Made by a program: the position numbers and the translations under genes | DNA from: Rheinheimera sp. UJ63 | GTDB taxonomy: Bacteria > Pseudomonadota > Gammaproteobacteria > Enterobacterales > Alteromonadaceae | Direction of reading: 5' to 3' | DNA: 64,000 bases | Assembly (NCBI RefSeq): GCF_021568285.1 | Contig: NZ_JAKGTQ010000004.1 | Coordinates: forward strand, 1-64,000 | Notes under the pieces: generated by a model | What the model was told of the DNA's origin: nothing | The model's input: the letters and a program-made list of their open reading frames with translations, nothing else | Database searches by the model: none | In this document: piece after piece, positions 1 to 64,000 of the stretch | Numbering within the stretch: position 1 is the stretch's first letter | Layout of the letters: each line of letters opens with the position of its first letter

Positions 1-30
1 AACCGTTTCCAAAGCCTGACCAATATGCAT

Positions 31-67
31 AAAAAAAGCCTACAGTGTTTATTCTGTAGGCCTTTAT
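31..67 (-). terminator. Probable terminator of the PBP1A gene
   Basis: An 8-bp perfect stem (GCCTACAG at 38-45, CTGTAGGC at 54-61) is flanked by seven A on the left and CTTT on the right. Read on the minus strand it is a GC-containing hairpin followed by seven U, about 75 bases past the mrcA stop. It could also act weakly in the other direction. Confidence 0.6.
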
Positions 68-141
68 ATACCAACCACTGGATCGGTCAACCGATCTGAA
101 AAGTTCTTAACTGATCGGCATTAGGCTTTCGCCGGTTTTTT

Positions 142-2706
142 TTAGAACAATTCTTCGACTTCTTCGGTTTTTTCAACCGGCTCTTCACCAAATTGAATTT
201 GCGGTACACTTCCTGAAACGTATTGCGTTGGCTCCGTGCCCAACTTGAAGTATTCAAAGGTACTGCTATCATCGGTGCGACGACTTAACAGCCCTGTGGC
301 CTGATCAATACGTACTGAAGAAATACCTACGGGAGTCGGTAAAGACTTTTCAGCATAAGCGGGCAATACGACTCGCATGTAGTTTAGCCAAGCTGGCAGA
401 GCAGTACGAGCGCCAGACTCTGTGCCTGCACTTTGATTTCTGTCTAAATTGGCATTCCACAAGGCACGGCCTAAGCTGCGGTTAGCATCATCAAAACCAA
501 CCCAACTTGTTACAACAAGTTGCGGGGTAAAGCCTGAAAACCACGTATCTTTAGAGTCGTTGGTGGTACCGGTTTTACCCGCAATATCTCGACGTTTTAG
601 GCTTTGTAATTGCCAAGCCGTACCATTCCAGCCTGTGCCTTGCCGCCAATCGCCACCGCCCCAAACGCTGCTTTTTAAGGCGTCGGCGATTAAGAACGCA
701 TTTTGGGCAGAAATAACTTGTGGCGCATATTGTTCTGTCGCCATGGCGTTAAGGTCAGTCAATTCATCTACTGTCGCGTCGGTCAGTTCGGCTGAACTGC
801 CAGCATTTTGCTGTTCGCCACAGGCTTGGCAAGCCAATAACGGTTGATGTTGATAAACCACTTTACCTTCGGCATTGATAACTTTATCAACAACATAAGG
901 CTGAACCAAATGGCCACCGTTCGCAAAAACGGCATAGCCGGTAACCACTTCTAATGGCGTTAATGAGGCTGAACCCAGCGCGAGCGTTTCGTTACGTGGC
1001 AGGTCGCTTTGTGCAAAGCCAAATTTTTGCAAATGGGCAATACTGGCATCAACCCCGATACCGCGCAGTAAGCGGATCGACACCACGTTTTTGGATTTAG
1101 CTAAAGCTTCACGGATGCGAATTGGCCCATCATAAACGGCGGGTGAATTCTTCGGCCGCCATGCAATACCTGCGTTATTATCCCATTGATGGATGGGAGC
1201 ATCATTCATAATGCTGGCTAGGGTATAGTTTTGCTCTAACGCCGCAGAATAGATAAAAGGTTTTACATTTGAGCCGACTTGACGCTTGGCTTGTGTTACG
1301 CGATTAAATTGGCTCTGTGAGAAGCTGTAGCCACCAACTAATGAGCGGATCGCACCGTTTTGCGGATCTAATGCCACCAAAGCACTACTCACCGTTGGCA
1401 CTTGGCTTAAGCGCCAGGCATTATCTTGCTGACGCACTAAAATACTCATGCCGGGGGCTAAGATGCTGGCGGCAGATTTTGGTGCTGTACCTTGACGATC
1501 ATCAGCAATAAAATTACGTGCCCATTTTAAGCCATCCCATTCCAAAGTGAGAGTTTGGCCGCCTTTTAAAATCACTTCCGCACTTTGTTGCGCCACGCTC
1601 AATACTACCGCTGGCACTAAATCTTCGATACCCTGTTGTTGCTCAAGAAACTGCGTAAGTGCCGCTTCATCTAAACGTCCGCTTTCGCCAAACACAGGAG
1701 ATTCATCATCGTTACTGACAAATTCGGCCTGCCACGCTCTGGCAACAGGGCCACGATAACCATGGCGTTCATCGTAATCGTAGATATTTTGCTGTAACGC
1801 TTGTTTGGCAGCGGCTTGTTGTTGACTATTGATGGTTGTAAAGACTTTAAAACCATCAGCATAGGCGACTTCTTCACCAAACAAGTCAACCATTTGTTGC
1901 CGAACCATCTCAGCAATATAGGGTGCTGATGCGGTAATTTGTGCACCATGCAAGCGACTGGTCACAGGTGCCGCTATGGCTTTTTCATAAGTGGCTTGAT
2001 CGATAGCGCCGGTATCGAGCATCCGGCCTAACACCACATTGCGTCTGGCGCGAGCGTTACTGGCAGAGCGTACGGGGTTGAGGATGGAGGGCGCTTTAGG
2101 TAAACCCGCGATAATGGCAATTTCGTCAACCGTCAGTTCAGTGACAGACTTACCAAAATACACTTGTGCAGCCGCACCGACACCAAAAGCACGTTGACCT
2201 AATTCAATTTTATTTAAATAAAGTTCTAAAATTTCTTGTTTAGTCAGTAGCTGCTCAATATGGATCGCTAAAAAGATCTCTTTTACTTTACGAATGATTT
2301 TTTTCTCACGCGATAAAAAGAAATTTCGAGCTAATTGCTGGGTGATGGTACTGGCACCTTGGCTTAATTCACCCGACGTCGCTACCACACTGGCGGCACG
2401 AATAATACCAATAATATCAATACCAGGATGTTCATAAAAACGGGTATCTTCGGTAGCTAGGAAAGCCTCGAGCAATAAGGGGGGCATTTGCTCTAAGGTT
2501 AAAGGGATGCGGCGTTGCTCGCCAAACTGGGAGATCAGTTCGCCATCAGCGGTGAATACTTGCATTGGGGTTTGCAGCCGCACATCTTTTAAAGTGGCAA
2601 CATCAGGTAGGTCATCTTTTACAACAACATAGGTAATACCGATAGTGGCGACACCTAAAAATGTCATCAAGACGAACAAAATAAAAAGCTTTTTAACCCA
2701 CGACAC
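142..2706 (-). CDS. mrcA: Penicillin-binding protein 1A
   Basis: Bifunctional class A PBP that polymerises glycan strands and cross-links peptides of peptidoglycan from the outer face of the inner membrane. The product has an N-terminal membrane anchor, then the GT51 glycosyltransferase domain (ATEDTRFYEHPG, QGASTITQQLARN) and a C-terminal transpeptidase with an SxxK motif in GSNVKPF, an SKN motif and a KTGTT motif. About 854 residues, normal for the family. The frame can be opened to a TTG at 2733, but a GTG at 2706 has a G-rich stretch six bases upstream and leaves a short cytoplasmic tail like that of the E. coli protein, so I prefer it. It is divergent from pilM, the usual arrangement in gammaproteobacteria. 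Identity is secure; the start is less so. Confidence 0.95.
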   Translation of the reverse strand: MSWVKKLFILFVLMTFLGVATIGITYVVVKDDLPDVATLKDVRLQTPMQVFTADGELISQFGEQRRIPLTLEQMPPLLLEAFLATEDTRFYEHPGIDIIGIIRAASVVATSGELSQGASTITQQLARNFFLSREKKIIRKVKEIFLAIHIEQLLTKQEILELYLNKIELGQRAFGVGAAAQVYFGKSVTELTVDEIAIIAGLPKAPSILNPVRSASNARARRNVVLGRMLDTGAIDQATYEKAIAAPVTSRLHGAQITASAPYIAEMVRQQMVDLFGEEVAYADGFKVFTTINSQQQAAAKQALQQNIYDYDERHGYRGPVARAWQAEFVSNDDESPVFGESGRLDEAALTQFLEQQQGIEDLVPAVVLSVAQQSAEVILKGGQTLTLEWDGLKWARNFIADDRQGTAPKSAASILAPGMSILVRQQDNAWRLSQVPTVSSALVALDPQNGAIRSLVGGYSFSQSQFNRVTQAKRQVGSNVKPFIYSAALEQNYTLASIMNDAPIHQWDNNAGIAWRPKNSPAVYDGPIRIREALAKSKNVVSIRLLRGIGVDASIAHLQKFGFAQSDLPRNETLALGSASLTPLEVVTGYAVFANGGHLVQPYVVDKVINAEGKVVYQHQPLLACQACGEQQNAGSSAELTDATVDELTDLNAMATEQYAPQVISAQNAFLIADALKSSVWGGGDWRQGTGWNGTAWQLQSLKRRDIAGKTGTTNDSKDTWFSGFTPQLVVTSWVGFDDANRSLGRALWNANLDRNQSAGTESGARTALPAWLNYMRVVLPAYAEKSLPTPVGISSVRIDQATGLLSRRTDDSSTFEYFKLGTEPTQYVSGSVPQIQFGEEPVEKTEEVEELF

Positions 2707-2862
2707 CGTTGGCCCCCAATTTTTAACTCCCAATTTGACAATAACGCTGCTAGTATATATTTATTAGGTTGAGATTAAACGCTTTTTCTTGCCAAAAACC
2801 TGTGACTGGGCTAAGAATACCTAAACAAAAATCGATAAATAATAATACGGCTGCAAGGCGCT

Positions 2863-3942
2863 ATGATTAAAAGCCTGTTTAGTAAACAATCACCCATAAT
2901 GGTGGGCATTGACATCGGTTCTCACACCGTTAAGGCAGTGCTATTAAGTATGCACAGTGGCTACTACAAGGTAGAAGCCTTTGCCGTGGAGCCCATGGTA
3001 AAAGGCGCAATGGCGGATCGTGAGATCCAAGACATTGAAGCTGTTGGTAATGTGCTGGCGAAAATTCGTAAAAAAATTCCACGCGGTGTTAAGTTCGCGG
3101 CTGCAGCTATTTCTGGTTCTACCGTTATCAGTAAGGTCATTTTCATGGATGTGTCATTAACTGACGCTGAACTTGAAAGCCAAATTGAAGTTGAAGCGGA
3201 TACCTTAATCCCTTACCCATTAAATGAAGTTAGCCTCGACTTTGAAAAGCTTGATGTTAATGAAGCCGACCCCTCTAAAGTAAACGTGCTATTGAGCGCC
3301 GCTCGTACGGAGAGTTTAGAAGCGCGAGTCGCTGCCCTAGCCGATGGCGGCTTTACCGCAAAGGTGGTCGATGTTGAAAGCTATGCGTTAAGTCGGTCAG
3401 CAGAGTTATGTTTAAGTCAGTTACCTGCGGATGCCGGCAATAAAGTGGTTGCCATGATAGATATTGGCGCAACCATGACGTTATTAAGCATCGTTGAAGG
3501 CGGCAAAACACTCTATACCCGTGACCAAGTGTTTGGTGGCGAACAATATACTCGCAGTATTTTGTCTTACTACAATAAAAGCTACGATGAAGCTGAAAGT
3601 GCCAAAGTATCCGGTGATTTACCCCCAAACTATACCTTCGAAGTGTTAGCGCCTTTCCAAACCATGTTATTACAACAAATCCGGCGCGGTATTCAAATGT
3701 ACTTAACCAGCAGTGGTAAAGAAACACTGGATTACATCGTGGTGTCAGGTGGTTCAGGTATGATTGAAGGTATCGATAAGTTATTAATTGACGAGTTAGG
3801 CATTCATACCGTGATTGCTGATCCTTTTAGCAGTATGGAAGTGGCGTCGTCAATTGATCGCGATCTTTTAGATAAGCATGCTCCACAATTAATGGTAGCC
3901 AGTGGGTTAGCCTTAAGGAGTTTTTCGCCATGGCACATATAA
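2863..3942 (+). CDS. pilM: Type IV pilus assembly protein PilM
   Basis: Actin-like cytoplasmic protein of the type IV pilus alignment subcomplex, which binds the N-terminal tail of PilN. The N-terminus carries the ATPase-fold phosphate loop (VGIDIGSHTVKAV) and the C-terminal half a second one (VVSGGSGMIEGI). Length of 359 residues is typical. AAGG precedes the ATG at a good distance. It is the first gene of pilMNOPQ, and its end overlaps pilN by 13 bases, which implies translational coupling. The adjacent divergent gene is PBP1A, and the 156-base gap must hold both promoters. Confidence 0.97.
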   Translation: MIKSLFSKQSPIMVGIDIGSHTVKAVLLSMHSGYYKVEAFAVEPMVKGAMADREIQDIEAVGNVLAKIRKKIPRGVKFAAAAISGSTVISKVIFMDVSLTDAELESQIEVEADTLIPYPLNEVSLDFEKLDVNEADPSKVNVLLSAARTESLEARVAALADGGFTAKVVDVESYALSRSAELCLSQLPADAGNKVVAMIDIGATMTLLSIVEGGKTLYTRDQVFGGEQYTRSILSYYNKSYDEAESAKVSGDLPPNYTFEVLAPFQTMLLQQIRRGIQMYLTSSGKETLDYIVVSGGSGMIEGIDKLLIDELGIHTVIADPFSSMEVASSIDRDLLDKHAPQLMVASGLALRSFSPWHI

Positions 3943-4529
3943 ACCTACTGCCGTGGCGTGATGCGGCTCGAAAGGAACGTCAGAAAAACTATGTGATGGT
4001 ATTGGCTTTTACCGCATTAATGAGTTTTTTGGTATTTTTCTTAATTAATATGATTTACAACGCCCGTTTAGAAGGCCAAGCGAAGCGTAATCAGTATCTG
4101 CAAAGTGAAATTACCATCTTAGATCAACGTATTGCTGAGATTAAACGTTTAAATGAAACTAAACGCAGCTTGCAACAACGTTTAACATTGATTGAACAAC
4201 TGCAAAGCAGCCGAAATTTAGGTACGCAAGTGATGTCTGAAATTGCGACCATCATTCCAAACGGTGTTTATTTGACGCAATTGGAGAAAAAAGGCTCAAT
4301 GTTACTGTTAGTGGGGAAAAGTGAGTCAAATAACCGACTGTCTAATATGCTGCGTGAAGCGGAGCAGTCAGAATTATTAGCAGAGCCTTACCTCGAGTTT
4401 ATTCAAGCTGCTAAAGAGCGCTCAAGTTTATTAAGTGATTTTAAAATGCACTTAAAAATTGTCGGCTTTGAAGCCTTAGACAATAGCAACGAAGAGACAA
4501 AAACCAATGCTCAGGGAGGCCGGAAATGA
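3930..4529 (+). CDS. pilN: Type IV pilus inner-membrane protein PilN
   Basis: Bitopic inner-membrane protein that links PilM in the cytoplasm to PilO in the periplasm. The short cytoplasmic tail begins with the INLLPWR motif that docks into PilM. One membrane helix follows at about residues 22-42, then a coiled coil (about 45-95) and a periplasmic ferredoxin-like domain. AAGGAG lies before the ATG inside the end of pilM. The stop overlaps the pilO start by four bases. Confidence 0.96.
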   Translation: MAHINLLPWRDAARKERQKNYVMVLAFTALMSFLVFFLINMIYNARLEGQAKRNQYLQSEITILDQRIAEIKRLNETKRSLQQRLTLIEQLQSSRNLGTQVMSEIATIIPNGVYLTQLEKKGSMLLLVGKSESNNRLSNMLREAEQSELLAEPYLEFIQAAKERSSLLSDFKMHLKIVGFEALDNSNEETKTNAQGGRK

Positions 4530-5125
4530 GCCTCAACATGAAGTTATCTGATATTGATGTCAATGATTTAGACCTAGACAATATGGGTTCTTGGCCTGTA
4601 TTGGTCAAAGCGATTTTTGCCGCTATTTTAGCGGCCTTGGTGTCAGTTATCAGTTATTACTTATTAATCGACAGTAAAATTGACGAGTTGGCGAGCGCGA
4701 AACAAAAAGAAACCGAGCTGATGCAATTGTATCAAACCCGCTATGCGGTTGCGGTGAACCTAGAAGCGTATCGCGAGCAAATGAAAGAAATGCAAGATTC
4801 ATTAGCTTTCTTATTAAAACAACTACCTACCACGTCTGAAACGCCTGGTTTGTTGGATGACATTACCTATGTTGGCACCACAAGCGGTTTAGTTTTTTCC
4901 AAAATTAACTGGGAGCCGGAAGTCGAAAAAGAATTCTACACCGAGCTGCCAATTAAGATTGATGTGACCGGCGATTACCATCAATTCGGTAACTTTGTCA
5001 GCGAAGTGGCTAAATTACCGCGTATTGTCAGTTTACATGACTTTAATATTCAAGCTGAGAAAGACGGTAAACTACGTTTTAACGTGGTCGCAAAAACCTA
5101 TCGCTATAAGGAGAACAGCCAATGA
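4526..5125 (+). CDS. pilO: Type IV pilus inner-membrane protein PilO
   Basis: Partner of PilN in the periplasmic alignment complex. It has one membrane helix at about residues 28-48, a coiled coil (about 50-95) and a C-terminal periplasmic domain. Length of 199 residues matches the family. An ATGA-type overlap joins it to pilN upstream and another to pilP downstream, so the operon is tightly coupled. GGAGG precedes the start. Confidence 0.96.
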   Translation: MSLNMKLSDIDVNDLDLDNMGSWPVLVKAIFAAILAALVSVISYYLLIDSKIDELASAKQKETELMQLYQTRYAVAVNLEAYREQMKEMQDSLAFLLKQLPTTSETPGLLDDITYVGTTSGLVFSKINWEPEVEKEFYTELPIKIDVTGDYHQFGNFVSEVAKLPRIVSLHDFNIQAEKDGKLRFNVVAKTYRYKENSQ

Positions 5126-5655
5126 GAGCCATACTGCTAGCCGGTACCTCAGTGCTGCTACTTAGCGGTTGTTTTGACAGCGTCGACCATATTCAAGCGC
5201 ATATGGATAATGTAAAAGCCAATACTCGGCAACGTATTGAACCGTTACCGCAAGTAAAAGAGTTTTCGCATATCAGTTATGCGGCGGCAAATCAGCGCAG
5301 TCCTTTTGCAGAGCCTACGCCAGAAGCAATTCAGGAACGACTCTTGCAACAACAAGATTGTTTGTATCCGGATCCTAATCGGCGCAAAGAACTGCTGGAA
5401 AGATTTGCGTTGGAAAATCTGACAATGCGCGGTACTTTAGGTGATGGCGATAAACTCTGGGGCTTGATTGAATCTGCTGACAAGTCTTTATACAGAGTAA
5501 CAATTGATAATTATTTGGGCTTATTCAGCGGCAAAGTAACCAATGTAGAGCCAACTTATATCGATTTACTGGAATTAATTCCTGATGGTTCTGGCTGCTG
5601 GGTGGAACGTGAAACACGGATCCAGATGTACGATGCTGCGACTGCAGGTAACTAG
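5122..5655 (+). CDS. pilP: Type IV pilus lipoprotein PilP
   Basis: Periplasmic lipoprotein that connects the PilN/PilO complex to the PilQ secretin. A short signal peptide ends in the lipobox LSGC with Cys17 as the predicted lipidated residue. A disordered stretch (about 20-75) precedes the C-terminal beta domain (about 90-170), as in homologues. The start overlaps the pilO stop by four bases and follows AAGGAG. Confidence 0.95.
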   Translation: MRAILLAGTSVLLLSGCFDSVDHIQAHMDNVKANTRQRIEPLPQVKEFSHISYAAANQRSPFAEPTPEAIQERLLQQQDCLYPDPNRRKELLERFALENLTMRGTLGDGDKLWGLIESADKSLYRVTIDNYLGLFSGKVTNVEPTYIDLLELIPDGSGCWVERETRIQMYDAATAGN

Positions 5656-5670
5656 GTGTGCGAGTGAATC

Positions 5671-7740
5671 ATGGATAAATTAATAAAAATTAAAAATGTA
5701 GGACGCAAAGTTAGCAGACTTGGTTTGTTATCGTGGTTATTGCTTGCTTTACCTGCTAGTGCAGCGCCCTTGCTCTACGAGGTTCGTTTCAATCCATTGC
5801 TGAATGGTGAAACTGAGATCGAGTTCGTGTTTGATGAGCCGTTGCTGCAAGAGCCAGACATCAGCTTGTTAAATGAGCCATCGCGTTTAAACGTTCGCTT
5901 TGCTGAAGCTGAGCTAGAACAGCGTATTGCTGATGTGGCGATTAATAATGCCGGCGTTAGCCGAGTGAAGTCTACCTTGTCTGAAGGTGGCATTAATGCT
6001 GTTATCAGCATGGATTCCTTAAAAGTCTACCGCACCAGACTTGATGGTAATGTCTATGCTGTGCATCTCGCCGATTCACCGCAAATTGTTAAAGCGGGTT
6101 CGACATCTGAGCTTAATCCAAGCTTTATTAATAAATTACAGGCGATTGATTTTCGTCGTGGTGATAAAGGCGAAGGCCGAATTTTAGTATTTTTAAAAGA
6201 AAATGCAGCGGCCGTTGATGTGCAAGAGCGTCTTGGCAAATTAGAAATCGAATTCTATAACACCGATATTCCCGATGAGTTACTTTATCAGCTTGATGTC
6301 GGCGATTTTGCGACTGTCGTTAAAGGTATTGAAACCTTTAAAACTAAAACCTCAACGCGTTTAGTGATTGATGCCACAGATCAGTTCACCTTTAACTATC
6401 AGCAAATCGACAATATTTTTACGGTTACTATGCAACGTGATTTGACCAGCCGGAGTATTTTAGGCGGTGGTCGTGATTATAAAGGCCGTGCTATTTCTTT
6501 GAACTTCCAAGATATTCCGGTAAGAACCGTACTACAAATTATCGCCGATTATAACGGCTTTAACTTAGTCACCAGCGATTCTGTTGTTGGCAATATTACT
6601 TTGCGCTTAGATGGTACTCCGTGGGATCAGGCCTTAGATATCGTGATGCGTGTTAAAGGCTTAGATAAGCGTATGGAAGGTAACATTCTGTTGGTGGCGC
6701 CAACGGAAGAGTTAGCTGCGCGTGAAGCGAAAGAATTAGAAGTATTACAGCGGGTGGAAGAGTTAGAGCCACTGTATTCAGATTTCTTACAAATTAATTA
6801 TGCAAAAGCCGTTGATTTAGCGCTGTTGCTATCCAATAAAGATGCAACCTTACTTTCTCCTCGCGGCAGTGTCGTCGTGGATGAACGCACCAATACCATC
6901 TTAATCAAAGATACAGCCCGTAACATTGAAAACGTCCGCAGATTAATTGAACGTTTAGATATTCCTGTACGCCAAGTCTTAATCGAATCGCGTATTGTCA
7001 CGGTAAATGATAGCGTAACGGATGAGCTTGGTATTCGTTGGGGCTTTAGTGATCAACAAAGCACCAGTGGCGGTGATCGCGGTGTCTCAGGTAATGCCAC
7101 CGGCGCTAATGGTATTTCAACGGGTGGTTTCCCAGCGTTAGATGATCGTTGGAACGTGAATTTGCCCGTTTCTAGCCCTGCTGGCAGTATTGCCTTTCAC
7201 GTTGCTCGGTTAGCTGACGGTACTTTGTTAGATCTTGAATTATCGGCGTTAGAGCAAGAGAACAAAGGTGAAGTGATTGCCAGTCCACGCATCACAACCT
7301 CTAACCAAAAAGAAGCGAGCATTGAGCAGGGTGTTGAAATCCCTTACGTGCAAGCGGCTTCCAGTGGTGCGACAACGGTAGAATTCAAGAAAGCGGTGTT
7401 GAGCTTAACGGTGACACCGCAAATCACCCCAGATAACAAGATTATTTTAGACTTAGTCATTACCCAAAATACCCGTGGTGAGACAGTACAAACGCCTACA
7501 GGCCCAGCTACGGCTATTGATACACAGCAAATTAAGACGCAAGTGTTAGCCGACAATGGTGAAACTATCGTGTTAGGCGGTATCTACCAGCAGCAAGTGG
7601 TATCAACGGTCACTAAAGTGCCGTTACTAGGTGATCTGCCTTACATGGGTGTGTTATTCCGCAACAAAAGCGAATTAAACGAGAAAAGTGAGCTGTTAAT
7701 TTTCGTTACACCGCGCATTTTGACTGAAGGCCAGCCTTAA
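5671..7740 (+). CDS. pilQ: Type IV pilus secretin PilQ
   Basis: Outer-membrane secretin through which the pilus is extruded. It has a signal peptide (about residues 1-31, ending in ASA), N-terminal AMIN domains (about 35-250), secretin N0/N1 domains (about 265-430) and the C-terminal secretin pore domain with the conserved VPLLGDLPYMGVLFR stretch near the end. Length of 689 residues is normal. It lies 15 bases after pilP and is the last gene of the operon. A long perfect hairpin follows the stop. Confidence 0.97.
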   Translation: MDKLIKIKNVGRKVSRLGLLSWLLLALPASAAPLLYEVRFNPLLNGETEIEFVFDEPLLQEPDISLLNEPSRLNVRFAEAELEQRIADVAINNAGVSRVKSTLSEGGINAVISMDSLKVYRTRLDGNVYAVHLADSPQIVKAGSTSELNPSFINKLQAIDFRRGDKGEGRILVFLKENAAAVDVQERLGKLEIEFYNTDIPDELLYQLDVGDFATVVKGIETFKTKTSTRLVIDATDQFTFNYQQIDNIFTVTMQRDLTSRSILGGGRDYKGRAISLNFQDIPVRTVLQIIADYNGFNLVTSDSVVGNITLRLDGTPWDQALDIVMRVKGLDKRMEGNILLVAPTEELAAREAKELEVLQRVEELEPLYSDFLQINYAKAVDLALLLSNKDATLLSPRGSVVVDERTNTILIKDTARNIENVRRLIERLDIPVRQVLIESRIVTVNDSVTDELGIRWGFSDQQSTSGGDRGVSGNATGANGISTGGFPALDDRWNVNLPVSSPAGSIAFHVARLADGTLLDLELSALEQENKGEVIASPRITTSNQKEASIEQGVEIPYVQAASSGATTVEFKKAVLSLTVTPQITPDNKIILDLVITQNTRGETVQTPTGPATAIDTQQIKTQVLADNGETIVLGGIYQQQVVSTVTKVPLLGDLPYMGVLFRNKSELNEKSELLIFVTPRILTEGQP

Positions 7741-7745
7741 TTCAG

Positions 7746-7778
7746 GCACAAGCGATGGTCGCTGACCATCGCTTGTGC
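7746..7778 (+). repeat. Perfect 15-bp hairpin after pilQ
   Basis: GCACAAGCGATGGTC at 7746-7760 and its exact complement at 7764-7778 enclose a 3-base loop. It begins five bases after the pilQ stop. There is no U-run after it, so it may be an mRNA-stabilising structure, a Rho-assisted end or a protein target rather than a classical intrinsic terminator. Confidence 0.6.
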
Positions 7779-7912
7779 TGTTGACGCTGTCAGAATTAAC
7801 TTGCCAATGAAAGGGCATTCCTGACATAATTCAGCGCTTCAAATTTTCGTGGGAGCCTAGTGGTCCTTGAATTCAACTTTTCTTTGAGTTAGCTGATTTA
7901 GCAATACGACAT

Positions 7913-8431
7913 ATGGCAGAAAAACGTAATATCTTCCTTGTGGGGCCAATGGGTGCAGGTAAAAGCACAATCGGCCGCCATTTAGCAGACATGCTGCATC
8001 TTGATTTTTATGATTCTGATCAGGAAATTGAACGACGCACTGGTGCCGATATCGCCTGGGTTTTTGACCTTGAAGGCGAGGAGGGTTTTCGGGTGCGTGA
8101 GGAAAATGTCATTCAGGATCTAACTGAATTACAAGGAATAGTATTAGCGACCGGTGGTGGCTCAGTTATCAGTAAAGAAACGCGCAATAGGTTATCTGCC
8201 CGCGGTATCGTGGTCTATTTAGAAACACCTATTGAAAAGCAAGTGGCCAGAACACAACGTGATAAAAAGCGGCCATTATTGCAAACAGAAGAAGAGCCAA
8301 AAGAAGTTTTAGAACGTCTGGCCGCTGAACGCAACCCGTTATATACGGAGATTGCTGACTTTACTGTTCGTACCGATGAACAAAGCGCCCGCAATGTAGC
8401 TAACCAGATTATTGAGCAACTGGGTTTTTAA
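7913..8431 (+). CDS. aroK: Shikimate kinase I
   Basis: Phosphorylates shikimate to shikimate 3-phosphate with ATP in the aromatic amino-acid pathway. The P-loop is GPMGAGKST near residue 11. The shikimate-binding DSD at about 34-36 and the GGG loop (ATGGGSV) are present. The N-terminal sequence [16 protein letters not shown] is nearly the same as E. coli AroK, which fixes the ATG even though no clear ribosome-binding site precedes it. It is followed 20 bases later by aroB. Confidence 0.97.
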
Positions 8432-8451
8432 TCGTTAAAGGAGAACTGCAT

Positions 8452-9507
8452 ATGCAAGAAGTTGCTGTACAACTTGGCGAGCGCAGTTATCCCATCATCA
8501 TCTCCGATACGTTTCCTGCATTACTACCTGAGCTAGCGAAAGCGACTCAGGTAGTGATCGTTTCAAATCCTACTGTTGCTGAACCTTATCTGGCCGCTGT
8601 CAGCGCGTTATTCCAGCAACCGGTAAAACATTTCCTTTTACCAGATGGTGAAGCCTATAAAACGCTGGCATCGTTTGAGCAAGTGCTATCCTTTTTGTTA
8701 GAGCAAAAAATGTCACGGGATGTGGTGCTTGTCGCATTAGGTGGCGGCGTAATTGGTGATATGACCGGTTTTGCTGCAGCGTGTTTCCAACGTGGTGTGC
8801 GCTTTGTACAAATTCCGACCACCTTATTGGCGCAAGTTGATTCATCTGTCGGTGGTAAAACCGCAGTTAATCATCCGTTGGGTAAGAATATGATCGGTGC
8901 GTTTAAACAGCCCGAGCAAGTGTTAATCAATACCAGTGTGCTTGGCACCTTACCTGATCGTGAATTTGCTGCAGGCATGGCAGAGGTGGTGAAATACGGT
9001 TTATTAGGCGATGCTGCTTTTATTCAGTGGTTGTTAGCTAATGCGCCGGCTATTCAACGTAAAGAGCCGCTAGTGTTAGCGCAAATGATTAAACATTGCT
9101 GCCAAATGAAAGCCGATATTGTTAGTCGTGATGAAACCGAGCAAGGCGACCGTGCCTTATTAAACCTTGGTCATACTTTTGGTCACGCTATTGAAGCCTT
9201 TTTGGGCTACGGCGAGTGGTTGCATGGTGAAGCGGTTGCCGTTGGTATGGTGATGGCGGCTAAACTTGCGCAGAGTCGAGGTTGGTTAAGCGATAACGAA
9301 CTCACTCAAACCATCGCATTATTGCAGGCTTTTCACTTACCTACTGTTGCACCTGCACAGATGAGCATTGCAGACTTTCTGCCGTATATGAAAACAGATA
9401 AAAAAGTGAAAGAGGGCAAGATGCGTTTTATTCTGCCAACGGCGTTAGGTGCCAGTAAAGTGGTTGCGGATGTAACCGAGCACGAACTTAGCCAAGTTTT
9501 TGCCTGA
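8452..9507 (+). CDS. aroB: 3-dehydroquinate synthase
   Basis: Converts DAHP to 3-dehydroquinate, step two of the shikimate pathway, using NAD and a divalent metal. The nucleotide-binding GGGVIGDMTGFAA, the DSSVGGKTAVN loop, the E/K pair in AGMAEVVKYG and the metal-binding histidines in LGHTFGHAIE and LHGEAVAVGM are all visible. Length of 351 residues is typical. AAGGAG precedes the ATG. The final base of its stop is the first base of damX. Confidence 0.97.
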   Translation: MQEVAVQLGERSYPIIISDTFPALLPELAKATQVVIVSNPTVAEPYLAAVSALFQQPVKHFLLPDGEAYKTLASFEQVLSFLLEQKMSRDVVLVALGGGVIGDMTGFAAACFQRGVRFVQIPTTLLAQVDSSVGGKTAVNHPLGKNMIGAFKQPEQVLINTSVLGTLPDREFAAGMAEVVKYGLLGDAAFIQWLLANAPAIQRKEPLVLAQMIKHCCQMKADIVSRDETEQGDRALLNLGHTFGHAIEAFLGYGEWLHGEAVAVGMVMAAKLAQSRGWLSDNELTQTIALLQAFHLPTVAPAQMSIADFLPYMKTDKKVKEGKMRFILPTALGASKVVADVTEHELSQVFA

Positions 9508-10922
9508 TGAAAGTACGCGGCCTCCAACAACAGCTGGCCAATTCTGGATATTTGCTGCCCTCGCAACGTGATGTGCTATCGCGCTTATTATTTCAATTAG
9601 CCTTTAATGATTTTTCCCGCCTAGCCATTATTGGTGCTTCAGGCAGTGGTAAATCGACATTGGCTCTCGCCTTAGCTGAGTTATTTTCTGAAGCTGAAGA
9701 AATCTCGGTCAATGTTGCGATGCTTCAAGCACCGATCGCTGAGGCATTATTAGCTTCGCAGCTCGGCAAGCAATGGTTCGCGACCAGTGATTTAACCGAG
9801 CAAAATCTATTGCAGCGTTTGCAAAACGTTGACGCCGATACCCGTTATATTTTAATTACCGATAACCCCGAGCTATTAAGTGCTGAGCAATATGCTTGGA
9901 TCTTAAGTTTACCGGTGACATTATTTGTCTTCACGACGCAAGCGGATAGTCAGATGCAGCTTAATTTGACGATCCCAGGGCTTACCTTAGCGGATTGCGA
10001 GCAGTTGTTACAGGCAGAACAATTAGATCCATTAGCGTTAGCAGAACGCTTTGCCAACTGTCAGAATAACCTGCATAAATTAATTAGCCCAGCGCCTGCA
10101 CGAACGGCGAGGGCGGCACGTGAGGCCGTGGTCAGCAGACCCAAAGCCCCCTTAATTGCTGCAGGCGTAGGCGCGGCACTGATCTTATTGTTTATCCTCA
10201 CTAGCTGGTTAAATTCAACACCTTCTGCAGATCAGGCAAAGCCTGCTACAGAGATGGCGATTGTCCCCATGCCGCAAGTGCAATCAGCTACAGCAAGCCC
10301 TGAAACGATTGGAGTAGCGAGTGAATCGGCGCAGCTTGACTTACCCAATGACGCCAAGTTGCCAGAGTTAGCTGAAGCAGAAGTAGAAGCCGAGCCCGAG
10401 CCCGCTATAGTCGCTATGCCCAGCAACGCTGAGAACATTAAGGCTGCTGTTATTGACGAGGCCAAAACGGTCGCTGCAGAACCGACAGTAGCAACCACAT
10501 TAAATAATGTGCAGCCATTACCCGATAAGTTATTACAAGAATCAGTGCTTACCCCTGAGCCCGAAGTGAAACGCGAACAAGACACGCCGAAGGTGCATCA
10601 GCACGGCGCATTACTTGCCACGCCTGCTCAACACTTTGTTGTGCAAATCGCGGTATTATCGAGTGAAAACGCGTTAAGCCGATTTAAGCGTAACTATCCA
10701 AAATTATCGATACAAGTGTATCAACGCAGTTGGCAAGGCCGAGGTCAATGGGTCATCGTCAGCCAAAGTTTCGCCAGCAATACCGCCGCTAAACAGTATG
10801 TGCAACAATTACCCAGCGCGCTGAGCTCAGCTGGGCCTTTTATTAAAAGTGTGGGTGCTGTCCAGCAAGAGATCAAAGCTTGGCAACGATTGCAACTGGC
10901 CCAAAGTAGTCAGGATAATTAA
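9507..10922 (+). CDS. damX: DamX-like cell-division SPOR protein
   Basis: Inner-membrane protein that binds denuded septal peptidoglycan through its SPOR domain. It has an N-terminal AAA-type ATPase region with Walker A GASGSGKST at about residue 45, one membrane helix at about 215-235, an Ala/Glu/Pro-rich periplasmic linker (about 240-370) and a C-terminal SPOR domain (about 372-450). The AAA domain is typical of the longer, non-enterobacterial DamX. The start overlaps the aroB stop by one base, and dam follows with no gap. Confidence 0.9.
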   Translation: MKVRGLQQQLANSGYLLPSQRDVLSRLLFQLAFNDFSRLAIIGASGSGKSTLALALAELFSEAEEISVNVAMLQAPIAEALLASQLGKQWFATSDLTEQNLLQRLQNVDADTRYILITDNPELLSAEQYAWILSLPVTLFVFTTQADSQMQLNLTIPGLTLADCEQLLQAEQLDPLALAERFANCQNNLHKLISPAPARTARAAREAVVSRPKAPLIAAGVGAALILLFILTSWLNSTPSADQAKPATEMAIVPMPQVQSATASPETIGVASESAQLDLPNDAKLPELAEAEVEAEPEPAIVAMPSNAENIKAAVIDEAKTVAAEPTVATTLNNVQPLPDKLLQESVLTPEPEVKREQDTPKVHQHGALLATPAQHFVVQIAVLSSENALSRFKRNYPKLSIQVYQRSWQGRGQWVIVSQSFASNTAAKQYVQQLPSALSSAGPFIKSVGAVQQEIKAWQRLQLAQSSQDN

Positions 10923-11756
10923 GTGGTACAGAAAAGAAGTCGTGCCTTTTTAAAATGGGCGGGTGGTAAATATAATTTAGTCGAGCAGTTGCAGCGGCAT
11001 TTGCCCGCAGCTGATTGTTTGGTTGAGCCTTTTGTCGGTGCGGGCTCCGTTTTTTTGAACACGCATTATCCGTCTTACAAGCTAAACGATATTAATGCTG
11101 ATCTGATTGAATTATATAAGATTGTTCAGCAGCAGCCGGAGCGTTATATTGCTGACGCACGTCAACTTTTTGTGCCCAGTGCCAACGAGCGCACGAGCTA
11201 TATCCGCTTTCGGCAGCAGTTTAATGAGCAACAAGATACCTATCAACGTGCTTTGTTATTTTTGTATTTGAATCGCCATGGTTACAACGGTTTATGTCGT
11301 TACAACCTGTCTGGCAAATTCAACGTGCCTTTTGGTAGTTATAAAAAGCCTTATTTCCCAGAGGCTGAGCTGTATTTCTTTGCGGAAAAAGCACAACTCG
11401 CCGAGTTTACCTGTAGCAGCTATCAAGATGTCTTTCAGCAGTTAACTGCTGGCGCCTCCGTGTATTGCGATCCTCCTTATGTCCCCTTAAGTAAAACGGC
11501 CAGTTTCACCAGCTATGCGCGGCAGGGTTTTACTTTAGATGATCAGGCGCAGTTAGCGATTTTAGCCGAGCAAGCGCAAGCCAATGGGCATAGCGTGTTG
11601 ATCAGTAATCACGATACGACTTGGACGCGCAAGATTTATCAGCAAGCAGAGCTGCACACCATAAACGTTAGTCGTTCGATCAGTCAAAAGGGCAGTGCCC
11701 GGGGTAAGGTTGCAGAATTATTTGCGTTATATCTGGCTGAGCAAAAAAGCAGTTAA
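10923..11756 (+). CDS. dam: DNA adenine methyltransferase Dam (GATC)
   Basis: Transfers methyl from SAM to the N6 of adenine in GATC, acting in mismatch repair strand choice and replication timing. Motifs in class-alpha order are visible: FLKWAGGK at residues 9-16, the SAM-binding VEPFVGAGSVF at 34-44 and the catalytic DPPY at 183-186. Length of 277 residues matches the E. coli enzyme. It starts with GTG directly after the damX stop. Its last four bases overlap the convergent small gene at 11753. Confidence 0.95.
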   Translation: MVQKRSRAFLKWAGGKYNLVEQLQRHLPAADCLVEPFVGAGSVFLNTHYPSYKLNDINADLIELYKIVQQQPERYIADARQLFVPSANERTSYIRFRQQFNEQQDTYQRALLFLYLNRHGYNGLCRYNLSGKFNVPFGSYKKPYFPEAELYFFAEKAQLAEFTCSSYQDVFQQLTAGASVYCDPPYVPLSKTASFTSYARQGFTLDDQAQLAILAEQAQANGHSVLISNHDTTWTRKIYQQAELHTINVSRSISQKGSARGKVAELFALYLAEQKSS

Positions 11757-11947
11757 GGGACGACGAAGCTAACGATCAATAATAAGACACCCACAAATAG
11801 CGCTGCCATCAGAATGCCTGTGACAATGTAAGGTACCGCGCTGTCGCTTTGAAAATCTTGTAAGCGTTGTTTTTCAGACTGCACGCCAATAAAAGCGCCG
11901 AGCACGGCTTTGATAATTTGCCAAGTACTTGCTTTGGTGTGGCTCAT
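11753..11947 (-). CDS. Small DUF2970-like membrane protein
   Basis: A 64-residue protein with a polar N-terminal half and one C-terminal hydrophobic helix (about 39-62). The pattern TWQIIKAVLGAFIGVQS followed by a single helix is what I recall for the DUF2970 family of small proteobacterial membrane proteins. Function unknown. It overlaps the 3' end of dam convergently by four bases. Confidence 0.7.
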   Translation of the reverse strand: MSHTKASTWQIIKAVLGAFIGVQSEKQRLQDFQSDSAVPYIVTGILMAALFVGVLLLIVSFVVP

Positions 11948-11956
11948 ACAAAGAAA

Positions 11957-12196
11957 CTAAGAAGGGTTATTGTTGCTAGGAGACATACGGCTTAAAAGCT
12001 CTAGAAAATCAACAAAATGAAACTGTACAGAGCGACTATCGCCAGACAACCAACTCACCCAATTACGTTGAGTTTCTTTACAGCCAGCAAGGTTGTCAGC
12101 AGAGCATTGCGACAAACTATCTATTTGCCAAAGCGCAAAAGCAAACAACACACCACTAATGGCAAGCATTGATTTGCTGGTTTTAGTTAGTTTCAT
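11957..12196 (-). CDS. Hypothetical small exported or membrane-anchored protein
   Basis: A 79-residue protein with a basic start (MKLTKTSKS) and one hydrophobic segment (about 10-24) that could be a signal peptide or anchor. Two cysteines follow at about 31 and 39. I do not recognise the family. It lies nine bases upstream of the DUF2970-like gene on the same strand, so the two may share a transcript. Confidence 0.5.
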   Translation of the reverse strand: MKLTKTSKSMLAISGVLFAFALWQIDSLSQCSADNLAGCKETQRNWVSWLSGDSRSVQFHFVDFLELLSRMSPSNNNPS

Positions 12197-12313
12197 GTTA
12201 AATCCTGTTAACGACGCACCACCGCTAGATAATAGTTGATTACACCACCAGATACAAGCTGATTATTTATTAAGCACTGTATCGGTGGCGTAGGCTAGTG
12301 ATGGAAACGGGAT

Positions 12314-12997
12314 TTAGAAGCTTTTTGATACGCCAAACACCACACGGCTATCACACAGGTAACAATCTTTAATATCGGTATCGATATAGGCTAATGATAA
12401 ACCAAGACCCAATACCTCAGTACTGACCGTGACACCGTAGTCTAGGTAGCTTAATGAACTATCGTCTGAATATTCGTTTTGACCAACATGAAAATCAACT
12501 GCCAGATTATCGGTTAACGCTAAGCTGTAACCGGCATAGACATAGTAGTAGTTACCACTGTTGCCGTAGTAATCATCGCTGTAAGCCAAACCTAAGCTGA
12601 AGTCTTTGTAAGCCACAGAACCGTATAATTCCCAGAAGTTAGAGCCTTCGAACTCGGTGTTTGGGTAGCCATAACGCATAATACCTACATCGGCCGACCA
12701 ACCTTCAGCAATATCACCGCTCCAACCTAACATAACGTCTAGCTCTAAAGTGCCAGTACCACCGAAATCAACGCTTGAGCCCCATACTGATAAATAGATG
12801 CCTGACTCATCACTTAAAGTTAAACCACCTTGTAAGGCTGCCGCTTCGTCCGTTTGTGAAATACCACGGAAGGCATAGTCAGAAACAAAGGTGACATCGC
12901 CACTCACTTCTACCGCGTGGCTCTGCATGCTGGCCGCGCTCATGGCTACAAATAAGGTGCTATAAGTTGCTACAGATAGTTTTTTTAATAATGTCAT
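12314..12997 (-). CDS. TorF-family putative outer-membrane porin
   Basis: A 227-residue protein with a signal peptide (about 1-29, ending SHAVE) and then alternating amphipathic strands rich in Tyr, Gly and Ser, ending in phenylalanine as outer-membrane beta barrels do. The opening VSGDVTFVSDYAFRGISQTD is the signature I associate with the TorF/TIGR02001 family of putative porins. Substrate unknown. A purine-rich ribosome-binding site precedes the ATG. It stands alone, 117 bases from the next minus-strand gene and 227 bases from divergent rpe. Confidence 0.85.
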   Translation of the reverse strand: MTLLKKLSVATYSTLFVAMSAASMQSHAVEVSGDVTFVSDYAFRGISQTDEAAALQGGLTLSDESGIYLSVWGSSVDFGGTGTLELDVMLGWSGDIAEGWSADVGIMRYGYPNTEFEGSNFWELYGSVAYKDFSLGLAYSDDYYGNSGNYYYVYAGYSLALTDNLAVDFHVGQNEYSDDSSLSYLDYGVTVSTEVLGLGLSLAYIDTDIKDCYLCDSRVVFGVSKSF

Positions 12998-13223
12998 TGT
13001 TGTTTCCCCTCATATTGGATTCATTTAATTGTTTCCAAGATATATGCCATGTGGGAATTCTCATTAATAAACAGCAGTTTAGTTTTTTTTAAGCGACTTA
13101 GCTTGCTTAGCTTTGCAACATCTTGGTGCAGCTATGCTTGTATTTTGTGCAGTACGGCTTAAGCCGTTGATGCATTCTGTTGAATAATTCAGTAAAGTCG
13201 GTGTTTTTCCAAGGAGAACACTG

Positions 13224-13898
13224 ATGCAACCATTTTTAATCGCGCCGTCTATTCTGTCTGCTGACTTTGCTCGCCTAGGTGACGATGTAGCCAAGGTGCT
13301 CTCTGCTGGAGCGGATGTGGTGCACTTTGATGTGATGGACAACCATTATGTCCCCAATCTCACCATGGGGCCGATGGTCTGCCAAGCTTTACGAGATTAC
13401 GGTGTAACGGCCCCCATCGATGTGCATTTGATGGTTGAGCCTGTCGATAGCATGGTGCCGCAGTTTGCTAAAGCCGGCGCCAGTATTATTACTTTTCATC
13501 CGGAAGCCTCTCGGCATATCGACCGTACTTTACAGCTGATCAAAGAACACGGTTGCCAAGCCGGCTTGGTGTTTAATCCGGCGACACCGCTTAGTTATCT
13601 GGATTACGTCATGGATAAAATTGATGTGGTGTTATTGATGTCGGTGAATCCCGGTTTTGGTGGCCAGAAGTTTATTCCTGCTACGCTCGATAAGTTACAA
13701 GAAGCACGGCAACGTATTACGCAAAGTGGTCGGCCAATCCGTTTAGAGGTTGATGGTGGCGTTAATTTAGATAATATCGCTGACATTGCTCGTGCGGGTG
13801 CCGATATGTTTGTCGCTGGCTCGGCTATTTTTAACACACCCGATTACGCGGCAACGATACAAGCGATGCGAGCTGAATTAGCAAAAGTCTGCTGTTAA
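13224..13898 (+). CDS. rpe: Ribulose-phosphate 3-epimerase
   Basis: Interconverts ribulose 5-phosphate and xylulose 5-phosphate in the pentose phosphate pathway. A (beta/alpha)8 barrel of 224 residues with metal ligands His34, Asp36, His68 and catalytic Asp177 in the expected motifs ([23 protein letters not shown]). AAGGAG precedes the ATG. The gph phosphatase gene that often follows rpe in enterics is absent; trpS comes next after 80 bases. Confidence 0.97.
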
Positions 13899-13933
13899 TG
13901 GCTTTTTTGCTGCGAGCTTAGCCGACAACAGCG

Positions 13934-13939
13934 TATAAT
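13934..13939 (+). promoter_or_regulatory. Candidate -10 box for trpS
   Basis: A perfect TATAAT lies 40 bases before the trpS start, in the gap after rpe. No good -35 hexamer sits 16-18 bases upstream, so this is a weak call. Confidence 0.3.
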
Positions 13940-13978
13940 GACGCGCTTACATGGTTTTAAAACAGGATACTGCAAAGA

Positions 13979-14983
13979 ATGAGTCGTAAACCGATAGTGC
14001 TAAGTGGCGCACAACCTTCAGGACAATTGACGATTGGTAATTACCTTGGGGCATTGCGTCAATGGGATGAAATGCAGAATGATTACAATTGCTTGTATTG
14101 TATTGTCGATTTGCATGCCATTACGGTGCGTCAAGATCCTACGGCGCTGCGTAGTGCTTCCTTGGATAGTTTGGCACTGTACTTAGCCTGTGGGATCGAT
14201 CCGGCTCGTTCAGCGGTCTTTATGCAGTCACATGTGCCTGAACATAGCCAATTAGCCTGGGTATTAAATTGTTATACCCAGTTTGGTGAATTAAGCCGTA
14301 TGACACAGTTTAAAGATAAATCAGAGCGGCATAACAATAACGTTAATGCCGGTTTGTTTACTTACCCGGTGTTAATGGCGGCCGATATTCTGCTGTATCA
14401 AGCGAATCAAGTACCTGTAGGTCAAGATCAAAAGCAACATTTAGAATTAGCTCGTGATGTTGCCAGCCGCTTTAATGCGTTGCATGGAGATATTTTTACG
14501 GTGCCTGAGCCCTTTATCCCAGCGGTAGCCGCGCGGGTTATGAGCCTACAAGAGCCGCAAAAGAAGATGTCAAAGTCAGATGAAAACCCTTGGAATTTCG
14601 TTGGCCTATTAGAAGATCCCAAAGTGATCAGTAAAAAGTTTAAAAAAGCGATGACGGACTCTGAAGATCCACCACGCGTTTACTTTGATCAAGAGAATAA
14701 ACCTGGTGTAGCAAACTTATTAAATATTCTCAGTGGTGTAACTGGTAAAACGGTAACAACCTTAACCAATGAATACGAAGGTAAGATGTACGGCCATTTA
14801 AAAACAGATGTGGCCGATGCCGTGATTGGTTTATTAGAACCGGTACAGCAGCGCTTTAAAGAAATCAGAGCGGATCAAACCTATATGCAGCAAGTCATGC
14901 GAGCTGGTGCTGCCAGTGCTCGTGAGCATGCTTGCAAAACGTTAGAGCAGGTGAATGCCGCTGTTGGTTTTGTCACGCCTTAA
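13979..14983 (+). CDS. trpS: Tryptophanyl-tRNA synthetase
   Basis: Class I synthetase that charges tRNA-Trp in the cytoplasm. The HIGH-equivalent is in [12 protein letters not shown] and the KMSKS loop is intact ([10 protein letters not shown]). Length of 334 residues is the normal bacterial size. Confidence 0.97.
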
Positions 14984-15011
14984 GTTGGTTTGGGTCTGGA
15001 GTTAATACCCT

Positions 15012-15599
15012 ATGCTGCTGATGATCGACAACTATGATTCTTTTACTTGGAATCTGGTGCAATATTTTGCTGCCTTAGGGCAGCAAGTTGTGGTGCGCCG
15101 CAATGATGACATCAATGTCGAACAGATCCGCAGCATGGCTCCGCGTTATCTGGTGATTTCACCGGGGCCGGGTAATCCTAGTCAGGCGGGCATCAGTTTA
15201 GCCGCTATTGAGGCTTTTGCCGGTCAGATCCCCATTTTGGGGGTTTGCTTAGGACATCAGGCGATAGCACAAGTATTTGGGGCTAAAGTGGTGCGGGCGC
15301 CCCGCGTGATGCACGGTAAAAACTCGATTATTCAACATCAGCACCAGTCGGTGTTTCAGCAGTTACCCTCACCACTGAGTGTGACGCGTTATCATTCGTT
15401 GTTGGTAGAGGCCGCAAGTTTACCGGCAAATCTGCAAGTCAGTGCCACAACTATTCCGCTTAATGAAAACGAGCCGCCTGAAATTATGGGCCTGTACGAC
15501 CCGGCTTTAGCACTTCATAGTGTGCAATTTCATCCGGAAGCGATTCTCAGTGAGCAGGGACAACGTATGCTTGCAAATTTTTTAGCAGTGACTATTTAA
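15012..15599 (+). CDS. pabA: Aminodeoxychorismate/anthranilate synthase glutaminase subunit
   Basis: Class I glutamine amidotransferase that supplies ammonia to PabB (folate) and possibly TrpE. The nucleophile is Cys79 in GVCLGHQ and the other triad members are His174 and Glu176 in VQFHPEA. 195 residues. In related bacteria pabA sits just before the argD/astC aminotransferase, as here, which favours pabA over trpG; no trp genes are nearby. Confidence 0.88.
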
Positions 15600-15673
15600 G
15601 CTTTTCATAAAAATAGCGCGGTTTACCGCTAAGGCATAGGCTGCTGCATCTCGCCGAGCATTTCGCTTTCATT

Positions 15674-15702
15674 GAATATTCTTAAGAAGCGCTTGAATAT
15701 TC
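15674..15702 (+). promoter_or_regulatory. Paired GAATATTC sites, candidate ArgR operator
   Basis: The palindrome GAATATTC occurs at 15674-15681 and 15695-15702, exactly 21 bases apart, each preceded by TT. ArgR operators are pairs of 18-bp boxes set 21 bases centre to centre, and this gap precedes arginine genes. The match to the TGAAT-N4-ATTCA box is imperfect because the half sites abut. The rest of the 271-base gap shows nothing else I can support. Confidence 0.35.
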
Positions 15703-15792
15703 ATTTCCACTGCAAATCTATCTGTATCCCTTGTTTTTTCAGGTGTTGCTACAGATGTAGATGCAAGACAACGTCAGTTTAATCTGTAATAA

Positions 15793-17088
<1,296 letters not shown>

Positions 17089-17205
17089 GCGGTTTACGCG
17101 TTTTTGCTTGTCGATAAGCGTTAATTCAACTGCATGCTCAGTTAAACTCGGGGCTTTTAGCCCTGAGTTGCGACCGCGGCCTGTATCAGAATGGAGTAAG
17201 CTAGC

Positions 17206-18225
17206 ATGATGGTGATTCGCCCGATCCGAGCGAATGATTACCCCGCACTGTATCAAATGGCGGTAGAGTCAGGACATGGCTTTACCTCGTTGCCGGTCAA
17301 TGAAGAGCTGCTGATGCGTAAAATCAGCCGTTCGATGGCGTCTTTTAATAAGACCGTCAGTTCGCCCGGAGACGAAGGTTATTTGTTTGTGCTGGAGGAT
17401 ACGTCGAGTGGCCAAGTGTGTGGTACCAGCGCGTTAGAGGCCGCCGTAGGGCTTGAAGATGCGTTCTATCATTATCATCTTGGTAAGGTCGTGCATAGCT
17501 CGAAAACCTTAGGTGTGTACAAAACGGTCGATATCTTGACGTTATGTAATGACTACACGGGCGTGAGCGAATTATGTACTTTGTTTTTGCGACCGCCGTT
17601 TCGCCAGAAGTTTAATGGCCGCTTGTTGTCTAAAATGCGCTTTTTGTTTTTAGCTGAGTTTGCTGAACGCTTCTCAGATAAAATCATTGCCGAGTTACGT
17701 GGCGTATCTGATGCCCAGGGTAACTCACCATTTTGGCAATGGTTACAAGCTCACTTCTTTTCAGTTGATTTTCCAACGGCAGATTACCTAACCGGCATTG
17801 GTCAAAAAGAGTTTATTGCCGAACTGATGCCAAAATACCCAATTTATGTCAGTTTGCTGAGCAAAGCCGCACAGCAAGTGATTGGTCAGGTGCACGAAAA
17901 AACCCGCCCGGCGCTAGCTTTGTTAGAGTCTGAAGGTTTTTCTTGTCGTGGTTACGTCGATATTTTTGATGCAGGCCCAACGGTAGAAGCGCGCATTTCA
18001 CAGATCCGAGCCATCCGCGACAGCCAGCGTTTACAAGTGCGCATTGCTGAGGTAACGGCGAGTGGTGAGGCCTATATGATTTGCAATACAACGCTAAGCG
18101 AGTTTCGAGCTTGTTGGGCAGAGTTGCAACCGCAGGCCAATAGTACAGAAATTAGCATTCCCGCCGAACTCGCTACGGCCTTGCAGGTCAATGCTGGTGA
18201 GTGGGTACGGATCAGCAAACTATAA
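17206..18225 (+). CDS. astA: Arginine N-succinyltransferase
   Basis: First step of the ammonia-producing arginine succinyltransferase pathway: succinyl-CoA plus arginine gives N2-succinylarginine. The protein starts MMVIRPIRANDYPALYQMA, typical of AstA, and contains the conserved ELRGVSDAQGNSPFWQ block. 339 residues, normal length. It could start at either of two adjacent ATGs. It lies 117 bases after astC and 15 before astD. Confidence 0.96.
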   Translation: MMVIRPIRANDYPALYQMAVESGHGFTSLPVNEELLMRKISRSMASFNKTVSSPGDEGYLFVLEDTSSGQVCGTSALEAAVGLEDAFYHYHLGKVVHSSKTLGVYKTVDILTLCNDYTGVSELCTLFLRPPFRQKFNGRLLSKMRFLFLAEFAERFSDKIIAELRGVSDAQGNSPFWQWLQAHFFSVDFPTADYLTGIGQKEFIAELMPKYPIYVSLLSKAAQQVIGQVHEKTRPALALLESEGFSCRGYVDIFDAGPTVEARISQIRAIRDSQRLQVRIAEVTASGEAYMICNTTLSEFRACWAELQPQANSTEISIPAELATALQVNAGEWVRISKL

Positions 18226-18231
18226 TAATAG

Positions 18232-19710
<1,479 letters not shown>

Positions 19711-19721
19711 GTGAGTCAGTT

Positions 19722-19752
19722 AATCGGCGCTTCGGCGCCGATTTGTTTTTCA
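19722..19752 (+). terminator. Intrinsic terminator after astD
   Basis: AATCGGCGC at 19722-19730 pairs with GCGCCGATT at 19735-19743 around a TTCG tetraloop, followed by TGTTTTT. It starts 12 bases after the astD stop. Confidence 0.85.
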
Positions 19753-19844
19753 TGACATTGTTTGCTTAAATAAAGAGAGCTGATAACACAACATTTTGCT
19801 GTTTATCAGCAAAACTCGCCGCACTATGACGATATAGGTACAGT

Positions 19845-20195
19845 ATGGTTATTGATAAAGTCGGTTATGAGCATCTTATTCAGTTTTTAACTGAACATTT
19901 AGATTTATTTACAACTCAAGGCCCCGCAGATGCATCGGGTAAATCGATAGGCGCTTTATTAGAAGAGCATATTGCAGAGCAAATTATTACCTTATGCACG
20001 CAACATCAAGAACTCGAAATGAATCATCGCGCACTGATTATCCGTGAGGTTGACGGTATCATGTATGATTTCCAAGAAATTCTTGCCTCGGTATTAGACA
20101 ATCCCGCCACGCCACAACAAGTCGAATTAATTAACGAGATCGCGCTGTTAATTAAAAATTTATTTGATAACGCCATTGCCGCATTATTTGATTAA
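19845..20195 (+). CDS. DUF3802-like conserved protein
   Basis: A 116-residue acidic, mostly helical soluble protein with no signal peptide or membrane segment. Length, composition and position after astD match a small family (DUF3802, from memory) restricted to marine gammaproteobacteria. Function unknown. The ast terminator lies in front of it, so it should have its own promoter. Confidence 0.65.
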   Translation: MVIDKVGYEHLIQFLTEHLDLFTTQGPADASGKSIGALLEEHIAEQIITLCTQHQELEMNHRALIIREVDGIMYDFQEILASVLDNPATPQQVELINEIALLIKNLFDNAIAALFD

Positions 20196-20314
20196 CAATT
20201 GCTGATGTTGCCCGCGCACAGGTTATGGCTGCTTGGCAGCCAATGTGCGATTTTACTGGCGGCACACGGGGCTTTTACGTAGAATACCCACCCTTATTTT
20301 CAAGCTGAGATACG

Positions 20315-20728
20315 ATGATGAAAGCCAAGGTCAGTTGGGTCAACGGGTTAACCTTTTTAGGTCAATCTGAGAGTGGTCATGCCGTAGTATTCGATGCCGA
20401 TCGGGACAGTAATACTGCACCGACACCCATGGAAATGCTATTGATGTCAGCCGGCGCATGTTCTTCGGTTGATGTGGTCAGTATTTTAGAAAAAGCACGT
20501 CAGCAAGTGTCTGCTTGCCGGGTTGAATTATCCGGTGTGCGCGCTGAGACCGTGCCTAAAGTCTTTACTGAGCTGCATTTACATTTTGTTGTTAGCGGTA
20601 AAGCCTTAAGCGAAAAGCACGTAGAGCGAGCCGTGAGCTTGTCTGCTGAGAAGTATTGCTCAGTGTCTATTATGTTATCGCAAAGCGTAAAAGTAACTCA
20701 CTCATTTAGTGTTGAAGACGCTGAGTGA
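20315..20728 (+). CDS. OsmC/YhfA-family protein
   Basis: A 137-residue protein of the OsmC fold, whose better known members reduce organic hydroperoxides through paired cysteines. The strand TPMEMLLMSAGACSSVDV and the C-terminal SAEKYCSVSIML each carry the cysteine expected of the family (Cys47 and about Cys113). It is closer to the YhfA subgroup than to Ohr or OsmC proper. The frame opens ATGATG; either could be the start. Confidence 0.82.
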   Translation: MMKAKVSWVNGLTFLGQSESGHAVVFDADRDSNTAPTPMEMLLMSAGACSSVDVVSILEKARQQVSACRVELSGVRAETVPKVFTELHLHFVVSGKALSEKHVERAVSLSAEKYCSVSIMLSQSVKVTHSFSVEDAE

Positions 20729-20800
20729 ATCAATTGTCTGCACGGTCGGGCTGAAAGTTAACTACGGCGTATTTGGGCGTCGTTAGCGGAGAGCAAAGAA

Positions 20801-21607
20801 TTGGTTAAGCCTTTTGAAAAACTGAAACTGCACGGATTTAATAACCTGACTAAAAGCTTAAGTTTTAGCATTTATGATATTTGTTATGCAAAAACAGAAC
20901 AGCATCGTCAAGAATATATTGAGTATATCGATGAGCAATACAACGCTGATCGTTTAACCGATATTTTGACCGAGGTGGTGGATATTATTGGCGCCAATGT
21001 TTTGAATATTGCCCGGCAAGATTATGATCCTCAAGGTGCCAGCGTGACCATTTTGGTCAGTGAAGAGCCGGTACTGGTTGATCCGGACAATACTGAAAAC
21101 CCTGGGCCATTACCTGAAGCGGTGGTTGCGCATTTGGATAAGAGCCATATTTGTGTGCATACTTATCCTGAAGTACACCCGCATGCCGGTATTTGTACGT
21201 TTCGAGCTGATATTGAAGTATCAACCTGTGGCATTATTTCACCGTTAAAAGCGCTGAATTATTTGATCCACAGTTTTGAATCGGATGTGGTGACCATCGA
21301 TTATCGCGTACGGGGTTTTACGCGTGATATTAGTGGTACTAAACATTACATCGACCATCCGATCACGTCGATCCAAAACTTTATGGATCACGATACCAAG
21401 AAAGCCTTCCAAATGATTGACGTCAACGTTTATCAGGAAAATCTATTCCACACCAAGATGATGCTAAAAGAAGGTGATTTAAACAATTACTTATTTGGTA
21501 TGGGCACGGATTCGATGACCGCCGATGAACAAAAAGACATCAGTAGTAAGGTGTTTCGCGAAATCCGTGAAATTTTCTACGGTCGCAATTTGCCAGAAGT
21601 AAAATAA
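20801..21607 (+). CDS. speD: S-adenosylmethionine decarboxylase proenzyme
   Basis: Makes decarboxylated SAM, the aminopropyl donor for spermidine. This is the long E. coli type: the sequence is very close to E. coli SpeD over its full length. The self-cleavage site that forms the pyruvoyl group is Lys114-Ser115 in [14 protein letters not shown]. 268 residues. It uses TTG at 20801 with GGAGAG seven bases upstream; homology starts within the first eight residues, so no downstream start is possible. A speE gene is not next to it. The next gene is convergent. Confidence 0.95.
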
Positions 21608-21666
21608 CGGCAATGTCAGACAGTACGGGCAACAGCAGAGGGGGCGCTGTTACCCGTACCGCTGTG

Positions 21667-22155
21667 TTACTTGGCTTTCGGTCTTACCGCAATCACTTCA
21701 ATTTCCACTAACATACCTGGTCGCACTAAGCCGGCAATTTGTACCGTTGAGCGCGCAGGTAAATTAGGTTGTTTCGCGGCTTCACCAAAATAGCGGGTAT
21801 AACCGCGCATAAAACCTTCGAAATCCATTTTGCCTTCTAACGCTGGATCACCGACTAAAAATGCGGTCATTTTCACGATATCAGTAATACCCATACCTTT
21901 AGATTCTAGAGAGTCTTTAATGCGCTCCATCACGCTGATGGTTTGTGCTTCGGTATCACCCCAGTACGCGGCGCTAAATTTTTCAGCATTCACATCTTTT
22001 GGCTCAGGCACCTTGCCGCTTTCATAGACAATACCATCTACTTCTACTGCCGCTGCAATCGGAAAGCTACCGCCGCCATAACGTGTGATGTCTGCGGCTA
22101 ACGCAGTATTACTTAAACCGAGTAAAAGTGAGGAAATTAACAAAGTCTTTTTCAT
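21667..22155 (-). CDS. Exported RidA-family imine deaminase
   Basis: RidA proteins hydrolyse reactive enamine and imine products of amino-acid enzymes to keto acids and ammonia. The family fold is complete, with the substrate carboxylate-binding arginine (Arg135, in LPARSTVQIAGL, equal to Arg105 of E. coli RidA). Unlike the common cytosolic RidA, this one starts with a clear Sec signal peptide (MKKTLLISSLLLGLSNTALA, cut near 20-21) and so should act in the periplasm. The ATG at 22155 has AAGGAA upstream; a longer reading to 22176 is unlikely. It is the last gene of the cluster with cytochrome c and an FAD amino-acid oxidase, 23 bases after the cytochrome. Confidence 0.88.
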   Translation of the reverse strand: MKKTLLISSLLLGLSNTALAADITRYGGGSFPIAAAVEVDGIVYESGKVPEPKDVNAEKFSAAYWGDTEAQTISVMERIKDSLESKGMGITDIVKMTAFLVGDPALEGKMDFEGFMRGYTRYFGEAAKQPNLPARSTVQIAGLVRPGMLVEIEVIAVRPKAK

Positions 22156-22178
22156 GGTGTATTCCTTATGAAGCATGA

Positions 22179-22811
22179 TTAAAGGTTAACGGTATTCAAA
22201 CTATTTATGTAACTAATGACATCTAACATATCTTGTTCTGTGGTCAGCAAGGCCACGCTTTGACGCATCAACTGGCCTGAACTATCGTCTTTAGCCGCGC
22301 CGCGTTGGCCTTGTTTAAAGCTGATTAACTGTTTATGCAGATACCAATCATTCTGACCAAGCAGTGGCGGTGCTTTTAAACTGGCGTTACCTTCAGCTTG
22401 TTGGCCATGACAGGCGGCACAGGCTTGATATAACTGCTTGCCATGCTCTTTGTTGCCGGCCAGCCTTGGCTGGGCTTGTTTTGGCGGTAAGTTTTTAATA
22501 AAGCGAATGGCCATTTCGATATCTTGCTCATTCATACTATTGGCAATCATCTGCATTTCTGAGCTGTAACTATCTTGGGGGTGTTTACCGCGCCAGCCAT
22601 GTTGAAAGCCCTGCAACTGAGCCCGTAAATACCAATCGGGTAGTACTGATAAGTTCGGGCCGCCAATCACCTCACTGCCTTGGGCATGACCACCGTGGCA
22701 GACCAAGCAATAACGGCCATCAGGTTGATTATTGCTGGTTGAGGCCGCAATGCTGACGGCGCTCTGTAAGCCTAAAACAATCAATCCTAACGTTTTAAGT
22801 AAGTGTTTCAT
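22179..22811 (-). CDS. Periplasmic diheme cytochrome c (c4-like)
   Basis: A 210-residue exported protein with a signal peptide (about 1-22) and two class I cytochrome c domains. The heme-binding motifs are CLVCH at 35-39 and CAACH at 131-135; methionines at about 86-92 and 182 are candidate axial ligands. The two domains share a W-Y-L-pattern (PDWYLRAQLQGF, NDWYLHKQLISF) typical of cytochrome c4-like tandem proteins. Its start overlaps the oxidase stop by four bases, so it is very likely the electron acceptor of that enzyme. Confidence 0.9.
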   Translation of the reverse strand: MKHLLKTLGLIVLGLQSAVSIAASTSNNQPDGRYCLVCHGGHAQGSEVIGGPNLSVLPDWYLRAQLQGFQHGWRGKHPQDSYSSEMQMIANSMNEQDIEMAIRFIKNLPPKQAQPRLAGNKEHGKQLYQACAACHGQQAEGNASLKAPPLLGQNDWYLHKQLISFKQGQRGAAKDDSSGQLMRQSVALLTTEQDMLDVISYINSLNTVNL

Positions 22812-24382
22812 GCGTTTTTAGCCTCCGTTTCACGACGTTGAATATCATTTAAAGCAAACCATGCTGATTGCACGGCGCCTTCTTGCCAACCTGAGTGATA
22901 ACTGATCTGATCGCCTATCATGTAGTGACGCCCTGCGGGTGCTTGGATTAATTTAAAGTTGGCATCGCGATCTTCTTCAGGTAAGCCGGCGCTACAGCCA
23001 AGCATATGGTTCATGCGGTGCCAGCAGACTCCGACACCGTTTTCAATTTGCTCAGGATAATTGGGGTGAATGGCTTTACCCTGTTCAATAGCGAGCGCGA
23101 CACGCTGCTCGTTATTTAATGCCGATAAGGTTTCACCTTGCTCTCTAGAGTAGGTGTAGGCACTGAGTAACACACCTTTTGCTTTGAACACGCCATGACC
23201 GGGATACCAGATCTGGGTAATCAGCTGTGTGGTCCAACTGATACCGGCATAAATATTTTCTTTTTCCCAAAAGCGCGTTTTCGCCTGCAGGCCAATTTTC
23301 GATAAATAGCCACGTCGAAATTTAGTCAGGACATTTTTATATGCCTCCGGAAAATTATTTTCGATGCCCGGCATCAGCTGAGCGGGGATACAGTTTAAGC
23401 AATAATCTGCGGTAGCGGTTTGTTGCTGACCTTGGTGTAAGTAAGTTACCGTTACCTTGGAGGGTTCTTGCTGGATCTTGGTGACCTGAGCATTTAACAG
23501 CACAGCATCTTCTAAATGCCGCATAAAGCCACTGACAATTTTGTCCATGCCGCCTACTGGGGTAAACATGGCAGGGGCTTGGTCAACGCTATATTGAAAA
23601 TGCATAGCTTGGCGCCAGTAACGGCTTTTGATCAGTTCGGTCAAATCGCGTGGTTTTTTCAGTTCACCATGCGTTAAAAAACCACCACTTAAATAGCCCG
23701 CGCGATCAGAGCCTTGGTATTGATAATTATCATCTAAATCACCCAATCCTTTAATCAGCTGTAATAATTGCTCTTGTGATAATGGCGCAGCAATCTCAGG
23801 CTGGGATAATACGCTTTTGGCGAAGATTTCTTGAATAAAGCCGTGTAAGTCGGTTTCAAACTCTTTGATCCGCACCGGTTTACCGGCAAAAGCATTAGCA
23901 TCATGGGTATAGCAATTACGGTTGTAATTACAAAACTGCTCTAGCTCAACACCCAGCTCTTGGCAATAATGCATAATACTCGTGTGTTCTGCTGGCAGTC
24001 GAGCTGGGCCAGCATTGAAATATAAATGCGGTTCGTTATCAAATTTACAGTAATGCGGATTGCCTAATTCATCAATAAAATCACCATGACGAATAGTAAT
24101 ATTACGCCCTCCCGCTCGGTGCGAGGCTTCTAAGATTTTGACATGGTAACCGGCTTTACGTAACTCATAGGCGGCGGTTAAACCGGCGATACCGGCTCCT
24201 AAGATCAGGACTGTTTTTCCGGTTTTTGCGGTGGGTTTAAGTTTTAATGTTTCTGCTTGTACATGTGCCGTACTTAATCCCAGCAAGCCAGCGGCATGCA
24301 TCACTGCGGTCAAGCCGCCCGCTTTGCCAGCAAGTTGTAAAAATTGGCGACGGTTAAGTGATGGTAACGGTATCTTTGGCAT
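22808..24382 (-). CDS. Tat-exported FAD L-amino-acid oxidase-like flavoprotein
   Basis: Flavin amine oxidase family, 524 residues. The N-terminus carries a twin-arginine signal (LNRRQFLQLAGKAGG, Arg11-Arg12), so the folded FAD protein should be exported. The dinucleotide-binding GAGIAG is at 62-67 and the GGR motif at 91-93. The segment NAGPARLPAEHTSIM aligns with the snake-venom L-amino-acid oxidase stretch GPMRLPEKH, whose arginine binds the substrate carboxylate; here it is Arg128. The C-terminal FAD motif is GDQISYHSGWQEGAVQSAW. These features favour an alpha-amino acid substrate over a simple amine. Because a cytochrome c gene overlaps it, it may act as a dehydrogenase rather than an H2O2-forming oxidase. 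The exact substrate cannot be read from the sequence. Confidence 0.86.
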   Translation of the reverse strand: MPKIPLPSLNRRQFLQLAGKAGGLTAVMHAAGLLGLSTAHVQAETLKLKPTAKTGKTVLILGAGIAGLTAAYELRKAGYHVKILEASHRAGGRNITIRHGDFIDELGNPHYCKFDNEPHLYFNAGPARLPAEHTSIMHYCQELGVELEQFCNYNRNCYTHDANAFAGKPVRIKEFETDLHGFIQEIFAKSVLSQPEIAAPLSQEQLLQLIKGLGDLDDNYQYQGSDRAGYLSGGFLTHGELKKPRDLTELIKSRYWRQAMHFQYSVDQAPAMFTPVGGMDKIVSGFMRHLEDAVLLNAQVTKIQQEPSKVTVTYLHQGQQQTATADYCLNCIPAQLMPGIENNFPEAYKNVLTKFRRGYLSKIGLQAKTRFWEKENIYAGISWTTQLITQIWYPGHGVFKAKGVLLSAYTYSREQGETLSALNNEQRVALAIEQGKAIHPNYPEQIENGVGVCWHRMNHMLGCSAGLPEEDRDANFKLIQAPAGRHYMIGDQISYHSGWQEGAVQSAWFALNDIQRRETEAKNA

Positions 24383-24457
24383 TCGGTGTTAACTCCAGTA
24401 CTATTTTTTACAGACTCAAAAGAGCAGCCTGCGCGCTCAGGCGCAGGCTGCATTGCC

Positions 24458-27130
24458 TTAAAACGTGGCGGAGAAACGCATATAGTAGTAACCACCTTGC
24501 CAGTCGACGACGGTCGCCGAGGAGTAAACACGGCCACAACAGGCATCGTATTCACTCTTTTGTGGGTAGTTATCAAAGATATTGCGTGCGCCAACGGCCA
24601 TCGTCACGATATCGGTGATGGGATAAGACAGCTCTAAATCGAAAAACCATTCTGGGTCGAATTTTTGAACCGCGTAAATGACACCACCACTGGCATCCGA
24701 GTTGTAATAAGAGCCATAGTAATTAGCACGCGCTAAGATAGTGAGGTCGGCTACCGTGTGTTTAGCGGAAAACACGCCTCGCACCCGCGGGGTTCCTCGC
24801 TCGTAGTCATATCGATCTTCTGCACTGGTCAGGTATTGGCTGGGATCTGAATCAAATTCAGTTTTGTTGTAGTTAAACGAGCCGGTAAGCGTCGTTAAGC
24901 CCCCATCCCATGGCAAGCTGTAGTTACCAACAATGTCCACACCGGTTGTGATCGAGTCAAAAGCGTTTTGGAAGTAGTAAACGCCACCGATATTTCGGGC
25001 ATCCGCTTCTGGTAAGCCCGCGCCCAATAATTTGAGGTAATTGTCATAACCTGACGCCCCTGCAACGGAAGACACATTCATGGTAGAGATGCTGTAGAAC
25101 AGATCTTGTAACTCGATACGGTAAAAATCGGTAGTTAAGGTAAAGCTGCCGTAATTTGCGGTAACCCCAAGGGTGTAGTTCGTCGATAACTCTGGTTTCA
25201 GCTCTTCTGCTCCGAGCGCCTGTGCAATAGCGCTAGAGGCTGGGAATAAGCCCGTAGCGACCGGAAAGCCGTTTGGTAAGCGTGTTGAAACGTTAGTCGT
25301 GCCTTGCTGTCCTGGGGTGGGTGCCCGGAAACCGGTGCCAATAGAGCCCCGTACGGCGTAAGTGTCGGTTAAGTCATATTTAAATGCGCCTTTCCAAACT
25401 AATTCAGAACCAAAATCTGAATAGTCTTCGAAACGTAAAGCACCTTGTAAAAATAGCGCTTCGGTAACGTGTGAGCTCACATCAACATAAACGCCGTAAG
25501 AATCACGGGTATATTTAGATGAGTTCGCTGGCGCGTAACCCGGAAAGCCGTTAGATCCCACACCCACAGTGCGATAAACCGGATCGGCTGAGTTATTACA
25601 ATCTAAGCCGTTGGCGATGGCATTAGCGAGGTTAACTGCAGAAGCCGCTGTACCGGTCCAGCTTCCGATACCACAGAATCCCCACGGATCGGGCAGCGCA
25701 TAAGGGCCTTGTGAATATGAACTTTCATCGGCAGCCGCTACGATTTCGTAGCTTTCATCCAGATAACTGGCACCAAAGGCGAGCACTAATGGGCTGTCTA
25801 AACCGCTGATGGTGAAATCTTTAACAAAGTCGGCTTGCAGTTGAAATTCTTCGTTAATTAAGTCACCCGGTTTGAATGAGGTAGGCGAGGCTGAACCCAA
25901 TGACGGGTTAATGGTGTTATTCAGGCTGTACTGAATTTCACTATGGCCCATACGTGCCGTAACATCGTAAGAAATGTCATTTGCCAACATGCCTTCTAGG
26001 CCGGTGGTGAACGAGTAGTCGTAAACTTCACCGGTAAAACGTGGGGTAAATCCGCCGGGGAACTTTTCTAAAGGTGAGTAAATTGTGCCATCTTCTTCCC
26101 TGAGGTTTTCAATAGTACCGTTGCCTGGGTAGCGATAGAAAAATACCCCTGTGGCTTCACTTTTTGAGTAGTTACCAAAGGCATAAATCTTGGTGTCATC
26201 ATTGATATCATAGCCAGAGTTAAAAAAGATGCGGGTGGCTTCTGATTCAGGTTGGCCCCAAGGTTGAACCACACCTAAACCTGCTTCATTTGCCGCGGCA
26301 ACGCCAGCTAAAAAAGCGGGGTCGTTTAAATACTGTGCATAACTGGCGTTAGGGTTAAAAACGGGGTTGTCGGTATCTAAACAAAAATAACTTTCACAGT
26401 ATTGCTCTGAACGACTGGTGGCGTCGGCATTAGCCAGCTCTGCTGATAAGCTAAAAAAGCCTTTATCGCCTAAAGAAAAACCGATGTTGCCGGCAACCGT
26501 GATACTTTCACCATCGCCCTCAAAGTATTGGCCATAGTCAACCGACAGACTGCCACCTTCGCTATTGTCTTTTAAACGAAAGTTGATCACACCCGCAATC
26601 GCATCTGAACCGTATTGTGCCGCTGCGCCATCGCGCAGTACTTCAACACCTTTTAACGCAGAAACGGGGATCGTTGCGATATCAGGGCCTTGTGTGCCTG
26701 AGCCACCGGTTGATACTACGGCAGAGCGATGTCGTCTTTTGCTGTTCACTAACACCAGCGTTTTATCTGTGGGCAAACCGCGCAGTGATGCGGGTCTAAC
26801 AAAGGTGCCACCATCAGAGATCGGCTGACGTGACAAAGAATAAGACGGTACCAGTGTTTTTAACACATCGTTGGTATCGGTAAAGGCAACGCCGCTCAGA
26901 TCCTCTTCTGAAAACACGTCAATAGGTACAGGTGAATCGGCTACCGTCCTTGGTGCACCCCGAACGCCGGTCACAATCAGTTTTTCAATCGGTGCACTTT
27001 GCATCGCAGCCGCCACCACACTTTCGTCGGCATAAGCGGCATGATTAAAACTGATGGACAAGAAAGTTGCGCTGGCCGTAACGGGCAAGGCAATTCGAAT
27101 GGCACGGGTTATTTTATTAAACATTGTCAT
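24458..27130 (-). CDS. TonB-dependent outer-membrane receptor
   Basis: An 890-residue receptor with a signal peptide (about 1-34), a plug domain (about 60-175, including LRGLPTDKTLVLVNSKRRH and VEVLRDGAAAQYGSDAIAGV) and a 22-strand-type barrel ending in Phe (YYYMRFSATF). The plug subtype resembles receptors for peptides, sugars or other organic nutrients rather than siderophore receptors, but the ligand is not identifiable. It is the first gene of a minus-strand cluster with the FAD oxidase, cytochrome c and RidA, with a 75-base gap to the oxidase, so it probably imports the oxidase substrate. Confidence 0.92.
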   Translation of the reverse strand: MTMFNKITRAIRIALPVTASATFLSISFNHAAYADESVVAAAMQSAPIEKLIVTGVRGAPRTVADSPVPIDVFSEEDLSGVAFTDTNDVLKTLVPSYSLSRQPISDGGTFVRPASLRGLPTDKTLVLVNSKRRHRSAVVSTGGSGTQGPDIATIPVSALKGVEVLRDGAAAQYGSDAIAGVINFRLKDNSEGGSLSVDYGQYFEGDGESITVAGNIGFSLGDKGFFSLSAELANADATSRSEQYCESYFCLDTDNPVFNPNASYAQYLNDPAFLAGVAAANEAGLGVVQPWGQPESEATRIFFNSGYDINDDTKIYAFGNYSKSEATGVFFYRYPGNGTIENLREEDGTIYSPLEKFPGGFTPRFTGEVYDYSFTTGLEGMLANDISYDVTARMGHSEIQYSLNNTINPSLGSASPTSFKPGDLINEEFQLQADFVKDFTISGLDSPLVLAFGASYLDESYEIVAAADESSYSQGPYALPDPWGFCGIGSWTGTAASAVNLANAIANGLDCNNSADPVYRTVGVGSNGFPGYAPANSSKYTRDSYGVYVDVSSHVTEALFLQGALRFEDYSDFGSELVWKGAFKYDLTDTYAVRGSIGTGFRAPTPGQQGTTNVSTRLPNGFPVATGLFPASSAIAQALGAEELKPELSTNYTLGVTANYGSFTLTTDFYRIELQDLFYSISTMNVSSVAGASGYDNYLKLLGAGLPEADARNIGGVYYFQNAFDSITTGVDIVGNYSLPWDGGLTTLTGSFNYNKTEFDSDPSQYLTSAEDRYDYERGTPRVRGVFSAKHTVADLTILARANYYGSYYNSDASGGVIYAVQKFDPEWFFDLELSYPITDIVTMAVGARNIFDNYPQKSEYDACCGRVYSSATVVDWQGGYYYMRFSATF

Positions 27131-27561
27131 GGTAGCACCCCAGATATCATGTTATGGCGTAAGTAAAGCGGTGCTGCAGGGCAGCCTTATCTGTCTGGAA
27201 TGTCTAAAAAAGTGTCAGCATCTATTGTTTTTATTGTGTTCGTTTTTGTGTTTTTTATCGGAACGAACTGTGCTAACTCATTTCATCCTAACGAATGAAT
27301 TTTCGCTGCGGAAACATTTAAAATATGGAGGGGGTATAGCATTTTCTTATAGCTCATGCTGGGTAACATTATGGTTTAACTGTATTTTTTAGGTAACGAA
27401 TTGTTAATAACCTGCTGAAGGCGATTGCACCAAGATAGCGCTTAATTAGCTGGGCCTGAAATTTGCATATTTAGGGTACAACGCATGATGAGCGGAAAAG
27501 TGTATGGCAAAACCAGCCTTATTTGCACACATGCAGTGAACTTGCGAAAGAGAGAAAAGCA
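27131..27561. other. Divergent regulatory gap, TonB receptor / LysR
   Basis: This 431-base stretch separates the divergent receptor cluster and LysR gene. It is AT-rich around 27290-27410 and must hold both promoters and probably the LysR sites. I see no confident -35/-10 pair, no long inverted repeat and no RNA gene. Open frames here are short and have no coding character. Confidence 0.4.
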
Positions 27562-28506
27562 GTGAACCTGAAGCAACTTCGCTATTTTATCGTCACTGCC
27601 GATTACGGCAGCATTGCCAGTGCCGCTCGCGCGCTTGATGTAGCGCAGCCCGCTGTCAGCCAACAATTAGCTAATTTAGAGCATGAGTTAAAATCCACTT
27701 TATTGATGCGCAACTATCGCGGCGTAACGCTAACCGCGAGCGGTCAGGTGTTTTATGACTATGCCACTGAAGTACTACAGCAATTTAATAGCGTGCGCTT
27801 ACAAATTCATGAATTAGAGCAGAATTTACGTGGTGCTATTGTCATCGGCATGACTCAGGCGGTGTGTAATATCCTTGCCGCGCCGTTACAGCTGGCTTTG
27901 CAGCAGCATAATCCTGATATTGAGCTCATTATTAATACGGCACAATCTAGCACGTTACAACGCTGGTTAGAGCAAGGCGAAGTGGATTTAGTTATCAGTT
28001 ATCTAGCCTTAGATAATCACAAAAGTTGCCGAACGGTGCCGTTGCTTGAAGAGCGGTTCTTTTTGGTGTTCAGTGGCCAAGTTAAAGCGCAGCACCGTTT
28101 TTTAGCCCGCAATAAACTGCTACCGTTTCAACGCTTGGCTGAATTTGAAATCTCTGTGCCGAACCAACGTAGTGCATTATGGGAGATATTGCACAGATAT
28201 GAAGCAGAAACAGGTGTTAAACTTATGTATAAAAATTCGGTTGGCCAACTGATTACCGGCTTGCCACAGATGATTGAACAAGGGCAAGTGTTCATCCTAC
28301 CTTCACCGGCGTTCTATCAGTTAGTGGGTAAACAGCTGCTGTATGCCTTGCCCATAGCCGATCCTGACGTGACCGCAACCATTGCGCTGCTCAGTTCGTT
28401 AAATCGGCCTTTCACTCCGATCATGGAGCAAGTGCAGCAATTGATCGTCACCGAAGTAAAAAATTTACACAATAAGGGGCACTGGCAGGGCAACTTGCTA
28501 TGCTAA
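27562..28506 (+). CDS. LysR-family transcriptional regulator
   Basis: A DNA-binding regulator with an N-terminal winged helix-turn-helix (LKQLRYFIVTADYGSIASAA, ALDVAQPAVSQQLANLE) and a C-terminal effector-binding domain (about 90-300). The frame can be extended to 27523, but the family nearly always begins at the M-N-L-K-Q-L-R-Y-F position, which is a GTG at 27562 with a purine-rich stretch upstream. It is divergent from the TonB receptor cluster, so it likely controls that cluster in response to the substrate or a product. Confidence 0.9.
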   Translation: MNLKQLRYFIVTADYGSIASAARALDVAQPAVSQQLANLEHELKSTLLMRNYRGVTLTASGQVFYDYATEVLQQFNSVRLQIHELEQNLRGAIVIGMTQAVCNILAAPLQLALQQHNPDIELIINTAQSSTLQRWLEQGEVDLVISYLALDNHKSCRTVPLLEERFFLVFSGQVKAQHRFLARNKLLPFQRLAEFEISVPNQRSALWEILHRYEAETGVKLMYKNSVGQLITGLPQMIEQGQVFILPSPAFYQLVGKQLLYALPIADPDVTATIALLSSLNRPFTPIMEQVQQLIVTEVKNLHNKGHWQGNLLC

Positions 28507-28507
28507 A

Positions 28508-28529
28508 GCCGCATTAAGCGGCAAGTTTT
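28508..28529 (+). terminator. Weak terminator between LysR gene and prkB
   Basis: GCCGC at 28508-28512 and GCGGC at 28518-28522 form a five-base stem followed by AAGTTTT. Outer CTAAA and TTTAG can extend it. It sits in the 21-base convergent gap and touches the end of prkB. Confidence 0.4.
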
Positions 28530-29409
28530 AGTACAAAAATTGTGAATTACGGCGCTTTTGCATCAACGCTTCAATCAGCGGCGTTAATATTAACTCCATC
28601 GCTAAGCCCATCTTGCCGCCTGGCACCACTAAGGTGTTAACCCGAGACATAAAAGAGCCATCAATCATTTTCAAATAATAGGGAAAGTCGACATGTTTGA
28701 TCCCGCGAAAGCGGATGACCACGAAGCTTTCATCTAATGATGGGATATCTTTGGCACTAAAGGGGTTAGACGTATCAACCGTAGGCACGCGTTGAAAGTT
28801 AATATGGGTGCGAGAAAACTGCGGGGTAATGTGGTTAAAATAATCTTCCATACTCCGCACGATACTGGCTTGCACCGCTTCGCGGCTGTGCCCACGTTCG
28901 GATGTATCGCGAATAATTTTCTGGATCCACTCTAAATTAACGATCGGTACCATGCCAATCAGCAAATCGACATGCTGGGCGACATTCTGTTGTTCGGTGA
29001 CGGCACCACCATGCAGCCCTTCGTAAAATAACAGATCGGTATTCGCGCGTAACTCTTGCCACGGCGTAAAAGTGCCTGGCAGTTGGTTATAGGGCACCGC
29101 CTCATCGAAGGTATGTAAATAGTGGCGAATTCGTCCGGTACCGGTTTCAGCATAGCTAGCGAAAAAGCTCTCTAAAGCCGCAAAATCGTTAGCTTCAGGG
29201 CCAAAATAGCTAATATGTCGGCCTTCTTCACGTGCTTTACGTACCGCTAAATCCATTTCAGGTCGGCTAAAACGATGAAAGCAATCACCTTCAACAAAGG
29301 CCGCATCGATACCCAGTGTCCGGAAAATATGTTTAAAGGCATTGGTCGTAGTCGACGTGCCTGCACCCGATGAACCGGTAACCGCGATAATAGGATTTTT
29401 GTGCGACAT
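28528..29409 (-). CDS. prkB: PrkB-type phosphoribulokinase-like protein
   Basis: A 293-residue P-loop kinase related to phosphoribulokinase and uridine kinase, similar to E. coli PrkB over its whole length. The Walker A motif is TGSSGAGTST at about 11-20, with the conserved EGDCFHRF and YEGLHGG blocks. In the Calvin cycle the family phosphorylates ribulose 5-phosphate, but no RuBisCO or other Calvin gene is nearby and the role of the heterotroph form is not established. Single gene with its own promoter region upstream. Confidence 0.85.
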   Translation of the reverse strand: MSHKNPIIAVTGSSGAGTSTTTNAFKHIFRTLGIDAAFVEGDCFHRFSRPEMDLAVRKAREEGRHISYFGPEANDFAALESFFASYAETGTGRIRHYLHTFDEAVPYNQLPGTFTPWQELRANTDLLFYEGLHGGAVTEQQNVAQHVDLLIGMVPIVNLEWIQKIIRDTSERGHSREAVQASIVRSMEDYFNHITPQFSRTHINFQRVPTVDTSNPFSAKDIPSLDESFVVIRFRGIKHVDFPYYLKMIDGSFMSRVNTLVVPGGKMGLAMELILTPLIEALMQKRRNSQFLY

Positions 29410-29679
29410 AGTGTCACCCTGTAACTTAAATTAGCCTCACCTTATCGGATTTGGCCCTAGCGGCGCAACTATTATCCATTCAGGTTTGTGTCGCATGACC
29501 GTTTAAACTTTTGGGCTTTGCTGCGGTTAAGCTGGGCAAAGGCAGCGTATCGCTCGGGCAAGCGACTGGGTTATGCTAAGTGCCGCAAATAAGCAACGGC
29601 ACGAGATTTAACTGATCCGAAATGAGCTGAACCAGTACAAAGCCACAGTAGGTTTAATACGATATTTTTGGAGAATGCC

Positions 29680-30075
29680 ATGGCAGATATGCTGCTAACC
29701 TTATTAATCGTTGCGGTGATGCCTTATTTAGCCAAGGCGCCTTTGGTGTGGGCAATGCAACAAGCCGGGGGCTATGACAATCATTATCCTCGGCGGCAAC
29801 AAGCATTATTAAAAGACTTTGGGGAACGTTGTACTGCGGCGCATTACAACAGTTTTGAAGCTTTAGGGTTATATATTGCGGCGATGGTATTTGTGGTTGC
29901 CGCGGGGAATGTCACAAGCTCAATGCTCATCGCTGCCTGGTTGTTTGTGGTTTGTCGGCTGGGCTATTTATTATGCTACTGGTTAAATTGGGCGGCCGCG
30001 CGCAGTTTAATTTGGCTTGGCTCGATAGCGGCAGCCATCAGCTTAATGCTGATGGCGTTAGCCGAATTACCTTAA
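29680..30075 (+). CDS. MAPEG-family membrane protein
   Basis: A 131-residue protein with four hydrophobic helices (about 4-22, 58-76, 80-97 and 105-128). The spacing and the RxNxxE-like stretch HYNSFEALGLYIAAMVF fit the MAPEG family (membrane-associated eicosanoid and glutathione metabolism fold), whose bacterial members mostly lack a known function. GGAG lies six bases before the ATG at 29680; the frame could reach a TTG at 29668, which is less likely. It overlaps the convergent nuclease gene by four bases. Confidence 0.78.
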   Translation: MADMLLTLLIVAVMPYLAKAPLVWAMQQAGGYDNHYPRRQQALLKDFGERCTAAHYNSFEALGLYIAAMVFVVAAGNVTSSMLIAAWLFVVCRLGYLLCYWLNWAAARSLIWLGSIAAAISLMLMALAELP

Positions 30076-31844
30076 AAGCGGAAGGTAGCAATAATCGGAT
30101 CGTGGTCAGAAGAGCGATAGGGTGTTGGCGCATATAATTGTTGCTGCTGCGTCGCTGATTTAAAGCGTAAGCTGTAATCCAGTAACACCGGTTCATCCGC
30201 ATTAATGGGCCAGTGCTGAAAATGGCTCAGCTGTTGTGCCAAGGCTGGGCTAGCTAACATGTGATCTAAGGATCCGGCTCGGCCTCTGAATACAAATGAG
30301 TAGGAGGCGTGTTTATTCTCATCTAAATATTGCCAGCCTTGCTGTTCTAGATAGGTAATCGGATCTTCAAAACGATAGGCATTTAAATCACCTAGCACTA
30401 CTTGATAGGGTGTGGTGATGCCAGTGGGCGTGGTCGTTAACCATTGCTGTAGCGCGGTCACGGCTTCTACTCGAGCCGCATTCCAACACGCTTGACCATC
30501 AGCTTGATCTTTTTGTAGTGCATAATCACTGGCATTAGCGCGAGGGCAACTGCCTTTAGATTTTAAGTGACCCAGTGCCAAGGTGAGTTGTTGGTTTGAG
30601 GCGATATGCCGAAAACTTTGCGCCAGCGGTGGCCGATGCAAACGGGTAAACGGCGCTGCGGTATTAACTGCGGTTTGTCCAATGGCTTCAATGCGCTCTG
30701 AGCGATAAAACATACCGACTTTTATGGCATCTGAGCCGGGTGAAACTGCCGTGGTGATCATCTGGTAAGGTGAGGCACTGCGCGCATTAACAGCGGCTAA
30801 TAGCGTCGCAATAGCGCTGCCCTCATCGTAGCCATTATTTTCTAGTTCTAGCAGACCAATAATATCAGCGTCTAAGGCGACGAGCGCTTCAACTAATTTG
30901 GCTTGTTGTCTGGCTAATTCAGCGGGTGAACGAGCTCCTCGGCGTGTTGGGAAAGGCTTATCTTGGCCATGGCCGGTAAAGAAATTCAGCACATTATAAC
31001 TGGCAATTCGCAGTTCGTTCTGTTGCACCGGCGTCGGTGCAGCAGGCCGCGGATTAGCACTGACAAACTGCGCTTGTGACGTGGGCAAAATGCGATAGCC
31101 GCGCTCATCTTGATGTACTATACCGGCAACATTTAATACCTGATCGCCAATACGCAAAGTGCTGTTGGCGCTTAAGCCGGTATTAGGATACGGCAGAGGG
31201 TCGGGGTTTTGTTGCCAATGGCCATCATCTAACCAGATTTCTTGGCGGTTTTGTTGCTCTGCCAGTTTTGCGGCCGCCTCACCCGGAGTGACCACTTGCG
31301 TCGGCACCATTAAACGTTCATTCGCCAGTAAAATTTCGCCATAACGACCTAAAGGATAGGTATCGGCGACTAACAGCGGTTGGCTAAATGCCACCCACAT
31401 CCCTTCATAAGCTTCCCAACTTTGTTCTGCTGCCAGCGGTAAGCTCAAGGCTAAAGGCTGTGTGCTGCTCTGGCCGCAGGTGTTAAGCACGGTAGCATCC
31501 ACTAGGCTGGTCTGTTGTTCAATTTCAGCGACGGTGCCTTGTACCGTTAAGATCTGCCCGACTTGATAATTTGCCGCATCCGCGAGGCTGAGTAAAATCC
31601 CTTCAGCGGTAAGTGGATCATTATCAGGCTCGACACTTTGTAACATGAGCCCTGGCATAGGCCCATCGAGGTAGACGGGGGCTAATACCACACCTTGCAG
31701 TGTAACGTGTTGTCCAAGCAGTGGGCTGATTTCTGCCGTGCCTTGAACTTGCGCAATGCTATGAGTGGTTTCGCCACAAGCGGTGGGCGGTTGCTGACAT
31801 GCTGCTAGACATAAACTGATAAAACCGAGTGCAATAATTCGCAT
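30072..31844 (-). CDS. ExeM/NucH-like lipoprotein nuclease
   Basis: A 590-residue cell-surface or periplasmic lipoprotein. The signal peptide ends in a lipobox LAAC with Cys16. Residues of about 25-250 contain OB-fold-like segments found in ExeM/NucH nucleases (GQHVTLQGVV, LTVQGTVAEI). The C-terminal half is an endonuclease/exonuclease/phosphatase domain (RIASYNVLNF near 283, LELENNGYDEG near 330, SSDHDPIIATF at the end) with the Asp/His pair needed for catalysis. Likely role is extracellular DNA degradation for nutrients or biofilm turnover. It lacks the C-terminal sorting domain of some relatives. Confidence 0.85.
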   Translation of the reverse strand: MRIIALGFISLCLAACQQPPTACGETTHSIAQVQGTAEISPLLGQHVTLQGVVLAPVYLDGPMPGLMLQSVEPDNDPLTAEGILLSLADAANYQVGQILTVQGTVAEIEQQTSLVDATVLNTCGQSSTQPLALSLPLAAEQSWEAYEGMWVAFSQPLLVADTYPLGRYGEILLANERLMVPTQVVTPGEAAAKLAEQQNRQEIWLDDGHWQQNPDPLPYPNTGLSANSTLRIGDQVLNVAGIVHQDERGYRILPTSQAQFVSANPRPAAPTPVQQNELRIASYNVLNFFTGHGQDKPFPTRRGARSPAELARQQAKLVEALVALDADIIGLLELENNGYDEGSAIATLLAAVNARSASPYQMITTAVSPGSDAIKVGMFYRSERIEAIGQTAVNTAAPFTRLHRPPLAQSFRHIASNQQLTLALGHLKSKGSCPRANASDYALQKDQADGQACWNAARVEAVTALQQWLTTTPTGITTPYQVVLGDLNAYRFEDPITYLEQQGWQYLDENKHASYSFVFRGRAGSLDHMLASPALAQQLSHFQHWPINADEPVLLDYSLRFKSATQQQQLYAPTPYRSSDHDPIIATFRF

Positions 31845-31865
31845 AATCTATCCTTTGAAAGCCGA

Positions 31866-31890
31866 TAAAAAAGGTGCCGAAGCACCTTTT
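31866..31890 (-). terminator. Intrinsic terminator after purD
   Basis: AAAAGGTGC at 31869-31877 and GCACCTTTT at 31882-31890 pair around CGAA. Read on the minus strand it ends in a U-run, 50 bases past the purD stop and before the nuclease gene. It is nearly symmetric, but no plus-strand gene reads into it. Confidence 0.75.
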
Positions 31891-31941
31891 AACACCCTTT
31901 AATTAGGGCAAAGCTAATTAGCCTACTGGCTAATAAAAGCG

Positions 31942-33231
31942 TTAAGCTTGTTGCTCACGCGCAATCGCGCGATAGCCAATATCATGGCGATAATACACAT
32001 TATCCCAATGAATTTTTGTCACAAGCTGATAGGCCGCTTGTTGTGCCTCGGTAACGCTGTTACCCAATGCGGTGGCACATAACACGCGGCCACCGTTCGT
32101 CACGACATCGTTGCCAACCAGTTCGGTTCCGGCATGAAACACTTTACCCGCAAGGGCTGCGGCATCGTCTAAACCATGGATCACGGTGCCTTTAGCATAG
32201 GCATCAGGGTAACCCCCAGCAGCCATCACCACACCTACTGCCGCTTTAGGGCTAAATTGAATGTCGGTTTGTGCTAATTGACCTTGCACCGCACTTTGAC
32301 ATAAAGCGACAAGATCTGACTCTAAGCGCAGCATAATCGGTTGTGTTTCCGGATCGCCAAAGCGACAGTTAAACTCTAACACTTTCGCCGAGCCATCTGC
32401 GGCAATCATTAAACCTGCATATAAAAAGCCGGTAAATACATTACCTTCAGCGGCCATACCTTTAACGGTAGGCGCAATCACCTGCTGCATAACCCAATCA
32501 TGCACCGCAGGGGTGACTACGGGGGCAGGAGAATAGGCACCCATACCACCCGTATTTGGGCCTTTATCGCCGTTATCACGCGCTTTATGATCCTGCGAAG
32601 AGGCAAAAGCCAAGGCATGGCTGCCATCCACCATCACAATAAACGAGGCTTCTTCACCGGTCAGGAATTCTTCAATGACCACGCGACTGCCAGCATCACC
32701 AAATTTATTACCCGCCAGCATATCGTCGATAGCGGCAAAAGCCTCTGCCTCGGTTTGCGCGATAATGACACCTTTACCTGCGGCTAAGCCGTCGGCTTTG
32801 ATCACTATCGGCGTGCCGAGGCTTTTTACATAGGCTTTCGCCGGCGCAATTTCAGTAAAGTTTTGGTAAGCGGCTGTAGGAATGTTGTGCCGTGCCAAAA
32901 AGTCTTTGGCAAAAGCTTTTGAGCTTTCTAATTGTGCCGCAGCTTGAGTTGGGCCAAAAATGGCTAAACCTGCTGCACGAAAGCGATCGACTACGCCTTT
33001 GGCTAAAGGCGCTTCAGGGCCAACAATCGTCAGATCAATCTGTTGTTGTTGGGCAAAAGCCAGTAAACCTGCCACATCATCGGCAGCAATAGCGACATTT
33101 TGCAACGCCGCTTCGCGAGCGGTGCCCGCGTTGCCTGGTGCGACAAATACTTCGGTTGCCAGTGGAGATTGTGCTGCTTTCCACGCTAGGGCGTGTTCAC
33201 GACCACCGCCGCCAATTACCAATACTTTCAT
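31942..33231 (-). CDS. purD: Phosphoribosylamine-glycine ligase
   Basis: Second step of purine synthesis: joins glycine to phosphoribosylamine with ATP. The N-terminal GGGGREHALAW, the ATP-grasp loop (KADGLAAGKGVI) and the NCRFGDPETQ metal-binding motif are intact. 429 residues, normal length. purH, its usual partner, is not here; instead a predicted exported methyltransferase lies 20 bases upstream on the same strand, so the two are probably co-transcribed. Confidence 0.97.
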   Translation of the reverse strand: MKVLVIGGGGREHALAWKAAQSPLATEVFVAPGNAGTAREAALQNVAIAADDVAGLLAFAQQQQIDLTIVGPEAPLAKGVVDRFRAAGLAIFGPTQAAAQLESSKAFAKDFLARHNIPTAAYQNFTEIAPAKAYVKSLGTPIVIKADGLAAGKGVIIAQTEAEAFAAIDDMLAGNKFGDAGSRVVIEEFLTGEEASFIVMVDGSHALAFASSQDHKARDNGDKGPNTGGMGAYSPAPVVTPAVHDWVMQQVIAPTVKGMAAEGNVFTGFLYAGLMIAADGSAKVLEFNCRFGDPETQPIMLRLESDLVALCQSAVQGQLAQTDIQFSPKAAVGVVMAAGGYPDAYAKGTVIHGLDDAAALAGKVFHAGTELVGNDVVTNGGRVLCATALGNSVTEAQQAAYQLVTKIHWDNVYYRHDIGYRAIAREQQA

Positions 33232-33251
33232 CAGTTTGTCCGTTTGCTCTG

Positions 33252-34061
33252 TTAGTTAAGGGGTTTGCGGAATTTTAACGTCATGCGATCGCTTTCGCCG
33301 ATAGCTTGATATTTTGCTCTATCTTGTTCACCTAAACGTAAAGTGGGTGGCAAAGTCCACACACCTGAAGGGTGGTTGGCAGTATCTTTGGCGTTGGCAT
33401 TGATTTCGCTGCTGCCTTCAAATACAAAACCCGCTTGCTCGGCTAAACGCACCGCCATGCTTTGTGGCATGTAACCGCTGCGTGTCCATTCGGTGTTTAA
33501 TTGGCTTTCAGGTAAGCGGTGTTCAACCACACCTAATACGCCACCTGGTTTTAATGCGGTAAAAAACTGCTTATAGGCTGCAACCAGCGCGTCTTCACCA
33601 CCGCCAATATACCAATTGTGTAAATTACGGAAGGTTAATACCACATCGGCTGAGTTAGCAGGAGCAATGGTAACACCGCCAGCAGCGGAAAACTCGGTGA
33701 CCTGAACTTTACTGTATTGTGGTTGGCTCGCCATTTTTTCGATAAAGGCTGTGCGGCTACGCTGACCATATTCTGACGAGTTGGCTGGAAAATGTGCCGC
33801 ATAGTACATGCCTTTTTCAGCAACGAGTGGCGCGATAATTTCCGTGTACCAACCGCCGCCGGGAGAGATTTCAACAACGGTGCTTTGTGGCGTAACGTCA
33901 AAAAAGGCCAAGGTAGCGACCGGATTGCGGTATTGATCACGCTGTATATATTCAGGTGTACGTAGCGGATTTTTTACGGCGGTTTCTAAAGCTTCATTTG
34001 CGGCAAGTGGCAAGCTGCATAATAAAGCAGTCAGGCTTAATATTTTGCTGAAACGTAACAT
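33252..34061 (-). CDS. Predicted exported SAM-methyltransferase-fold protein
   Basis: A 269-residue protein with a Sec signal peptide (about 1-21, ending LAANE) followed by a class I methyltransferase-like Rossmann domain. The motif I analogue is VVEISPGGGWYTEI near residue 62, and ALKPGGVLGVVEHR matches the post-motif region. Exported members of this family are seen in Alteromonadales and related groups, but what they bind or modify is unknown, since SAM is not expected in the periplasm. AAGGAG precedes the ATG. It lies 20 bases upstream of purD. Confidence 0.78.
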   Translation of the reverse strand: MLRFSKILSLTALLCSLPLAANEALETAVKNPLRTPEYIQRDQYRNPVATLAFFDVTPQSTVVEISPGGGWYTEIIAPLVAEKGMYYAAHFPANSSEYGQRSRTAFIEKMASQPQYSKVQVTEFSAAGGVTIAPANSADVVLTFRNLHNWYIGGGEDALVAAYKQFFTALKPGGVLGVVEHRLPESQLNTEWTRSGYMPQSMAVRLAEQAGFVFEGSSEINANAKDTANHPSGVWTLPPTLRLGEQDRAKYQAIGESDRMTLKFRKPLN

Positions 34062-34197
34062 AATGGTGAGCTCCTTTTAGGGGTGGCTGTAGTTTAGCAA
34101 AGCAACTGCAGAATTGCAGCGTCTTTCGTGGCCCAATAAATAGGCACTTTTGTTTTTTTAGGTGGCTAGACTGCTAATTTTCAAGCTACAATCTGCC

Positions 34198-34226
34198 GTG
34201 GCTATGCTAGAATAGCCACCTTTTTT
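34198..34226 (+). promoter_or_regulatory. Hairpin with U-run over the candidate trmJ promoter
   Basis: GTGGCTAT at 34198-34205 pairs with ATAGCCAC at 34212-34219 and is followed by C and six T, like a terminator, 15 bases before the trmJ start. The same segment contains a plausible -10 (TAGAAT, 34208-34213) with GCTACA 17 bases upstream, so it may be the promoter with a chance palindrome. Confidence 0.35.
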
Positions 34227-34241
34227 AGTGTGGGTTGCATT

Positions 34242-34985
34242 ATGTTAGATCAGATTAAAGTGGTATTGGTGGGCACGACACATACGGGTAACATGGGTTC
34301 GGTTGCTCGAGCTATGAAAACGATGGGTTTGTCACAGCTTTGTCTGGTTGCACCGAAAACCGCCCCTGACGGCCAAGCCTATGCCTTAGCTGCGGGCGCC
34401 AGTGAAATTTTAGCTAACGCGCAAACGTTTGAATCTTTAGCCGAAGCCGTGGCCGATTGCAGTTTAGTGGTCGGCAGTAGTGCGCGTTCTCGCACCTTAA
34501 GTTGGCCCATGTTATCACCGCGTGAATGTGGCTTAAAAGCAGTAGCAGAAGCTACGGCAGCACCGGTGGCGTTAGTGTTTGGCAGAGAAAGCAGCGGCTT
34601 AAGTAATGAAGAGCTGCAGCTGTGTCAGTACCATGTGTGTATTGATGCCAATCCAGAGTACAGCTCGCTTAACTTGGCGATGGCCGTACAGATTATTTGT
34701 TACGAAGTGCGAATGGCGCATTTAGCGGCCAAGCCGGTACCTGAGGTCGCGGATGATGAAAAATACCCAAGCTCAGCGCAGATGGAAAACTTTTATCAAC
34801 ACCTAGAAACCGCCTTGCAGCACACGGGCTTTATTATTAAGCAGCATCCGGGTGTGGTGATGACAAAACTGAAGCGCTTGTTTACCCGCGCTCGACCTGA
34901 AGAGGCGGAATACAACATTTTACGCGGCATTTTAACCTCGATGCAGCGTCTTGAAAAAATTGATCACACGAGTCACAAGGAATAA
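34242..34985 (+). CDS. trmJ: tRNA (cytidine/uridine-2'-O-)-methyltransferase TrmJ
   Basis: SPOUT-class enzyme that 2'-O-methylates position 32 of several tRNAs. The N-terminus [20 protein letters not shown], the [14 protein letters not shown] motif and the C-terminal [10 protein letters not shown] knot motif are all present. The frame starts at a GTG at 34230, but the ATG at 34242 fits homologue length (247 residues). cysE follows after five bases and the isc operon after that, as in related genomes. Confidence 0.94.
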
Positions 34986-34990
34986 TAGGC

Positions 34991-35800
34991 ATGTTCTCCG
35001 GCATCAAAGAAGATATCCGAAGTGTATTTGAGCGCGATCCGGCAGCACGCAGTGCCTTTGAAGTTCTCACAACTTACCCTGGCCTACATGCCATTTGGAT
35101 ACATCGCTTAAGTCATCGTTTATGGCGTGCTCAGTGGCGTTGGTTAGCGCGTTGGCTCAGTACCCTGGGGCGCTGGCTAACGGGGGTGGAAATTCATCCT
35201 GGCGCTAAAATTGGCAGACGGTTTTTTATCGATCATGGTATGGGCGTGGTCATAGGTGAAACGGCTGAAATTGGCGATGATTGTACGCTGTACCATGGCG
35301 TGACCTTGGGCGGTACGAGCTGGAATCCGGGTAAACGGCATCCTACTTTAGGAAATGGCGTGGTCATTGGTGCCGGTGCCAAAGTACTCGGGCCGTTAAT
35401 GGTGGGCGACAATGCCCGTATCGGTTCCAACGCGGTCGTGGTTAAAGATGTGCCGAAGGCAGCAACGGTTATCGGTATTCCAGGGCGCGTTGTATCTAAG
35501 CCCGATGCCGATGTATCCAAACAGCGACAACATTTAGCCAAGAAATATGGCTTTGATGCCTACGCGGTAGCGGCAGATAACCCGGATCCGGTTGCCAATG
35601 CGATTGGCAGTTTGTTGGATCATATCCAAGTGCTCGACAATAAGGTCGCTGAACTCTGTCACAGTGTTAATGCGCTGGGGGGCAATGTGTGTGAAGAAGT
35701 GCCCACGGTCAATATTGAAGAAAGTGATTTTCGGGAAGCAGAGCAACGCGCTGCCGAGCAGCGCTGTAAAGATGAAGAAGTGTTTGATCCGCGGGTCTAA
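34991..35800 (+). CDS. cysE: Serine O-acetyltransferase
   Basis: Makes O-acetylserine, the precursor of cysteine. The helical N-terminal domain precedes a left-handed hexapeptide-repeat beta helix (about 60-165) with the catalytic HGVTLGGT and [12 protein letters not shown] motifs. 269 residues. It lies five bases after trmJ. Its place just before the isc operon links cysteine supply to iron-sulfur assembly, since IscS consumes cysteine. Confidence 0.94.
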
Positions 35801-35977
35801 CGGCTAATCGCGAATACCGATAAGTTTAGGCTTTAGCATGACGCGGTTTGCTCAGCTTAATACGCCTTGAATCATCCCTGAGGCGCGATGATGAACTGCA
35901 TTGCCGCAGTTCACCCTTAGCCTGTAAAGGTTGATTTAGAGCAAGCAAGCCATGCTGAACAGGCGGGTGTTCGGTTA

Positions 35978-36002
35978 ATACCTGACTAAAACACTAGGGT
36001 TA
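35978..36002 (+). promoter_or_regulatory. Upstream IscR site (type 1-like, imperfect)
   Basis: The segment starts ATACCTGACTAAAAC and ends CACTAGGGTTA. The left half keeps the YGACTAAAA core of the type 1 IscR box while the right half diverges. It abuts the stronger site at 36003. Confidence 0.55.
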
Positions 36003-36034
36003 ATACTTGACTAAAATAGTCAGGAATGTAAAAT
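36003..36034 (+). promoter_or_regulatory. isc promoter with strong type 1 IscR site
   Basis: A near-perfect IscR type 1 box spans 36003-36027 with the core TGACTAAAATAGTCA. Its left half overlaps the -35 element TTGACT (36007-36012). A TG-extended -10, TAAAAT (36029-36034), follows 16 bases later. Bound [2Fe-2S]-IscR would cover the promoter and repress, as in E. coli iscRSUA. Confidence 0.85.
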
Positions 36035-36062
36035 GGACCCCATTCTGAAATGGGAGCCAATT

Positions 36063-36542
36063 ATGCGATTAACTTCAAAAGGCCGTTATGCCGTGACTGC
36101 AATGTTAGACGTTGCTTTACACGCAGTACAGGGACCTGTACCTCTTGCAGATATATCAGAGCGACAAGGGATCTCACTTTCTTATCTTGAACAATTATTC
36201 GCTCGTTTACGCAAGCACGGGCTAGTAAGCAGTGTACGTGGCCCCGGCGGCGGTTACCAATTAGGTATGGCAGCAGCGGCAATCTCTATCTCTGCCGTGA
36301 TCGCTGCGGTAGATGAGTCCGTAGATGCCACACGCTGCCAAGGCAAATCCGATTGCCACGGCGGCACTCGCTGCTTAACCCATACGCTGTGGAGTAATTT
36401 AAGCCACCGTATAGAAGACTTTCTGACCAATATTTCGTTAGAAGAACTGGTCAATCAACAAGAAGTGCGGCAAACCGCTCAGCAACAAAGCCGTAAGTTA
36501 AAGAATCCTGCCACTGATATCGACGTCAGTTGTCAGCTGTAA
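36063..36542 (+). CDS. iscR: Fe-S cluster assembly regulator IscR
   Basis: Rrf2-family regulator that senses the cellular iron-sulfur state. The N-terminal winged helix begins [20 protein letters not shown]. Cluster ligands Cys92, Cys98 and Cys104 are spaced as in E. coli. The open frame extends to 36033, but homology and GGGAGCC upstream fix the ATG at 36063 (159 residues). First gene of the isc operon, with its own binding sites in the promoter. Confidence 0.97.
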
Positions 36543-36559
36543 GCGCAACGGAGCAAACC

Positions 36560-37774
36560 ATGAAGCTACCAATATATTTAGACTATGCTGCAACAACCCC
36601 GGTTGACCCGCGGGTTGCAGAAAAGATGATGCAATTTTTGACAATGGATGGCCAGTTTGGTAATCCTGCGTCACGCTCGCATCGTTTTGGCTGGCAAGCT
36701 GAAGAGGCGGTAGAAATTGCACGCAGTCAGATCGCCGACTTAGTCAATGCTGATCCACGTGAGATCGTGTTTACCTCTGGTGCCACTGAATCAAATAATC
36801 TAGCCATTAAAGGTGCGGCCGAGTTTTACCATAAAAAAGGTAAACACCTGATCACGGTCAAAACAGAACACAAAGCGGTATTAGATACTATGCGCCAATT
36901 GGAGCGCGATGGCTTTGAAGTGACCTATCTAGATGTTGAAGCTAACGGTTTAGTCGATTTAGCGAAGCTAGAACAAGCCATCCGCCCTGACACCACGATC
37001 ATCAGCATTATGTTTGTAAACAACGAAATTGGTGTGGTGCAAGATATTGCGGCTATCGGTGAATTATGTCGCAGTAAAGGCATTATTTTCCATGTTGACG
37101 CGGCGCAAGCAACCGGCAAAGTAGCGATCGATTTACAAACCTTAAAAGTCGATTTAATGGCCTTCTCTGGTCATAAAACTTACGGCCCGAAAGGCATTGG
37201 TGCTTTGTATGTGCGGCGCAAACCACGCATTCGTTTAGAAGCACAAACGCACGGTGGTGGTCATGAGCGTGGTATGCGTTCTGGTACTTTAGCCACGCAC
37301 CAAATCGTCGCGATGGGCGAGTCTTTCCGCATTGCTAAAGAAGAAATGGCTTCAGAAAATATCCGGATCACCGCGTTACGTGATCGCTTATGGAATGGCA
37401 TTAAAGATATTGAACAAGTTTTCTTAAATGGCGATGCCGAACATCGTGTGCCAGGGATCACTAACATCAGCTTTAACTATGTTGAAGGTGAGTCTTTAAT
37501 CATGGCATTAAAAGATATTGCAGTATCGTCAGGTTCTGCCTGTACGTCGGCCAGTTTAGAGCCATCTTATGTGCTGCGCGCACTGGGCTTAACTGACGAA
37601 CTGGCGCACAGTTCAATTCGTTTTAGTATCGGCCGTTTCACTACGGAAGAGCAAGTTGACCACACTATTAAGATCGTGCATGCCGCTATCGATAAATTAC
37701 GTGAAATGTCGCCGTTATGGGATATGTATAAAGACGGTATCGATTTAAACACTGTGGCCTGGGTGGCGCACTAA
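36560..37774 (+). CDS. iscS: Cysteine desulfurase IscS
   Basis: PLP enzyme that takes sulfur from cysteine and passes it as persulfide to IscU and to tRNA thiolation. The PLP lysine is in [12 protein letters not shown] and the active cysteine in [13 protein letters not shown]. From the ATG at 36560 the protein is 404 residues, the E. coli length, beginning [23 protein letters not shown] lies before it. The frame is open back to 36530 inside iscR, but that start has no support. Confidence 0.98.
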
Positions 37775-37810
37775 ACACTAGGCGCTATCGCCACAACAGA
37801 GGGTATTAAC

Positions 37811-38194
37811 ATGGCTTACAGCAATAAAGTTATTGATCACTACGAAAATCCACGCAACGTTGGCGCTTTTGCTAAAGATGATCCAACCGTTGCCACCGGC
37901 ATGGTGGGTGCGCCGGCTTGTGGTGACGTAATGAAACTACAAATCAAAGTCAATGAGCAAGGCATCATCGAAGATGCGAAGTTCAAAACGTACGGTTGTG
38001 GTAGTGCTATCGCTTCAAGCTCACTGGTTACTGAGTGGGTAAAAGGTAAAACCTTAGACGAAGCACAGCTAATTAAAAACACCGATATTGCGCAGGAACT
38101 CGCTTTACCACCGGTAAAAATTCACTGCTCAATTTTAGCTGAAGATGCTATTAAAGCCGCTATCGCAGATTACAAACAAAAGCACGGAGGCTAA
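37811..38194 (+). CDS. iscU: Iron-sulfur scaffold IscU
   Basis: Scaffold on which [2Fe-2S] clusters are built. The three cluster cysteines are in GAPACGDVMKL, TYGCGSAIASS and VKIHCSILAED, with Asp39 beside the first. The HscA recognition motif LPPVK is intact (LALPPVKIHC). 127 residues. Lies 36 bases after iscS. Confidence 0.98.
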   Translation: MAYSNKVIDHYENPRNVGAFAKDDPTVATGMVGAPACGDVMKLQIKVNEQGIIEDAKFKTYGCGSAIASSSLVTEWVKGKTLDEAQLIKNTDIAQELALPPVKIHCSILAEDAIKAAIADYKQKHGG

Positions 38195-38200
38195 TGCCCG

Positions 38201-38524
38201 ATGGCGATTTCAATGACAGCAGCGGCGGCCGAGCGGGTCAGTAGTTATCTGCATAATCGCGGTAAAGGTGTTGGCCTGCGCGTAGGGATAAAAACCACCG
38301 GCTGTTCTGGATTGGCATATGTACTGGAATTTGTTGATGAGTTGAACGACGATGATCAAGTGTTTGAAGATCATGGTTTAAAACTTATTGTGGATGGCAA
38401 AAGCTTGGTATATATCGACGGCACGCAGCTTGATTTTGTTAAAGAAGGCCTGAATGAAGGTTTTCAATTTAACAATCCGAACGTCAACGGCGAATGCGGT
38501 TGTGGCGAAAGCTTTACAGTGTAA
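38201..38524 (+). CDS. iscA: A-type iron-sulfur carrier IscA
   Basis: Carrier that passes clusters from IscU to target proteins, especially [4Fe-4S] ones. The three conserved cysteines are in TTGCSGLAY and GECGCGESF. 107 residues. Six bases separate it from iscU. Confidence 0.97.
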
Positions 38525-38542
38525 TGCAGACCCTGAGGTAGC

Positions 38543-39067
38543 ATGAATTACTTTCGGTTGTTTGATTTACCTGAGACATTTGAACTGGATCTAACCGAAT
38601 TAGGTTCGCGTTATTTGTCGTTGCAAAAGCGTTTTCACCCCGATAATTTTGCGGCCGGCTCTGAGCGTGATCGCTTGATGTCGGTGCAGCAAACGGCCAA
38701 CATTAACGATGCTTATCACAGCCTAAAGCAGCCTTTGCTGCGGGCTGAGCATATGTTAGCGTTGCGTGGTTTGAAAATTAGCAATGAACAGCGCAGTTTT
38801 ACCGACCCGCTGTTTTTAATGCAGCAAATGGAATTGCGCGAGCAACTAGCAGAATTACAAGACGAGGCCGATCCAGAAGCGGCCTTGTTTGCTATTGAGC
38901 AACAGATCCAGCAGCAACGCAAACAGCTGTTAAAGGCGTTAAGCGAAGCTCTGGTTGAGCAGAGCGCTGAACAAGATCAGCTCGCCGCCGAGTTGGTACG
39001 TAAATTAAAATTCTTTTATAAACTGCAGCAAGAGCTGGAGTTAATCGAACAGCAACTACAAGACTAA
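38543..39067 (+). CDS. hscB: Co-chaperone HscB
   Basis: J-domain protein that brings IscU to HscA and stimulates its ATPase. The HPD motif lies in [10 protein letters not shown] near residue 32, and the C-terminal three-helix IscU-binding domain follows (about 80-170, very rich in Gln, Glu and Leu). 174 residues. Sits between iscA and hscA as usual. Confidence 0.96.
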
Positions 39068-39074
39068 TTTCACT

Positions 39075-40931
39075 ATGGCTTTACTACAAATTGCAGAGCC
39101 GGGCCAAAGTGCGGCCCCGCATAAACATCGGTTGGCCGCAGGCATTGATCTGGGCACCACTAATTCCTTAGTTGCAACGGTACGCAGTGGTGAAGCAAAA
39201 ACTTTGCTAAACCAAGCAGGCGAAGCGATGGTTCCTTCCGTGGTTCGTTACACTAAAGACGGTGTGCAAGTCGGTAGTGCTGCCGAAGCCGCTGCCGTTA
39301 GCGATGCTGAAAATACGATTGTTTCGGTTAAGCGTTTAATGGGCAAGGGCTATCAAGAAACCGTGGCTTTAGCCAATGCGCTACCTTACCGCTTAGTGGA
39401 GCAAACCGGCTTAGTCGCTATCGAAACGGTACAGGGTATCAAAAACCCGGTAGAGATCTCTGCTGAAATTCTGGCTACTTTAGCGAATACCGCCAGTGAA
39501 ACACTCGGTGGCGAATTGAATGGCGTAGTCATCACCGTACCGGCTTATTTTGATGATGCTCAGCGCCAGGCAACCAAAGATGCCGCTAAGTTAGCCGGTT
39601 TAACCGTGCTGCGCTTATTAAATGAGCCAACAGCGGCAGCCTTAGCTTATGGCCTCGACAGTGGCCAAGAGGGCGTCATTGCCGTTTACGATTTAGGCGG
39701 CGGTACCTTTGATATCTCCATCTTACGTTTGCGTCACGGCGTGTTTGAAGTACTGGCGACCGGGGGGGACTCAGCACTCGGTGGTGACGATTTTGATCAA
39801 GCCATTGTTAGCGAATTGAAAGAACGTAGCGGCCAAACTGATTTATCCTTTAGTGCTCAGCGCCAATATCAGCAGCAAGCTCGGGCCTTGAAAGAAGCAT
39901 TAACCGATAAAGCTCGTTGCGATTATCATTTTACTGCCGATCAACAAGAGGTGAAGGGAACTTTAACCCGTACTGAGTTAGATCAGTTAATTCTGACGTT
40001 GGTGAAAAAAACCATCCGGGCTTGCCGTCAAACCCTTCGCGATGCTGACTTGACCACCGATGAAGTGTTAAAAGTGGTGATGGTTGGTGGGTCTACCCGA
40101 GTCCCCCTTGTCAGGCAGCAAGTGGCAGAGTTTTTTAATACCGAGCCATTAACCAGTATCGACCCTGATAAAGTGGTGGCCTTAGGCGCGGCTATTCAAG
40201 CCAATGTGCTGGTGGGTAATAAAGCAGACAATGAAACCTTGTTGCTCGATGTGATCCCACTGTCGTTAGGCATTGAGACCATGGGCGGGTTAACCGAAAA
40301 AATTATTCCACGCAATACGGTGATCCCGGTGTCGCGTGCCCAAGAGTTTACCACCTTCAAAGATGGTCAAACGGCGATGGCGATTCATGTCGTGCAAGGT
40401 GAGCGCGAATTAGTCGAAGATTGCCGTTCTTTAGCACGCTTTGAATTACGCGGTATTCCTCCGATGCCTGCCGGTGGCGCTCATATTCGCGTAACCTTTC
40501 AGGTTGATGCCGATGGTTTACTCAATGTCAGTGCCGAAGAGAAATCGACCGGTGTGCAAGCCAGTATTCAAGTGAAGCCGTCTTATGGTTTAAGTGATGA
40601 TCAAATTGCTAGTATGATCAGTGGCTCGATGCAGCACGCCAGACAAGATATGCAGCAGCGCTTGTTGCGTGAGCAGCAAGTTGAAGCAGAACGAGTCATT
40701 GAAGCCGTTAGTGTGGCGTTAGCCTCTGATGCGGCGTTACTTGATGAGCAGAAGCAAGCCGACATTAAGCAGGCGTTAGCCACCTTAAGTGAGTTACGTC
40801 AGCAACAAGATACCGCGGCCATTAAAGCTGCCATAGAACATACCAACCAGTTAACAGATGAATTTGCAGCTCTTCGCATGGATAAATCTATTCGTTTAGC
40901 GCTGCAAGGTCATAAGGTAGATGAGGTCTAA
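39075..40931 (+). CDS. hscA: Fe-S chaperone HscA
   Basis: Hsp70-class ATPase that drives cluster transfer from IscU. The ATPase domain (about 18-390) carries [23 protein letters not shown] and VGGSTRVP, followed by the substrate-binding domain that recognises LPPVK in IscU. 618 residues, normal length. Seven bases after hscB and three before fdx. Confidence 0.97.
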
Positions 40932-40934
40932 GTT

Positions 40935-41273
40935 ATGCCACAAATCGTATTTTTACCCCATGCCGAATTATGCCCTGAAGGCGCGGCTCTCGACGCTAAA
41001 AGTGGCGAAACGGTATTAGATGTTGCACTGCGCAACGGTATTGCCATTGAACATGCTTGTGAAAAGTCTTGTGCCTGTACTACCTGCCATATTGTGGTAC
41101 GTGAAGGTTTTTACTCGTTAAACGAAAGTGACGAGTTAGAAGAAGACATGCTGGACAAGGCTTGGGGTTTAGAGCCGGAATCTCGCTTAGGTTGTCAGGC
41201 GCGAATTGCCAATGACGACTTAGTGGTTGAGATCCCGAAATATACCCTGAATATGGTCAGCGAAGGGCATTAA
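40935..41273 (+). CDS. fdx: [2Fe-2S] ferredoxin Fdx (Isc type)
   Basis: Supplies electrons for cluster assembly on IscU. The adrenodoxin-type ligand pattern is visible in CEKSCACTTCHIVV, with the last cysteine in RLGCQARIAND. 112 residues. Last isc gene here: the iscX gene that often follows fdx is absent. Confidence 0.97.
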   Translation: MPQIVFLPHAELCPEGAALDAKSGETVLDVALRNGIAIEHACEKSCACTTCHIVVREGFYSLNESDELEEDMLDKAWGLEPESRLGCQARIANDDLVVEIPKYTLNMVSEGH

Positions 41274-41379
41274 GCCCCGCTAGCGCTCTGCGCTGCCTAG
41301 TCGCAGCACAGAGCGCAGTAAGTGTGTTACCTCCCTAGGCAATCTTTTCTTCAAGCTAGGTTTTTTATAACTTTTAGCG

Positions 41380-41385
41380 TATAAT
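41380..41385 (+). promoter_or_regulatory. Candidate -10 box for ndk
   Basis: A perfect TATAAT lies 48 bases before the ndk start in an AT-rich stretch. The -35 region is poor. The 160-base gap after fdx supports a separate promoter. Confidence 0.4.
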
Positions 41386-41433
41386 TTGCCGCCCAAATTT
41401 TTTAACCCTTTATTAGATTAATAGGAGCCAGAC

Positions 41434-41865
41434 ATGGCCTTAGAACGTACTTTCTCTATCGTAAAACCTGATGCCGTAGCCAAGAACCACATCGGTGCTA
41501 TCTACAGCCGTTTCGAATCTGCAGGTTTACGCATTGTTGCTGCCAAGATGTTACACTTAAGCCAAGAACAGGCTGAAGGTTTCTACGCTGAGCACAAAGA
41601 GCGTCCATTCTTCAATGCATTAGTTTCTTTCATGACGTCTGGCCCAGTAATGGTTCAAGTGTTAGAAGGTGAAGATGCCGTTCGTAAAAACCGTGAAATC
41701 ATGGGTGCTACTAACCCGAAAGATGCTTTCGCGGGTACTTTACGTGCAGATTTCGCTGCTAGCATCGACGAGAACGCGGTACACGGTTCTGACGCTGCGG
41801 CTTCTGCTGCGCGTGAAATCGCTTACTTTTTCACTGAAGCTGAGCTGTGCAGCCGCACACGTTAA
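41434..41865 (+). CDS. ndk: Nucleoside diphosphate kinase
   Basis: Transfers phosphate between nucleoside tri- and diphosphates through a phosphohistidine. The active histidine is in NAVHGSDAA near residue 117. 143 residues, normal length. TAGGAGCC precedes the ATG. Codon use is that of a strongly expressed gene. It sits between the isc operon and rlmN and is followed by a terminator. Confidence 0.98.
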
Positions 41866-41886
41866 TTTTCAGCGTTAAGTGAACAA

Positions 41887-41912
41887 ACAAAGGGGGCGCG
41901 AGCCCCTTTTGT
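41887..41912 (+). terminator. Intrinsic terminator after ndk
   Basis: An 11-bp stem with one G-T pair (ACAAAGGGGGC paired with GCCCCTTTTGT) closes a GCGA tetraloop 21 bases after the ndk stop. The U-run is inside the right arm (TTTTG). Confidence 0.7.
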
Positions 41913-42005
41913 GCATTAATGCCCTCACTGCGGTGAGCATGACGACAATAGCGTAAGTTATTGTTCTGAATAGATAGTTATATTGGTTAGCAGGAGTATC
42001 CTGGA

Positions 42006-43133
42006 ATGAGTAGCTCATCCACTTTAGTTAATTTGTTAGATCTTACCCGATCGCAGATGCAGGAATTTTTTGTCACGCTTGGCGAAAAACCGTTTCGTGC
42101 CGATCAGGTAATGAAGTGGATATACCATTACTGTGTCGATGATTTCGACAAGATGACCAATATTAACAAAAAGCTACGCGATGTTTTAAAAACGCGCTGC
42201 GAAATTAAAGCCCCGGTCGTGGCGACGCGGCAAGATAGCGCCGATGGCACCATCAAGTTTGTGATGGCCTTAGCGGGTGGTCAAGAAGTTGAAACCGTTT
42301 GGATCCCCGAAAAAGATCGCCGTACACTTTGTGTTTCTTCTCAGGTGGGTTGTGCGCTAGATTGTTCATTTTGCTCTACTGCGCAGCAAGGGTTTAACCG
42401 TAATTTATCTGTCTCAGAAATCATCGGTCAGGTTTGGCGTGTTTGCCAAATTATCGGCAGCTATGGCGATACTGGTGTAAAACCCGTGACTAATGTGGTG
42501 ATGATGGGCATGGGCGAGCCACTGCTAAATTTGAATAACGTTGTGCCTGCGATGGAACTGATGATGGAAGACTTCGGTTTTGGTTTATCTAAACGTCGTG
42601 TCACTTTAAGCACCTCGGGTGTTGTGCCCGCGTTAGATTTATTACGTGAGCGCATTGATGTCGCTTTGGCCATTTCGTTACACGCCCCCAATAACGCTTT
42701 ACGCGATCAGTTGGTTCCAGTCAACAAAAAGTACCCCATGGAAGAGTTTTTAGCGGCTTCACGGCGCTATGTTGCGCAATCAAAAGCCAACGATAAAGTC
42801 ACCGTAGAGTACGTTATGCTCGATGGCATCAATGACAGCATGGAGCAAGCGCATGAACTGGCTCTCGCTTTAAAAGAAACCCCTGCTAAGATTAACTTAA
42901 TTCCATTTAATCCTTACCCTGGATCGCCTTATAAGCGTTCGAGCAATTCTAGGATTGATCGTTTTAACAAGGTCTTACAAGAACATGGTTTTACTGTTAT
43001 GGTACGTAAAACCCGAGGCGATGATATTGATGCGGCTTGCGGGCAGCTGGTTGGTGATGTTATCGACCGAACTAAACGTTTAATGAAAAAGCAGCAAAAA
43101 GGTGAGTCAATCACAATAAAAGAGCTGCAATAA
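42006..43133 (+). CDS. rlmN: 23S rRNA A2503 / tRNA A37 C2-methyltransferase RlmN
   Basis: Radical-SAM enzyme that methylates C2 of A2503 in 23S rRNA and A37 in some tRNAs. The CxxxCxxC cluster motif is [15 protein letters not shown] near residue 118. The acceptor cysteine is near 348 (DIDAACGQL). 375 residues. It heads the conserved rlmN-pilW-rodZ-ispG-hisS-yfgM-bamB-der block. Confidence 0.97.
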
Positions 43134-43148
43134 CAAAAGGGAACGCCA

Positions 43149-45218
43149 GTGGTAATGCAGAGATTTCCTGTTGTCACCGCGCTTACGGCATTGTTAATAC
43201 TCTCAGGATGTGTTTCTGAGAGCACTTATGTTGCGAATGAGCGCCAGGTTAGCCAGCGCAGTGTGGATAACACCGAAGCTGCTAGAACCCGAATTTCGCT
43301 AGGTTTAAACTATTTGCGTCGTGGCGATACGACGCAAGCGCTTTATAATCTTGAGCGTGCCAAAACGATGGCACCTAATTTGCCAGAAGTGTTTAACGCC
43401 TTGGCTTATTACTACCAAACGGTGGGTGAACATACTCAGGCTGAAAACGCCTACAAGCAAGCCATTGCTAAAGATTCAAACAATGCGGATGCTTACAATA
43501 ACTATGGTGCTTTTCTTTGCCAAATAGGAAAGTACACCGAGGCTGAACAGCTGTTGTTATCGGCCATTTCCAAGCCCGGTTATATCCGCGTGGCGGAAAG
43601 TTACGAAAATTTAGCCCTGTGTCAGTTAGAACAAAACGGTTTTGAACAAGCCCGAACCTATTTAGGGTCTTCTATCTCACACAATGGCACGCGGATTAGT
43701 GCCTTAATCAACAGTGCTTCGGTTAATTATGCCATGGGTAACTTAATTGATGCCAAAGCCGATTTGCAGCGCATTCAACGTGTAGGTCGTGTCTCTGCGC
43801 GCAGCACCTTATTAAATTATTTGGTGTCTGAAAAGCAGGGTGATATGGCAACCATGCGCCATGCCGAGCAGCTATTGCTGACACTATATATTGATACGGC
43901 TGAAGCCAAATTGCTGTTACAGCAACGCACATTGGATAGCGAGTTTGAGCAGTTGCGTGAACGCTACAAGCAAAAACTTCTGGCTAGCATTCAACCTGTG
44001 GTTACTGATACACCTGCCGCCAAACAACAGCGGCAACCGGTAGCTAACCCGCAGTTGCGGATACGACGCAAATCGACCGAAGCCGAGCCGGTTAACGATA
44101 AGCCTGTAGCGAATACGCCTGCTGCTGCGCTAAGCCATAACCCTACACTGCCCACTGCGGCGGTGCCGCGTCAGCCAGAGCCGACGCATTCGGTGGCGGA
44201 TATTGCTAACAGCTTTAGTGCGCAACAAACCAAGCCGGCTGAACTTCCACCGGCTTTACCGGTTGAGCATGTGCTGTTAAACGACGAAACCGTGAATGCT
44301 GCCAACAATACAGCGGCTGCCACAGCAGAAGAACTCAGTGCTCAAGCTGCGCTCATCACACAAAATGAGCTCAGCAACAAGACCACAAAACAGCGCAGCG
44401 ACGCGACGCTTCAAGCAACAAAACCGCAAAGCGCCGTTACAGCGCAACAAAGGCTAAGCCCTGTTACAACCACCAGCGCTGCACCTGAAGCGCAACTTAC
44501 CGCTGTGTCTAATACCCCCACCGCGAGCACCCAGCTAACGGCACAAGAGCCGCCAGCGGTTACGCCTGCGCTTGAGACCAAAAAGGCATTAGAGACATTA
44601 ACAACAGCAGCTGTGGACAGCGCTGCGCCAAGCATGATGTCAACTGAACCAGCCGCTGCCGCGGTGACCGTTCAGCCTGAGCCTTTAACCAGACAAACCG
44701 TGGCAAATACTACAGAAGCCGCCGTTACAGCGAATTTACCTGCCGCGCCTGATGCTGTTGCGCCAGGGCAACCTATCTCTTCTGCAAAGCCAACCATAAC
44801 GATGCCACAAAGCAATAACGAGCTTATTGCTGATATCAGTGATGTGCCTTTTCATAAAGTCGCCGAGGGCGAATCACTTCACAGCATCTCGGTAAATTAC
44901 AATATTTTATTAACCCGCCTGCAAGAGTGGAACGCCTTAACGCCAACCTCTAAATTGCGGGTAGGACAAAAAATCTGGTTAGCTCCGAGTGATGCCCCGC
45001 CAGATTCGGGTGCACCGCCAGTGCGATTGGCCAATGCGCAGCCAGTCGATGAATATTTTCATCTGGTTGCTGAAGGTGACACTATGTTTGCCATTTCGTA
45101 CCGCTATAATATTCGTTTAGAGCGGTTCATGGCCTGGAATGCGTTAACGGAACAAAGCCGTTTAACCATCGGGCAAAAACTTTACATTGTGGATCCGGCA
45201 TCAATTAATCATGACTAA
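43149..45218 (+). CDS. pilW: Type IV pilus pilotin PilW/PilF with two LysM domains
   Basis: The N-terminal third is the usual PilW/PilF lipoprotein: a lipobox LSGC (Cys near 21) and TPR repeats (about 45-265; for example DAYNNYGAFLCQIGKYTEAE). This protein escorts PilQ to the outer membrane. A long Ala/Thr/Gln/Pro-rich linker (about 270-560) follows, then two LysM peptidoglycan-binding repeats (about 572-618, with VAEGESLHSISVNYNI, and 637-683, with VAEGDTMFAISYRYNI). The normal protein is only about 250 residues; this one is 689. A GTG at 43149 has GGGA six bases upstream; an ATG two codons later is the alternative. It overlaps rodZ by eight bases. Confidence 0.88.
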   Translation: MVMQRFPVVTALTALLILSGCVSESTYVANERQVSQRSVDNTEAARTRISLGLNYLRRGDTTQALYNLERAKTMAPNLPEVFNALAYYYQTVGEHTQAENAYKQAIAKDSNNADAYNNYGAFLCQIGKYTEAEQLLLSAISKPGYIRVAESYENLALCQLEQNGFEQARTYLGSSISHNGTRISALINSASVNYAMGNLIDAKADLQRIQRVGRVSARSTLLNYLVSEKQGDMATMRHAEQLLLTLYIDTAEAKLLLQQRTLDSEFEQLRERYKQKLLASIQPVVTDTPAAKQQRQPVANPQLRIRRKSTEAEPVNDKPVANTPAAALSHNPTLPTAAVPRQPEPTHSVADIANSFSAQQTKPAELPPALPVEHVLLNDETVNAANNTAAATAEELSAQAALITQNELSNKTTKQRSDATLQATKPQSAVTAQQRLSPVTTTSAAPEAQLTAVSNTPTASTQLTAQEPPAVTPALETKKALETLTTAAVDSAAPSMMSTEPAAAAVTVQPEPLTRQTVANTTEAAVTANLPAAPDAVAPGQPISSAKPTITMPQSNNELIADISDVPFHKVAEGESLHSISVNYNILLTRLQEWNALTPTSKLRVGQKIWLAPSDAPPDSGAPPVRLANAQPVDEYFHLVAEGDTMFAISYRYNIRLERFMAWNALTEQSRLTIGQKLYIVDPASINHD

Positions 45219-46191
45219 TGACGAACAACTTGAAGCGAGCTCAGCACCTGAATTGACGGTCGGTCAGATCTTACGGCAAACACGTGAGAAACGCGGCTTA
45301 TCTTTAAAGGATGTGGCACAACAGCTAAATTTAAAAGCGGAAGTGTTGCAATGCATAGAAGCCGATGAACCTGATAAAAACATCCTGCCGACCTTTATGC
45401 GTGGTTATGTTCGTGCCTATGCGCGGTATTTAAAATTACCTGAGTTGCCGCTACTAAAACAGTTTGAACAGGCGCACCATGTCAATAGTGCACCGGTTAA
45501 AACCATGAAAACCTTTTCTAATCGGCAGGCCAAGCAGCAAACTGAAGCTCGCTTTATGTGGCTGACTTATTTGATTGCCGCTATTTTACTGGCTTCATTA
45601 GCCATTTGGTTTTGGCAGGGCTCGCGTGATTTTGTCACTAGCGATAGCCTACCGACCAGCAGCACAACGCCCGCGCTGACAGAATCAAGCGGGACTATTC
45701 CACTTACGCAAACCGTTACACAGCCTAGCAGCTGGGAGTCACCACCAGCGGCCAATAACGCAGCAGATAACAGCAATGAGCCAGAAAGTTCCGTAAGCGA
45801 GTCGGTAACGCAAAGCAATCCGTCTGCATTACCCAGCAGTGTGCCCGTGGTTGAGTTGCCAGCGCCAAGTACTGACACGCTGCTTGCCCCAGAAAACAAC
45901 GAACTGGCCACAGAATCTTTTGGTGACAGTAACGACAGTGGTTTAGATCGGTTAAAAATGACGTTTGCCGAAAACTGCTGGATTGATGTCGTAGATGCCA
46001 GTGGCGAACGAGTCGCTTATGGCACCAAGCAAGCTGGCTACATTATGGAACTGAATGCCAAGGCACCGTTTGTGATTACCTTAGGCAACCCCAGCGTGGT
46101 CGCCATCGAATTAAACCAACAGCCTTATGATATGTCGAAATATCCTGGAGGCCGTGTTGCCAAATTTACTTTGTCAGGACAGAACGAATAA
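45211..46191 (+). CDS. rodZ: Cytoskeletal shape protein RodZ
   Basis: Membrane protein that couples MreB to the elongation machinery. An N-terminal helix-turn-helix domain ([20 protein letters not shown]) binds MreB, one membrane helix lies near 118-138, a Ser/Pro-rich linker follows and a periplasmic beta domain (about 240-325) ends the protein. The ATG at 45211 lies inside the end of pilW; an upstream TTG in the same frame is unlikely. 326 residues. The last base of its stop is the first base of ispG. Confidence 0.93.
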
Positions 46192-47291
46192 TGTTTGCAG
46201 AAAATCCGATTAAACGTCGGCAATCGACTCAAATTAAAGTAGGAAATGTATTAATTGGCGGTGATGCGCCAATCGCCGTACAGTCAATGACCAATACTCG
46301 CACCACGGATGTTGACGCGACCGTCGCACAAATTCGCGCCATTGCAGCTGCTGGTGCTGATTTAGTGCGTGTTTCAGTGCCAACCATGGAAGCTGCCGAA
46401 GCCTTTAAGCTGATTAAACAGCAATCGCCAGTACCTTTAGTTGCCGATATACATTTTGATTATCGAATCGCTTTAAAAGTGGCTGAGTATGGTGTTGATT
46501 GTTTGCGCATTAATCCGGGTAACATTGGCAAAGAAGATCGTATTCGCGCCGTGGTCGATGCCGCTAAAGATTACAATATTCCCATCCGTATTGGTGTGAA
46601 TGGCGGTTCCTTAGAAGCGGATATTCAAGAGAAATACCGTGAGCCGACGCCCGAAGCGCTAGTAGAATCAGCAATGCGGCATGTCGATATTCTGGATCGC
46701 TTTAACTTCGACAATTTTAAAGTCAGCGTAAAAGCCTCCGACGTGTTCTTAGCCGTCGGCGCTTATCGTTTATTGGCAAAGCAAATTAAACAACCACTGC
46801 ATTTAGGCATTACCGAAGCAGGTGGCGCAAGAGCCGGCGCAGTTAAATCGGCCATTGGTTTAGGGATGTTATTGGCAGAAGGCATCGGCGATACACTGCG
46901 CATTTCATTAGCGGCCGATCCGGTTGAAGAAGTTAAAGTGGCGTTTGATATTTTGAAATCACTGCGGATCCGCTCGCGTGGTGTTAATTTTATTGCCTGC
47001 CCCAGTTGTTCACGCCAAGAATTCGACGTGATTAAAACCATGAATGAGTTAGAGCAACGTTTAGAAGATATTGTTGATCCTTTAACGGTGTCCGTGATTG
47101 GTTGTGTCGTCAATGGCCCGGGTGAAGCGTTAATTTCAGATCTGGGTGTGGCCGGCGCCAATCGTAAAAGTGGCTTTTATATCAACGGCGAGCGGCAAAA
47201 GTTGCGGTTGGATAACGGGCAAATTGCTGAACAACTCGAGTTTCAAGTACGGCAGTATTTGCAACAACGTATCGCAGTAAAACAACTCTAA
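46191..47291 (+). CDS. ispG: 4-hydroxy-3-methylbut-2-enyl diphosphate synthase
   Basis: [4Fe-4S] enzyme of the MEP isoprenoid pathway (IspG/GcpE). It begins with the TIM-barrel segment [15 protein letters not shown], and the cluster cysteines lie in [11 protein letters not shown] and [11 protein letters not shown]. 366 residues, normal length. Overlaps rodZ by one base, so the two are coupled. Confidence 0.97.
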
Positions 47292-47302
47292 GAGTAGGAT
47301 GC

Positions 47303-47331
47303 TTGGTGTTTTGCGGCGCAGGCTCTATAAT
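47303..47331 (+). promoter_or_regulatory. Promoter candidate for hisS
   Basis: TTGGTG at 47303-47308 and a perfect TATAAT at 47326-47331 are separated by 17 bases, 61 bases before the hisS start. Confidence 0.5.
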
Positions 47332-47392
47332 CCCTGCTTTTGCAGACACCTTAGCGGTGCTCTTTGCGTAATAGTTAAACGGAAGCATTATT

Positions 47393-48658
47393 TTGGCTAA
47401 GCAAATTCAGGCAATTCGTGGCATGAACGATTGCCTGCCGCAGGATTCTGGTCTGTGGCAATATGTAGAACAAGTCCTTCGCGACACCGCGGCTAGCTAT
47501 GGTTACAGTGAAATTCGCTTTCCCATTGTGGAGATGACTGAGCTGTTTAAACGCTCTATTGGCGAAGTTACCGATATCGTTGAAAAAGAAATGTACAGTT
47601 TCAATGATCGCAATGGTGACAGCTTAACCTTACGACCAGAAGGCACTGCCTGCTGTGTGCGTGCGGGTAATGAGCACGGCTTACTGTATAACCAAGAACA
47701 ACGCCTGTGGTACACCGGCCCGATGTTTCGCCATGAACGGCCGCAGAAAGGCCGCTATCGCCAATTTCACCAATTTGGCTTAGAAGCTTTTGGTATTGGC
47801 AGTGCTGATATTGATGCGGAAGTGATCATATTAAGTGCGCGTTTATGGCAAAAGCTGGGTTTAACCCCTTATGTGAGCTTAGAGCTGAACTCATTAGGCT
47901 CGAATGACGCGCGCGCGGCCTATCGTGATACCTTGGTAGCCTATTTAGAACAGCATAAAGATCTGTTGGACGAAGACAGCTTGCGCCGTTTGTACAGCAA
48001 CCCTTTACGGGTGCTGGATAGCAAAAACCCTGCTATGGCCGAGATGCTGGCCGCTGCACCAAAGCTAGCCGATCATTTAGATGCCGAGTCAACAGCGCAT
48101 TTTAATCAATTACAAGCACGCTTAACCGCGGCGGGCATTAGTTTTACCATTAATCCACGCCTTGTGCGCGGCTTAGACTATTACAATCGTACCGTGTTTG
48201 AGTGGGTAACCACAGAGCTGGGTTCGCAAGGTACCGTGTGTGCCGGTGGCCGTTACGATGGTTTAGTCGAACAGCTTGGCGGCAAACCTACGCCGGCCGT
48301 TGGTTTTGCTTTAGGCTTAGAGCGCTTGATTTTATTACTGCAAACATTAGAGTTAGCGCCAGTATTAGCCCCAACCGCAGATATTTATCTGATGGCAATG
48401 GGTGAGTCTGCGGAACTTGCAGCCGTTAGCGTTGCCGAAAGGCTGCGTAGCGATTTGCCGACCAAACGTGTTATCTTGCACTGCGGTGGCGGCAATCTAA
48501 AAAAACAATTTAAAAGGGCTGATAAATCAGGTGCCGAATTAGCACTGATTTTAGGCGATGAAGAACTGGCCCGTGGCGAAATCACCTTAAAATGGTTACG
48601 TCAGGATCAGCCACAACAAACCTTGAAACTGAGCGAATTGGCTCAGCATCTGGCCTGA
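47393..48658 (+). CDS. hisS: Histidyl-tRNA synthetase
   Basis: Class II synthetase charging tRNA-His. Motif 2 ([19 protein letters not shown]), the histidine-binding [14 protein letters not shown] and motif 3 ([13 protein letters not shown]) are present, followed by the anticodon-binding domain (about 325-420). 421 residues. It uses TTG at 47393, with GGAAG upstream; the opening ([13 protein letters not shown]) matches E. coli HisS from the first residue, so the start is firm. Confidence 0.96.
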
Positions 48659-48678
48659 GAGCATAACGGAGTAGTTAG

Positions 48679-49308
48679 GTGGAAATTTACACAGACGAAG
48701 AACAACAGGTTGAAGCCCTTAAACGGTTTTGGAATGAATACGGCAAAGCCATCTTAGGCGGTGTGGTGATCGGTTTAGGTTCCCTGTATGGCTGGCGCTT
48801 TTATCAGGCTGAACAGCGAGCGAGTGCTGAAGCATTATCTAACAGTTATGCTCAATTAGTGCAAAAGCAAGCCAGTGAGGATGATTTCTTAGCAGAAGCG
48901 CAAGCTTTTATTAGCGAGCAAGGCAATAATAATTATGCCGTGTTCGCGGCGTTATTAGCGGCGAAAGATGCGGTGACCGCTGAGAATTTTGCCGAAGCGG
49001 TTAAGCAGTTAAGCTGGGTACAGCAAAACAGCAAAGACGCTAGCGTTAAGGCGATCGCTCAGTTACGTTTAGCACGTGTACAACGTCAAACAGGTGACTA
49101 TACCGGCGCTTTAGCAACCTTAGAGCAAGCTGTACCATCAAGTTTTGTTGGGCAACAAGCAGAGCTGAAAGGCGATGTGTTACAAGCCACGGGTGATTTA
49201 GTCGCGGCGAAAGCGGCTTATCAAGTCGCCTTTAGCAACGCCGGCCAAAATACGCAATTATTGCAGATTAAACTTGATGAGCTGGCGCACATCACCGCTG
49301 CGAATTAA
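48679..49308 (+). CDS. yfgM: Periplasmic TPR chaperone-partner YfgM
   Basis: Inner-membrane-anchored protein of the SecYEG/PpiD neighbourhood that helps proteins leaving the translocon. It begins MEIYTDEEQQVEALKRFWNE, has one helix near 25-43 and periplasmic TPR-like helices thereafter. 209 residues. GTG start supported by homology with E. coli YfgM (MEIYENENDQ). Twenty bases after hisS and nine before bamB. Confidence 0.93.
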   Translation: MEIYTDEEQQVEALKRFWNEYGKAILGGVVIGLGSLYGWRFYQAEQRASAEALSNSYAQLVQKQASEDDFLAEAQAFISEQGNNNYAVFAALLAAKDAVTAENFAEAVKQLSWVQQNSKDASVKAIAQLRLARVQRQTGDYTGALATLEQAVPSSFVGQQAELKGDVLQATGDLVAAKAAYQVAFSNAGQNTQLLQIKLDELAHITAAN

Positions 49309-49317
49309 GGGGCCGAT

Positions 49318-50505
49318 ATGAAATTTGCCTTAAAACATGCAGCGTTGGCGTTGATTTCGCTAACGTTGATGGCTTGTTCTAGCAAAGAAAAATTAGTACT
49401 GCCCGATATCGAAAATCGCATTAGCCCGAAGAAAGTGTGGTCGATGCAAGTCGGTGACGGCGTGGGCCATTACGAATCAGGCTTAAAACCCCTGATTTTA
49501 GATGACAAAGTGTTTATGGCTAGCCGTGAAGGCATCGTGGTGGCAGCAGATCTGGCCACAGGCAAGCGCTTATGGACCTTTGATCTACGCCAAGACGCGC
49601 AAGTGTCTGCTTGGCAAAAATTAAACTTAAGCTGGTCTGAAGGTAATGCCCGCATTGCTGGTGGTATTAGCCAAGGTTACGGTAAGCTTTTTTTAGGTAC
49701 TGAAAATGGCGAAGTGGTTGCGCTCGATGCGGTCACGGGCACTTTAGTTTGGCGTGCGCAAGTACCGGGTGAAGTGTTAGTGAGCCCTGCGGTCGGTGAT
49801 GGCTTTGTGGTAGTCAAATTAGGTACCGGTACGCTTTTGGCATTAAGCCCCGATGATGGCGAACAGCGTTGGGTGTTTGAAAACGAACAGCCTCCTTTAA
49901 CGATCCGCGGTGTCAGCGAGCCGGTTATTGAAAGCGGCGGCGTTATATACGGTACAGCGAATGGTCGTGTCGGCGTATTGTTAGTCGATCGTGGTTTCCA
50001 AGCTTGGGAAGAAACGGTTGCGACACCAAAAGGCAGTACCGACTTATCACGTTTGGTCGATGTGGATGCTAAGCCATTGGTCGTTGGGGGGACAGTTTAC
50101 ACTATCGCCTTTAACGGTGAGTTATTTGCATTAGATCTGCGTTCGGGGCAGCAATCTTGGAAGCGCGATTACGCCAGTTTCCGCAATATGGCGATCAGCG
50201 GCTCAGTGATTTATCTGGTCGATTCTGAAGGTCTTATTTATGCGGTAGACCGTCGTAACGGGTCGGAGATCTGGAGTCAAACCGGTTTACATAAACACTT
50301 TTTAACTGGCCCTACCGTGTATAAAGACTACCTGGTTATCGGTGATAGCAAAGGTAATTTGCATTGGTTTGATCGCAACACCGGTGACTTTGTTGCCAGA
50401 CAAAGCTTTGATGATTCAGGCTTTTATCGTGAAGCTGTTGCCAATAATGACTATATAGTCGTCACAACTCGTGATGGTGAGCTAGTATTATTACAAACGC
50501 CTTAA
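49318..50505 (+). CDS. bamB: Outer-membrane assembly lipoprotein BamB
   Basis: Eight-bladed beta-propeller lipoprotein of the BAM complex that inserts outer-membrane proteins. The lipobox is LMACSS with Cys20. PQQ-like blade repeats (for example GVVYALD-type strands such as GEVVALDAVTGTLVW) cover about 40-390. 395 residues. A strong terminator follows the stop, separating it from der. Confidence 0.96.
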   Translation: MKFALKHAALALISLTLMACSSKEKLVLPDIENRISPKKVWSMQVGDGVGHYESGLKPLILDDKVFMASREGIVVAADLATGKRLWTFDLRQDAQVSAWQKLNLSWSEGNARIAGGISQGYGKLFLGTENGEVVALDAVTGTLVWRAQVPGEVLVSPAVGDGFVVVKLGTGTLLALSPDDGEQRWVFENEQPPLTIRGVSEPVIESGGVIYGTANGRVGVLLVDRGFQAWEETVATPKGSTDLSRLVDVDAKPLVVGGTVYTIAFNGELFALDLRSGQQSWKRDYASFRNMAISGSVIYLVDSEGLIYAVDRRNGSEIWSQTGLHKHFLTGPTVYKDYLVIGDSKGNLHWFDRNTGDFVARQSFDDSGFYREAVANNDYIVVTTRDGELVLLQTP

Positions 50506-50528
50506 ACTGCGTATTAATCTACTTAACA

Positions 50529-50566
50529 GAAAACAGGCCTAAACTGAGGCCTGTTTTCTTATTTTT
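50529..50566 (+). terminator. Intrinsic terminator between bamB and der
   Basis: GAAAACAGGCCT at 50529-50540 and AGGCCTGTTTTC at 50547-50558 form a perfect 12-bp stem around AAACTG, followed by TTATTTTT. Only 12 bases then remain before the der start, so der depends on read-through or on a promoter inside bamB. Confidence 0.85.
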
Positions 50567-50578
50567 GAGGTTGACTAA

Positions 50579-52054
50579 ATGTTACCTGTAGTGGCCCTGG
50601 TTGGGCGCGCCAATGTTGGCAAATCAACACTGTTTAACCGTTTAACCCGCACCCGCGATGCGCTTGTTGCCGACTTTCCGGGATTAACACGTGATCGCAA
50701 ATATGGCTCGGTCAACTTCGAAGGCATGGAGTTTATTGTGGTGGATACCGGTGGTATCGACGGCAATGAGCACGGTATTGAAGTCGAAATGGCCGATCAA
50801 TCGTTAAAAGCCATTGCTGAAGCCGATGTTGTGCTGTTCCTTGTCGATGCACGCGCCGGTTCAACAGTGGGCGATCAAGCGATTGCGGCTCATATTCGTC
50901 GGGTGGAAAAGCCCGTCTTTTTGGTCGCCAATAAAACCGATGGTCTAGACGCAGATACCGCCGTTGCCGACTTTTACAGTTTGGGCATAGGCGAAGTTTA
51001 CCCCATCGCAGCCGCACATGGCCGGGGTGTCTCTTCCTTGTTGCAACATGCCTTATTGCCGTTCTTGCAACAACAAAAAGACGAAACGGCTAGCGAAGAT
51101 TCTGTGATCAGTGATTACACGGATGTCTCTGAAGAGGACGCTGCCGCAGAAGCGGCCAGACTGCGCTCTGAACATATCAAGTTAGCCATTGTTGGCCGGC
51201 CTAATGTGGGTAAATCGACACTGACCAATCGTATTCTGGGTGAAGAGCGGGTAGTGGTGTTCGATATGCCGGGTACCACTCGTGACTCAGTGTATATTCC
51301 GATGCAGCGTAATGAGCGTGATTACACCTTGATTGACACTGCGGGTGTTCGTCGTCGTGGCAAGATTGATGATATGGTCGAGAAGTTCTCGGTTGTGAAA
51401 ACATTGCAAGCGATTGAAGATGCCAACGTAGTCATTTTGGTATTGGATGCTCGTTTAGGCATTTCAGATCAAGATCTGAGTATCTTAGGTTTCGTATTGA
51501 ATGCCGGGCGTTCCTTAGTGTTAGCGGTGAACAAATGGGATGGTTTAAACGACGGTGTAAAAGACGAAATTAAACGCGAGTTAGATCGTCGCCTTGGTTT
51601 TATCGATTTTGCCCGCTTACATTTTATTTCTGCTCTGCATGGTTCTGGCGTGGGTAATCTATTCGACTCGGTTGAAGAAGCCTTTGATTCTGCCACGAAA
51701 CGCGTTAGTACCTCGTTATTAACCCGCATCATGAAAATGGCGCAAGAAGATCACCAGCCACCGATGGTGCATGGTCGTCGCGTTAAATTGAAATATGCGC
51801 ATGCCGGTGGTTATAACCCACCGATTATCGTCATTCACGGTAACCAAGTGAAAGATTTACCAGACTCGTATAAGCGTTATTTGATGAACTACTACCGAAA
51901 AGCGCTGCAAATGATGGGTACGCCAGTGCGTATAGAATTCCGTGAGGGTGAGAACCCCTATACGCCCACCAAGAAAAATACTGAGACTGCGCTGCAAAAG
52001 TACAAGCGTGAGCGCTTAATGAAAGCCCGTCAAAAAGTGGCTAAAAAAGATTAA
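50579..52054 (+). CDS. der: Ribosome assembly GTPase Der
   Basis: Essential double-GTPase for 50S subunit assembly. Two G domains are visible (GRANVGKST near 10 and GRPNVGKST near 208), each with its DTxG motif (DTGG and DTAG) and NKxD (NKTD, NKWD), followed by a KH-like C-terminal domain (about 385-475). 491 residues. GAGG precedes the ATG by eight bases. Confidence 0.97.
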
Positions 52055-52070
52055 CAGCAAGGACTAACAG

Positions 52071-54329
52071 ATGAAATTCCGTTTTCCGGTTATTGTAATA
52101 GACGAAGATTTCCGCTCAGAAAATATTTCAGGTTCGGGGATTCGTGATCTCGCCCAAGCGATTGGTGGCCATGGTTTTGAAGTCGTGGGTTACACCAGCT
52201 ATGTCGATTTAACCGCTTTTGCCCAACAAGCGAGCCGCGCATCCTGTTTTATTTTGTCGATTGATGACGAAGAGTTTGGCAGTGGCAGCAACGATGATGT
52301 GAATAAAGCGCTGATTGAGCTGCGTGCTTTCGTCAAAGAAGTGCGTAAGCGCAATGCCGATATTCCGATTTTTCTGTACGGTGAAACCCGTACCAGTCGG
52401 CATATACCGAATGATATTTTGCGCGAGCTACATGGTTTTATTCATATGTTCGAAGATACGCCTGAGTTTGTCGCGCGGCATATTATTCGTGAAGCTCGTA
52501 AATATTTAGACGCCTTAGCGCCACCATTTTTCAATGCGCTGATGGATTATGCCCAAGACAGTTCATACTCATGGCACTGCCCAGGTCACTCTGGTGGCGT
52601 GGCATTCTTAAAAAGCCCGGTGGGTCAAATGTTTCACCAATTCTTTGGTGAAAACATGCTTCGGGCTGATGTGTGTAACTCGGTAGATGAATTAGGCCAA
52701 CTGCTTGATCACACTGGGCCTGTGGCCGAAAGTGAAGCGAATGCGGCGCGTATCTTTAATGCCGATCATTTGTTCTTTGTCACAAACGGGACCTCCACCT
52801 CGAATAAGATGGTGTGGCACTCTGTGGTGGCACCGGGTGATATCGTGGTGGTGGACCGTAACTGCCATAAATCGATTTTACACTCGATCATTATGACCGG
52901 TGCTATTCCTGTGTTTTTAATGCCCACCCGTAACCATTACGGCATTATTGGGCCTATTCCGAAAAGTGAGTTTTCGCCCGAAGCCATTGCCAAAAAGATT
53001 GAAGCCAATCCGTTCGCTCGCAATGCCAAGAACAAAAAGCCGCGTATTTTAACCATTACTCAAAGTACCTATGACGGTATTTTGTATAACGTGGAAGAAA
53101 TTAAGCAAGAGCTGGGCTCAACAATCGACACCTTGCACTTTGATGAAGCGTGGTTACCGCATGCCAGCTTCCATGAGTTTTATCATGAAATGCATGCTAT
53201 TGGTAAAGATCGGCCGCGCTCGGAAGAAACGCTGGTATTTGCTACGCAATCTACCCATAAATTGTTAGCTGGTTTATCTCAAGCTTCGCAAATTTTGGTA
53301 CAAAATGCCGAAAAGCGTAATTTAGATACCCACCGCTTTAATGAATCTTATTTGATGCACAGCTCGACTAGCCCGCAATATGCCATTATTGCCAGCTGTG
53401 ACGTGGCTGCGGCGATGATGGAAGCACCCGGCGGCACGGCGCTGGTGGAGGAATCGTTGTTGGAAGCCATCGATTTTCGTCGGGCGATGCGCAAAGTTGA
53501 TGACGAATTTGGCGATGATGATTGGTGGTTTAAAGTATGGGGCCCCGATATTCTGCCAGACGAAGGCATTGGCCATCGCGAAAAGTGGGTGTTACATGCT
53601 ACTGATAGCTGGCACGGTTTTGGTGATATCGAGTCAGGCTTTAATATGCTGGACCCCATCAAAGCCACTATCATCACACCGGGTATGAACTTGCATGGCC
53701 AGTTTGATGAAACCGGGATCCCGGCGGCGATTGTCAGTAAATACTTGTCTGAGCACGGTATTATTATCGAGAAAACCGGCCTGTATTCATTCTTTATTAT
53801 GTTTACCATTGGTATTACCAAAGGTCGTTGGAACTCGATGGTGACCGAGTTACAGCAGTTTAAAGACGATTACGACCAAAACTTGCCGTTATGGCGCGTC
53901 ATGCCAGAGTTTGCGGGTAAGAACAAGCGTTACGAAAAAGTCGGTTTACGCGATCTGTGTCAGCGAATTCACAATATGTATCGCAAGTATGACGTGGCCA
54001 AAGTGACCACCGAAATGTACTTGTCGCAAATTGAGACGGCGATGACACCGGCCGATGCTTGGGCGAAAATGGCTCACCGTGAAATTGAGCGAGTGTCGAT
54101 AGATGAAATCGAAGGGCGGGTAACGGCCATGTTAGTGACGCCATATCCACCAGGTATTCCACTGATGGTGCCAGGCGAGCGCTTTAATAAAACCATTATC
54201 AACTACCTGAAGTTTACCCGTGCGTTCAATGGCGAGTTCCCCGGTTTTGAAACCGACGTGCACGGTTTAGTGCGTGAGTTGGTCGACGGTGAAGTGAAGT
54301 ACTTTATTGATGTGGTAAAAGAAGCTTAA
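52071..54329 (+). CDS. Orn/Lys/Arg decarboxylase (LdcA-like)
   Basis: Fold-type I PLP decarboxylase of 752 residues in the ornithine/lysine/arginine group. The wing domain (about 1-130) is followed by the catalytic domain with HSGGVAFLKSPVGQ near 173, FDEAW near 358 and the PLP lysine Lys397 in ATQSTHKLLAG. Sequence and length are closest, from memory, to Pseudomonas LdcA, a lysine decarboxylase; arginine decarboxylase is the main alternative. Cadaverine or agmatine would be the product. It sits 16 bases after der and is followed by a terminator. No antiporter gene is adjacent, which argues against a dedicated acid-stress system. Confidence 0.88.
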   Translation: MKFRFPVIVIDEDFRSENISGSGIRDLAQAIGGHGFEVVGYTSYVDLTAFAQQASRASCFILSIDDEEFGSGSNDDVNKALIELRAFVKEVRKRNADIPIFLYGETRTSRHIPNDILRELHGFIHMFEDTPEFVARHIIREARKYLDALAPPFFNALMDYAQDSSYSWHCPGHSGGVAFLKSPVGQMFHQFFGENMLRADVCNSVDELGQLLDHTGPVAESEANAARIFNADHLFFVTNGTSTSNKMVWHSVVAPGDIVVVDRNCHKSILHSIIMTGAIPVFLMPTRNHYGIIGPIPKSEFSPEAIAKKIEANPFARNAKNKKPRILTITQSTYDGILYNVEEIKQELGSTIDTLHFDEAWLPHASFHEFYHEMHAIGKDRPRSEETLVFATQSTHKLLAGLSQASQILVQNAEKRNLDTHRFNESYLMHSSTSPQYAIIASCDVAAAMMEAPGGTALVEESLLEAIDFRRAMRKVDDEFGDDDWWFKVWGPDILPDEGIGHREKWVLHATDSWHGFGDIESGFNMLDPIKATIITPGMNLHGQFDETGIPAAIVSKYLSEHGIIIEKTGLYSFFIMFTIGITKGRWNSMVTELQQFKDDYDQNLPLWRVMPEFAGKNKRYEKVGLRDLCQRIHNMYRKYDVAKVTTEMYLSQIETAMTPADAWAKMAHREIERVSIDEIEGRVTAMLVTPYPPGIPLMVPGERFNKTIINYLKFTRAFNGEFPGFETDVHGLVRELVDGEVKYFIDVVKEA

Positions 54330-54357
54330 GCGAAAACGCTATTGCGTTATTTAAATC

Positions 54358-54383
54358 AAAGGTCGCCTAGTGCGACCTTTTTT
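54358..54383 (+). terminator. Intrinsic terminator after the decarboxylase
   Basis: AAAGGTCGC at 54358-54366 and GCGACCTTT at 54372-54380 pair around CTAGT, followed by TTT. It begins 28 bases past the stop. Confidence 0.8.
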
Positions 54384-54428
54384 ACGCGTTTGATTTAAAC
54401 TCGCAGGTTTATGTTAATACATGGTATC

Positions 54429-54998
54429 TCACGCTAGCAGGTTTAACAGTTCTCGCTCTATCGCAAATACATGCTCATCATGTTCACCCAACTCACGTAG
54501 CGCAGCGGCCAGTTGCAGTAAATACTCGCTATTCGGGCCACTTGGGCCAGCACTTACCGCAATATGTGCCGCAATGGCCGCATCACTGTCTGGCCCTAAA
54601 TAAGCTTCATTATCGGCGCTGGCTAGATATACCAAGCCCGCCGTTTGGCCAGGCTGATCTTGCCAATGTAATTCAGTAAAAAAGCGCAGATAACCATTCT
54701 TCTCACGATGGTCTAAGTGAGTAAAAGTTTGAGGTGTCACCTGATAGGCCATACCGGCACAGCGCTCACCAGGGGCTTCTATTAGCGTTAAGACACGACC
54801 AGGTGCCTCTGGTGTACCACGATGATCATGTGAGCCTTGCCAAAAACGCCGCTGCCAGCCATAAATACAGGCAGGCTTGCGCTGTAGATAAGGAAAATCC
54901 GCCTTATAAATCAACGAGCCATAGCCAAACAGCCACACCGAGTCGAGGTGATCAAGCGGTTGGCGTTGCTGATTTAAAGCGATGGTATTGTGAGGCAT
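54429..54998 (-). CDS. ChaC-like gamma-glutamylcyclotransferase
   Basis: Family that cleaves glutathione to 5-oxoproline and Cys-Gly. The substrate-binding loop VWLFGYGSLIY is near residue 21, and the catalytic glutamate is Glu99 in LDHREKNGY. 189 residues, about the length of ChaC-type proteins. Single gene on the minus strand, convergent with the decarboxylase. Confidence 0.88.
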   Translation of the reverse strand: MPHNTIALNQQRQPLDHLDSVWLFGYGSLIYKADFPYLQRKPACIYGWQRRFWQGSHDHRGTPEAPGRVLTLIEAPGERCAGMAYQVTPQTFTHLDHREKNGYLRFFTELHWQDQPGQTAGLVYLASADNEAYLGPDSDAAIAAHIAVSAGPSGPNSEYLLQLAAALRELGEHDEHVFAIERELLNLLA

Positions 54999-55219
54999 AA
55001 AACTCCAAGCAAACTTTATGATTCAATTATCAGCGATATGATGATGAGTACCTCATTATCAAAAATAAGGGGTAAAACATGCCATCGTTGATCGCAACGG
55101 ATGGTCAATCATGACGATAGTGCTTTAAATTGACAAGTTGCTTTTTTGTAATATTGAGTTGCTGTATTGTTTTAATTAGGCTAATGTTTAGACGATATGC
55201 TGGCATGCAAGGATGGATT

Positions 55220-56116
55220 ATGCGTACTTATTTAAAATATTTATTAGTCACCAGCGTCATTGTTATGATGCTGCCGTTACGTGCAGAGACAATAGCAACT
55301 TCCTCAGCAGGCTTAATTTGCGCTGAGGCGTCATGTCAGAACAAAATTACGACATTGCACAGGATGGCGAGGTTTGGCAGTTTTGAAGCGATGACCTTGC
55401 TAAGTATGATTTATGCTACCGGTGATGGCCGAGAGCAGGATCCAAAGAAAGCACTCAGCTTTTTACAAAGAGCGGTAAATCATAAACACCCGATGGCAGT
55501 TTTTATGTTATCAGAATGGTATCGAGAAGGATTTGTTGTTGAACAAGATCTTGCACAAGCAGATGCGTTATTAACTCAATCCGCATCCTTAAAGCATGCG
55601 CCGGCCTTATATAAAAAGGCGTTACTGTTGCTCTCACAACCCGATACCGACAATGTGCTTGAAGGCATGACATTGTTAGAGCAGGCAAGTGAGCTGCGTT
55701 CAGTTGATGCTATGTTTTTGTTGGCTAGATTAAAGCAGAAGGGTATCTATACGGAAACTGATGTGCCGGCTGCTGCGCAACTCTTTAAACGATTGGTATT
55801 ATCTGGACACAATGAGTCCAGAGCGTTTTTAACAGAATCGATCGCATTGCTCACACCCAAACCAGATGCTAAAGAGCTGGTCGCCGATTTGCAACAATCA
55901 TTAGATATCGAAGTTATTAAAGTAGTGGGGCATGATATTTCTCCTGATAGCGTGTTAATAGGTTTTGTTGATACTTTGCAAAGCAAAGGGTTGTATACCA
56001 GAGGTAGCATGAACAAAATCAAAACTACCCAATGCAATGGCGCGAGTCTTTGTTACTCAATAAAACCCGAAAGAGGACAATTCACACTTGGTCAAGTGAT
56101 ATCGGGCCAGCAGTAA
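55220..56116 (+). CDS. Exported Sel1-repeat protein
   Basis: A signal peptide (MRTYLKYLLVTSVIVMMLPLRAE) precedes about four Sel1-like TPR repeats (about 50-190, for example EAMTLLSMIYATGDGREQDPK). The C-terminal third (about 200-298) has no family I recognise. Such repeats act as scaffolds for protein contact; no function can be given. The frame opens upstream to 55130, but AAGGA seven bases before the ATG at 55220 and the signal peptide favour this start (298 residues). Confidence 0.75.
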   Translation: MRTYLKYLLVTSVIVMMLPLRAETIATSSAGLICAEASCQNKITTLHRMARFGSFEAMTLLSMIYATGDGREQDPKKALSFLQRAVNHKHPMAVFMLSEWYREGFVVEQDLAQADALLTQSASLKHAPALYKKALLLLSQPDTDNVLEGMTLLEQASELRSVDAMFLLARLKQKGIYTETDVPAAAQLFKRLVLSGHNESRAFLTESIALLTPKPDAKELVADLQQSLDIEVIKVVGHDISPDSVLIGFVDTLQSKGLYTRGSMNKIKTTQCNGASLCYSIKPERGQFTLGQVISGQQ

Positions 56117-56249
56117 AAGTTAAAAATACATAGCTGTACGATATCTATAAGAAGATATGCAGAGTTTGTTGAAGCTAAATGGGCTATTTAGCTTCAACTT
56201 CGCTGCAGCCAGAAAAAAAGCTCAACGCATAATTCGCTTTGCTCGTTCT

Positions 56250-57581
56250 TTACTCAAGCGCAGTGACTTTGGCCATAAAGCGGCCCTCTGCTAAACGCGT
56301 ACTGATAGTATCGCCTAACTTTAGTTGTGAGCTGCTGGTAATGGCTTGCTCTGCGGCATTAAAACTTATGCTGTATCCACGAGCTAGGGTGGCGAGTGGG
56401 CTAACGGTGTGCAGTTGCGCACTGAGTTTCGCCAGTTTTTGTTGTTGCTGTTTTGCGTTTTGTTGCTGCGCGTGCAGCAAGCGGCGTTGAAGTTGCTGCA
56501 ACAGGTTGTTTTGTTGCTTTAAGGTTTTAGCGGGCGAGAGATGCAGCAAACTTTGTTGTAAATAGCTGTGCTGGCGTTTAGCTTGCTGTAACTGTAGCTG
56601 CATCACCCGTTGTAAGCGCAGTTGTAACTCATCTAGGCGCTGTTGCTGTTGTTCTAAACGGCGTTGTGGGTGCAGTTGTTGTAAGCGTAGCTGTAATTGA
56701 CTGAGCTTGGGTGTCAGCCTTTGTAAAAACAAGCGCTGGGCTCGAACTAAGCGGCTCGACAGTTGTTGCAGTTGCAACACAAAATGGCTTTGATCGGGTG
56801 ACACCAGTTCAGCCGCCGCGGAAGGGGTTGCTGCCCGCACATCTGCTACAAAATCGGTGAGTGCAAAATCAATTTCGTGCCCCACGGCACTGACAATCGG
56901 AATAGGGCACTGCGCCACGGCTCTGGCCAAGGCTTCGTCGTTAAAACACCACAAGTCTTCTAACGAACCACCACCACGGCCAATAATTAAGACGTCAACC
57001 TCATCACGCTGAATGGCTGTACTGAGCATTTGCCGTAGCTGCCCAGCGGCGCTGTCACCTTGCACTTGGCATGGGTAAACGATCACCTTAATACCGGGTG
57101 CTCGGCGTTGCAGCACAGTAATAATATCGCGCACGGCGGCACCGGTGGGTGAGGTAATTACGCCGACGGTGCGCGGATTAGCCGGTAACGCCTTTTTACG
57201 CTCGGCTGCAAATAAACCCTCGGCAGCCAGTTTATTTTTTAACTGTTCAAATTGTTGTTTTAATAAACCATCGCCGGCGGGCTCAATAAAGTCGGCTAAT
57301 AATTGATACTCGCCGCGCGGTTCATAGACACTAATCCGGGCGCGTAATAAAACCTGCTGGCCATTTTGCGGCCGGATCAGTGCATTGCGATTGGCTTGCT
57401 TAAACATCGCCACTTTTACCTGCGCTGCCTGATCTTTTAAACTGAAATACCAATGCCCCGACGCGGCCGCCACAAAATTCGACACTTCACCGCTTAACCA
57501 CAATTGCTGAAACTGTAATTCGAGGGTAAGGCGTACTTCGCTATTTAAACGGGAAACGGTATAAATCTCAGACTGCTGCAT
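56250..57581 (-). CDS. xseA: Exodeoxyribonuclease VII large subunit
   Basis: Large subunit of exonuclease VII, which degrades single-stranded DNA from both ends. It has an N-terminal OB fold (about 1-105), the catalytic domain with GRGGGSLEDLW and the GHEID motif (about 120-290) and a Gln/Leu-rich coiled coil (about 250-375) that binds the small subunit. 443 residues. Divergent from guaB, the usual arrangement; xseB is not in the window. Confidence 0.97.
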   Translation of the reverse strand: MQQSEIYTVSRLNSEVRLTLELQFQQLWLSGEVSNFVAAASGHWYFSLKDQAAQVKVAMFKQANRNALIRPQNGQQVLLRARISVYEPRGEYQLLADFIEPAGDGLLKQQFEQLKNKLAAEGLFAAERKKALPANPRTVGVITSPTGAAVRDIITVLQRRAPGIKVIVYPCQVQGDSAAGQLRQMLSTAIQRDEVDVLIIGRGGGSLEDLWCFNDEALARAVAQCPIPIVSAVGHEIDFALTDFVADVRAATPSAAAELVSPDQSHFVLQLQQLSSRLVRAQRLFLQRLTPKLSQLQLRLQQLHPQRRLEQQQQRLDELQLRLQRVMQLQLQQAKRQHSYLQQSLLHLSPAKTLKQQNNLLQQLQRRLLHAQQQNAKQQQQKLAKLSAQLHTVSPLATLARGYSISFNAAEQAITSSSQLKLGDTISTRLAEGRFMAKVTALE

Positions 57582-57654
57582 GATTAACTCAACGACTTGT
57601 TCATGCCCTTAGTGTACGTTATCAAACCTTATCCTGACAAAAAGAAAAAAGCGT

Positions 57655-57683
57655 TTGTTCTGTTGCACTATTTCCGCTAAAAT
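57655..57683 (+). promoter_or_regulatory. Promoter candidate for guaBA
   Basis: TTGTTC at 57655-57660 and TAAAAT at 57678-57683 are separated by 17 bases, 49 bases before the guaB start, in the gap between divergent xseA and guaB. Confidence 0.45.
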
Positions 57684-57732
57684 TGCACCGCAACATTCCC
57701 TATCTTTTCATCCACACAGCGAGATTGTTGCA

Positions 57733-59202
57733 ATGCTCAGGATCATTAAAGAAGCTTTAACCTTTGACGACGTGTTATTGGTTCCGGCGCACTCAAATGT
57801 GCTACCCCACACCGCTGATTTACGCACTCAGTTAACCAAAACAATCACGCTTAGCATTCCTATGGTTTCCGCTTCAATGGACACTGTAACGGAAGCACGC
57901 CTTGCTATTGCCTTAGCGCAAGAAGGCGGCCTTGGTTTTATTCATAAGAATATGACCATCGAAGAGCAAGCAGCTAATGTACGCAAAGTAAAAAAATACG
58001 AGAGTGGCGTAGTATCCGATCCGGTTACCGCACTAGCGGATATGACGGTGCGTGATGTTCAAGCCTTAGCCGAACAACATGGCTTTTCAGGTTTCCCCGT
58101 TTTAGACAAACAAGGCGAGTTAGTCGGTATTGTTACCGGTCGCGACATGAGCTTTGAAGCAAATTTGCAAGCCAAAGTAACTGCGGTGATGACGCCACGG
58201 GAAAAACTGGTTACGGTAAATGAAAACGCGCCACGGGAAGATGCCTTAAAACTGATGCACCAACATCGGATTGAAAAGGTGTTAGTGGTCGATGATCATT
58301 TCAAATTAAAAGGCTTAATTACGGTTCGTGATTATTACAAAGCCGCCAGTAAGCCCAATGCCTGTAAAGACGAATTAGGTCGTTTACGCGTGGGTGCTGC
58401 GGTCGGTGTAGGCCCAGGTACAGATGAGCGCATCGCGGCGTTAGTTGAAGCCGGTGTGGATATTCTGTTAATTGATACCTCGCACGGTCACTCTGAAGGT
58501 GTGTTAGAGCGTGTAAGACAAACGCGTGCTCAGTATCCCGATCTTCAAATCGTGGCAGGTAATGTCGCAACAGCCGAAGGCGCTAAAGCGTTAGCTGAAG
58601 CGGGTGCCAATGCAGTTAAAGTAGGTATCGGTCCAGGCTCAATTTGTACTACGCGTATTGTTACTGGCTGTGGTGTACCACAAATTACCGCTATCTCTGA
58701 TGCCGTTGAAGGTGTGCAAGGTTTAGATGTGTGCATTATTGCCGATGGCGGTATTCGCTTCTCTGGTGATATCGCAAAAGCTTTAGTGGCTGGTGCAAAC
58801 TGTGTGATGGTGGGCTCTATGTTTGCCGGTACGGAAGAAGCTCCAGGCGAAGTTGAGCTATATCAAGGGCGTTATTACAAATCTTACCGTGGTATGGGCT
58901 CATTAGGCGCAATGGCGCAGCGCAATGGTTCATCAGACCGTTATTTCCAAGGCAGCAATAATGCCGAAAAACTGGTACCTGAGGGTATTGAAGGTCGAGT
59001 GGCTTACAAAGGCCCAATCGAAACCATCATTCACCAGCAAATGGGCGGTTTACGCTCTGCTATGGGCTTAACCGGAAGCCCAGATATCAACACGCTACGC
59101 ACCAAGCCACAGTTCGTTAAAGTAACGTCTGCAGGGATGGGTGAATCGCACGTGCATGATGTGCAAATCACAAAAGAAGCACCAAACTACCGTTTAGGGT
59201 AA
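57733..59202 (+). CDS. guaB: Inosine-5'-monophosphate dehydrogenase
   Basis: NAD-dependent oxidation of IMP to XMP, the first committed step to GMP. The TIM barrel carries the active cysteine in [11 protein letters not shown], and a pair of CBS domains (about 95-200) is inserted. From the ATG at 57733 the protein is 490 residues, starting [16 protein letters not shown] as in E. coli; an upstream in-frame start at 57655 is not credible. guaA follows after 58 bases. Confidence 0.97.
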
Positions 59203-59260
59203 CTGTTTTTTGCTATCAGGGCTGACTTAGGTCAGCCCCTGTACTTTTTAAAAGGTTAGT

Positions 59261-60838
59261 ATGAACAAGAATATTCATCATCATCGCATTCTGATCCTCG
59301 ACTTCGGTTCTCAATATACCCAGCTGATTGCCCGCCGCGTGCGTGAAATTGGTGTTTATTGTGAGTTGTGGGCGTGGGATGTTACTGAAGCACAAATTCG
59401 TGAATTTAATCCAACCGGTATTATTCTATCGGGTGGCCCAGAAAGCGTGACTGAGCAAAACTCGCCACGTGCCCCGCAATATGTGTTTGAAGCGGGTGTG
59501 CCCGTGTTGGGCATCTGTTACGGCATGCAAACCATGGCTGAGCAGTTAGGCGGCAAGGTGCAAGGCTCTGATCTACGTGAATTTGGTTATGCTCAGGTTG
59601 AAGTGGTTGCACCGAATGATTTATTCGCCAAGATTGAAGATCACATTGGCGCTAATGGTAATGCCTTATTAGATGTTTGGATGAGCCACGGTGATAAAGT
59701 GGTTGAAATCCCAGCTGGTTTTGAAACCTGTGCCAGCACGGCCACTTGTCCACATGCCGGTATGGTGGATGAGGCGCGTCAGTTTTACGGTGTGCAGTTT
59801 CACCCAGAAGTCACGCACACCCGCCAAGGCCTAAGGATGTTACAACACTTTGTTGTAGACATATGTGGTTGTGACCGCCTTTGGACACCCGCGACCATCA
59901 TTGAAGATGCGGTGATCCGTTTAAAGCAGCAAATTGGTGATGACCAAGTTATTTTAGGTTTATCCGGTGGTGTCGACAGTTCTGTTGTGGCCATGTTGCT
60001 GCACCGCGCTATTGGTAAAAATTTGACCTGTGTCTTTGTTGATAACGGCTTGTTGCGTTTAAACGAAGGCAAGCAAGTGATGGATATGTTTGGTGATCAC
60101 TTTGGCTTAAATATCATTAAAGTAGACGCCGAAGATCGTTTCCTAGACGCCTTAGCCGGTGAAAACGAGCCAGAAGCTAAACGTAAAATTATCGGCCGTG
60201 TGTTTGTTGAAGTGTTCGATGAACAATCGCAAAAACTTGAAAACGCCAAGTGGCTAGCGCAAGGCACTATTTACCCTGACGTCATTGAATCCGCCGGCTC
60301 TGCCACAGGTAAAGCCCATGTGATTAAATCGCACCATAACGTCGGTGGCTTACCGGCGCATATGAAGTTGGGCTTAGTTGAGCCGTTGCGTGAATTATTT
60401 AAAGATGAAGTGCGTAAAGTTGGTTTAGAGCTGGGTTTACCTTATGACATGTTGTATCGCCATCCGTTCCCAGGCCCAGGTTTAGGGGTTCGGGTATTGG
60501 GCGAAGTGAAAAAAGAATACTGCGACCTACTGCGCCGTGCTGATGCGATCTTTATTGAAGAGCTGCATAAAGCCGACTTATACAACAAAGTCAGCCAAGC
60601 CTTTACGGTTTTCTTGCCGGTAAAATCGGTAGGTGTGATGGGCGATGCGCGTAAGTACGATTGGGTGGTATCACTGCGTGCCGTTGAAACCATCGACTTT
60701 ATGACTGCGCATTGGGCGCATTTACCTTATGATTTACTGGGTAAAGTGTCTAACCGTATTATCAATGAAATCAACGGCATTTCTCGTGTGGTCTATGATA
60801 TCAGCGGTAAGCCACCCGCGACGATTGAGTGGGAATAA
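59261..60838 (+). CDS. guaA: GMP synthase (glutamine-hydrolysing)
   Basis: Converts XMP to GMP. The N-terminal class I amidotransferase has the nucleophile in GICYGMQTM and the QFHPEVTHT motif. The ATP-pyrophosphatase domain has [10 protein letters not shown] near 229, and the C-terminal dimerisation domain ends PPATIEWE. 525 residues, E. coli length. Last gene of guaBA, followed by a strong terminator. Confidence 0.98.
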
Positions 60839-60873
60839 GTTTTATCGTTTAAACTGTTCAGTTTAAATGGTTT

Positions 60874-60897
60874 AAAAGGCGCTGAGGCGCCTTTTTT
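60874..60897 (+). terminator. Intrinsic terminator after guaA
   Basis: AAAAGGCGC at 60874-60882 and GCGCCTTTT at 60887-60895 pair around TGAG, then TT, 36 bases after the guaA stop. Confidence 0.88.
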
Positions 60898-60945
60898 GTT
60901 GGGACTTTATTCGGGGGCAAATAGCAAGACTCTATTACGAAACGA

Positions 60946-61324
60946 TTAACGTTTTCGCCATTGGCGAGGTACTTTCTTTTGTTTCGCCAAAAGAAAGTAC
61001 CCAAAGAAAATGCGCCCCCACGTTGCTGCGAAAGCCCGGCTCAACCTAACCCGACCAAGGCGACGAGGTAACTCGTTCGGCACTACCGTGCCTCGCTCAA
61101 ACACCCCTCGTCTTAAAACCTTGGCCGAGCTAGGTTGCCCGGCTTGCAACGTAAGGGGATTAACAGCGAAAAGCGGTTGCGCATTTTTTGCATTCGCAGA
61201 GATAAATGTTGGTCGAGTTAATAGCGAAGTACATGTTGGCTTAAGACGTCCTTTTCAGGGATGAAAAAGAGGAGCGTACAGGGAGGTATTTACCGCGTGC
61301 TCCAGCCGAAGCTTTACGGAGTGT
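60946..61324. repeat. Structured repeat copy A (subtype 1, 379 bp)
   Basis: First of five copies of a non-coding repeat. In order it has: TCGCC/GGCGA around three bases; a 14-bp stem whose core is TACTTTCTTTTG (60970-60981) and CAAAAGAAAGTA (60988-60999), extended to GG and CC; then a long branched hairpin over about 61032-61145. In that hairpin CAACCTA (61042-61048) pairs with TAGGTTG (61131-61137), CCAAGG (61055-61060) with CCTTGG (61119-61124), GACGAGG (61062-61068) with CCTCGTC (61106-61112), and GGCAC with GTGCC at the tip (61079-61092). A tail leads into copy B. Short open frames inside it are not coding. Confidence 0.9.
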
Positions 61325-61688
61325 TTAACGTTTTCGCCGAGGGCGAGGTACTTTCTTTTGTTTCGCCAAAAGAAAGTACCCAAAGAAAATGCGACCCCAA
61401 TTTCGCTCGAAAGCCCAACTGCTCATGCGCTGTCCAAGGCGAAAACGTAACTCGCGCGGCGCTACCGTCGCCGCACTCAAACACCCGTTTTCTTAAAACC
61501 TTGGTCAACGATGATCAGTCGGCTCGCTACAAAGGGGGAATGAATATCCAAAGCGAAGATCTAGGGTCGGAGCAGAGCGAGTTAATAGCGAAGTAAACTT
61601 TGGCTGGAGACGTCTTTTTCAGGGATGAAAAAGAGGAGCGTACAGGGAGGTATTTACCGCGTGCTCCAGCCGAAGCTTTACGGAGTGT
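61325..61688. repeat. Structured repeat copy B (subtype 2, 364 bp)
   Basis: Second copy, directly joined to copy A. The TACTTTCTTTTG hairpin core begins at 61349. The long hairpin (61412-61524) has different arm sequences from copy A but still pairs: GAAAACG (61441-61447) with CGTTTTC (61486-61492), CCAAGG with CCTTGG, and eight of nine positions of ACTGCTCAT with ATGATCAGT. The tail has two more stem-loops: CTTTTTCA/TGAAAAAG around GGGA (61614-61633), and GGAGC/GCTCC (61635-61667) with GGTA-TT-TACC inside. Confidence 0.9.
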
Positions 61689-61903
61689 TTAACGTTTTCG
61701 CCGTTGGCGAGATACTTTCTTTTGTTTCACCAAAAGAAAGTACCCAAAGAAAATGCGACCCCACGTTGCTGCGAAAGCCCGGCTCAACCTAACCCGACCA
61801 AGGTGACGAGGTAACTCGTTCGGCACTATCGTGCCTCGCTCAAACACCCCTCGTCTTAAAACCTTGGCCGCGCTAGGTAACGTAAGGGGATTAACAGCGA
61901 AAG
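61689..61903. repeat. Structured repeat copy C (subtype 1, truncated)
   Basis: Third copy, exactly 364 bases after copy B. It follows the copy A sequence closely through the long hairpin (CCAAGG at 61798, CCTTGG at 61862). Relative to A it lacks about 12 bases of the outer right arm (after TAGGT), and similarity stops near 61903. In the first stem the left arm has GATAC where the others have GGTAC, giving one mismatch. Confidence 0.85.
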
Positions 61904-62074
61904 CTGCGATGATCCTCAAAATGCTTTTAATAGAGCGTTGTTGTTATTTATGTATATCGGGAAACGCCTTACAGACCTATAAGTAAACTGCTGTTTTAAT
62001 GGCGTATTAATGGTATTGCAGAGAAAGGCCTTTTGCGTCATGGTATTGCTTCTGATAACCATTGGCGGTTTAAC

Positions 62075-62779
62075 ATGAAAACGATTGGTTTAATTGGCGG
62101 AATGAGTTGGGAGTCAACCATACCGTATTATCGGTTGCTTAATCAGGGGGTTAAGCAACAGCTGGGTGGGCTGCATTCGGCTAAATGTATTTTATACAGT
62201 GTCGATTTTCAGCAGATTGAACGTTTACAACATGCGGGTGATTGGCAAGGCGCCGGTGAGGTGTTAGCTGAAGCGGCTGTAGCACTGGCTGCAGCAGGTG
62301 CAGAGGTTATTGTGCTCTGTACCAATACCATGCATAAAGTTGCTGCTCAAATTGAAGCTGCAGTGGCTATCCCGCTATTACATATTGCCGATGCCACCGC
62401 AACCGCCTTGAGGCAAGCTCATTGTAGCCGTGTTGGTTTGCTGGGAACTAAATTCACCATGGAGCAGCCTTTTTATCGAGAGCGCTTAAGTGAAAAGTAC
62501 GGTATCACAGTGCTGTTACCCACTGAAACTGAGCGGGATAGTTTGCATCAGATTATTTATCAAGAGCTCTGTCAGGGAATACTTAAACCGGAATCAAAGC
62601 AGTTAGTGCGGCGGATGATGGCCGGTTTAGCCTTGCAAGGTGCTGAGGGAATTATCTTGGGTTGCACTGAAATAGGTTTATTAGTCAGCCAAGCCGATGC
62701 CGCTGTACCGTTGTTTGATACCACGGTACTGCATGCACAAGCGGCTGTAGCATTCGCGTTAGCCGATACGGTGAGTTAA
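62075..62779 (+). CDS. Aspartate/glutamate racemase-family protein
   Basis: Two-cysteine, PLP-independent racemase fold, 234 residues. It begins MKTIGLIGGMSWESTIPYY, and the two active cysteines are in VIVLCTNTMHK (about 82) and IILGCTEIGLL (about 194), the pattern of the aspartate racemase/YgeA group. Likely acts on aspartate, glutamate or a related amino acid; specificity unknown. The frame opens back to a TTG at 62033, but homology starts at the ATG at 62075. It lies between repeat copies C and D with a lipase-like gene 39 bases downstream. Confidence 0.88.
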   Translation: MKTIGLIGGMSWESTIPYYRLLNQGVKQQLGGLHSAKCILYSVDFQQIERLQHAGDWQGAGEVLAEAAVALAAAGAEVIVLCTNTMHKVAAQIEAAVAIPLLHIADATATALRQAHCSRVGLLGTKFTMEQPFYRERLSEKYGITVLLPTETERDSLHQIIYQELCQGILKPESKQLVRRMMAGLALQGAEGIILGCTEIGLLVSQADAAVPLFDTTVLHAQAAVAFALADTVS

Positions 62780-62818
62780 GCTGATAACACTACGTCGAAC
62801 CACATAAAAAGAGACAGT

Positions 62819-63526
62819 ATGAATTACCTGTTTGCCATAATTTTGCTTTGCTTTAGCGCGCTATTACAGGCTAAAAAGTGCGTGATTTTATTACACGGCT
62901 TAGCGCGTAGTGCTGATGCCATGCAGGTGTTAGAAAAACGCTTACAGCAGGCCGGTTATGTGGTCAGTAATGTCGATTACCCCTCAACGCAGTACCCTAT
63001 CGAGCAATTAGCTGCATTGGCCATTGGGCAGGGGCTTCGTTATTGCCAGCAGCAATCCGCACAGCCAGTGCATTTTGTTACGCATTCGCTAGGTGGCATC
63101 CTTGTGAGATACTATTTAACGCAGCAGCCTATTGCTCATCTTGGCCGCGTGGTGATGCTTGGTCCGCCTAATCAAGGCAGTGAGGTCGTGGATAATTTAA
63201 AAGATGTGCCCGGGTTTGAATTATTGAATGGCCCAGCAGGTCAGCAGCTTGGTACGGATGAAGCGAGTATGCCGAAACGCTTAGGTCCGGTCGATTTTGA
63301 GTTAGGCGTGATTGCCGGTACGCAAAGTATCAATTTGTTGCTTTCGACAATGTTGCCCAACCCGGATGATGGCAAAGTGTCACTGGAGTCAACTAAAGTT
63401 AAGGGGATGACAGATTTTATTGCCTTACCGACTACGCATCCGTTTATGATGAAAAACGATGCGGTGATCGCGCAAACGTTGTATTTTTTGCAACACGGCG
63501 AGTTTGAACTGCGTCAGTCAGAATGA
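62819..63526 (+). CDS. Exported lipase-like alpha/beta hydrolase
   Basis: A 235-residue hydrolase with a signal peptide (MNYLFAIILLCFSALLQAKK). The oxyanion segment is ILLHGLARSADAM near residue 24, and the nucleophile serine is in VTHSLGGILVRYY near 89. The catalytic histidine is probably in LPTTHPFMM near 215. It resembles short membrane-associated or periplasmic lipases and acylesterases of the DUF676/PGAP1 type. Substrate unknown. It ends 27 bases before repeat copy D, and shares a likely transcript with the racemase-like gene. Confidence 0.8.
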   Translation: MNYLFAIILLCFSALLQAKKCVILLHGLARSADAMQVLEKRLQQAGYVVSNVDYPSTQYPIEQLAALAIGQGLRYCQQQSAQPVHFVTHSLGGILVRYYLTQQPIAHLGRVVMLGPPNQGSEVVDNLKDVPGFELLNGPAGQQLGTDEASMPKRLGPVDFELGVIAGTQSINLLLSTMLPNPDDGKVSLESTKVKGMTDFIALPTTHPFMMKNDAVIAQTLYFLQHGEFELRQSE

Positions 63527-63553
63527 TGGCTTTTTGCATCATTAAATAAATGC

Positions 63554-63917
63554 TTAACGTTTTCGCTGCTGGCGAGGTACTTTCTTTTGTTTCGCCAAAA
63601 GAAAGTACCCAAAGAAAATGCGACCCCACTTCCGCTCGAAAGCCCGGCTGATCATGCGTTGTCCAAGGCGAAAACGTAACTCGTGCGGCGCTAGCGTCGC
63701 CGCACTCAAACACCCGTTTTCTTAAAACCTTGGTCAACGATGATCAGTCGGCTCGCTACAAAGGGGGAATGAATATCCAAAGCGAAGATCTAGGTTCGGA
63801 GTAAAGCGAGTTAATAGCGAAGTAAACTTTGGCTGGAGACGTCTTTTTCAGGGATGAAAAAGAGGAGCGTACAGGGAGGTATTTACCGCGTGCTCCAGCC
63901 GAAGCTTTACGCAGCGT
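63554..63917. repeat. Structured repeat copy D (subtype 2, 364 bp)
   Basis: Fourth copy, the best-paired. The TACTTTCTTTTG hairpin core begins at 63578. In the long hairpin (63641-63753) AGCC, CTGATCAT, GTTG, CCAAGG and GAAAACG on the left all have exact partners on the right (CGTTTTC at 63715, CCTTGG at 63728, CAAC, ATGATCAG at 63740, GGCT at 63750). The tip GTGCGGCG/CGCCGCAC (63683-63705) is a perfect 8-bp stem. The tail is nearly the same as that of copy B. Confidence 0.92.
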
Positions 63918-64000
63918 TTAACGTTTTCGCCGTTGGCGAGATACTTTCTTTTGCGTCGCCAAAAGAAAGTATCCAAAGAAAATGCGACCCCACTTCCGCT
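63918..64000. repeat. Structured repeat copy E (partial, cut by window end)
   Basis: Fifth copy, again exactly 364 bases after the previous one. The first stem reads GATACTTTC on the left (63940-) and GAAAGTATC on the right, so both arms changed together relative to copies A, B and D. The visible start of the next section (CCCCACTTCCGCT) matches subtype 2. Confidence 0.85.

Follow-up and report, generated by a model that had tools for sequence, protein, structure and literature searches.

Rheinheimera sp. UJ63 is predicted to export an imine deaminase of the Rid3 subfamily, and this protein probably (at a likelihood of roughly 70%) serves as the third component of a periplasmic amino-acid dehydrogenase, alongside a flavoenzyme with a twin-arginine (Tat) leader and a dihaem cytochrome c. 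The genes lie in the window, that is, the whole stretch of 64,000 nucleotides that was analysed (contig NZ_JAKGTQ010000004.1, positions 1 to 64,000). In the proposed mechanism, the Tat-exported FAD enzyme would oxidise an L-amino acid, or a related alpha-amino compound, by removing a hydride at the alpha carbon, and would release a 2-imino acid. The reduced flavin would be reoxidised mainly by the dihaem cytochrome c, which would pass electrons to a terminal oxidase. Rid3, exported through Sec to the periplasm, would speed hydrolysis of the imino acid to a keto acid and ammonium, pulling the reaction forward and keeping the reactive imine off other periplasmic molecules. A TonB-dependent receptor may import the substrate or a substrate precursor. 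For this module, the sequences show protein family, leader types, conserved catalytic residues, and gene order with its conservation; that the proteins are really exported, which electron acceptor and substrate they use, and that the three are coupled is what we infer. Imino acids also hydrolyse spontaneously, and the need for a deaminase is therefore not proven. The features concerned are:

21667 to 22155, minus strand: Rid3-type imine deaminase, predicted exported, 162 aa (PF01042 and nearest PDB sequences)
22093 to 22155, minus strand: predicted Sec-type signal peptide MKKTLLISSLLLGLSNTALA, cleavage before A (sequence; leader in 55 of 57 intact relatives)
22179 to 22811, minus strand: dihaem c-type cytochrome with a Sec-type leader (PF00034, E 5e-20; nearest PDB entry cytochrome c4)
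22808 to 24382, minus strand: FAD L-amino-acid-oxidase-like enzyme with a twin-arginine leader (PF01593, E 1.6e-35; Rhodococcus opacus L-amino acid oxidase 2jae, 3.1e-71)
24424 to 24451, minus strand: terminator-like hairpin of 11 pairs, 9 of them G-C, in the receptor-oxidase gap (consensus scan)
24458 to 27130, minus strand: TonB-dependent receptor, upstream in the same direction (PF00593, 3.2e-32; PF07715, 2e-16)
27523 to 28506, plus strand: LysR-family regulator, divergent from the receptor gene (PF00126, PF03466)

The Rid gene runs from an ATG at 22155 to a stop at 21667, as in the first-pass annotation, and AAGGA stands 7 nt before the ATG, which bears out the good ribosome-binding site reported there. 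An in-frame ATG at 22176 is an alternative start that would add seven residues and retain the leader. The 162-residue product matches the Pfam family Ribonuc_L-PSP (PF01042) with an E value of 1.9e-17 and 63.9 bits (cut-off 27.3). Its AlphaFold2 model has a mean pLDDT of 86.7, lower in the leader, and the best solved folds are those of PFL1385 (9bkc) and PSPTO3006 (9bka). The active-site arginine, already noted as kept, is R135, which we take to occupy the position of R105 in RidA; it is invariant in all 23 aligned sequences, as are E151 and E153.

The first-pass name RidA holds as regards the Rid family and the catalytic arginine, but on sequence grounds the protein is a member of Rid3 and not an archetypal RidA. 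It scores 52.5 bits against NCBIfam TIGR00004, the model for archetypal RidA, where the cut-off is 106.25. Its two best PDB sequence matches are the Rid3 proteins PFL1385 (5e-29) and PSPTO3006 (2.2e-25). Rid3 is marked by retention of the arginine and glutamate and replacement of the RidA tyrosine by isoleucine (PMC4433059; here and below, papers given by PMC number are cited from the portions of their text that were available). The window protein has R135, E151/E153, and I33, the last also invariant in 23/23 sequences, E151/E153 and I33 having been matched to RidA positions by reading the sequences. In a 56-row tree, from which twelve near-duplicate or problem rows were excluded, a single starred group of 48 rows (96/93) unites PFL1385 and PSPTO3006 with the exported-type proteins. 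The eight other Rid rows fall outside it; own_L047 is a long branch of unsure placement. The same genome encodes two further Rid proteins, found by family search, both of which lack a leader, the fold being only a few residues from the start. One adjoins an ORF that reads as SpoT/RelA-like, and the other is short. In the same tree, the Rid protein from a contig titled as a Klebsiella pneumoniae MAG (L018) pairs with that of an uncultured Cellvibrionales genome (100/98), so the Klebsiella label may be wrong.

Relatives were gathered in two ways. A scan of GTDB genome contigs with the Rid protein gave 45 loci; L001-L036, the 36 close relatives, were taken into the analysis, and nine partial matches at 31-35% identity (L037-L045) were dropped. 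Five more (L053-L057) were left out because each encodes the very same Rid protein as another locus (L002, L001, L003, L006, and L007, respectively); L053, from a genome of the same genus, thereby matches Rheinheimera pacifica BIGb0367 (L002). A phylum survey of 398 genomes found matches at 1e-25 in 25 of them, the window's own included, at 26 places. Leaving aside the window's own, the relatives occupy 61 places, and removal of four truncated ones (L014, L034, L036, and L107) left 57 intact. The named relatives span proteobacteria, presumably of the gamma, beta, and alpha classes, and Campylobacterota MAGs. The comparison set comprised the 30 best-scoring of many PF01042 matches plus the two Rid paralogues of the same genome (n = 32), and consequently represents archetypal RidA and not the full range of Rid subfamilies; contig ends truncate at least two of the 30 loci.

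Archetypal Rid proteins are cytosolic. The window protein begins instead with a predicted Sec signal peptide ahead of the fold, much as the first reading had it: residues 1 to about 20-21 comprise an n-region with KK, the hydrophobic core LLISSLLLGL, and an ALA/A cleavage-type motif, and the fold follows directly. Signal peptides were called by a rule of our own, which is cruder than SignalP. Its first version flagged 6/32 control proteins because hydrophobic strands within the fold were counted, and it was therefore tightened to demand that at least 15 leader residues precede the fold. When the start is chosen automatically, 53 of the 57 intact relatives satisfy the rule, a number that rises to 54 once other plausible starts are admitted. 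Two proteins, L092 and L097, failed because an internal start had been picked; L097 passes with another start, while L092 (the same place as L067) has a leader that is clear by eye only, bringing the total to 55/57. The control leaders are 1-10 residues long, so by length none could pass the tightened rule. Across 22 relatives, the leader shares 27% identity with that of the window, as against 59% for the rest of the protein, yet its hydrophobicity is retained. The search of Rid families for signal peptides suggested in the first-pass annotation thus shows that the window protein is no isolated oddity.

Some relatives depart from this pattern. In L101 and L102, the intact Rid3 genes lack a leader while the neighbouring flavoenzyme has a Tat-like RR motif; a nearby haem-c gene was not found. 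These two Rid proteins resemble PSPTO_3006 and come from the same class; they could possibly be exported as Tat passengers or have returned to the cytoplasm. Lipobox-like motifs (such as LLTGC, NVTGC, and AIGAC) occur in the exported-type proteins of L022, L087, L089, L094, and L096, and their sequence suggests lipoprotein forms. Elsewhere in the window (33252 to 34061, minus strand), a protein that reads as methyltransferase-like carries the apparent signal peptide MLRFSKILSLTALLCSLPLAANE, and is thus another normally cytosolic enzyme type bearing an apparent export signal.

Upstream of the Rid gene lie the two proposed partners. The cytochrome has two CxxCH motifs, candidate methionine ligands (M86 and M182) that are invariant in 11 aligned rows, and a hydrophobic Sec-type leader called by reading. 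The flavoenzyme has a Tat-type leader (LNRRQFLQL), in which R11 and R12 are invariant in 19/19 aligned rows (L022 not being among them). Its closest solved structure is the L-amino acid oxidase (LAAO) of Rhodococcus opacus; the model (pLDDT 88.1) finds its best fold matches in 2jae and 2jb1 (TM 0.93 by target). Residues R128, Y409, and W499 align with R84, Y371, and W467 of that enzyme (one lower in the printed chain index), which we take to be substrate-site residues, R84 and Y371 presumably binding the carboxylate. The oxidase gene runs 4 nt into the cytochrome gene, and the Rid start lies 23 nt past the cytochrome stop. The genome encodes TatC and two COX1-family matches, and therefore routes for export and for electrons exist.

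A Tat leader together with an adjacent Sec cytochrome c predicts a cytochrome-using dehydrogenase among many FAD amine oxidoreductases (PMC12224317), and both signposts are present here. A flavoenzyme of the imine-making type with a Tat leader and a secreted-type cytochrome, conserved upstream of Rid in many genomes, lend support to the earlier suggestion of imine chemistry outside the cytoplasm, as far as sequence can indicate it. The imine step has a precedent as well: the Rid3 proteins PFL_1385 and PSPTO_3006 intercept imines from L-amino acid oxidase, lowering semicarbazone formation with Leu, Gln, Phe, Met, and His (for Leu, from 46 to 2) (PMC5619798). In the same study, a ridA mutant was rescued by four of the six Rid plasmids tried, irrespective of subfamily.

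Examination of the neighbours of related Rid genes, likewise raised at the first pass, shows that the association is widespread. In 52 of the 57 intact relatives, a flavoenzyme gene with the orientation of the Rid gene lies no more than 3 kb away, and in 44 a haem-c gene is present as well. A twin-arginine motif ahead of the FAD motif is listed for 49 of the 52 linked flavoenzymes and is also seen in L016 and L100 (an alternative count of 50 takes KR in L016); in L022, where the gene frame is incomplete, no such motif was found. A haem-c gene was not found nearby in 8/52 of the flavoenzyme-linked relatives, and no LAAO-like gene lies within 3 kb at L010, L021, L103, L104b (a second Rid gene), and L105 (intact, exported-type Rid). 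These eight and five cases indicate that neither partner is obligatory and that the trio is a common but not the sole arrangement. It is also patchy, occurring in 6/31 genomes of a near-relative search, the window's own included. LAAO-like matches lie within 1.5 kb of 0/32 control Rid loci, as against 22/26 Rid3 survey loci (the window's included), although the control asked for LAAO-like genes only and would miss other amine oxidases. The corresponding figures for a haem-c ORF are 1/32 and 17/26 (again including the window's). RidA genes, too, are often near FAD amine oxidase genes (PMC4433059).

Fusions of cytochrome c with Rid were also considered, as five survey matches with open frames of 324-398 residues looked fused. 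They were rejected: in L068 and L079, the part of the frame that precedes the Rid start is nonsense on reading, and at the places of L103, L104b, and L106, the leaders are ordinary and no haem-c gene was found near. Only in L028 (Chromatocurvus halotolerans, 5059 to 6402) do the cytochrome c and Rid share one frame without a stop, which would leave the Rid leader internal. The two may be naturally fused, there may be dual starts, or the shared frame may be due to a sequencing frameshift.

The nature of the substrate leaves most room for an alternative, albeit a tentative one, namely that the module acts on an amine or an opine- or siderophore-like compound imported by the TonB receptor, and on no plain amino acid. 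The receptor heads the genes in the window and in 12 Rheinheimera-type loci, and could possibly be the substrate importer. Between the window and L001-L009, L011, L012, and L035, it has diverged more (36-37% identity) than the flavoenzyme (56-59%), which hints at a changed ligand. Yet the residues aligned to the presumed carboxylate-binding Arg and Tyr of LAAO are kept, 15 of the loci L001-L036 (36 in all) have a receptor match, which at 12 is arranged as here, and in the window the terminator-like hairpin separates the receptor from the enzyme. The hairpin sits in the 75-nt receptor-oxidase gap, so the receptor is perhaps only partly co-transcribed, and receptor and enzyme levels may be unequal. 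The hairpin itself is suggestive only, since the region holds 13 terminator-like sites against a shuffled mean of 7.4 (sd 3.1). The divergent LysR gene is, by its position, a candidate regulator of the module.

The identity of the electron acceptor bears on a less probable reading, in which the flavoenzyme is a true oxidase that makes hydrogen peroxide outside the cytoplasm for nutritional or antimicrobial ends, Rid3 does no more than clear away the imine, and the cytochrome has some other function. The solved structures that come closest to the flavoenzyme are indeed oxidases, eight linked loci have no nearby haem-c gene, and fast reaction with oxygen was found for most of the Tat flavoenzymes tested that have no cytochrome gene (PMC12224317). 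The flavin-side lysine K362 is invariant in the aligned flavoenzymes, but it is present in the oxidase 2jae too and is therefore no evidence against oxygen use. Against a true oxidase stand the presence of a haem-c gene near the flavoenzyme in 44/52 linked relatives and the 4-nt gene overlap in the window.

A role for the exported Rid as a structural subunit, stabilising the flavoenzyme and not acting as a catalyst, is similarly unlikely. Such an arrangement has a precedent in Chlamydomonas, where a periplasmic complex joins an LAAO (M-alpha) to a non-catalytic RidA (M-beta), as recounted in PMC5053998, and the Rid and flavoenzyme genes are near each other in 52/57 relatives. The catalytic arginine and glutamate positions are nevertheless invariant in 23/23 aligned sequences, and Rid3 relatives are active in vitro without their own partner (PMC5619798). 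Structural and catalytic roles are in any case not exclusive. A non-functional leader and a Rid that acts in the cytoplasm are very improbable: two Rid3 relatives lack a leader, but it is kept in 55/57 despite low identity, with lipobox-like variants in some, and both partners carry Tat- or Sec-type leaders.

The periplasmic dehydrogenase with an exported Rid3, which remains the preferred reading, can be set beside several known systems. The lao-cccA-ridA unit of Gluconacetobacter diazotrophicus PAL5 contains the same three genes; its LAAO is predicted to be Tat-exported, as is that of the window, and the authors propose that cytochrome c and RidA assist it (PMC5053998). Insertions in lao, which also lowered cccA and ridA transcripts, abolished production of indole-3-acetic acid (IAA) from Trp, and cytochrome c maturation (ccm) mutants cited by those authors make 5% of normal IAA (PMC5053998). 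In the available text, a signal peptide is discussed for LAAO but not for RidA, and no TonB receptor is mentioned (PMC5053998). The Rid3 proteins PFL_1385 and PSPTO_3006 (PMC4433059, PMC5619798; PDB 9bkc and 9bka) share with the window protein the arginine, the isoleucine for tyrosine, the closest sequences and folds, and a clade, although PSPTO_3006-type members, unlike the window protein, lack a leader. The accessible parts of PMC4433059 make no mention of a signal peptide or periplasm, nor do those of PMC5619798 mention a signal or periplasm. The NicA2/Pnao-type amine dehydrogenases that work with CycN likewise combine a Tat-leader flavoenzyme with an adjacent Sec cytochrome c, whereas the window flavoenzyme is LAAO-like and paired with Rid, which goes unmentioned in the available text of PMC12224317. 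Periplasmic LAO1 of Chlamydomonas, with LAO2/RIDA, offers a similar extracytoplasmic pairing of LAAO and RidA, but is a eukaryotic oxidase that forms hydrogen peroxide, unlike the module proposed here; in the text available, the sole mention of cytochrome c concerns the Gluconacetobacter cluster (PMC10805672). Neither RidA nor a cytochrome is mentioned in the parts of the Pseudoalteromonas FAD LAAO paper at hand (PMC6316408), and the pathway of OngD, a RidA of chitin oxidation, is placed in the cytoplasm (PMC9537276). The name laoABCR, considered as that of an amino-acid system, was dropped, as a literature search gave papers on SDS and alkane degradation.

The gene trio, the clustering of Rid3 with amine oxidases, and the action of Rid3 on LAAO imines are thus already published. 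No statement that bacterial Rid3 proteins are exported was found in the open-access literature (most subscription papers lie outside the search), and the leader is apparently a general Rid3 property that has so far been overlooked. A broader reading, which we regard as evenly poised, is that the entire Rid3 subfamily is dedicated to deaminating imines outside the cytoplasm, having evolved to supply the hydrolytic third component of respiratory amino-acid dehydrogenases, together with a Tat flavoenzyme and a secreted cytochrome c. Under this reading, Rid3 would be exported by Sec, and the leader would have been lost once, later, in the lineage of PSPTO_3006, whose Rid may be cytoplasmic again or may be carried through Tat by the flavoenzyme. 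The three leaderless rows of the tree nest as a single group (100/99), which fits one loss; the leader labels of the two PDB rows are our own, that of PFL1385 ("with") coming from an incomplete chain and that of PSPTO3006 ("without") from its chain and its resemblance to L101/L102.

The best-known task of Rid proteins is to protect PLP enzymes in the cytosol. If Rid3 is periplasmic, its role is likelier to be another, such as driving a dehydrogenase that releases imines or protecting envelope proteins. Rid3 would then be a predictable third part of the recently recognised cytochrome-using amine dehydrogenases, and would provide a simple genomic marker for extracytoplasmic respiration fuelled by amino acids, including routes to indole-3-acetic acid.
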